In this document: positions 1 through 36,814 of the stretch, piece by piece | Numbering within the stretch: position 1 is the stretch's first letter | Layout: the number at the start of each line of letters is the position of its first letter | Assembly: GCA_943330455.2 (NCBI GenBank) | Contig: CALQHT020000024.1 | Coordinates: forward strand, 1-36,814 | Reading direction: 5' to 3' | Length of the DNA: 36,814 bases | Origin: Nitrosovibrio sp. Nv4 | Lineage (GTDB): Bacteria; Pseudomonadota; Alphaproteobacteria; Acetobacterales; Acetobacteraceae | The notes under the pieces: generated by a model | The model's input: only the letters and a program-made list of their open reading frames with translations | Told to the model about the DNA's origin: nothing | Databases searched by the model: none | Made by a program: the position numbers and the translations under genes

Positions 1-62
1 CGCTGAGATTCGGTAAGACCAGCGATCCCGTCAAGCCACGCTTCGAATGCAGTCGCTTCCAT
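1..62 (-). CDS. IS1595-like transposase, N-terminal fragment (runs off left edge)
   Basis: The reverse strand opens at an ATG (60-62) and reads about 20 residues, MEATAFEAWLDGIAGLTESQ, before the window ends. The pattern F-x-A-W-L-x-G-I-x-x-L-T-x-x-Q-R resembles the start of IS1595-family DDE transposases, as I remember them. A G-rich Shine-Dalgarno-like tract (complement of 65-72) lies just upstream. Catalytic residues and the zinc-ribbon would lie outside the window, so intactness cannot be judged. Any terminal inverted repeat of the element should lie within 63-300, but I could not recognise it. The family call rests on few residues and is moderate at best. Confidence 0.5.
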   Translation of the reverse strand, partial: MEATAFEAWLDGIAGLTESQ

Positions 63-1006
63 GCTGCCCCCCCGCCGGTGGCATCCTAGCCGATTTCAAC
101 AAATACCGCTATAAGAGCCTAAAGTAAACTCTCAAAACGACCTGAATCGGCGCGTCCTGTCAGTCGGATGGCGGGCGATCCTGATGTCGGATCTTAAAAA
201 CCGCGAGGACCGTGACAGGCCTCCGCTCAGGCGGTCTCAAAACAAGGACGCGCGCGTTAACCCACCGCACATTATTTCTACAAACAATGTCTGATCAACG
301 CATTACGGATCTGTCTTCACCCGGGAATCCGGCCCGGGCGCGAATTTTCTTGCCACGGGGCGGCCTGTCAGCCTAGAACATAACGTGAATATTTAGACCC
401 AGTCATGACCCTCACCCGCGCAGAAACCAACCGCACGCGTCCGAATCCAGCCTACGACGCAGTCTGCGCGCCTGTGTTGTGGTGCCGTTATCGGCAACGT
501 GCCACCCGATCGCCGGCGTCTCCACTAAGTCTCTTGGCTCTTTTACCAACGGTCCGAGCCATTGACCCATAGGCCTCCCATTACCTTCATTGCCGGACTT
601 GATCAGGCTACCCGCCCCCTCCCGTTGAAGCGCGAGTTGCCTGATCAAGTCCGGCAACGGCGCGGTTGGCCGAGCATCGGTCAAAGGTTGTGGCGGTTGG
701 TCTTATGGCACCATGTATCGACGGGCCTGATGGTATTCGCCAGTCCCTGCACTGCGCGGTGGCGGGTTACCTGATGCGGCGGCATCGTGACCCGCGTTCC
801 TCCGTGGTGGAGACCCGAGGACGCAAGGCGACGCGCAAACGCGATCGCACCGCTGGGCGTGTCCGTGCGCCCAGTTGGAGCGATTACTCTTGCGTGTCGC
901 CTAACCTTGAGTCCGACCGGTGTGACCCGGCACGGGCAAAACCGTAGCGGGTCAACGCATCCGTGCGGGCGGTTGCCCTGGAACGGCAGGCGGCTGAAAC
1001 TGGGGC
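63..1006. other. Gene-poor region upstream of dap
   Basis: No frame in this stretch has convincing protein similarity. Its left part should contain the outer end of the IS1595-like element. The only clear structure is the palindrome at 590-657. A short plus-strand stretch around 690-740 weakly recalls IS630-type transposase segments, but it is too degenerate to call. The promoter of dap presumably lies in the right part, though no convincing -35/-10 pair was seen. Confidence 0.5.
590..657. repeat. Palindromic intergenic element, copy 1
   Basis: Arms 590-608 and 639-657 are perfect 19-bp inverted repeats starting TTGCCGGACTTGATCAGG, separated by 30 nt. The loop (CGCCCCCTCCCGTTGAAGCG core) reappears, reverse-complemented and with few changes, in the loop of the element at 22304-22380. 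The two are therefore members of one dispersed palindromic (REP/BIME-like) family in opposite orientation. Transcribed from either strand it would form a strong hairpin. Confidence 0.85.
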
Positions 1007-2572
1007 ATGACACAAGCCCTCTCCACCGATCTGGACCCCATCCTGGACTCCCTGCCCACCCGATATCCTGGCCCGGGAGGTGCGGTGGCGGTGGTGCGGG
1101 ATGGGCAGGTGTTGGTTCGCCATGCCTGGGGCTGGGCCAATGCCGAACGGCGCATTCCCTTCACCCCGTCCACGCTGTTTCGCATGTGTTCGATCACCAA
1201 GCAGTTCACCTGCGCCCTGGTGCTTGATGCATTTCCCGATCCGTCGGACCTGGATGGCGATGTGCGCGCCCGCCTGCCGCTGTTGGGACAAACCGCACCC
1301 GGCGCCCTGCATCTCTGCCACAACCAGTCGGGCCTCAGAGATTACTGGGCCGTCGCCATGCTGCTCGGCGCCCCCGTCGAATCGCCCTTCGGCGACACCG
1401 AGGCCACTCGGCTTATCGCCGCCACCCGCAGCCTGCATTTCCAACCCGGGACGCGGTTTTCCTACGTCAACCAAAACTTCCGTTTGTTGTCCGACATAGT
1501 GCAGGACCGGACGGGTCGGAGCTTCGCCGAACTGCTGCGCACCCGCATCTTCGATCCGGTGGGGATGGAGACGGCATTGCTCGCCGCCGACACCAACGCC
1601 ATGCCGGATGGCACCCAGGGCTATGAAGGCACCCAGGCCGGCGGTTTCCGCGCCGCCGAGAACCGCATCGTCTGGACGGGGGATGCCGGCCTCGGCGCGT
1701 CCCTGGATGACATGATCGCGTGGGAGCGGCATATCGACGCGACGCGCGACCAGGCGGACTCGCTCTACAACCGCCTGTCGGCTCCGGTTGGCTTCGCGGA
1801 CGGTGCCGCGGCTCCTTATGGTTTTGGCTTGGCGCGCTCCACCGAGTTCGGCCGAGCGGTGACGGGTCATGGAGGGGCGTTGCGGGGGTGGCGGAGTCAT
1901 CGGCTGCATGTGGCGTCGGAGCGGATTTCGGTCGTTGTCCTGTTCAATCACCTGTCCGATGCGCGCGGCGCGGCGATGGATGTTCTTGGGGCGTTGCTGA
2001 GGCAGACGCCGTGTCCAACCCGGGAAGTGCCGCTGAGGCCTAGCTGGCTGGGTGCCTATATCGAACCGGAGACCGGATTATCGGTGCGGATCGAGGCGGT
2101 GTCGGACTCCCGGGTCCGTTTGCGTTACGGACATTCCGGCGAAATGCTCGACCTGGCGGAAGACGGATCGGCGAGCAACGGGTCGGGGACCCGCCTGCGA
2201 GCCGGGGATGGCGGGTTGTGGATGGACCGCCCGCAGGAGAACCAGAGTTCTCGGCTGCGGCCAAACGGCGGCGTGCCGACGGCCGATGTCGGGGGGCGCT
2301 ATCGCTGTGCCGAACTGGAGGCCGAATTGACCGTGGTCGAGACCGGGGGAACGCTCTATGGCGCATTTTCCGGCTTTCTGGGGCAGGGGCGCATGGAGTT
2401 GCTGGACCCGATCGGGCGCGATCTGTGGGCGCTGCCCTGTCCGCGCGGATTGGACCACACGCCGCCGGGCGACTGGACGTTGGCGTTCCGGCGCGATGCA
2501 AGCGGGCGGGCGGTTGGGGTGACACTCGGTTGCTGGCTGGCCCGCCGCCTGGATTATGGTCGAGTCGATTGA
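1007..2572 (+). CDS. dap: D-aminopeptidase (serine peptidase S12, penicillin-recognising family)
   Basis: Predicted to release N-terminal D-amino acids from peptides and amides (EC 3.4.11.19). The 521 residues match the length of Ochrobactrum anthropi DAP. The N-terminal beta-lactamase-like domain (about 1-330) shows the S-x-x-K motif SITK with Ser62 and Lys65, the Y-x-N motif YVN with Tyr153, and an H-G-G motif (288-290) in place of KTG. The remaining ~190 residues correspond to the two C-terminal beta-barrel domains of DAP and end in the family-typical GCWLAR segment. The start at 1007 places Ser62, Lys65 and Tyr153 where I recall them in DAP, which supports it. A weak G-rich SD precedes it. 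An MmgE/PrpD gene follows 58 bp later in the same direction, so co-transcription is possible. A generic class C beta-lactamase is less likely given the full-length DAP-like architecture. Confidence 0.88.
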   Translation: MTQALSTDLDPILDSLPTRYPGPGGAVAVVRDGQVLVRHAWGWANAERRIPFTPSTLFRMCSITKQFTCALVLDAFPDPSDLDGDVRARLPLLGQTAPGALHLCHNQSGLRDYWAVAMLLGAPVESPFGDTEATRLIAATRSLHFQPGTRFSYVNQNFRLLSDIVQDRTGRSFAELLRTRIFDPVGMETALLAADTNAMPDGTQGYEGTQAGGFRAAENRIVWTGDAGLGASLDDMIAWERHIDATRDQADSLYNRLSAPVGFADGAAAPYGFGLARSTEFGRAVTGHGGALRGWRSHRLHVASERISVVVLFNHLSDARGAAMDVLGALLRQTPCPTREVPLRPSWLGAYIEPETGLSVRIEAVSDSRVRLRYGHSGEMLDLAEDGSASNGSGTRLRAGDGGLWMDRPQENQSSRLRPNGGVPTADVGGRYRCAELEAELTVVETGGTLYGAFSGFLGQGRMELLDPIGRDLWALPCPRGLDHTPPGDWTLAFRRDASGRAVGVTLGCWLARRLDYGRVD

Positions 2573-2630
2573 GGGCGAGGGCGCACGCGCGGGACGCCAA
2601 TGCGTGACGCCAATTCGGGGGAGAACACAC

Positions 2631-3986
2631 ATGGCCACACCGACCGGTAAGGAGTTCGTCGGCGAGCGTCTGGGCGGCTTCGTCGCAGGCTCATGTTGGG
2701 ACGATCTGCCGCGGGCGCTCCGTCACGAGGCCAAGCGTTCCCTGCTCAATTTCATCGGCTGTGCCCTTGGCGTTGCCCGGACACCGCCGATCGAGATGGC
2801 CATGCGGGTCCTGTTGCCGCTGTCCGGCGCTGATCGGGTCACCGTGCTGGGGCGCCCCGAACGGCTGGACCCGCTGGGGGCGGCGTTCGTCAATGCGGTG
2901 GGCGGGAACCTGCTCGACTACGACGACACCCATCTGCGCACGGTTATCCATCCGACGGCCCCGGTCGCCCCCGCGGTATTGGCCCTGGCGGAGCAGCGGG
3001 GCCTGTCCGGTGTCGATGTGCTGCATGCGTTCCTGCTCGGTGCCGAGGTCGAGTGCCGCATCGGCAACGCCGTTTCCCCCGGTCATTACGCGCGGGGCTG
3101 GCATATCACCTCCACCTGCGGGGTGTTCGGCGCCGCGGCGGCGAGTGCTCGCCTTTTGGGCCTGGACGCGACGCAGACCTGGCACGCGCTGGGCATCGCT
3201 GCGAGCCAGTCCGCCGGGATCGTCGAAAACCTGCCCAGTTCGGCGAAGAACGTCAGTGTGGGGAACGCCGCGCGCAACGGGCTGTTCGCCGCGTTGCTGG
3301 CCGAACAGGGGTACGAGGCCGCGCCGGCCGCCATCGAAGGTGCCCTGGGCTGGGCTCGGGCGATGGGCGATGTGCCGACGGTGGCCGACATCACCGACGG
3401 GTTGGGGGAGCAGTGGGAGATGCTGCTGAACACCTACAAGCCCTATCCGTGCGGGATCGTGATGCACGCGGTGATCGATGCCTGCCTGGCGTTACGGCGC
3501 GACCACGCGGTGAACCCGGCGGAGATTGAGGCGGTCACCGTCTCCGGTGACCAATTGCTGCTGGATCGTGGCGACCGGGTGGTGACCAACGACCGCGACG
3601 CCAGGGTCAGCATCCATCACTGCGCCGCCGTGTCGTTCCTGTTCGGCGCCGCGGGATTACGGGAGTTTTCGGACGCGTTGGTCCATGAACCGGCGGTTGT
3701 CGCTCTGCGTGGCCGCACGAAGGCGGTTCTGGACCCCGCCAGCCCCCGAGGTTCGGCCACCGCGACTCTGCGGATGATGGACGGACGCGTGCTAACCGCG
3801 ACCGTGCTGCATGCTCAGGGCAGTGCGGAATATCCGCTGCCCGATACGGCGATCGAGGCGAAGGTGCGGGACCTAGGCCGTTTCGGTGGGTTTGCCGGAT
3901 CGATGGACGAGGTGATCGCGGCGGTGTGGGGGCTGGATGGTGCGGCGACGGTCGCGCCGTTGATGCGCGCGGCCGGGCGAGGGTAG
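2631..3986 (+). CDS. MmgE/PrpD family protein
   Basis: A 451-residue member of the 2-methylcitrate dehydratase / cis-aconitate decarboxylase / iminodisuccinate epimerase superfamily. Visible family marks are the N-terminal segment L-x-D-x-x-G-C-A-like (FIGCALG), the YDDTH substrate-site motif about 100 residues in, the GWHITSTCGVFGAAAA motif, and KPYPCG later in the chain. The substrate cannot be deduced, since this family is abundant in catabolic regions. The ATG at 2631 is preferred because a GGGGGAGA ribosome site (about 2616-2623) lies 7-8 nt upstream. An ATG at 2556 in the same frame would overlap the end of dap without an SD. It converges on the CoA-transferase gene, with a long hairpin element in the 256-bp gap. 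Confidence 0.88.
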   Translation: MATPTGKEFVGERLGGFVAGSCWDDLPRALRHEAKRSLLNFIGCALGVARTPPIEMAMRVLLPLSGADRVTVLGRPERLDPLGAAFVNAVGGNLLDYDDTHLRTVIHPTAPVAPAVLALAEQRGLSGVDVLHAFLLGAEVECRIGNAVSPGHYARGWHITSTCGVFGAAAASARLLGLDATQTWHALGIAASQSAGIVENLPSSAKNVSVGNAARNGLFAALLAEQGYEAAPAAIEGALGWARAMGDVPTVADITDGLGEQWEMLLNTYKPYPCGIVMHAVIDACLALRRDHAVNPAEIEAVTVSGDQLLLDRGDRVVTNDRDARVSIHHCAAVSFLFGAAGLREFSDALVHEPAVVALRGRTKAVLDPASPRGSATATLRMMDGRVLTATVLHAQGSAEYPLPDTAIEAKVRDLGRFGGFAGSMDEVIAAVWGLDGAATVAPLMRAAGRG

Positions 3987-4043
3987 GGCGGCGGGCGACG
4001 GCATGCCTAACCGACGGGATCGTCTGCCGTTGGGAGAAAATAA

Positions 4044-4159
4044 GAAAATCCTCCCCCTCCCCTTGCGGGAGGGGGTTGGGGGGAGGGGTAGAACAGCACG
4101 GACATTGCTTGAATTCCCTCCCCCCAGCCCCCTCCCGCAAGGGGAGGGGGAGAATTTTC
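4044..4159. repeat. Long CT/GA-rich palindrome between convergent genes
   Basis: Left arm 4044-4087 and right arm 4116-4159 are inverted repeats of 44 nt with 2 mismatches, flanking a 28-nt spacer. The arms are rich in CCCTCCCC/GGGGAGGG and end in GAAAAT/ATTTTC. It lies between the stop codons of the convergent MmgE/PrpD and CoA-transferase genes. It can form a very stable stem on either transcript and probably works as a bidirectional terminator. I recall such CT-rich palindromes as multicopy intergenic elements in alphaproteobacterial genomes. Confidence 0.85.
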
Positions 4160-4242
4160 TCTTTTTCCGATTTTTTCCCCTGCGGATATTCCCCCTGAAA
4201 CATGTGACGGCCACAACCCTTCGGGCCGCCACCTCATCCAAA

Positions 4243-5466
4243 TTAAGCCACCTTAGCTGCCTTGCGGCTCACCATCGCTTCGATCGCCGTGTCGTCGTAC
4301 CCCAGTTCCCGCAGCACCTCCCCGGTATGCTCCCCAAGTCGCGGCACGTGGCGGCGGATATTGGCCGGCGTGCTGTCGAAACGGATCGGGGGACGAGCGG
4401 TCCGGATGGCGCCCTCCGACGGGTGTTCGGTGACCGGGAACATGCCGACTGCCTTCAGGTGGGGCTGTTCGGCGACCTCGGTCATTTTGGTGAAGCTGGT
4501 ATGCGGCACGTCGATACGCAGCAGCAGTTCCTCCCATTCCGCCGTGGTGCGGGTCAGGGCGATCTCGCGCATCCTGGCATAGACGACGTCGATGTTCTGG
4601 TTGCGCTTGACCGGGTCATTGATACCGAGCTGCTCGATCAGTTCGGGGCGGTCGACGGCTTCGAAGAAGGCACACCAGTTGGCGGCGGAGTAGGGCAGCA
4701 TGGTCAGCCAGCCGTCCTTGGTCTTCGCGGGTTTGCGTTCGCGCATCCGTTTGTAGCCGGGTTCGCCGATGCTGGGCTCGAAGCTCATGCCGCCCATCAT
4801 TTCGACGCTGTTGAACGCGGTCAGGGTTTCCAGCATGGGCACTTCCAGCAACTGGCCGACCCCGCTGCGTTCTCGCTGATACAGGGCGGCGCAGACGGCC
4901 GAGACCATCGCCATGCCGGTCAGTTTGTCGGCGGCGAGGCTGGGGACGAATTGCGGTTCGGCGTCCGATCCCATGGCGGAGGCAAACCCGCTGGCCGCCT
5001 GGATGATTTCGTCGAATGCAGGCCGAGCGCGCCAGGGGCCGTTCTGGCCGAAACCGGTGGCGACGGCGTAGATCAGGCGCGGGTTCAACGCCTTGCAGGT
5101 GTCGTAGCCGAAGCCCAGACGCGCCATGCCCGCGGGGCGAATGTTGCTGACCAGCACATCGACCGTGGGGATCAGCCGGCGCAGCACGTCCTTGGCGTCC
5201 TCGGTCTTCAGGTCCAGCGCGATGGAACGCTTGTTGCGGTTGATCTGCAAAAACACCGAGGCCATGCCGCGATGGCGGAACAGGCCGGAATTGCGGGCGG
5301 TGTCGCCGTTGAGACCCTCCACCTTGATGACGTCGGCGCCCCAGTCGCCCAGGGTTTGGGTGGCGAACGGACCCAGGACCACGGCGGTCAGGTCGAGGAC
5401 GCGAACGCCTTTCAGCGGGCCGGTAGCATCGGTCCCGATAGCATCAGTCCCTGCGGTATCAGTCAT
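4243..5466 (-). CDS. CaiB/BaiF (family III) CoA-transferase
   Basis: A 407-residue protein predicted to move CoA between carboxylic acids through an aspartyl-CoA thioester. The N-terminus carries the family hallmark VRVLDLTAVVLGPFATQTLG followed by DWGADVIKVE, then NRNKRSIALDLK (about 77-87). The candidate catalytic aspartate is Asp180 in SLAADKLTGM. The C-terminal E-H-x-G-E-V-L-REL-G segment is typical. The ATG at 5466 fits the family N-terminus. The frame stays open upstream to 5565, but that extension has no family similarity. No strong SD is visible. The upstream minus-strand gene ends 179 bp away. The substrate is unknown. Confidence 0.9.
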   Translation of the reverse strand: MTDTAGTDAIGTDATGPLKGVRVLDLTAVVLGPFATQTLGDWGADVIKVEGLNGDTARNSGLFRHRGMASVFLQINRNKRSIALDLKTEDAKDVLRRLIPTVDVLVSNIRPAGMARLGFGYDTCKALNPRLIYAVATGFGQNGPWRARPAFDEIIQAASGFASAMGSDAEPQFVPSLAADKLTGMAMVSAVCAALYQRERSGVGQLLEVPMLETLTAFNSVEMMGGMSFEPSIGEPGYKRMRERKPAKTKDGWLTMLPYSAANWCAFFEAVDRPELIEQLGINDPVKRNQNIDVVYARMREIALTRTTAEWEELLLRIDVPHTSFTKMTEVAEQPHLKAVGMFPVTEHPSEGAIRTARPPIRFDSTPANIRRHVPRLGEHTGEVLRELGYDDTAIEAMVSRKAAKVA

Positions 5467-5598
5467 GGCGGTCAGATTCCGAACGGTTTCAAGTGACGAT
5501 AGGCTGGACACGCGGCCCTGGCGACCATCGGACGAATGCCCAGCGACACGCCTCCGCGCGTGCATGCCCGCGGCAGGCGGTATCCAGCACCGGCCGTT

Positions 5599-5617
5599 GG
5601 GAGGGCAGTCCCCTCCC
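5599..5617 (-). terminator. Hairpin downstream of the DUF4286-like gene
   Basis: A 7-bp GGGAGGG/CCCTCCC stem with a 5-nt loop lies 29 nt past the stop of the gene ending at 5646. There is no U-tract, so factor-independent termination is uncertain. Confidence 0.35.
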
Positions 5618-5645
5618 GGGTCGTCTCAGGACAGTGGGCCGGTGG

Positions 5646-6287
5646 TCAGGACCTGAGTTCTCCACGCACATAGCGCCGCGTCAGAATCCGTAGATGGTTG
5701 CGGAAATGCGGGCGCATCTTGGCCGACCACGGCGTTCCCGCGCCCGTCTTCCAAGCGTCCGAGAACGTCACTTCGGGCGATTCAAGGTGGTACAGCGCGA
5801 TATAGCGATGGGTGCCCGTCATGTCGCGAAAGCGGCGGGCGCAGATCGTGCCAGGAACCGCGGACAGCGCCGGGATGTGCTCGTTGTCGTACCAGTCGTT
5901 GAACTCGGCCTCGTGCTCGGGGTCGACATTCATCGCGTTGACCAGCAGGCCGCCGGCCGCGGCCGGTGCGACCGCGTTGCCGGGATTGGTCTGTTCGCCG
6001 TCGAAGCGGATCAGCCGTTGGCACATCGGCCCGACCCGCTTGGACCAGGGCGACAGATTGTCGTAGGCGATCGCCAGATAGGGGGGCGACTTCAACACGT
6101 CCAAGCTGTCCAACTCATAGCTGGCGACGGCGTGCTTGGGGTTGGCGACGCTGATCCAGCGCTCGCAGGTGCCGAAACCGGGGACGCGCTCGCGTTCCGG
6201 GATGTGCTCCAGGTCGTACCAGTCGTGAAATTCGTCCGCATGCGCGTTGGTGTAGTCGAACGCCACCAGCAGGATGCCCTTGGCCAT
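5646..6287 (-). CDS. Two-repeat dimeric alpha-beta barrel protein (DUF4286/EthD-like)
   Basis: 213 residues made of two homologous halves. Each holds the signature (F)-x-D-W-Y-D-x-E-H-I-P-x-x-x-x-V-P-G: residues 20-37 (DWYDLEHIPERERVPG) and 129-146 (DWYDNEHIPALSAVPG). This is typical of ferredoxin-like dimeric alpha-beta barrel proteins of the EthD/DUF4286 type, here duplicated in one chain. No catalytic function can be assigned. The ATG at 6287 has a GGGAG SD 7 nt upstream. It is divergent from the DUF1489 gene (137-bp gap) and upstream of the CoA-transferase gene on the same strand. An accessory role in the same catabolism is possible but unproven. Confidence 0.75.
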   Translation of the reverse strand: MAKGILLVAFDYTNAHADEFHDWYDLEHIPERERVPGFGTCERWISVANPKHAVASYELDSLDVLKSPPYLAIAYDNLSPWSKRVGPMCQRLIRFDGEQTNPGNAVAPAAAGGLLVNAMNVDPEHEAEFNDWYDNEHIPALSAVPGTICARRFRDMTGTHRYIALYHLESPEVTFSDAWKTGAGTPWSAKMRPHFRNHLRILTRRYVRGELRS

Positions 6288-6423
6288 TGTATCGCTCCCA
6301 TCGTTTGATGCCGAGCATATTCGCGCGGACGGGCTTGTTGCGCCAGACTCTCCCTTTCATCAGGCCCCCTCTCCCCGACACCTGCCTACCCTGGCATGAT
6401 GCTGCCATGTCCGAGTCGCCCCC

Positions 6424-6846
6424 ATGCTGCATTTGACCAAACTCGCCGTCGGCGTCCGCGACAGCGAGCATCTGCGCGCGTTGCAGGCCGAACGGATGCG
6501 GACCAGCCCGCCCCTGCGGCATCGCACCCGGAACTTCCCGCGCCGGCGTGATGAGGTGCTGGACGGGGGCTCCATGTATTGGGTGGTCGGCGGCACCATG
6601 CTGGTGCGCCAGCGCATCCTGGACCTGATCGAGGACCAGCGCGACGACGGCACCCCATGCAGCGCCATCGTGCTGGACCCGGAGCTGGTGCCTCTGATAG
6701 GCCGCCCCACCAAGGCGTTCCAGGGCTGGCGCTATCTGCAAGCCGACGACGCGCCGCTCGACATGGCGGATATCGGCGCCGTCCTGGGGATCGAGGCGCT
6801 GCCGGCCGGTCTGCGCCGGGAATTGCGGGCGCTCTGCCTGCTGTAG
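6424..6846 (+). CDS. DUF1489 family protein
   Basis: 140 residues matching the alphaproteobacterial DUF1489 family in length and N-terminus (MLHLTKLAVGVRD). It also has the conserved HRTRNFPRRRDEVLDGGSMYW segment (about 39-59) and the central L-V-R-Q-R-I-L-D-L stretch. These proteins are conserved in alphaproteobacteria and have no established role. The start fits the family exactly. No neighbour on the same strand is close enough for an operon. Confidence 0.85.
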   Translation: MLHLTKLAVGVRDSEHLRALQAERMRTSPPLRHRTRNFPRRRDEVLDGGSMYWVVGGTMLVRQRILDLIEDQRDDGTPCSAIVLDPELVPLIGRPTKAFQGWRYLQADDAPLDMADIGAVLGIEALPAGLRRELRALCLL

Positions 6847-7261
6847 AGCGTGGCGGAGAGACGTTGTCCGGCGACACGGCGGACGGATGGGCCGCGGCGG
6901 TGCGTTCCTGCTTGGTGGCGGACGACGTCTGCTCCCAACAGCGAACGCCGTAACGGGCTTCATCCAATTCGATCGGGCGCAGATCCATCGGCCAGCGCGG
7001 TTCATAAGCCTATGGTCCGCGGGACGCATGAGCAATCGGATGCGGGACCTTGCCGCATGGACCGTTTTCGAGATAAATTTGACATATGATAATTACTATT
7101 GAGGCCCGACGCATCCCGCGCTATCCTCCCGTCGCTGTCCACAAGGAACACTCGGGCGCGTTCGGCTTTGTCCGGACGCGCCTTCTCTTTGTCACCACTG
7201 TGCGTCCCATCCCCCGAGGCGTTGCACGCGCGCACGGAAACAGTGCAATACCCCGTCTCAC
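6847..7261. other. Intergenic region upstream of hpnE
   Basis: No supported gene. An AT-rich patch at about 7071-7100 contains TTGACA (7079-7084) immediately followed by TATGAT (7085-7090). They cannot serve together as a -35/-10 pair, but the patch stands out from the GC-rich surroundings. It is the best candidate promoter area for hpnE-shc, with a leader of about 160 nt. Confidence 0.35.
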
Positions 7262-8527
7262 ATGAAGCATGTTCACGTCATCGGTGCCGGATTGGCCGGC
7301 TTGTCGTCGGCGCTCCGATTGAGCGGCGCGGGGACCAAGGTCAGCCTCCATGAGGCGGGGCCGGCGGCCGGCGGGCGCTGTCGGTCGTATTTCGACAAGG
7401 AATTCGACCGGCGCATCGACAACGGCAACCACCTGCTGTTGTCGGGCAACCGCTCCACCTTCGCCTATATCGACGAGATCGGCACCCGGGACCAATTTCC
7501 GATCCCGCGCCGGCCTCGGTTCCCGTTCATCGACCTGAAAACCGGCGAGCGCTGGGTGGTGCGGCCGAATCGCGGACGCATCCCATGGTGGATACTGGCC
7601 AGCTGGCGGAGCGTCCCAGACACGCGGCTGAGCGACTATCTCGGCATGGCCCGGATCACCCGTATCCGCGACGATACCGTGGTGGGGGAATCCATGCGGC
7701 GGGGGCGGCTCTATTGGCGCCTGGTGGAACCGCTGGCCGTCGCAGCGCTGAACACGCGACCGCAAGCCGGCTTGGCGCGCCTGCTGGGCGCGGTGATGCG
7801 GGAGACTCTGTTGCGGGGCGGCAAGCACTGCATCCCGACCTTCCCGCGCGGCGGGCTGTCGGAGGCGCTGGTCGACCCGGCCGTCGCTTTGCTGCGGAAA
7901 CGGGGTGGCGAGGTCGCGTTCAACCACCGGTTGACCCGTCTGGAAACGCAGGACAACCGGATTGTTGCGCTGTGGTTCGGCACCGAGGCGATCCGCTTGA
8001 GCCCCGAGGAGTCCGTCGTCCTGGCGGTGCCACCCTGGATCGCCGGCGATCTGCTGCCGGCCCTGATCGTTCCGAATTCGTTCGAAGCGATCGTGAACGT
8101 GCATTTCCTGATGCAGGAGGATGTCGCCAAGGGCGTCGTCGCCGATACCGGCTTCATCGGCATCCTGGAAGGCACCGCGGAATGGCTGTTCATCAAGCCC
8201 GGCCATGTTTCGGTGACGATCAGCGCGGCCAACGCCCTGGTGGACGACCCGGCGCGCGCCATCGCCGCCGCAGTCTGGCCGAATGTATGTGCGGCGCTGG
8301 AGATGGACAATCCGTCCGGGACAGAATTGCCACCGTTTCGCGTGGTGAAGGAAAAGCGCGCCACCTTCGCCGCCACCGCCGAACAGGAGTTGCGGCGCCC
8401 GAAATCGCGCTCGGCCTTCGCCAACCTGGCCTTGGCGGGAGACTGGACCGCGACCGGCCTGCCCGCCACCATCGAGGGCGCCATCCGCTCCGGCCGGGTC
8501 GCCGCCGACATCATACTCAAGAGCTGA
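7262..8527 (+). CDS. hpnE: Hydroxysqualene dehydroxylase, FAD-dependent (HpnE)
   Basis: Reduces hydroxysqualene to squalene, the last step of the HpnC-HpnD-HpnE squalene route in hopanoid-making bacteria. The 421 residues begin with a Rossmann FAD-binding motif G8-x-G10-x-x-G13 (VIGAGLAGL), followed by the GGRCRSY segment of the amine-oxidase/phytoene-desaturase fold. The chain ends with the second flavin-contact motif LAGDWTATGLPATIEGA and GRVAADII. The next gene, shc, starts 3 nt after its stop, so the two are almost certainly co-translated and supply and use squalene. hpnC and hpnD are not in the window. Confidence 0.92.
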   Translation: MKHVHVIGAGLAGLSSALRLSGAGTKVSLHEAGPAAGGRCRSYFDKEFDRRIDNGNHLLLSGNRSTFAYIDEIGTRDQFPIPRRPRFPFIDLKTGERWVVRPNRGRIPWWILASWRSVPDTRLSDYLGMARITRIRDDTVVGESMRRGRLYWRLVEPLAVAALNTRPQAGLARLLGAVMRETLLRGGKHCIPTFPRGGLSEALVDPAVALLRKRGGEVAFNHRLTRLETQDNRIVALWFGTEAIRLSPEESVVLAVPPWIAGDLLPALIVPNSFEAIVNVHFLMQEDVAKGVVADTGFIGILEGTAEWLFIKPGHVSVTISAANALVDDPARAIAAAVWPNVCAALEMDNPSGTELPPFRVVKEKRATFAATAEQELRRPKSRSAFANLALAGDWTATGLPATIEGAIRSGRVAADIILKS

Positions 8528-8530
8528 CCG

Positions 8531-10447
8531 ATGGATATGGGTAGCGTAGACCTGTCCGACGAAACTCTGGCGGGATCGATCGCGCGCGCGACGCAGGCGT
8601 TGCGGCAACGCCAGGCGCCGGACGGGCATTGGGTGTTCGAGCTGGAAGCCGATGCGACCATCCCGGCCGAGTATGTGCTGCTGGAGCACTTTCTTGACCG
8701 TATCGATCCAGTGCTGGAAGCGAAGATCGGGGTCTATCTACGCTCGATCCAGGGCACGCATGGCGGCTGGCCGCTGTTCCATGACGGGGCGTTCAATATC
8801 TCGGCCAGCGTGAAGGCGTATTTCGCGCTGAAGGCGATCGGCGACGATCCGGTCGAACCGCACATGGTCCGTGCGCGGGAAGCGATCCTGGCGGCGGGCG
8901 GGGCGGAACGGGCCAACGTGTTCACGCGGGCGCAGTTGGCGCTGTTCGGGCAGGTGCCGTGGCGGGCGGTGCCGGTGATGCCGCTGGAAATTATGCATCT
9001 GCCGCTGTGGTTTCCGTTCCACCTGTCGAAAGTGTCCTATTGGTCGCGCACCGTGATCGTGCCGCTGCTGGTGCTGATGGCGCTGCGCCCGGTGGCGCGC
9101 AATCCGCGCGGGATTGGCATCGCGGAGTTGTTTCGTACGCCGCCCGATCAGATGACGGACTGGATCCGCGGCCCCTACCGGTCCGGCTGGGGTCGTTTCT
9201 TCAAGGGCGTGGATAGCGTGTTGCGGGTGGTCGAACCTTGGTTCCCCAAGGGCCGCCGCGACCGGGCGATCCAGAAGGCGGTCGCGTTCGTGACCGAACG
9301 GTTGAATGGCGACGACGGCCTGGGCGGCATCTACCCCGCGATCGCCAACAGCGTGATGATGTTCGATGTGCTGGGCTATCCGCCCGACCATCCGGACGCG
9401 GCCATCGCCTGGCGGGCGGTGCGCAAGCTGTTGGTGATCGAGGGCGACCGCGCCTATTGCCAGCCCTGCCTGTCTCCGGTCTGGGATACCAGCCTGGCCG
9501 GCCACGCGATGGCCGAGGCCGGGGTCGATACCAGTGCCGCCTGCGATTGGCTGCGGGAGCGGCAGGTGTTGGATGTGGTGGGCGACTGGTCGGTGCGCCG
9601 GCCCGGGCTGCGGCCCGGCGGTTGGGCGTTCCAGTATGAAAACCCGCATTACCCGGATGTCGATGACACCGCCGTGGTCGGCATGTTGCTGCACCGCAAT
9701 GGCGATCCGGCGCATGAGGCGTCGATCGCCCGGGCCCGGGAGTGGATTGTTGGGATGCAGTCCTCCGACGGCGGTTGGGGGGCGTTCGAGCCGGAGAACA
9801 CGCACCACTATCTGAACCATATCCCATTCGCCGATCATGGGGCGCTATTGGACCCGCCGACCGCGGACGTGACGGCGCGCTGCGTGTCATTTCTGGCGCA
9901 GATCGGGATGCCGGCGGACGATCCGGTGCTGGCGCCCGCCCTGGCGTATCTGCGGCGGGAGCAGGAGGCGGATGGAAGTTGGTTCGGCCGCTGGGGGACG
10001 AATTACATCTATGGCACATGGTCCGTGTTGTGCGCGCTGAATGCCGCAGGTGTGCCGCCCGAGGATGCGGCGGTCCGTCGCGCGGTGGCGTGGCTGGTGT
10101 CGGTGCAGCGGGACGATGGGGGTTGGGGCGAGGATGAGGAAAGTTACGCGGACGCTCCGCCTGGTCGTTACAAGGAGAGCACGGCGAGCCAGACGGCCTG
10201 GGCGTTGCTGGGGCTAATGGCGGCGGGGCAGGGGGCAAGCTCGGCGGTTGAGCGTGGGGTTGCGTATCTGGCCGCGACGCAGGGGGGGGATGGGGAATGG
10301 ACGGAACTGCCTTATACGGCGGTTGGGTTTCCTCGGGTTTTCTACCTGCGGTACCATGGTTACCGGTTGTATTTTCCGTTGTTGGCGATGGCTCGGTTCC
10401 GGAATTTGCGGCGGGGGAATGGGGGGCAGGTGGAGGTCGGGTTTTAG
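8531..10447 (+). CDS. shc: Squalene-hopene cyclase
   Basis: Cyclises squalene to hopene and hopanol at the membrane (EC 5.4.99.17 / 4.2.1.129). The 638 residues are normal for the family. The catalytic D-x-D-D motif is DVDD at 376-379. Several QW repeats are visible, including QSSDGGWGAFE, QEADGSWFGRWG, QRDDGGWGED and TQGGDGEWTE. The GTNYIYGTW segment and the C-terminal YRLYFPL tail are typical. Start ATG 8531 is 3 nt after the hpnE stop. Product hopanoids order the outer membrane. The full set of catalytic motifs indicates an active enzyme. Confidence 0.96.
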   Translation: MDMGSVDLSDETLAGSIARATQALRQRQAPDGHWVFELEADATIPAEYVLLEHFLDRIDPVLEAKIGVYLRSIQGTHGGWPLFHDGAFNISASVKAYFALKAIGDDPVEPHMVRAREAILAAGGAERANVFTRAQLALFGQVPWRAVPVMPLEIMHLPLWFPFHLSKVSYWSRTVIVPLLVLMALRPVARNPRGIGIAELFRTPPDQMTDWIRGPYRSGWGRFFKGVDSVLRVVEPWFPKGRRDRAIQKAVAFVTERLNGDDGLGGIYPAIANSVMMFDVLGYPPDHPDAAIAWRAVRKLLVIEGDRAYCQPCLSPVWDTSLAGHAMAEAGVDTSAACDWLRERQVLDVVGDWSVRRPGLRPGGWAFQYENPHYPDVDDTAVVGMLLHRNGDPAHEASIARAREWIVGMQSSDGGWGAFEPENTHHYLNHIPFADHGALLDPPTADVTARCVSFLAQIGMPADDPVLAPALAYLRREQEADGSWFGRWGTNYIYGTWSVLCALNAAGVPPEDAAVRRAVAWLVSVQRDDGGWGEDEESYADAPPGRYKESTASQTAWALLGLMAAGQGASSAVERGVAYLAATQGGDGEWTELPYTAVGFPRVFYLRYHGYRLYFPLLAMARFRNLRRGNGGQVEVGF

Positions 10448-10639
10448 GTGGGTACTCTCCACTTTGGCGATCATGGGAAGCGATGCCCTGCGGTCGACTG
10501 CCCGACACAAAGCTCCGGAACAATAACTGTCCGAGCAGCCATGTCGCATGGTGATTGGCCGAAGGGTGACCCTGCGTCGGACATGCCCAGGCAGCTTCAA
10601 TTCTGGTATGGATGCTCGCCGCGAAAAGGGGTGACCGCC

Positions 10640-10933
10640 GTGACCGAGACCAAAGACATCATGACCGTTTTGCGCCGAGCTCTGCCGGACCTGCGGGCGC
10701 AGTGGCCGATCCAATCCCTCGCGCTGTTCGGGTCGCGCGTTCGTGACGATGCCACGCCCGTCAGTGATCTCGATGTCTTGGTGACCTTTGACCGGCCGGT
10801 GGCGTTGTCGTCCTTCCTCGCGCTAGAACAAGAGTTGAGCACGATCACTGGACTACGGGTTGACTTGGTCTCGGCTGCCGCGCTCAAACCCTATATCGGG
10901 GAGCGCGTGCGGGCCGAGGCCGTCCCGCTGTGA
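10640..10933 (+). CDS. mntA: MntA-type minimal nucleotidyltransferase antitoxin
   Basis: A 97-residue MNT-domain protein with an exact GSX10DXD motif (Gly31, Ser32, Asp43, Asp45). In characterised MntA/HepT systems this enzyme AMPylates the HEPN toxin and neutralises it. I chose GTG 10640 because AAAGGGG lies about 8 nt upstream. GTG 10631 abuts that SD, and ATG 10661 would shorten the leading helix. The frame is open further upstream without similarity. Its stop overlaps the next start (GTGA), which shows translational coupling with HepT. Confidence 0.85.
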   Translation: MTETKDIMTVLRRALPDLRAQWPIQSLALFGSRVRDDATPVSDLDVLVTFDRPVALSSFLALEQELSTITGLRVDLVSAAALKPYIGERVRAEAVPL

Positions 10934-11286
10934 CCGCTCCGCGGGATATCCGGGATTTTCTGAACGACATGGTCATGGCCTGCCGGTCGATCCTTCGCTT
11001 CACCGAAGGGATGACTCTTGACGCTTATCTCGCCGACGAGAAGACCCGTTACGCGGTGATGCGCGCTTACGAAATATTGGGAGAGGCGGTTCGGCATGTT
11101 CCCGAGCCTCTGAAATCGGCCAACCCGGATATCCCGTGGACGACGATGGCGGCCGTGCGGAATCGCATCGTGCATGGGTATTTTGGCATCGACGACATGA
11201 TCCTGTTCACTACGATTGAAGAGGATACAAAGCCCTTGTTGCCGCAGCGCGAGGCGTTGGCACGTTTGAACGGTGTCGTTCTCTAG
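10930..11286 (+). CDS. hepT: HepT-like HEPN ribonuclease toxin (DUF86)
   Basis: A 118-residue HEPN-domain protein with the RNase motif RX4HXY (Arg77, His82, Tyr84 in RNRIVHGY) and the alpha-helical pattern of DUF86. HEPN toxins of this type cleave RNA (tRNA in studied cases) unless modified or bound by MntA. The GTG start overlaps the mntA stop by 4 bp. The pair lies downstream of shc but separated by about 190 bp, so it is probably an independent toxin-antitoxin module. Confidence 0.87.
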   Translation: MTAPRDIRDFLNDMVMACRSILRFTEGMTLDAYLADEKTRYAVMRAYEILGEAVRHVPEPLKSANPDIPWTTMAAVRNRIVHGYFGIDDMILFTTIEEDTKPLLPQREALARLNGVVL

Positions 11287-11324
11287 AGCGGTTCGCCGTT
11301 TCCAGTCATGGCGAAAGCGCTCTA
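11284..11324 (+). terminator. Stem-loop at the end of hepT
   Basis: TAGAGCG (11284-11290) pairs with CGCTCTA (11318-11324), and TTCGC (11292-11296) with GCGAA (11311-11315), giving an interrupted 12-bp stem that includes the stop codon. A short T-containing stretch (ACGTTTC) follows. It probably ends the mntA-hepT transcript. Confidence 0.5.
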
Positions 11325-11356
11325 ACGTTTCTATCCCGGGTGCGTCCGATCATATT

Positions 11357-11418
11357 CCGGAAGGAGTGCCCCGGCGCGGTTCGCTCACCGGAAGGAGCGC
11401 CCGGGCGCGGTTCGCTCA
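11357..11418. repeat. Two tandem 31-bp repeats
   Basis: Units 11357-11387 and 11388-11418 match at 29 of 31 positions. Each starts CCGGAAGGAG and ends GCGCGGTTCGCTCA. They lie in the 227-bp gap between the convergent hepT and tartrate dehydrogenase genes. No coding role is seen. Confidence 0.8.
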
Positions 11419-11513
11419 AACGAAGACACGAACGCGCCCACCATTAGACCCAGGGCACGTCCGACCCCCTTTCACCCACCACACGCCATCAACCCAACCG
11501 CAGCTCCGAAACC

Positions 11514-12590
11514 CTACCCATTCATCCCCCGAACCGCCTCCACCACCGCCCGCGTCACCTCCTTCGTCGTCGCCTTCCCCCCCAGATCAGGCGACAGGAT
11601 CCCCGCGGCACAAACCTGCTCCACCGCCCGCATCAGCAGATCGGCGGCAGGCTTCTCGCCCAGATGTTCCAGCATCATCGCCGCCGTCCAGAAGCTCGCG
11701 ACCGGGTTGGCGATGCCTTTGCCGGTGATATCGAAAGCCGACCCATGGATCGGCTCGAACATCGACGGAGACCGCCGCTCCGGGTCGATATTCCCCGTGG
11801 GCGCAATGCCGAGAGACCCCGCCAACGCCGCGGCAAGATCGGACAGAATATCGGCGTGGAGATTGGTGGCGACGACGGTGTCTATGGATTGCGGCTTCAG
11901 GACCATGCGCATGGTCATCGCGTCCACCAGTTCTTTGTCCCAGGTCACGTCGCGATAGTCATGCGAGACCAGACCGGCGATCTCATCCCAGAACACCATG
12001 CCGTGCCGCTGGGCGTTTGACTTGGTCACCACCGTCAGATGCTTGCGCGGGCGGGACCGAGCGATCTCGAACGCGTAGCGCATGATCCGCTCGACGCCGC
12101 GGCGGGTGAAGATGGCGACCTCGGTGGCGACTTCCTCGGGCAGGCCGCGATGGGTGCGTCCGCCCTGACCGGCATACTCGCCTTCGGAATTCTCTCGCAC
12201 GATCACCCAGTCCAGATCGCCAGGCCCGACATTGCGCAGCGGCGACGTGACCCCGGGCAGGATGCGGGTCGGGCGGACATTGGCATACTGGTCGAACCCC
12301 TGGCAGATCGCCAGCCGCAGCCCCCACAGAGAGATATGGTCGGGGATGTTGGGGTCTCCCACCGCACCGAAATAGATCGCATCCGCGGTGCGCAGCCAGG
12401 CCAGCGCGTCGGCCGGCATGAACTGCCCGTGCTTGCGGTAGTAATCGGACCCCCAGTCATAATGGTCGATCTTCAAGGTGAACCCGCCATCCCGAGACGC
12501 CACGGCGTCCAGCACTTCCAACCCGGCCCCGATCACTTCCGGTCCGATGCCATCGGCGGGGAGGGAGGCAATACGGTATTGACGGGTCAT
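11514..12590 (-). CDS. Tartrate dehydrogenase / D-malate dehydrogenase family (beta-decarboxylating)
   Basis: A 358-residue isocitrate/isopropylmalate dehydrogenase-family enzyme. The N-terminal ADGIGPEVI motif and the sequence WGSDYYRKHG point to the tartrate/D-malate (TtuC/DmlA-type) subgroup. So do VTKSNAQRHGMVFWDE, with its catalytic lysine, and the metal-site aspartates in NLHADILSDLAAALAGSLG. It is predicted to oxidise tartrate or D-malate with NAD+ and divalent metal. ATG 12590 is chosen because it fits the family N-terminus and has an AAGGA SD 9 nt upstream. The frame remains open to 13124 only as the antisense of Uma2. The subgroup is likely; the exact substrate is not provable here. 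Confidence 0.87.
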   Translation of the reverse strand: MTRQYRIASLPADGIGPEVIGAGLEVLDAVASRDGGFTLKIDHYDWGSDYYRKHGQFMPADALAWLRTADAIYFGAVGDPNIPDHISLWGLRLAICQGFDQYANVRPTRILPGVTSPLRNVGPGDLDWVIVRENSEGEYAGQGGRTHRGLPEEVATEVAIFTRRGVERIMRYAFEIARSRPRKHLTVVTKSNAQRHGMVFWDEIAGLVSHDYRDVTWDKELVDAMTMRMVLKPQSIDTVVATNLHADILSDLAAALAGSLGIAPTGNIDPERRSPSMFEPIHGSAFDITGKGIANPVASFWTAAMMLEHLGEKPAADLLMRAVEQVCAAGILSPDLGGKATTKEVTRAVVEAVRGMNG

Positions 12591-12645
12591 GGCTGCGGAT
12601 CCTTCAGGTCTGTTGCCTGCTTGGTAGCGCCTGATCGCTGAAGGA

Positions 12646-12700
12646 CCAAGCCACGGGGGACCAAGCCACGGGGGACCAAGCCACGGGGGACCAAGCCGCG
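12646..12700. repeat. 15-bp minisatellite between divergent genes
   Basis: Three perfect copies of CCAAGCCACGGGGGA (12646-12660, 12661-12675, 12676-12690) are followed by a diverged partial copy. It occupies the promoter gap between the tartrate dehydrogenase and Uma2 genes. Copy number could vary by slippage and change promoter spacing. Confidence 0.9.
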
Positions 12701-12744
12701 ACCAAGGCGTGGCATCCAGCCGAGGCTCGTGGTAACCTTCCACC

Positions 12745-13332
12745 ATGGTAGCCTTGCGCAAACGCCCGCCCGCCCGGATGACCGTGGACGAATTCCTGGT
12801 CTGGGACTCGGACGACCTGACCGGTCGCTGCTGGGAACTGGTCGACGGTGAGCCGCTGCTGATGGCACCGGCGTCGGAGCGGCATGGCGCGATCCAAATC
12901 GAGATCGCCAGACTCCTTGGTAACCATCTGCTTGCCAGGAAAAGCCCGTGCCGGGTGATCGGCGAACCGGGCATCGTTCCGAAGGTCCGCTCGTCGGAAA
13001 ACTTCCGGGTTCCAGACCTCGGCGTCACCTGCACACCGCCGGCGAACACGATCATGACGCAGGAGCCGGTCCTGTTGATCGAAATCCTCTCCCCTGGCAA
13101 CGAAGGCCGGACGAGATCGAACATCTGGACCTACACCACCATCCCCAGCGTCCAGGAAATCCTGGCCGTACGCAGCACAAGGATGGAAGTCGAACTGCTG
13201 CGTCGAGGCGCCGACGGCCATTGGCCCGACATGGCCACCATCGTCCGTCCGCCTGATACCCTGGAACTGGTCAGCGTGAGTTTCGCGGCCCCGGTCGCCG
13301 ATCTCTACCGCACCGCCGGACTGACCGCCTGA
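12745..13332 (+). CDS. Uma2 family (DUF820) restriction-endonuclease-fold protein
   Basis: 195 residues of the Uma2/DUF820 family. Visible motifs are MTVDEFL (12-18), WELVDGEPL with Glu31, the metal-site Pro90-Asp91 (RVPDLGV), and the strand LLIEILSPGNEGR with Glu113 (PD-(D/E)XK-like). The usual downstream lysine helix (D-x-x-x-K-x-x-x-Y) reads TRSNIWTY, with Trp where Lys is common. Biological role is unknown; such proteins are scattered and multicopy in many bacteria. Divergent from the tartrate dehydrogenase gene, with the 15-bp repeats between them. Confidence 0.83.
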   Translation: MVALRKRPPARMTVDEFLVWDSDDLTGRCWELVDGEPLLMAPASERHGAIQIEIARLLGNHLLARKSPCRVIGEPGIVPKVRSSENFRVPDLGVTCTPPANTIMTQEPVLLIEILSPGNEGRTRSNIWTYTTIPSVQEILAVRSTRMEVELLRRGADGHWPDMATIVRPPDTLELVSVSFAAPVADLYRTAGLTA

Positions 13333-13605
13333 GCCTGGCCACCGGCACTGATCGACTCGCCTGATACCGGCCGGCCCAGTCGTCGACCGTTCTCAGGCGG
13401 ATTGCAGGCAGGAGACGGTCCGCGCAGGCTCGGCCAATGAAGTGTTGACCGCCCGTCCGTCGCTCACCGCGTCGGGGATCCGCCCGACCGCCCGGAATCG
13501 TCATCGGGACCAAATCGACGTCTCGCATCCTGATGCAAGCTCGGATACAGTCACCCAGGATAAGGTCGGCTTCTTTGGTGGTACGACCAATAAGGGGAGG
13601 CTAAC

Positions 13606-13671
13606 ATGCGGCGTAAACACGCCCGTTCGACAATTGCCATCGAACCTGGCTCCGTCATCCGGAGTCCCTGA
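13606..13671 (+). CDS. 21-codon leader ORF upstream of dppB
   Basis: ATG 13606 is preceded by a strong SD (AAGGGGAGG, 13592-13600) at good spacing and reads 21 codons (MRRKHARSTIAIEPGSVIRS then P) to TGA 13669-13671. The dppB ATG lies 4 nt after that stop, and its own SD (GGAG at 13661-13664) is inside this ORF. It may couple or attenuate translation of the permease operon. I know no homologue. The 273 bp from the Uma2 stop to here hold no other gene. Confidence 0.45.
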   Translation: MRRKHARSTIAIEPGSVIRSP

Positions 13672-13675
13672 CGGC

Positions 13676-14632
13676 ATGTACAGCTACATCCTTCGTCGTT
13701 TTGCCTTCGGTGCCGTGACCATCGTCGGGGTCTCGATCCTGGTCTTCGTGGTGCTGCGCATCCTGCCCGGCGATCCGCTGATCGCCATCTTCGGGGCCGA
13801 CGGATTCACCAAGCTGTCCGAGGCCGAACGCGCCGGCTACATGAAAGCCCTTGGCCTCAGCGATCCCCTTTGGGTCCAGTATTTCAACTGGATCAAGGAC
13901 ATCGCGCGCGGCGACATGGGGCGCTCCTTCTTCCGCTCGGAAAGCGTGGCGGAGATGATCATGCGCCGCGGCCCGTTGACGGCGGAAATCGCGCTGATTT
14001 CCGTGGTGCTGTCCTGGGTCGTCGGCATCCCCGTCGCCATCATCAGCGCGCTGCGACCGAACAGCATCGGCGACAATGTCTCCCGCTTCATCAGCATCCT
14101 GTTCCTGGCGATCCCCGGCTTCTGGCTCGGCATGCTGATCATGCTGGGGCTGCTCTTCTGGTTCGGCTATCGGGCGCCCCTGGCCGGCGTCTCCTTCTTT
14201 GTCGATCCCTGGTCCAACCTTCAGATCGTGCTTGGCCCCGGCATCGTCCTCGGCCTGGGGCAGGCAGCCTATATCGCGCGCATGGCCCGCTCCAGCCTGC
14301 TGGAAGTCATCCGAGAGGACTACGTGCGCACCGCCCGCGCCAAGGGGCTCGGCGGGCGTCTGGTGATCATCTTCCATGCGTTGCCCAACGCCTTGCTGCC
14401 GGTCATCACCCTGTCCGGCATTCTTCTGGGCTTCGTCCTCGCCGGCTCCATCCCGGTGGAGCGCGCGTTCGGTACCCCCGGCCTGGGCTTCGCCATGTTC
14501 ACCGCGGTGAACGAGCGCGACGTCTTTGTCATGCAGAACCTCGTGTTCCTGTATGCCTGCGTCTTCGTCCTGTTGAACATCATGGTCGATGTGATCATCG
14601 CCTGGCTCGATCCTAGGATCCGCTATCAATGA
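13676..14632 (+). CDS. dppB: Peptide/oligosaccharide ABC transporter permease, DppB type
   Basis: A 318-residue inner-membrane permease of the BPD transporter family. It begins MYSYILRRFAFG, leads into a first membrane helix, and has the N-terminal LPGDPL segment typical of DppB/OppB. The EAA loop reads EDYVRTARAKGLGGRLVIIFHALPNALLPV, the contact site for the ATPase. About six membrane segments are visible. ATG 13676 fits the family start; the frame is open further upstream without similarity. It overlaps dppC by 4 bp (ATGA). Substrate is not deducible: SBP_bac_5-type importers carry peptides, nickel or oligosaccharides. Confidence 0.9.
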   Translation: MYSYILRRFAFGAVTIVGVSILVFVVLRILPGDPLIAIFGADGFTKLSEAERAGYMKALGLSDPLWVQYFNWIKDIARGDMGRSFFRSESVAEMIMRRGPLTAEIALISVVLSWVVGIPVAIISALRPNSIGDNVSRFISILFLAIPGFWLGMLIMLGLLFWFGYRAPLAGVSFFVDPWSNLQIVLGPGIVLGLGQAAYIARMARSSLLEVIREDYVRTARAKGLGGRLVIIFHALPNALLPVITLSGILLGFVLAGSIPVERAFGTPGLGFAMFTAVNERDVFVMQNLVFLYACVFVLLNIMVDVIIAWLDPRIRYQ

Positions 14633-15534
14633 GCGTCACCTCTCCCGCCGTCGCCCCGGTCCGCTTCGTGCGGCCATCCCTATTGCGCCGGATCGGCAAG
14701 GGCACCTGGCGGTTCGTCCGCAGTTCGCCCCTGTCGGCGTTCTGGGGCGTGATCGCGACGTCCATCCTCCTGATGGCGCTGCTGGCCCCGGAAATCGCCC
14801 CCTATGAGCCGTTGCAGGCCAATTTTCGGCGCATGTCCAAGCCGCCGGATGGGATCAACTGGTTCGGCACCGATCAGATCGGGCGGGACACGCTCAGCCG
14901 TGTGATCCATGGCAGCAGGGCATCGTTGACCGTGGCGGCGGCGGCCGTGCTGCTGGGGACGACGTTCGGCGCCCTGTGGGGCCTGGCCAGCGGCTATTTC
15001 GGCGGCCGGTTCGACATCATCAGCCAGCGGATTATCGAGTTCCTGCAATCCTTCCCCGACCTGATCCTGGCCATGGCAATCGCGATGGCACTCGGCGCGG
15101 GGACCGGCACGGTGATCATCGCGATTGCCGTCACGCGTATCCCGTTCGGCGGGCGCATTATCAGATCGGTCGTGCTGTCGTTGAAGGAGATGTCGTATGT
15201 GGAGGCAGCCCGCAGTCTGGGCGCATCCCACATGCGGATGATGCTGCGCCACATCCTGCCGCAATGCATCGCGCCCTATCTGATCCTCGCCACCACCCAT
15301 CTCGGCGTCGCCATCATCATCGAGGCCGCGCTCGGCTTTTTGGGCGTCGGCATTCCGCCGCCCACGCCGACCTGGGGCAACATGCTGTCGGATTCGCTGA
15401 ATGCCGGTCTGGTGCCGCCGTGGTGGCTGGTGCTGTTTCCGGGTGTGGCGATCACCATCACCGTGCTGGCGTTCAACCTGCTGGGTGACGGGATCCGCGA
15501 CATGCTCGATCCGCGGCTGCGGGGGGCTGTGTGA
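14629..15534 (+). CDS. dppC: Peptide/oligosaccharide ABC transporter permease, DppC type
   Basis: A 301-residue permease partner of DppB. The N-terminal cytoplasmic stretch is followed by a helix (about 38-54), the family motif NWFGTDQIGRDTLSRVIHG, and the EAA loop YVEAARSLGASHMRMMLRHILPQC. The conserved ALGFLGVGIPPPTPTWG and a C-terminal LLGDGIRDMLDPR complete the family signature. The start overlaps the dppB stop (ATGA), so the two are co-translated. The matching ATPases lie on the opposite strand from 16513 to 18599. Confidence 0.92.
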   Translation: MSVTSPAVAPVRFVRPSLLRRIGKGTWRFVRSSPLSAFWGVIATSILLMALLAPEIAPYEPLQANFRRMSKPPDGINWFGTDQIGRDTLSRVIHGSRASLTVAAAAVLLGTTFGALWGLASGYFGGRFDIISQRIIEFLQSFPDLILAMAIAMALGAGTGTVIIAIAVTRIPFGGRIIRSVVLSLKEMSYVEAARSLGASHMRMMLRHILPQCIAPYLILATTHLGVAIIIEAALGFLGVGIPPPTPTWGNMLSDSLNAGLVPPWWLVLFPGVAITITVLAFNLLGDGIRDMLDPRLRGAV

Positions 15535-15621
15535 CAGATGTGCTGGCACGGCGATATCTTGCTGGCATAAAGCCACACTCCCCCCTATATTCATCCAGAT
15601 GGCGCGATTGGAAAAAATGTC

Positions 15622-15873
15622 ATGAACGCAATCTTGGGGCGCGTATCGGATTCAGGTCGCCTGAGCTTACCGGCAACCTTCCGTAAGACTCTTGGCCTGG
15701 AGCATGGAGGAGACGTGGTCGTGGAAATGTCGGATGGCGCGATCCACGTCCGTACGTTGGATCAGACGGTGCAGCGGTCACGGGCGCTGACCCAGCGCTT
15801 GCTCGCCAACCAGCCAGGCAGCGACGTGGACGGGTTCCTCGCGGAGCGCAAGCGCGAGGCTCAGAACGACTGA
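15622..15873 (+). CDS. vapB: VapB-like antitoxin (AbrB/SpoVT fold)
   Basis: 83 residues. The N-terminal swapped-hairpin DNA-binding domain is visible as GRVSDSGRLSLPATFRKTLGL followed by GDVVVEMSDGAIHVRT. A C-terminal toxin-binding tail ends near FLAERKREAQND. VapB proteins bind and inhibit VapC and repress their own promoter. The vapC gene starts 9 nt downstream. The SD is weak. It lies 87 bp after dppC in the same direction. Confidence 0.85.
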   Translation: MNAILGRVSDSGRLSLPATFRKTLGLEHGGDVVVEMSDGAIHVRTLDQTVQRSRALTQRLLANQPGSDVDGFLAERKREAQND

Positions 15874-15882
15874 GCTCTCGCC

Positions 15883-16269
15883 GTGGCCGTCGTCCTCGAC
15901 GCCTCCGCCCTGCTTGCCATGTTGCTCGGCGAACCGGGCGACAAGATCGTGCAGGCGGCCATACCGGACTCAACGATGTGCACGCTCAATCTGTCGGAGG
16001 TGGTCGGGCATCTCGCCCGGTATGGCGGCAACGAAGCCGATATTCGCGCAATTCTCGGCCCGCTTCCGATCGACATGGTCCCGTTTGACGACCATCTTGC
16101 CTACGACGCCGGGCTGCTGTTGCCACTGACCCGATCCGCGGGACTGTCGCTCGGTGATCGGGCCTGCGTTGCCTTGGCGCGGCGGTTGGACACCAAGGTG
16201 CTGACGGCCGACCGGGCCTGGCACTCAATTGAGCAGGCAGTAGGTGTGACGATCGAACTCATCCGGTAG
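15883..16269 (+). CDS. vapC: VapC-like PIN-domain ribonuclease toxin
   Basis: A 128-residue PIN-domain protein with the acidic metal-binding set Asp6 (VVLDASALLA), Glu39 (NLSEV), Asp92 (LSLGDRACVALA) and Asp110 (LTADRAW). VapC toxins cut tRNA or rRNA when released from VapB. It starts at GTG 15883 just after vapB, consistent with one operon. The module sits between dppBC and the convergent dppF-dppD genes. Confidence 0.88.
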   Translation: MAVVLDASALLAMLLGEPGDKIVQAAIPDSTMCTLNLSEVVGHLARYGGNEADIRAILGPLPIDMVPFDDHLAYDAGLLLPLTRSAGLSLGDRACVALARRLDTKVLTADRAWHSIEQAVGVTIELIR

Positions 16270-16340
16270 GCGACGCGCAATAGTACCGGCATCGGGGGGC
16301 GATGGCACATACCGCTCCGCGTCATGGCGGGCGCGGGTCC

Positions 16341-16384
16341 CCATCCACGGCTCGCGAGGTTGGTGCACCGCAAGTCGTGGATGG
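16341..16384. terminator. Inverted repeat between convergent vapC and dppF
   Basis: CCATCCACG (16341-16349) and CGTGGATGG (16376-16384) form a perfect 9-bp stem with a 26-nt loop. It is the clearest structure in the 243-bp gap between the two convergent genes. Terminator function is inferred from position only. Confidence 0.35.
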
Positions 16385-16512
16385 CGCGCCTGCGCCCACG
16401 ATGACGGGGTCCCGGCGTCCGTATCCCTGTTCGAACGAATTCTTTCGAGGCGCCTCGGCCTCGCTCGGGGAGCACGTCGAACGGGTTCTGGAAGGCTCGG
16501 TCCCGCTCGTCC

Positions 16513-17550
16513 TCAGGCCGCCCCCGGCATCTTCTCCAACGGGAACGTCACCCCATTGTTGTGCAGATGACACGACGCCAGATGCCCTGGCTTGATTTCC
16601 CGCAACACCGGCACTTCCTCCCGGCACTGCTTCGAAGCGTAAAGACACCGTGTATGGAAATGGCACCCCTTCGGCGGATTGATCGGGCTCGGCACATCCC
16701 CTGTCAGGATCAAGCGTTTTCTCTCGCGCGCCCCCGATTTCGGGATCGGTACCGCCGACAACAAAGCCTCCGTATAAGGATGCAACGGCATCTCGAACAA
16801 AGACGTCTTGTCTGTCATCTCGACGATCCGGCCGAGATACATCACCGCCACCCGGTGGCTGATATGTTCCACGACTGCAAGATCATGTGCCACGAACAGA
16901 TAGGACAGTTGCAGCTCGTCCTGCAAATCCATCAACAGGTTGATGATCTGCGCCTGGATCGACACATCCAGCGCCGACACCGGCTCATCGCCCACGATCA
17001 GCTCCGGGTTCAACGCCAACGACCGCGCGATCCCGATGCGCTGGCGCTGCCCGCCGGAAAATTCATGCGGATACAGAAACATCTGATCGCCGCGCAGCCC
17101 CACCCGCTGGAACAGGCTCTCGACCCGATCCTGCCGCTCGGTCTTGGAGCCAATATTGTGGATCGTCAGCGGCTCCCCCACGATATCCCCGGCGGTCATC
17201 CGAGGATTCAGCGACGCGTACGGGTCCTGGTAGATCATCTGCATCTGCTGGCGGTACGGCAGCATCGCCTCCCGATCCAGATTGGTGATGTCTGTGCCCT
17301 TGACCTTGATCGACCCGCCGGTCGGTTCCAGTAGTTTCAGCAGGGTGCGCCCAACGGTGGACTTGCCGCAGCCGCTCTCGCCGACCAGGCCCAGGGTTTC
17401 GCCCTTCTCGATATGGAACGATACCCCATCGACCGCCAGCACATGGCCGGCCACGCGAGAGAAAAACCCGCGCGTGATGGGAAAATGCTTCTTGAGGTTC
17501 TGAACCTCCAGCAGAGGCCCCCCTGGCAGCGGTCCGGTCGTCGCGCTCAT
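16513..17550 (-). CDS. dppF: Peptide/oligosaccharide ABC transporter ATP-binding protein, DppF type
   Basis: A 345-residue ATPase energising the DppBC permeases. Walker A is GESGCGKS (57-64), the Q-loop lies in [12 protein letters not shown], the signature is SGGQRQR (165-171), and Walker B is LIVGDEP (184-190). A C-terminal oligopeptide/dipeptide extension carries the cysteine cluster C-x-F-H-T-R-C...C...C found in Opp/Dpp ATPases. The ATG at 17550 overlaps the dppD stop (ATGA), so the pair is translationally coupled. The frame is open upstream without similarity. Confidence 0.92.
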
Positions 17551-18599
17551 GCCGCACCTCCCAACAACAGTTCGGCATGCCAGCACGCCACGAAATGCGC
17601 CGGCCGGTATTCTTCCAATTTCGGATACTCCGCCCGACAGCGATCGGTAGCGAAGCCGCAACGAGGCGCGAACGTGCAGCCCTGCGGCAAACGCGCCAGA
17701 GACGGCACCATCCCCTTGATCTCAGCCAGGCGCGCACGCCCCGGTCCGGTATGGGCGGCAACCTCGACATTCGGGATGGAGCCAAGCAGACCGCGCGTGT
17801 AGGGATGGCCCGGGCGATCGAACAGGTCGTCGACCGGGGCTTCCTCGACCTTGCGGCCGGCATACATCACCACGACCCGGTCGGCGTTTTCCGCGACGAC
17901 ACCCATGTCATGCGTGATCAGAACGATCGCGGTGCCGAATTTGTCCTGCAGGTCGCGCATCAGGTCCAAAATCTGTGCCTGGATGGTGACGTCCAGCGCC
18001 GTCGTCGGCTCATCCGCGATCAGCACCTTGGGATTGCACGACAGCGCCATTGCGATCATCACGCGTTGGCGCATGCCGCCTGACATCTGGTGCGGATAGG
18101 CATTCACCCGCCGCTCCGGCTCTGGGATCGACACCCGGCGCAGCATGTCGATGGCCTTCTCATGCGCATCGCGCCTGGACAGGCCCTGGTGCAGCGCCAC
18201 CGCCTCTGAAATCTGCTTTCCGATCGTGTAAAGCGGGTTCAGCGACGTCATAGGCTCCTGGAAAATCATGGAGATGTCGTTGCCGCGGATGTCTTCCATC
18301 TGCCGCTCGGTCATGTCCAACAGGTTGCGACCATCGAATCGCACCTGGCCGCCGACGATGCGCCCGGGCGGGTTGGCAACCAGGCGCAGAATGGACAGAG
18401 CGGTGACGCTCTTGCCGCAGCCGGATTCGCCAACGACACCCAGGGTTTCCCCGCTGCGCACCGAGTAAGACACGCCATCGACCGCCTTCACCACGCCATC
18501 GGCGGTAAAGAAGTGCGTCTGGAGGTTGTCCACCTCCAACAATGGCGCACCAGAGGCTGCAGGTGCGATGTTCCGTTCGGTTGAAACGGCCTGACTCAA
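17547..18599 (-). CDS. dppD: Peptide/oligosaccharide ABC transporter ATP-binding protein, DppD type
   Basis: A 350-residue ATPase, first gene of the minus-strand dppDF pair. Walker A is GESGCGKS (57-64), Q-loop [12 protein letters not shown], signature SGGMRQR (173-179), Walker [13 protein letters not shown], and the H-loop lies in LITHDMGVV. The C-terminal extension contains the C-x-F-A-P-R-C...C...C cysteine motif. It is divergent from the first binding-protein gene across a 102-bp control region, so permease, ATPases and binding proteins occupy three transcription units. Confidence 0.92.
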
Positions 18600-18701
18600 G
18601 GAGGTGACCCCCGGTTTTTGTTATGATATCCTGGACATACGGACGCGCCACGACAACCCACCGTATGGGTTGTTAAAGACCAAAAGGGAGGACATAACAA
18701 T
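18600..18701. promoter_or_regulatory. Divergent control region of dppD and the first binding-protein gene
   Basis: The 102-bp gap contains an AT-rich patch with TATGAT (18622-18627), a possible -10 for the plus-strand gene. A perfect 8-bp hairpin follows: ACAACCCA (18653-18660), loop CCGTA, TGGGTTGT (18666-18673). The ribosome site AGGGAGGA (18685-18692) is 9 nt before ATG 18702. The hairpin could be an operator or an mRNA-stabilising 5' UTR element. No clear -35 box was identified. Confidence 0.5.
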
Positions 18702-20396
18702 ATGCATAATCAGGACCAGCCGCCTGGTGGCGGTCGGCGCGACTTCCTGCGGGGCAGTGCCGCGGCGATGGCGGTGGCAACCGCTTACGGCATCACCCCG
18801 TCGCGTGGCTTGGCACAGGGTGTGCCCAACCAATATGACGGCTCCAATTTCCAGTTGAAGGCGGCCGAACCGAACCCGAAGCGGGGAGGCGTGCTGAAAA
18901 TGGCGCTGCTGTCGCGCCAGCCGCATTTCGACGTCCACCAGTCGGGCACGTTCTCGAACATCAGCACCCAGGCGTGCATGTTCGATAACCTTATCCGCCG
19001 CGACCCGCGCGACGGCGGCAAGACGATCATTCCGGACCTGGCGCATAGCTGGGATATTTCCAAGGACGGAACCAGCTACACCTTCTTCCTGCGCAAGGGC
19101 GTGCAGTTCCACGATGGCGCCGAACTGACCAGCGCCGATGTGAAGGCCACCTTCGATCGCATCGTCAAACCGCCCGCTGGGATCAGTATCCCCCGCAGCT
19201 CCCTGTTCACCGCGGTGCAGGAAATCAAGGCCGTCGACAAATACACGGTGGAATTCAAGCTGGCCGAACCGCGGCCGGTGAACTTCATCATGTCCTCGAT
19301 CGCCAGCGGCTGGAACATCATCATCCAGAAGAAGATTTTGGAGGAGAACAACTACAATCTCCGCCGCGTGGTCACCTATCCGGGCACCGGTCCCTACAAG
19401 TCGCTGCGCCGCGTCGAAAACGAGGTCTGGGCGTTCGAGAAGAACAAGGACTACTGGAACAAGGAACTCCCGTACCTGGATGGGCTGGAATTCTACCACG
19501 CGCTGCCGTTCTCGCCGGAAATGGCGTCAGCGCTGTTGTCCAACCGCGTCGATTACGTGCGGGTGACGGACCCGGCGACCTTGCGGCGCGCGAAGTCGAC
19601 GGCCGGTATGGCCGGGACGGACTATTATCAGAGCGTGATCCACGGCGCCTGGCCGAACAACAAGAAGAAGCCGTTCGACGATCCGCGGGTGCGGCGCGCC
19701 ATGCATCTGGTCATCGACAAGGCGGTGATGGTGGACGTGGTCAAGGATCTGGCGCCGATGATGGTGGGTGGCTTCATCTACCCGTTCTCGGAATTCGCCA
19801 CCCCGACCGGTGAGCTGACCAAGCGGTTTGGCTACCAGCCCGACCCGACGGCGGCAGTCAAGGAGGCGCGCGCGCTGATGGCCGCGGCAGGGTACGCGAA
19901 CGGCATCAAGAACATGGACGTGCTGGTGCGCGACCTGCCCAGCTTCCGCCTATGGTCGCAGGCTTTCCAGGCGATCATGGCGCAGACCCTGAACATCCAG
20001 TGCAACCTGCGCCTGGCAGTGGAATCGATCTGGTTCGACGACGCCAAGGCTGGAAATTTCGACATTGCCGTGGGCGTGATCATCTCCACCCTGCTCGATC
20101 CGTCGGATTACTTCCGCGCCTGGTATGGCAAGGACGGCCCGCAGAACCACGCATTCTGGGACAATCCGAAGTTCAACACCCTGTTATTGCAAATCGACCG
20201 GGAGATCGATCCGGCGAAGCGTCTGGCGCTGATCCGCCAGGCCGAGATGATCATGGAGGAAGACCCGCCGTTGCTGCCCTTCAGTTGGGAGAAGATCAAC
20301 GACGCCTGGTACACCTATGTGAAGGGCCTTTATCCCTACGACTATTTTGGCCTGTACGACGTCGATCGCTATGACACCGTCTGGCTGGACAAATAG
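18702..20396 (+). CDS. Tat-exported ABC substrate-binding protein (SBP_bac_5), copy 1
   Basis: A 564-residue family 5 solute-binding protein. A twin-arginine signal (RRDFLRGSAA, Arg12-Arg13) and hydrophobic core lead to a probable cleavage near Gly36-Leu-Ala-Gln39. The mature protein shows family 5 landmarks: PDLAHSWDIS, YTFFLRKGVQFHDGAELTSADV, DDPRVRRAMHLVIDK and the YWNKELPYLDG segment. It should deliver substrate to DppBCDF in the periplasm. Tat export suggests the fold is completed in the cytoplasm. It is closely similar along its whole length to the next gene. Confidence 0.92.
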   Translation: MHNQDQPPGGGRRDFLRGSAAAMAVATAYGITPSRGLAQGVPNQYDGSNFQLKAAEPNPKRGGVLKMALLSRQPHFDVHQSGTFSNISTQACMFDNLIRRDPRDGGKTIIPDLAHSWDISKDGTSYTFFLRKGVQFHDGAELTSADVKATFDRIVKPPAGISIPRSSLFTAVQEIKAVDKYTVEFKLAEPRPVNFIMSSIASGWNIIIQKKILEENNYNLRRVVTYPGTGPYKSLRRVENEVWAFEKNKDYWNKELPYLDGLEFYHALPFSPEMASALLSNRVDYVRVTDPATLRRAKSTAGMAGTDYYQSVIHGAWPNNKKKPFDDPRVRRAMHLVIDKAVMVDVVKDLAPMMVGGFIYPFSEFATPTGELTKRFGYQPDPTAAVKEARALMAAAGYANGIKNMDVLVRDLPSFRLWSQAFQAIMAQTLNIQCNLRLAVESIWFDDAKAGNFDIAVGVIISTLLDPSDYFRAWYGKDGPQNHAFWDNPKFNTLLLQIDREIDPAKRLALIRQAEMIMEEDPPLLPFSWEKINDAWYTYVKGLYPYDYFGLYDVDRYDTVWLDK

Positions 20397-20407
20397 GCAT
20401 CCGGACC

Positions 20408-20445
20408 CATGCCGGATTCCTGATGGCATGCGGGAATCCGGCATG
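20408..20445 (+). terminator. Perfect hairpin between the tandem binding-protein genes
   Basis: CATGCCGGATTCC (20408-20420) and GGAATCCGGCATG (20433-20445) form a perfect 13-bp stem with a 12-nt loop, 12 nt after the first gene's stop. There is no T-run, so it may act as an attenuator or an mRNA 3'-end stabiliser that sets unequal expression of the two genes. The motif also resembles palindromic elements scattered in related genomes. Confidence 0.6.
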
Positions 20446-20529
20446 GTAGCCTTAACCTCAAGGAGCAAGCGACCGGCTGTTGGGGCCGGCCGCCCTCCGC
20501 TTGTACAATATCCCAGGGAGGGAGCTTGA

Positions 20530-22212
20530 ATGTCTGAACCGAATTTCCCCGGTCCGGGTTGGGGCCGCCGCACATTTCTGAAGGCAACGGCAGCCGCGGG
20601 CCTGTATGGATTGGGCGCCGAACAGGCGGTGGCTCAGGTGCCGCTGCAATATGACGGCTCCAAATTCCAGCTTGCCGCGCCGGAAGCCAACCCGAAGCGG
20701 GGTGGGGTGCTGCGTCTCGGGATCGGCAGCCGCCCGCCGCATTTCGACGTCCATCAGTCTGGCACCATCAACAACCTGGGCACCCAGTCGGTGATGTTCG
20801 ACAACCTGATCCGTCGCGATCCGCGTGACAGCGGGAAGACGATCATCCCCGATCTGGCGCATAGCTGGGAAATCGCGCCGGACGGCAAGACCTATACTTT
20901 CTTCCTGCGCAAGGATGTCACCTTCCACGACGGTGCCGATTTCACCGCCGAGGACGTGAAGGCCACCTACGACCGCATCGTGAACCCGCCATCGGGTATC
21001 AGCATCCCGCGCAGTTCGTTGTTCAAGGCGGTCAGCGAGATCAATGTTCGCGACAAATACACGATCGAGTTCAAGCTGGGGTCTCCACGTCCGGCCAATT
21101 TTATCATGTCCGCCTTCGCCAGCGGCTGGAACATCATCGTCCGCAAGAAGACTCTGGAAGACAACGCCTATAACCTGCGTCGCGTCGTGGTTTATCCGGG
21201 CACCGGGCCGTTCAAGCATGTCCGCCGGGTGGAGAACGAAGTCTGGGTGTTCGAAAAGAACAAGAACTACTGGAACCCCGGCCTGCCGTATCTGGATGGG
21301 GTCGAGGTCTACCATCTGCTGCAGTTTTCTCCGGAACTCGGAGCGGCCCTGCTGGCCAATCGCGTGGATTACGGTCGGATTCTCGACCCGGTCACCGGGC
21401 GGAAGGCCAAGGCGACACCTGGCATGTCGTCGACCGAATACTACCAGAGCGTCATCCAGGGCACCTGGATGAACAACAAGAAGAAGCCGATGGACGACCC
21501 TCGGGTTCGTCGCGCCTTCCATCTGGTGCTGGACAAGGCGATTCTGGTGGACGTGGTGAAGGATGTGTCGCCGATGATGGTCGGCGGGTTCATCTATCCG
21601 TTCTCGGAGTTCGCGACGCCAAAGGATCAACTGAACAAGCGGATCGGCTATCAGGAAGACCCGACCGCGGCGATCAAGGAAGCCAAGGCGCTGATGGCGG
21701 CGGCTGGTTATGCCAATGGTTTTAAGGGTCTGGACTTCCTGGTGCGAGAGGTTTCCACCTTCAAGCTGTGGTCGCAGGCCATCCAGGCCATGCTGCAACA
21801 GGCCCTGAATGTCGAGACCAAGCTGCGCACGGTCGTGGAATCGGTCTGGTTCGACGATACCAAGTCCGGCAACTACGATCTCGCGATCGGCGCGATCGTT
21901 TCGACTCTGCTGGATCCGTCCGATTACTTCAATGCCTGGTATGGCAAGGACGGGCCGCAGAACTACTCGTTCTGGGACAACAAGCCGTTCCAGGACCTGC
22001 TGGCGCAGATCGACGTGGAAGTCGATCCGGCCAAGCGTCTGGCGCTGATCCGTCAGTGCGAGATGATCATGGAGAACGATCCGCCGGTACTGCCGGTGGC
22101 GTGGGAAAAGATCGTCGACGTTTGGTACAATTACGTAAAGGGCCTGAACCCGTACGAGTTCTTCGGAGTCTACGATGTGGGCCGCCAGGATACGGTGTGG
22201 CTGGATAAGTAA
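20530..22212 (+). CDS. Tat-exported ABC substrate-binding protein (SBP_bac_5), copy 2
   Basis: A 560-residue paralogue of the preceding gene, alike from the mature N-terminus (QYDGSKFQL) to the last residues (DTVWLDK). The Tat signal is RRTFLK (Arg13-Arg14), with cleavage likely after Ala33-Val-Ala35. Differences concentrate in scattered positions rather than blocks, pointing to duplication followed by divergence, possibly of ligand range. ATG 20530 has a GGAGGGAG SD just upstream. It is 133 bp after copy 1 and shares its direction; the hairpin in the gap could partly separate the two transcripts. Confidence 0.92.
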   Translation: MSEPNFPGPGWGRRTFLKATAAAGLYGLGAEQAVAQVPLQYDGSKFQLAAPEANPKRGGVLRLGIGSRPPHFDVHQSGTINNLGTQSVMFDNLIRRDPRDSGKTIIPDLAHSWEIAPDGKTYTFFLRKDVTFHDGADFTAEDVKATYDRIVNPPSGISIPRSSLFKAVSEINVRDKYTIEFKLGSPRPANFIMSAFASGWNIIVRKKTLEDNAYNLRRVVVYPGTGPFKHVRRVENEVWVFEKNKNYWNPGLPYLDGVEVYHLLQFSPELGAALLANRVDYGRILDPVTGRKAKATPGMSSTEYYQSVIQGTWMNNKKKPMDDPRVRRAFHLVLDKAILVDVVKDVSPMMVGGFIYPFSEFATPKDQLNKRIGYQEDPTAAIKEAKALMAAAGYANGFKGLDFLVREVSTFKLWSQAIQAMLQQALNVETKLRTVVESVWFDDTKSGNYDLAIGAIVSTLLDPSDYFNAWYGKDGPQNYSFWDNKPFQDLLAQIDVEVDPAKRLALIRQCEMIMENDPPVLPVAWEKIVDVWYNYVKGLNPYEFFGVYDVGRQDTVWLDK

Positions 22213-22303
22213 TCGCGTATGGGATGCCGCGCCGGTCCATTCGGGTCGGCGCGCGTTCGCTGTAGTACCAACGGCCCTAACCGATGCCCAGCGCCTCATC
22301 GTC

Positions 22304-22380
22304 ATTGCCGAGCTTGACCCGGCACCCCTCGCTTCAACGGAAGGGGGCGGGTTGCCGGGTCAAGCCGGGAAATTGCAATG
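22304..22380. repeat. Palindromic intergenic element, copy 2
   Basis: GCTTGACCCGGCA (22312-22324) pairs with TGCCGGGTCAAGC (22352-22364), with outer imperfect pairing of the ATTGC/GCAAT ends. The loop, rich in CCCTCGCTTCAACGG and GGGGGCGGG, is the near reverse complement of the loop at 609-638. It lies between the second binding-protein gene and the debranching enzyme. Confidence 0.8.
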
Positions 22381-22438
22381 AAGTAACGGTTTCCGTCTGT
22401 GATGGACGGAACCGCCAACGCTCCAGGAGACCGCAGGC

Positions 22439-24601
22439 ATGGCTTTCAAGGTTCAGGTCGGACCGCCGCAGATCGCCATCCACCAGGCCATGACCGTGCT
22501 GGTGACCGAACCGGACGGAGAGGTCATCTGGCCATCCGACAAGGGCCTCTATTTCTTCGACACCCGGGTTATCAGTGCCTGGCAGGCCTATGCCAACGGC
22601 GTCGAGTGGGATCTGCTGAACGGCGGCGCGGTCACCTATGATTCCGCGCGCATCTTCCTGACCAACAAGGCCTTCCTGACCGAGGACGGCGCCGTCGAGG
22701 CGCGCACCATCAACTTTGAATTGTCCCGCCTGATCGATGGCGGCATGCGCGAGGAGATGGTCGTCACCAACCACAGCCGGATGCCGGTTCGCTTCAACCT
22801 GGAATTCGCCATCCGGTCGGACTTTGCCGATGTGTTCGACGTGAAGTCGAACCGCGCGGTGCGGCGCGGGCGCATTGCCACCGACTGGTCGGAAGCGAAT
22901 CAGGTACTGGCGACGATCTACCGAAACAAGGACTTTCACCGTGCCGTTTCGATTTCGGTCGATTCAGCGGACAGTCGCGCGGTGTATGCGAACGGACGGC
23001 TGAGCTTTGAAATCGACCTGGACAAGGGGGCGTCCTGGCACTGTTGTCTGCTGTATGAACTGACGGCGGGGGAACGGGCCTATTCCGGGCCCGGTCGGCG
23101 GCCCGTGAACAATGGCGGGGCAGGGGAGTCCGAAGGCGGCAAGGAATGGCGGGAGACGGTGCTGAAGATCCGCACCAGCAACGAGGAGTTCTACCGCTTC
23201 TACCACCAGGCGATCGACGACATGGCCGCCTTGCGCCTGCCGATCGAGGGCACTGACAGTCTGGTCTTCGTCCCCGCCGCCGGGCTGCCCTGGTTCATGG
23301 CACCGTTCGGGCGCGACAGCCTGATCGTTTCATTGCAGAACATTCTCGTCTATCCGGAATTCGCGCGCGGCTCGCTCGACGTTCTTGGCCGCTGGCAGGC
23401 AACCGAGCACGACACCTATCGCGACGCCGAACCCGGCAAGATCATGCATGAATTGCGTTACGGGGAATTGGCGCATTTCAAGCTGATCCCGCACACGCCC
23501 TATTACGGCACGGCGGACGCGACGCCGCTATACTTGGTGACCTTGCACGCGGCGTGGCGGGCGACCGGCGACATAACGTTGCTGCATCGGCATCTGCCGA
23601 ACGCGGAAGCGGCCCTGGCGTGGATCGACAACGACGGCGACCGCGACGGGGATATGTTTCAGGAGTACCAGACGCGCTCGCCCAACGGGTATGAGAACAT
23701 GGACTGGAAGGATTCCGGCGATTCCATGTCGTATCCGGACGGGACTTTGGTGCGCGGACCGAAGGCGCTGTGTGAGTTGCAGGGCTATGTCTACGACGCC
23801 TGGGTGCGCATGGCGGAGGTGTACGACGCTCTCGGCAAGACTGATCGCGCGGCCGCGTTGCGCGCCAAGGCAAGCGCATTGTTCGAGAAGTTCAACGAAG
23901 TGTTCTGGGACGAGGCGAGCGGGTTCTACGCCTACATGCTCGACGGAGACAAGAAACCGGTCCTGACGGTGGCGTCCAATCCGGGGCATCTTCTGTGGTC
24001 CGGGATCGTGCCGCCCGAGCGCGCGGCACGGGTGGTGGCGCGTCTGATGGCGCCGGACATGAACTCCGGCTGGGGGATCAGGACGCTTTCCAGCGCGCAT
24101 CCGTCGTATAATCCGTATTCGTATCAGAACGGTTCGGTCTGGCCGCATGACAACAGCCTGATCGCGTTGGGGTTCAAGCGCTATGGGTTCACGGCGGAGG
24201 CTGCACGGATTGCCCGCGATATCAGCGGTGCTGCGAGCCATTTCCTGCTGAACCAGTTGCCGGAACTTTACGCCGGGGTGTCGCGGCAGGAGGCCAGTTT
24301 TCCGGTGCAATATCTGGGTGCGAATGTGCCGCAGGCCTGGGCGGCGGGGTCGTGTTTTGCGTTGTTGCAGGCGATCCTGGGCATTCGGCCGGATGCGCCG
24401 AACAACCGGCTGTATGTCGATCCGGCGCTGCCCACCTGGCTGCCCGATATTTCCCTGCACGATTTGCGGCTGGGCCCGCATCACCTGGATATCGCGTTCC
24501 GCCGCAAGGGGGAGGAGACGGTTGTCGAGGTCCTGCGGGGCGATCCATCCATTGTGGAACGGCGAGCGGCTCCGTTACCGGGGATTGTCAGGCCGGCCTG
24601 A
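22439..24601 (+). CDS. Glycogen debranching-type amylo-alpha-1,6-glucosidase
   Basis: 720 residues. The N-terminal part (about 1-200) is a glycogen-debranching N-terminal domain with GLYFFDTRVISAW and EEMVVTNHSRMPV. The C-terminal (alpha/alpha)6 glucosidase domain shows WFMAPFGRDS (285-294), EPGKIMHELRYGEL, IPHTPYYGTADATPLY and NGSVWPHDNS. It is probably a cytoplasmic alpha-glucan or trehalose-like oligosaccharide hydrolase; exact specificity is open. An AGGAG SD precedes ATG 22439. It follows the transporter genes with a palindromic element in between. A functional link would favour oligosaccharides as the transported substrate, but this is inference. Confidence 0.87.
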   Translation: MAFKVQVGPPQIAIHQAMTVLVTEPDGEVIWPSDKGLYFFDTRVISAWQAYANGVEWDLLNGGAVTYDSARIFLTNKAFLTEDGAVEARTINFELSRLIDGGMREEMVVTNHSRMPVRFNLEFAIRSDFADVFDVKSNRAVRRGRIATDWSEANQVLATIYRNKDFHRAVSISVDSADSRAVYANGRLSFEIDLDKGASWHCCLLYELTAGERAYSGPGRRPVNNGGAGESEGGKEWRETVLKIRTSNEEFYRFYHQAIDDMAALRLPIEGTDSLVFVPAAGLPWFMAPFGRDSLIVSLQNILVYPEFARGSLDVLGRWQATEHDTYRDAEPGKIMHELRYGELAHFKLIPHTPYYGTADATPLYLVTLHAAWRATGDITLLHRHLPNAEAALAWIDNDGDRDGDMFQEYQTRSPNGYENMDWKDSGDSMSYPDGTLVRGPKALCELQGYVYDAWVRMAEVYDALGKTDRAAALRAKASALFEKFNEVFWDEASGFYAYMLDGDKKPVLTVASNPGHLLWSGIVPPERAARVVARLMAPDMNSGWGIRTLSSAHPSYNPYSYQNGSVWPHDNSLIALGFKRYGFTAEAARIARDISGAASHFLLNQLPELYAGVSRQEASFPVQYLGANVPQAWAAGSCFALLQAILGIRPDAPNNRLYVDPALPTWLPDISLHDLRLGPHHLDIAFRRKGEETVVEVLRGDPSIVERRAAPLPGIVRPA

Positions 24602-24997
24602 GACAGGGGTTGCGTTTGCAAGCGTCCGACTGATGCCGGCGTGGTGGAGATCGCACGCCCAGGCCGGCCGCACGCCCAGGCCGGCCGAAGAAAGAGGCCG
24701 ATCGGCTTCCGGTAGGGGTACGGTGGTGGAGGCGCGCGAGATCAAGCCACCGGCCGACGCGGTGTATCTGGCGCTGGCCATCCGCCGCGACGGCTCACGC
24801 GAGATACTTGGGCTTTTGATCGCACAAAGAAACCCGCGCGCGTCATCGCCCTTGCCGTCACGATCATCCGCCGCTTACAGTCGGTCACCCAATCGTGGGT
24901 GCGACAGCACAAGCCTCACACACAGAAATTCGGATACTCCCCGACATTGTGCCCAAAGGCACACCCGACATGCGCATCAGGCGGCCGTGAGGAAAAA
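24602..24997. other. Intergenic region with a transposase remnant and a 17-bp tandem duplication
   Basis: No intact gene. Two perfect 17-bp units starting GCACGCCCAGG (24653-24669 and 24670-24686) lie in tandem. A short IS256-like coding remnant is annotated separately at 24723-24821. From about 24890 the G+C content falls as the O-methyltransferase gene begins, which suggests a junction between DNA of different origin. Confidence 0.5.
24723..24821 (+). pseudogene. Short remnant resembling an IS256/mutator-type transposase
   Basis: The frame reads VVEAREIKPPADAVYLALAI then RRDGSREILGLLI. This resembles the AVY(L/V)ALGI-x-x-DG-x-(K/R)E(V/I)LGL segment of IS256-family transposases around the first catalytic aspartate region. 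Only about 33 codons are similar, there is no start, and the flanks are unrelated. If real, it is a decayed insertion. Confidence 0.4.
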
Positions 24998-25867
24998 GTG
25001 GACCTTCTCGATCACAACGAAATATATCAGGCGTTCCTGCGGGAGGTTGAAGCACACACCGTTGATGAACGGCTTGCCACAAACCATTGGCGTCAACGAT
25101 GCATCGAGATCCGGGAGAACGCCCGGACCGAAAATCCGTTTGATTTTTTGCGCTGGCCCAGTCTTACGGATTTCAGTGTGCCTGAGTCCTGGATTCCCAG
25201 GAAGTTCTATGATGATCTTCGAAGCAGCCCGGACTGGGCCAGCAGATGGTTTCCCCTCACGCGGGAAAACAAGCTGGGAAACCCCAAGGATTTTTCACCG
25301 GATTTTGGCACCAGCCCGATTCTGGTCCAGCACGCGTCCCATTTGCAGCGATACGAAGCGGCCGCAGGCGGTTCGATCATCGACTGCGATGTGGTGTTTG
25401 AGATTGGTGGTGGTTATGGCTCGTTTTGCCGGCTTCTGCGGAACTCCGGTTTTACTGGCCTGCACGTCATCTACGACCTACCGCATATTTCGTCCATTCA
25501 ACGCCTGTACTTGGCTTTGTCAGGCCTCACCGAGGTGTCTTCCGACGGAATATCGAAACGGGATGAGCACCGATTTTGCCTGATCACGGATGATAACCTG
25601 GACGACGTGTTTGGCATCCTGCGGTCATCCAGGTTGCGAACGGCCTTTGTGGCAACCTGGTCGTTGAGTGAAACGCCCATGTCGGTGCGCGATCGAATAT
25701 TCCCGCGATTCCTGCCCGTCTGCGACCGCTATCTGATCGCGTTTCAACCTGCTTGGGAAACGATCAGCAATGTGGATTATTTTGCGGCCCTACCTTCTGC
25801 CCGTCCCGATCTGAACTGGCGCGATGAAGCGATCCCCCCAACCACCAGCCGCTATCTGTTTGCCTGA
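24998..25867 (+). CDS. Putative sugar O-methyltransferase
   Basis: 289 residues. The AdoMet-binding motif I is visible as VVFEIGGGYGSFCRLL (EIGGGYG, 135-141), followed by an acidic strand-2 end (LHVIYDLPHI). This arrangement matches the putative sugar O-methyltransferase family found in polysaccharide and glycoprotein loci. GTG 24998 is chosen because GAGG lies 6 nt upstream; the frame is open to GTG 24899 with no better SD. It converges on the large glycosyltransferase gene, 29 bp stop to stop, and probably decorates the glycan that enzyme makes. G+C is lower than in the transporter region. Confidence 0.72.
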   Translation: MDLLDHNEIYQAFLREVEAHTVDERLATNHWRQRCIEIRENARTENPFDFLRWPSLTDFSVPESWIPRKFYDDLRSSPDWASRWFPLTRENKLGNPKDFSPDFGTSPILVQHASHLQRYEAAAGGSIIDCDVVFEIGGGYGSFCRLLRNSGFTGLHVIYDLPHISSIQRLYLALSGLTEVSSDGISKRDEHRFCLITDDNLDDVFGILRSSRLRTAFVATWSLSETPMSVRDRIFPRFLPVCDRYLIAFQPAWETISNVDYFAALPSARPDLNWRDEAIPPTTSRYLFA

Positions 25868-25896
25868 GTGTCCGTCCATAACCAGGCGGAAGCGGT

Positions 25897-28689
25897 TCAC
25901 GACCAGAACGGTGGCTGCGGCCGGTAGGGCGACTCTGCTCTCACAAAGATGCCGTCGATCTGAAACAGAGCCTGCCTTTCCAGGAACCTGTGCTCCTCCA
26001 CAATATCGTACAGCACAAACCCGAGGCTCTTGAGTTCCCCCAATACCTCATCAATGAGTGGAGCGCCGCGGTTATAGTCAACCAGCGACAGTTCCATCAG
26101 GATCACTTCAACCATTGCCAGTCTGCTGCCAAGGCCGCGTATGACCTCAAGCTCCGCCCCCTGCACATCGAGCTTCAGCAGTTGAAAGGTCCGCCCCGCA
26201 TCGTCCACGATTGTTTCCAGGGTCGTCTGGCGAATGATCCGTTCTTCGGTCGGAAATTCGGTGTTTTCCTTGAACTTGGAAGATCCGGTCTGGATCGGGT
26301 TGCCGACCGTTCCGGGATTGACCACGAAGAACGACGCCCCATCCTCCTGGTGGGCGCCAAGCAGCGAAATGACGTAATCGGCATTACCGATCGCGGTTCG
26401 GACGCGGTCCAGGATAGGGGCCTTTTCCGCGATTGCGTCCGCCATCAGAATGTAGGCATCCGGAAAAACCGTCCGGACAGACTGCGCGAACCATCCTTCA
26501 TAAGCCCCGATATCCAGAATCCCCCCAGGCTCGAACCCAAGCTGTTTGAGCTTCAGGAGGCCGCTCGTGACGCCATTAGGCACCGTCGTCGCGGAAGCGG
26601 GCGGTTCTCCGACGGCACGTCTGATGAAATCCTGCCACTCCGTCACGCGAACCGACCAGTTGAAAGCAGCCCGGGCGTGATCCTGTTGTTCGGCGGACAA
26701 CGCGACATTCCGTTCCCAGGGGTTCTGGATTTCCTCCGCCAGGATGTCCGCGAACCGTCTTGCGTGATCGGTTGGATCGGAAGGAAATGGATACAGGCGG
26801 GCGAACCGACCGGTGGTTTCGGGAAGCGCGCCCAATGTCGGGCAAATGATCCGGCATCCCGCGGCCATGGCCTCGATCACCGACAGGCAGGATGTCTCGG
26901 AGAACGTGCTGGGGTACAGCAGGAAATCGATGTCGCGTAATGCCTGACGTAATTGGTCATTCGGAACGATGCCGTGGTGATGCACGCCGGGAAGCGATGC
27001 CGAACGCTCGTACAGGTCCTGGTAAGGCTGGTCATCGAAGTCCGGCCCATAAAGTTTCATCGACGACCATATATGCAGTTCGGCGTCGACCGGTCGCAAC
27101 AGATCCCACGCGTTCAGCAGGACCGAAAGCCCGCGGAACGGCGTGCTCGTATAGGCCAACCGGATAGGTTTGTTCGGCGCCCAACGTCGGTTGATCGGAC
27201 TGACCGTGGTGGCATTTCGCAATACGACGCATATATCCGGGCGCAGGCCGAATTGTTCCAGAAAGCGCGCCCTCTGCCACTCCGACACGAACACGAACCA
27301 GGCAACCCGGCTGACCCGTTCTTTGTCGCGCAACCACTGAACCGGCTCTTGATCGATATCATGATGGATCCAAACGACCAGGGGCCGGCCGTCCAGATCG
27401 GACTCTTGATACAGATTCACGCAGAGTTGGATTTTTTTTAGGTCCTGTCCCAATCGACGAGACAGCCCCTCGACCATGAGTTCGGTGCCGCCTTGCGCTC
27501 TGTCCGGGGTCCATCCGTCCCGTGGGTTCGTCAGATTGGCGGCCGATACCGGCAACGCCGCTTGCCGAACCGCGTTGTCGCGCGTCGGTTCGGATGCCAG
27601 CTTGGCAAGGGCGAACCGCGCGTTCGCGTCGATCCGATCCCGCAGTGACTCCGGTAAATTGCCACGCGCCAGCAGCAGCATGTTCGTGTCGAGGCAGGCA
27701 CGGTAATCGCCGGCCCAATAGGCGTTGACGGCAAACTCGTCCAGCAGCCCGTAGTCATAAATCCAGGTCTCGACGAACAGGCCATCCTTGGGGGCTGTCA
27801 GGGCCAGCCCGCGCTTGGCAACCTCGTAGCCTTCCTTGAACCGATCCGCGTGCCGATACAGCCGGCTGGCCCCGTGCAGCGCCTCCGCCCGGTTCGGCGC
27901 CGCATCCGAGGCACGCAGATAGAGCGCGACGACCTCGTCTTTGTTGTGCCCCAGCTCCTGCTTGATTTCAGCGGCACTGTAAAGGCTGCAGAAGATCTCC
28001 TGATCCCAGTAACCCAGTTCGGCGCGTCGCAGATAGGCTTCGACCGCCTTTTGCTTCTCGCCGCTGTCGCGATAGCTCTGGGCCAAATAAAAACTGTAGC
28101 GTGCGATCAGGAATGGGTCGGTTTCGTTCCGCAGCGCGGCTTCCAGGATCGCCGCGTCCTTGCGATAGGTCTCAGGATCGCGCCGCCGAGCACCGTCGTG
28201 GTTGCGGCGCATGACGATCGGCAGATGGCCGGATGCCTTGGTGCCGTCGCAGGTCAGGAACTCGTGCAGGACGCCTCGGTAGCACCATGGCAACGTGTTG
28301 CGTATCATCTGCGGCCGTTGATAGCGGATATTGGTATCCTGGATATCCAAGGTATAGGAATCAGCGGCCAGCGCGGGAAGCTGATAACCCTGTGGGAGCA
28401 TCAGCGCGTCGTCCGCGTCGATAATCAGTGTATAGTCACCGTGTGGGCGCGCGAGCGTCAGTGCTTCCGACCGGTTATAGGCGAAATCCCGCCATGGCCG
28501 TTCATGCAGTTCCCCAGGCAGGTCCTTCAGGTGTTCGCGGATGACATCCTGAGTCCCATCCGTGGATCCCGTATCCACGATGATCCAGTAGTCTATGATC
28601 GGGCGCACGGATTCCATGCAGCGGCGGATCACCGGCGCCTCGTTCTTGACGATCATCGACAGACAGACCGTTTGGCCTTGGGCGTTCAT
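25897..28689 (-). CDS. Trifunctional glycosyltransferase: GT2 + TPR-like + GT4 + FkbM methyltransferase
   Basis: 930 residues with three enzyme-like parts. (1) Residues 1-200: GT-A family 2, with SMIVKNEAPVI, DTGSTDG (39-45) and the metal/nucleotide site DADD (91-94), followed by helical TPR-like repeats (about 195-365). (2) Residues about 395-690: GT-B family 4, with QGGTE (399-403), HIWSSMKLYG, and SETSCLSVIEAMAAGCR (597-613) carrying the E-x7-E-type nucleotide-sugar site. (3) Residues about 705-915: FkbM-type methyltransferase, with LDIGAYEGWF (725-734) and LLKLDVQGAELEVIRG (837-852). A single polypeptide could therefore add two sugars and methylate a product. No signal peptide is seen, so it acts in the cytoplasm. 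A GAGGAG SD lies about 9 nt upstream of ATG 28689. It is divergent from the large surface-protein gene. Confidence 0.88.
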   Translation of the reverse strand: MNAQGQTVCLSMIVKNEAPVIRRCMESVRPIIDYWIIVDTGSTDGTQDVIREHLKDLPGELHERPWRDFAYNRSEALTLARPHGDYTLIIDADDALMLPQGYQLPALAADSYTLDIQDTNIRYQRPQMIRNTLPWCYRGVLHEFLTCDGTKASGHLPIVMRRNHDGARRRDPETYRKDAAILEAALRNETDPFLIARYSFYLAQSYRDSGEKQKAVEAYLRRAELGYWDQEIFCSLYSAAEIKQELGHNKDEVVALYLRASDAAPNRAEALHGASRLYRHADRFKEGYEVAKRGLALTAPKDGLFVETWIYDYGLLDEFAVNAYWAGDYRACLDTNMLLLARGNLPESLRDRIDANARFALAKLASEPTRDNAVRQAALPVSAANLTNPRDGWTPDRAQGGTELMVEGLSRRLGQDLKKIQLCVNLYQESDLDGRPLVVWIHHDIDQEPVQWLRDKERVSRVAWFVFVSEWQRARFLEQFGLRPDICVVLRNATTVSPINRRWAPNKPIRLAYTSTPFRGLSVLLNAWDLLRPVDAELHIWSSMKLYGPDFDDQPYQDLYERSASLPGVHHHGIVPNDQLRQALRDIDFLLYPSTFSETSCLSVIEAMAAGCRIICPTLGALPETTGRFARLYPFPSDPTDHARRFADILAEEIQNPWERNVALSAEQQDHARAAFNWSVRVTEWQDFIRRAVGEPPASATTVPNGVTSGLLKLKQLGFEPGGILDIGAYEGWFAQSVRTVFPDAYILMADAIAEKAPILDRVRTAIGNADYVISLLGAHQEDGASFFVVNPGTVGNPIQTGSSKFKENTEFPTEERIIRQTTLETIVDDAGRTFQLLKLDVQGAELEVIRGLGSRLAMVEVILMELSLVDYNRGAPLIDEVLGELKSLGFVLYDIVEEHRFLERQALFQIDGIFVRAESPYRPQPPFWS

Positions 28690-29475
28690 GGGGTTCTCTC
28701 CTCTATCGCGAGTCGCGATGCAAGGCCCAACGGTGCGCGTCGCATGCAGCTACGGGATTGGGGGAGTGCCCGGGCCTGTGTCCTGCTGTCGGAAATGATG
28801 GCGGTTCCCTTCCATGGCTGCCCCGTGGCTTCATAGGTTCTGATTGAGAGGTTGCAAAGAGGTGGTTCGGCTATCGACCTGGGTGCAATCCGCGGTCCGC
28901 ACAACGGGATTATCGCGTGCGCCGTTGCTGTAGAAATATGAATGGCCGATTACCACCGACGGGGGATCGTCGTCTGGCACAACACCCATTGGGTTAAGGC
29001 CTGGATAAGGGCGCGCCGAAAATACTCCCAAAAGGGTCGTTCACCAAAAAAATACAACCTAAAGAGGTGTACCAATTTTGAATTAACCGCGTAGGTTTTC
29101 ATCGTAGGGTCCAGAGCGCACTCATGATACCCGGCTCACCGCCCAAATCACATCCAGCCATAACCCGATGTAACTGAAATCCGATTGACACCCCTTTCGG
29201 GTCATCATTAGATATCCATAAAATGATGCAAAGCTAAATTACGATTGGCACGCCGACGTCGTTCGGACGAACAAAGCGAAGCGGGGATCCAGATGACGCC
29301 GACACCAGGCCCGTCACAGGCGCTGTCGCATGACACCGCGCGCCAACAGCGAACCCCCGATATCGGGGGGGCGCATCGCATCGTCCCCGGTCTGCCGTCG
29401 TCCTGTTCCCCGAAATCCCCCCCGCACCATTCCCGTGTCGGAACCGATATGACCATAAGCCGCCAGGAGGCAAAA
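28690..29475. other. Divergent intergenic region between the glycosyltransferase and the adhesin
   Basis: 786 bp without a supported gene. The part from about 29000 to 29240 is clearly AT-richer than the flanks and includes a perfect TTGACA box. Reading frames that extend the adhesin upstream (to TTG 29245, ATG 29293 or ATG 29449) lack similarity and lack a good ribosome site. Confidence 0.5.
29185..29228 (+). promoter_or_regulatory. Candidate promoter and operator-like palindrome for the adhesin gene
   Basis: TTGACA (29185-29190) is followed after 17 bp by TTAGAT (29208-29213), a weak -10. The -10 overlaps a 7-bp inverted repeat, CATCATT (29203-29209) and AATGATG (29222-29228), which could bind a regulator. 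The leader would be about 250 nt. Confidence 0.35.
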
Positions 29476-33290
<3,815 letters not shown>

Positions 33291-33294
33291 TTCC

Positions 33295-33318
33295 GCACCC
33301 AACCCCCATATTGGGTGC
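33295..33318 (+). promoter_or_regulatory. Perfect hairpin abutting the start codon of the small protein
   Basis: GCACCCAA (33295-33302) and TTGGGTGC (33311-33318) form an 8-bp stem with an 8-nt loop that ends exactly at ATG 33319. No SD is visible. The structure could control translation initiation or be the binding site of an autoregulator. Confidence 0.45.
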
Positions 33319-33558
33319 ATGGCAATCAAACGTATCCCCCGCCCCCGTGATCCCATCGCCCTGGCGAAGCTCATTGGCGACATTGCTACCGGTCAGGTGG
33401 TGGATGCTGTCGAGGATGGGAAGGCGCCGCTTACTCCTGCTCAGGAGTTTGCCCGGAGCGGTGGGTTGAGGGGCGGCCCCGCCCGCGCCGACGCTTTGAC
33501 GCCGGAGAAGCGTCAGGAGATTGCTCGGAGGGCGGCGGCGAAGCGGTGGGGGAAATAG
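33319..33558 (+). CDS. Small conserved basic protein
   Basis: 79 residues, start PRDPIALAKLIGDIATGQV, end TPEKRQEIARRAAAKRWGK. This matches a small conserved hypothetical family common in proteobacteria: an N-terminal P-R-D-P-x-x-L-A-K-L-I-x-D-I-A-T-G-Q motif, a glycine-rich middle (SGGLRGGPARA) and a basic C-terminal helix. Nucleic-acid binding is suggested by charge only. ATG 33319 is fixed by the family N-terminus even though no SD is seen. Its last 128 bp are also read on the other strand by the DUF6941 gene. Confidence 0.75.
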   Translation: MAIKRIPRPRDPIALAKLIGDIATGQVVDAVEDGKAPLTPAQEFARSGGLRGGPARADALTPEKRQEIARRAAAKRWGK

Positions 33559-34036
33559 TCCGGACCCCACCGCTCGGATCGGTCTCTGGGTGGGGCCTGC
33601 CCGGCATCCGAACCCGAATCCTACCAGCCCTTATCTCCCCGCGCTCTGTCTCTACGGTTGCCTCTATAAACCCTTCGTGCGGCACCGCCAAAAATTTTAA
33701 GGGTATGTTTACACTGTAAACCACGTGTTGACCCCCATCTAACGTGTCGAAAGGCGGCTCCGGAATCTGGTCTGTATTGATCTCCGCAATAGCCACCTGA
33801 GTCCTGCCGGGAGGGATATATACCCGGAAGATCAGTCGCGTCGGGCGGTCTCCCCGCTCACATTTGAGCCAAATGGCTACGCCGAATTTAGGGAGAACAA
33901 CATCAAGGTCCGTTGGTGGATCCGGAGGGAATATTATATCGCTTGGGTAGACTCCCATATAAGAAGGCTTGTTCCCGACCTCCATTCTAATGTCGTCACA
34001 AAATATACAGAAGGCAACCCGGACTGATTCACTCAT
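33431..34036 (-). CDS. DUF6941 family protein with an atypical C-terminal tail
   Basis: 201 residues. The first ~140 match DUF6941: FCDDIRMEVGNKPSYMGVYPSDI near the start, then a beta-rich domain (GVAIWLKCERGDRPTRLIFRVYIP) ending near RAGRIRVRM. The last ~60 residues are Pro/Ser/Arg-rich and low-complexity, and the final ~42 codons are antisense of the conserved small gene at 33319. The tail is probably read-through into host DNA at the island edge. ATG 34036 is preferred; TTG 34042 is 6 nt upstream, right after the higA stop. Function is unknown. It is the third gene after the higB-higA-like pair, gap 6 bp, so co-transcribed. Confidence 0.7.
   Translation of the reverse strand: MSESVRVAFCIFCDDIRMEVGNKPSYMGVYPSDIIFPPDPPTDLDVVLPKFGVAIWLKCERGDRPTRLIFRVYIPPGRTQVAIAEINTDQIPEPPFDTLDGGQHVVYSVNIPLKFLAVPHEGFIEATVETERGEIRAGRIRVRMPGRPHPETDPSGGVRTISPTASPPPSEQSPDASPASKRRRGRGRPSTHRSGQTPEQE
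33565..33595 (+). terminator. Hairpin after the small protein gene
   Basis: CCCCACC (33565-33571) pairs with GGTGGGG (33589-33595), 17-nt loop, 6 nt after the stop. No T-run follows. Confidence 0.4.
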
Positions 34037-34042
34037 ATTCAA

Positions 34043-34555
34043 TCACGCTACCGCAAACAAAGGGTCGCCCATCCACGGCGCCCGGCTGGTAGCCGGAAGC
34101 TGGGCTTGCTGTTCGTGCCACCCCCTCGGCTCTGGTGAGGATGAAGGCATCAACTGGAGCACTTTCAACGGTTTATTTATTTCATAACACTTTGCTATAG
34201 TGTCATCGAGAGACTCGACGCTCAACCCATTTATAGATACATCTTCTATAGACTTAAGAAAATCATAATAATTGCAAAACCTCACCGTGAGCGCCACATC
34301 CAATGACTGAGCTACCTCTATCAAGGTCTGTATAGTTACACGTCCATAATCTGGGTTTTCCAATCGCGACACCACGCTCTGCGGCTTCCCAATTCGCTTC
34401 GCGAACGCCTCCTGGCTCAGGGACAAATGTTCCCGGAGCGCCTGAATTTGATACGCAACACCAGCCCGGACGTGGGCGCTCAGATAGGAGTCTCTGTAGG
34501 ATTTGCTCTTTGCTATCCTGTTTAGCCTATCCTGGCCTTTTGCAGATTCTGACAT
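34043..34555 (-). CDS. HigA-like XRE-family antitoxin
   Basis: 170 residues with a Cro/C1-type helix-turn-helix at about 33-92 (LREHLSLSQEAFAKRIGKPQ, then SVVSRLENP). The C-terminal extension is of unknown role. It overlaps the end of the toxin gene by 29 bp, in the toxin-first order typical of HigBA. It should bind the toxin and repress the operon. It is longer than most HigA proteins (about 100), so the extra ~75 residues may contact the DUF6941 partner or be an independent sensor. Confidence 0.82.
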   Translation of the reverse strand: MSESAKGQDRLNRIAKSKSYRDSYLSAHVRAGVAYQIQALREHLSLSQEAFAKRIGKPQSVVSRLENPDYGRVTIQTLIEVAQSLDVALTVRFCNYYDFLKSIEDVSINGLSVESLDDTIAKCYEINKPLKVLQLMPSSSPEPRGWHEQQAQLPATSRAPWMGDPLFAVA

Positions 34556-34961
34556 TCGCCACCCCCGACTCTATCGCCATTTTCCTTTTCGCCGCAGTAC
34601 GCTTGGCGTCCTTTGGCGAGTACACGTTCATTTTATGGGTGCACGACAGCACGATGGTAAATTGCGCCCGAGTCGTGCCGAAGAAGCCGAGCAGGCGATG
34701 CTGGACCGGTCCTGTAATCCTGATCTCAACGATTCCATGGTTGAGTCGTTTAGTGTACGGCTCCCTCCATTGGGCTGCCGGCCTCGGTTCGAGATAGTCA
34801 ATCCGCACGTCGTGTATACCTCGGACATCATCATCTACACCCTGATACCAACGCGACCAAAGGTCCACATCTTCCCCATCATCGTAGCAGACCCATGTCC
34901 ACATTGGCAATCGCCTTTTTGCGATAATAGCAATTTTGCTATTGACCGAATCGTCGTCCAT
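34527..34961 (-). CDS. HigB/RelE-like toxin (Gp49-like family)
   Basis: 144 residues. The core HGIVEIRITGPVQHRLLGFF (75-94), followed by a hydrophobic strand (FTIVLSCTHK) and a basic helix (DAKRTAAKRKM), matches the phage Gp49-like/HigB branch of the RelE superfamily. Members cleave mRNA on the ribosome. The N-terminal ~60 residues are longer than usual and Asp/Trp-rich. It is the first gene of the minus-strand operon; the SD is weak. G+C is lower than in the core genome. Confidence 0.72.
   Translation of the reverse strand: MDDDSVNSKIAIIAKRRLPMWTWVCYDDGEDVDLWSRWYQGVDDDVRGIHDVRIDYLEPRPAAQWREPYTKRLNHGIVEIRITGPVQHRLLGFFGTTRAQFTIVLSCTHKMNVYSPKDAKRTAAKRKMAIESGVANVRICKRPG
34926..34943. promoter_or_regulatory. 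Palindrome inside the first codons of the HigB-like gene
   Basis: AATAGCAA (34926-34933) and TTGCTATT (34936-34943) form a perfect 8-bp dyad with a 2-bp centre, about codons 7-12 of the toxin gene. It fits the size of an XRE-repressor operator but is unusual in lying inside the coding region. Confidence 0.35.
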
Positions 34962-35061
34962 ATCTTATGTTGCTTGGTTCAACCGAACCACGAACCGTAA
35001 TCGACAGCAACACGCGCTGCACACAATTTCATGCTTGACAGGACAGGCATAAAAGGTCATT

Positions 35062-35919
35062 ATGAATCCTATGAACAAGCTCACCTCCGCCAAGCGCGCT
35101 GAAATCCTCGGAATGATGGTCGAGGGCATGAGCCTTCGGGCTATCGCCCGCCTGACGGGCGCCAGCAAAAACACCATCGTCAAGCTGTTGGAGGACGCGG
35201 GGGAGGCATTCAGCGACTATCAGGACCGCCATCTGCGGAACCTGACCTGCAAGCGCATTCAGGTCGATGAGATTTGGGCGTTTTGCTACGCCAAGCAGAA
35301 GAACGTCGAAACGGCCAAGGCACCACCCGCCGACGCTGGCGATTTGTGGACGTGGACCGCCATCGACGCGGATACCAAGCTGATCCCGTCCTTTTATGTT
35401 GGCCGTCGTGACAGCGATGCGGCTCACCTGTTTATCAGTGACCTGGCGGGCCGCCTCACCAGCCGGGTGCAGCTTACCAGCGACGGCCACAAGCCCTACC
35501 TGGAAGCGGTGGAAGCGTCCTTCGGCGCCGATATCGACTACGCCATGCTGGTGAAGATTTACGGCGGCGGCGGGTCCTCGGTCGGCCGCTACAGCCCCGC
35601 CGATTGCGTTGGCGCTATCCCCCAGCGCGTGGAAGGCCGGCCCGACCCGAAGCACATCAGCACGTCCTACGCCGAGCGCGCCAACCTTTCAATCCGCATG
35701 GGATCGCGCCGCCTGACGCGCCTCACCAACGCATTCAGCAAGAAGGCCGCGAACCACGAACACGCGATGGCGATCTATTTTATGCATTACAATTTCGTCC
35801 GCATCCACCAGACCCTGCGGTGCACCCCCGCTATGGCCGCCGGGGTGACGCCCAAGCTTTGGGAATTGACGGACATGGTAAGGGTGTTGGAGGATTGGGA
35901 GGCAAACAAGATCGAATAG
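35062..35919 (+). CDS. IS1-type DDE transposase
   Basis: 285 residues. An N-terminal helix-turn-helix (LRAIARLTGASKNTIVKLLE) is followed by the catalytic core: Asp69 in IQVDEIWAFCYAKQK, Asp141 in LTSDGHKPYLEAVE, and Glu204 in YAERANLSIRMG. The C-terminus HYNFVRIHQTLR...TPAMAAGV is typical of this widespread group annotated as IS1-family. G+C is higher than in its neighbours, so it arrived separately. I saw no clear terminal inverted repeats at its flanks. The methyltransferase gene starts 13 bp downstream. Confidence 0.88.
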   Translation: MNPMNKLTSAKRAEILGMMVEGMSLRAIARLTGASKNTIVKLLEDAGEAFSDYQDRHLRNLTCKRIQVDEIWAFCYAKQKNVETAKAPPADAGDLWTWTAIDADTKLIPSFYVGRRDSDAAHLFISDLAGRLTSRVQLTSDGHKPYLEAVEASFGADIDYAMLVKIYGGGGSSVGRYSPADCVGAIPQRVEGRPDPKHISTSYAERANLSIRMGSRRLTRLTNAFSKKAANHEHAMAIYFMHYNFVRIHQTLRCTPAMAAGVTPKLWELTDMVRVLEDWEANKIE

Positions 35920-35932
35920 GGGTGGAATCCAC

Positions 35933-36685
35933 ATGGCTCATAATAGCACTCAGGCCGGCCGTCTCTATTATGGAGACAACCAAGATATCCTTCGCGACCA
36001 GCGAAAGATCAAGGATGAGTCAGTGGACTTATGTTATATTGATCCGCCATTCAATTCTAAAAGAAACTATAACCAAATATATAACAATATCGGCACAGAG
36101 GACCGCGCCCAAGCTCAAGCGTTTATGGATACATGGACATGGGACGATCTAGCCATTGCTGGATTCGATGAAATTATCGACAACGCAAGAGGGCGTTTTC
36201 AACCTAAAATGGTCGATCTTATTAAGGGGCTTGAACCCGTATTGGCCAGAGGCAGTCTGCTTGCATATCTTGTCAGCATGTCACTTCGCATCACCGAAAT
36301 CCACAGGGCATTGAAGCCGACAGGGACATTCTTTCTTCATTGTGACCCTAACGCTAGTCACTATCTTAAACTTGTGCTCGACACTATATTCTGCGGACAA
36401 GGTGGCGACTTTATAAACGAAATAGTCTGGTGTTATAGTCAAGGAGGGAAAAGCAAGGGGCATTTCGGCAGAAAACATGATGTTATATTTTGGTATTCCA
36501 AGGGGCGCGATTACACATTCAATGATAAGTCCGTGCGCCTTCCTCTTACACCACATAAGAAGGATGCTTCAGGTAGGAATTATGGCGGAAGGATGGGTGT
36601 GGACGAAGCCGGCCGGGAGTATACAGAAAAATGGGGGACTGGCAGAAAGAAGCTATATCGCGAGCAACTTGCAAAAGCCAACTGA
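35933..36685 (+). CDS. Adenine-specific DNA methyltransferase, C-terminally truncated
   Basis: 250 residues of a beta-class N6-adenine/N4-cytosine methyltransferase. Catalytic motif IV is DPPF (37-40) in CYIDPPFNSKRNYN. The recognition region (ETx, IVWCYSQGGKSKGHFGRKHD) and WGTGRKKLY follow. In this class AdoMet motif I (P-x-x-K-P, then D-P-F-x-G-S-G-T) comes last; it is absent here. Similarity ends at about 36657 and a TGA follows at 36683. The protein is therefore probably inactive, cut by insertion of the element at the right edge. SD AGGGGTGG lies about 8 nt before ATG 35933. Low G+C marks it as acquired. Confidence 0.82.
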   Translation: MAHNSTQAGRLYYGDNQDILRDQRKIKDESVDLCYIDPPFNSKRNYNQIYNNIGTEDRAQAQAFMDTWTWDDLAIAGFDEIIDNARGRFQPKMVDLIKGLEPVLARGSLLAYLVSMSLRITEIHRALKPTGTFFLHCDPNASHYLKLVLDTIFCGQGGDFINEIVWCYSQGGKSKGHFGRKHDVIFWYSKGRDYTFNDKSVRLPLTPHKKDASGRNYGGRMGVDEAGREYTEKWGTGRKKLYREQLAKAN

Positions 36686-36814
36686 CAGGGTGAATTTCGC
36701 CGTAAATTCGCGATAATTCGGCGAGACGCCCGCGCCCGGTCTTTGGTATCATGCGTTTGCGAATCCAACAGATACCAACAGTAGAAACCAGGGCGCAGGC
36801 GATGTCGCTTAAAG
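36686..36814 (+). mobile_element. Probable left end of an insertion sequence
   Basis: After the methyltransferase break the composition becomes GC-rich. A dyad TCGCCG (36697-36702) / CGGCGA (36719-36724) encloses AAATTCGCGATAATT. An ATG at 36802 opens a frame (MSLK) that runs off the window. MSL(K/R) starts are common in some IS transposases of alphaproteobacteria, but four residues cannot identify a family. Confidence 0.35.

Follow-up and report, generated by a model that had tools for sequence, protein, structure and literature searches.

Our analyses show that the minus strand of the DNA studied here, a stretch of 36,814 nucleotides (hereafter the window), encodes at positions 25897-28689 a single unbroken ORF of 930 amino acids (P0001) in which a GT2 glycosyltransferase, a TPR-like solenoid, a GT4 glycosyltransferase and an FkbM-family methyltransferase follow one another. 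Judged from its sequence and from structural models, P0001 appears to be a real, functional-looking fusion and a variant form of enzymes already known to glycosylate proteins. To judge by the adjacent genes and by its relatives, it may decorate threonines in a collagen-like surface protein encoded next to it. An earlier note on this DNA had claimed the same order of parts in one 930-residue chain, leaving the strand unnamed, and the single ORF bears this out.

A 930-residue fusion of two glycosyltransferases and a methyltransferase

A Shine-Dalgarno-like site (GAGGAGAG, 28696-28703) lies 6 nt upstream of the P0001 start codon. The plus strand of positions 25897-28689 contains stops. GC3 is 0.72 in P0001 and about 0.8 in several neighbour genes. 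The chain is composed of the following features.

25897..28689, minus strand: P0001, the GT2(GT-A)-TPR-GT4(GT-B)-FkbM ORF, with its ATG at 28689 and its stop at 25897-25899
28195..28689, minus strand: GT2 / GT-A domain, residues 1-165 (PF00535; block pLDDT 88-98; kin of SunS and GmaR)
28408..28419, minus strand: DxD motif D91-A92-D93-D94 (conservation in a 51-row alignment)
28261..28266, minus strand: conserved pair H142-E143 of the GT-A domain (H142 in 51/51 rows, E143 in 50/51)
27592..28170, minus strand: TPR-like helical solenoid, residues 174-366 (profile match over 173-295 and helices in the model)
26590..27513, minus strand: compact GT4 / GT-B domain, residues 393-700 (PF13692/PF00534; model; fold matches)
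26872..26898, minus strand: EX7E motif E598-E606 (E598 in 34/34 rows, E606 in 33/34)
25900..26577, minus strand: FkbM-family methyltransferase module, residues 705-930 (PF05050, TIGR01444)
26494..26514, minus strand: AdoMet-binding loop DIGAYEG, residues 726-732 (D726, G728, A729 and G732 in 6/6 rows)
26152..26175, minus strand: FkbM motif K839-LDVQGAE-846 (K839, D841, Q843, G844 and E846 in 6/6 rows)

P0001 matches Pfam Glycos_transf_2 (PF00535) over residues 12-96 (41.3 bits, curated cut-off 23.3), Glyco_trans_1_4 over residues 518-650 (43.1 bits, curated cut-off 27) and Methyltransf_21/FkbM (PF05050) over residues 726-892 (50.5 bits, cut-off 22.7, covering profile positions 1-172 of 173); it also exceeds the cut-off of NCBIfam TIGR01444 (FkbM; 44.3 against 37.7 bits). 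The TPR part of the single protein scores under the Pfam cut-offs, and a 51-row profile of relatives matches solved TPR proteins over residues 173-295. The motifs proposed in the earlier note could be placed precisely. DADD at 91-94 was correct, its invariant portion being D91-A92-D93 (51/51 rows), followed at position 94 by D in 35 rows, E in 15 and M in one; the site like E-x7-E near 597-613 is exactly the pair E598 and E606; and the AdoMet motif assigned to 725-732 is D726-I-G-A-Y-E-G732, whose D, G, A and G are retained in all six rows. Residues D39, D91, D93, H142, R197, R222 and R267 are conserved in 51/51 GT2-TPR rows, and H142-E143 is a candidate catalytic or acceptor site of the GT-A domain.

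In a 64-row full-length alignment, some parts of GT4 and FkbM fell on the wrong domain, and GT2-TPR and GT4 were therefore modelled separately with AlphaFold. The GT2-TPR model (384 aa, 51 rows) has a mean pLDDT of 94.4 and is all-helical from about residue 174 on (helices 174-366), and the GT4 model (320 aa, 34 rows) has a mean pLDDT of 92.3. In these models the GT2 domain adopts a GT-A fold and the GT4 domain a GT-B fold with two Rossmann-like halves; together with the Pfam matches, they support the claim that two glycosyltransferases of different folds are joined to a methyltransferase. At the level of fold and motif, neither model showed a missing pocket, which the earlier note had named as counting against its reading. 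The best fold matches of the GT2-TPR model are SunS/ThuS (Z 22.4 to 21.8; 7msp_A, Z 22.4, 268 residues, rmsd 2.6), and its GT-A part next matches WrtF (Z 17.8, 155 residues). HepE, MshA and SenB tie as best matches of the GT4 model (Z about 25, over model residues 2-308), which also fits SdgB (Z 24.4) and GtfA (Z 23.8), two enzymes that, by their entry titles, glycosylate proteins. In the alignment, the stretch of the GT4 N-domain between the GGTE loop and the C-terminal half has fewer residues than in the Azospirillum relative L038. Phage GT4 genes are also short, with CDSs of 954, 948 and 948 nt (317, 315 and 315 aa) in DLP_6, HTVC027P and phiM12, and we read this compactness as a family trait common to the phage relatives and not as decay. 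For FkbM, a profile search against solved structures gave no match; by its Pfam and NCBIfam profiles and conserved motifs, the module is a predicted methyltransferase.

Resemblance to known glycosylation systems

The SunS/ThuS peptide S-glycosyltransferases, the top solved fold match of GT2-TPR, are also found by profile, but P0001 reaches only 30.6 bits in the SunS family (TIGR04195), the equivalog cut-off of which is 350; on sequence and model, this likeness is one of distant kinship and fold. GmaR, which glycosylates flagellin, is the best solved match of P0001 by single sequence and also appears in the profile search.

SgtA of Clostridioides difficile, compared here by its published layout, is a protein of 358 aa with GT-A at 1-260 and TPR at 262-358, encoded directly upstream of bclA3 (PMC7157674). 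The corresponding half of P0001 likewise consists of GT-A followed by TPR in about 360 aa, and its gene also lies beside a collagen-like gene (here P0006). According to the same account, SgtA modifies Thr in BclA3 collagen-repeat peptides with beta-O-GlcNAc, and Ser-replaced peptides were also employed in that work (PMC7157674). SgtA is, however, a single unit, whereas P0001 has GT4 and FkbM fused behind, and it comes from a spore-former, whereas the host of P0001 is probably an alphaproteobacterium. In another report, one GT2 protein of C. difficile type B flagellin is credited with adding two rhamnoses and with their methylation, the latter by its authors' inference (PMC5207246). Like P0001, this protein would unite sugar addition and (partly inferred) methylation; unlike P0001, it is described there as acting once GlcNAc has been attached by a different enzyme, to which it then adds its two rhamnoses, and its methyltransferase is Pfam 08241 instead of FkbM.

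A divergent neighbour with a collagen-like tail

Two neighbours of P0001 and one part of them are relevant here.

29245..33237, plus strand: P0006, divergent neighbour, a DUF4347 and Ser/Thr-rich repeat protein and candidate substrate
33028..33234, plus strand: collagen-like C-terminal tail of P0006 (Pfam Collagen, 31.7 bits)
24899..25867, plus strand: convergent neighbour of 322 aa with a weak resemblance to 'putative sugar O-methyltransferase'

P0006 has 1330 aa as called from a TTG at 29245, the likelier true start being the ATG at 29449, and Ser and Thr make up 24.1% of its residues 85-1262. Its tail, (Gly-Ala-Thr)n, counts 23 Gly-X-Y triplets, 21 of which have Thr at Y; it is short and sits at the far end of the gene, 4.3 kb from the P0001 start. 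Six Collagen matches occur in the genome, at two places only: the P0006 locus and the end of another contig. The earlier note did not mention this neighbour as a candidate substrate. The convergent 322-aa protein has no Pfam match and reaches 26.7 bits with TIGR04371, under the cut-off of 44. Between P0001 and P0006 no promoter-like site was found where 0.6 were expected, which says little.

Relatives with optional C-terminal modules

We scanned genome contigs with two peptide patterns, both from the GT2 domain, so that the scan covers GT2-bearing relatives. It yielded 74 loci that encode a relative, in most of which the match is confined to about residues 1-365, and by sequence we read GT2-TPR as a unit some 360 aa long to which further modules may be added. 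These are a second GT2 (L003, L097), an Anp1-like part (L004, L045, L108) or Anp1-like plus GT25 parts (L036), FkbM (L046), GT4 plus a pyruvyl transferase part (L065), and GT4, DUF6625, methyltransferase and F5/8 parts (L052). Apparent N-terminal fusions in L074, L092 and L096 were rejected, their translations resembling out-of-frame readings of upstream genes; these three, together with L071, which has extra sequence at the N-terminus only, were removed by hand from the fused class. The 20 genes that remain extend at the C-terminus by 180 residues or more.

The idea that the fusion is unique had to be abandoned, the identical domain order being present in four Methylobacterium records of named strains (L035, L039, L040, L041), which also makes an assembly artefact unlikely. 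Their proteins are 58-59% identical to P0001 over residues 1-689 or 1-705 (L035: 58%, 1-705), with GT2-TPR and GT4 each 60-63% identical and a collagen-like run nearby; by contrast, the FkbM module of L035 gives no BLASTP alignment to that of P0001. The genome's squalene-hopene cyclase is 70-74% identical to those of three Rhodospirillales MAGs and 61-63% to those of Methylobacterium, Bradyrhizobium and two other Hyphomicrobiales genomes. By this one protein, the host is probably an alphaproteobacterium of the Rhodospirillales type. Since the GT2-TPR-GT4 kin occur in Hyphomicrobiales, horizontal transfer of the fusion gene seems likely. The GC3 of P0001, below that of its neighbours, agrees with such a transfer. 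Among the literature matches listed, we found no description of a GT2-TPR-GT4-FkbM architecture, and our searches found no paper joining Methylobacterium, collagen-like protein and glycosyltransferase.

Gly-X-Y runs near GT2-TPR genes

Gly-X-Y runs of at least 8 triplets occur in 12 of 45 GT2-TPR loci (567,309 bases), hand-picked from the 74, mainly on long contigs, after the run-bearing loci were already known, versus none of 45 control windows, one from the same contig per locus (589,500 bases; Fisher p = 2e-4). The other 33 of these 45 loci lack a run. Among the 12 positives, L046 has a Gly-rich run with little Thr, and without it the comparison becomes 11 versus 0 (p about 5e-4). Six long-contig loci (L040, L050, L057, L062, L065, L091) stayed outside the 45; across all 74 loci a run is present in 22, a share much as in the selected set.

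The association is seen in all six proteins in which a P0001-like GT4 follows GT2-TPR (P0001, L035, L039, L040, L041, L065), each with a Thr-rich run 0.7-4.3 kb away; these records are not independent, because four come from a single genus, and within it L035 and L041 are almost copies of each other. Among the 20 genes with C-terminal extras, 16 have a Gly-X-Y run in the DNA examined, and for 14 (at 13 loci) Thr fills at least 30% of the Y positions of the closest run; the second gene of L042 sits 7.7 kb from its run, and L046 and L168 are run-positive but Thr-poor. Before the N-terminal correction, the tally was 17/24 fused versus 13/62 single-unit genes with runs. Over 28 run-bearing loci, the Thr share has a median of 0.67 at Y, compared with 0.02 at X. 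In a review, Thr at Y is given as 31.6% for the collagens of all bacteria and 48.3% for those of Gram-positives (PMC8968730); Thr at Y is weaker as evidence because, in bacterial collagens generally, no residue is more frequent at Y than Thr.

GT4 and FkbM as a phage gene pair

When the FkbM sequence was used on its own as query against viral contigs, no relative was found. Of at least 423 viral FkbM relatives, 80 loci are listed, and 21 of these also carry a GT4 relative, which precedes FkbM in 19 and shares one ORF with it in two (L320, L323). Because their relatives adjoin in 21 of the 80 listed loci, GT4 and FkbM plausibly act on one product. Among the 80 viral GT4 loci listed (of 244), only three hold an FkbM-like gene, of another type, which means that the pairing belongs to a subset. 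Some viral loci look like copies of one phage (L255/L256, L283/L285, L212/L214), and L320 and L323, alike as they are, perhaps also come from a single one.

The cassette of the viral contig L253 is similar to P0001, with a GT4 54% and an FkbM 42% identical, both FkbM sequences terminating in PFWS. In the GT4 tree P0001 groups with L065 and Methylobacterium (95/90) and then with L253 (100/99). In the FkbM tree it pairs with L253 at 88/78, which is not strong, within a viral group (97/95), and the FkbM modules of L035 and L039 branch far away; the FkbM cap may have been swapped or separately gained.

Eight phage stretches were inspected, one of which (L352) has FkbM without this GT4. As in P0001, GT4 stands before FkbM, often in overlapping genes, in the GT-A/GT4/FkbM cassettes of L346-L349, L253/L345 and partly L351; unlike in P0001, the genes are mostly separate, and the first glycosyltransferase belongs to a different type and lacks the TPR part. 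By profile annotation, L348 has a virion-structural or tail-spike-like gene, a weak GT2-like gene, GT4 and FkbM, followed by a sulfotransferase, one gene without Pfam match, an APS-kinase-like and a cytidylyltransferase-like gene, and by eye, from ORF starts, the arrangement looks the same in L346, L347, L349 and partly L351. Gly-X-Y runs of at least 6 triplets occur in called ORFs of two of the eight stretches (L346, L350). The GT4-FkbM half of P0001 resembles a phage gene pair.

Proposed function and alternatives

We consider it reasonably probable that P0001 is a soluble cytoplasmic enzyme assembling, with one chain, an O-glycan for the repeat-rich surface protein P0006. The TPR solenoid would hold the unfolded Thr-rich repeat, the GT-A domain would attach a first sugar, probably GlcNAc, to Thr, the GT4 GT-B domain would attach a second sugar, the FkbM domain would O-methylate the latter and so cap the glycan, and the glycoprotein would be exported after its modification. 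In this scheme we infer the sugars, acceptor, product, order of action, methylated hydroxyl, cytoplasmic place and export. In its favour are the conserved motifs and confident models, the kinship with peptide glycosyltransferases, the SgtA precedent, the P0006 tail, the runs near GT2-TPR genes, the viral GT4-FkbM pairing and the C. difficile flagellin GT2. Against it count the 33 of 45 loci that lack a run, the shortness and far position of the P0006 tail, the general frequency of Thr at Y, the dependence among the six records and the scarcity of FkbM-like genes (3 of 80) in the viral GT4 loci listed. The first sugar is probably placed on a protein side chain, because GT2-TPR resembles SunS in sequence and fold, GmaR in sequence and SgtA in layout. 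The disaccharide-and-methyl assembly enzyme of the earlier note thus stands as to its three catalytic parts and their motifs, and omitted the acceptor, probably a protein.

Alternatively, P0001 might glycosylate some other protein, such as a flagellin, a pilin or another adhesin, the collagen-like neighbour being a bystander. The flagellin glycosyltransferase GmaR as best solved match by single sequence speaks for this, as do the 49 of 62 single-unit relatives without a run in the DNA examined. We nevertheless hold it to be unlikely, as a Thr-rich run lies near 6/6 proteins with a P0001-like GT4 behind GT2-TPR, and the 22 window ORFs scanned, P0001 apart and with several small ORFs outside the scan, gave no flagellin-like or pilin-like Pfam match. 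A role in polysaccharide synthesis (LPS, capsule or EPS), in which the enzyme would cap a lipid-linked glycan with a methylated disaccharide, is less probable still. In its favour, surface-polysaccharide loci commonly contain all three domain types, GT2, GT4 and FkbM, and pelagiphage glycosyltransferases are read as changing the host O-chain in one publication (PMC7029224); the TPR part and the kinship with peptide glycosyltransferases indicate a protein acceptor instead, no sugar-nucleotide, flippase or polymerase match appeared among the scanned window ORFs, and no membrane segment was noticed when the chain was read by eye. The wording of the earlier note may imply this polysaccharide reading.

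A decayed or assembly-made fusion that has no coordinated function seems very improbable: P0001 and its Methylobacterium relatives have unlike FkbM modules, the TPR part is weak by Pfam and GC3 is 0.72 versus about 0.8 in several neighbours, but the frame is open, the motifs are conserved, the ribosome-binding site is good and four records of named strains share the domain order.

A wider reading is put forward tentatively and as possibly wrong: a mobile protein-glycan line of fixed order (first glycosyltransferase, compact GT4, FkbM), common to phages and bacteria, may decorate fibrous Thr-rich repeat proteins, those of the virion or tail in phages and collagen-like surface proteins in bacteria. 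In P0001 this line would be fused whole, starting, extending and methyl-capping the glycan, with an exchangeable FkbM cap; the methylation of the fibres would then be expected to vary among related bacteria. For some phage glycosyltransferases, it offers a second reading, in which they may modify the virion's own fibres and not the host O-chain. In the review cited above, prokaryotic collagens are held to be mostly not glycosylated (PMC8968730), and a GT2-TPR family lying near Gly-X-Y genes in about three of every ten loci (22/74), sometimes joined in one chain to enzymes for extension and capping, would make that view directly testable. Fusions of the P0001 type would also offer ready one-chain tools to glycosylate recombinant collagen-like materials.

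Neighbouring genes of the fusion and of the surface protein

The gene for the GT2-TPR-GT4-FkbM fusion and the surface-protein gene are flanked in the window by:

24899-25867, convergent ORF, 322 aa, with a weak below-cut-off match to "putative sugar O-methyltransferase"
35062-36685, end of the window and downstream of the gene for the surface protein: a DNA methylase, and an IS1-like transposase that scores under its family cut-off

The convergent ORF may encode a second methylating enzyme acting on the same glycan as the fusion protein.

Collagen-like genes and giant multi-enzyme chains

Loci in other records and on another contig of the window's genome include:

L035, 9213-11630, and L039, 2715-5735, collagen-like proteins with a Hint (self-processing) domain, adjoining two Methylobacterium homologues
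Contig C16, 4-759 (L164), second collagen-like gene of the window's genome, truncated by the contig start
L065, 2289-7205, 1638-aa chain: pyruvyl transferase, GT2-TPR, GT4
L052, 5929-10395, 1488-aa chain: GT2-TPR, GT4, DUF6625, methyltransferase, F5/8

In both Methylobacterium neighbours the Hint domain lies at the C-terminal side. The main run of the truncated gene carries Thr at the third position of 61 of its 68 Gly-X-Y triplets; no second GT2-TPR was found in this genome at E <= 0.001. Close to each giant chain lies a Thr-rich collagen run.

Phage gene cassette with a possible role in glycan synthesis

L348, 8587-13710, viral contig, gene cassette (profile annotation)

Preceded by a virion-structural/tail-spike-like gene, this cassette comprises, in order, weak GT2-like, GT4, FkbM and sulfotransferase genes, a gene without Pfam match, and APS-kinase-like and cytidylyltransferase-like genes. 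Compared by eye, the viral contigs L346, L347 and L349 resemble it, and L351 does so partly. Such gene content suggests virion proteins bearing sulfated, methylated glycans.
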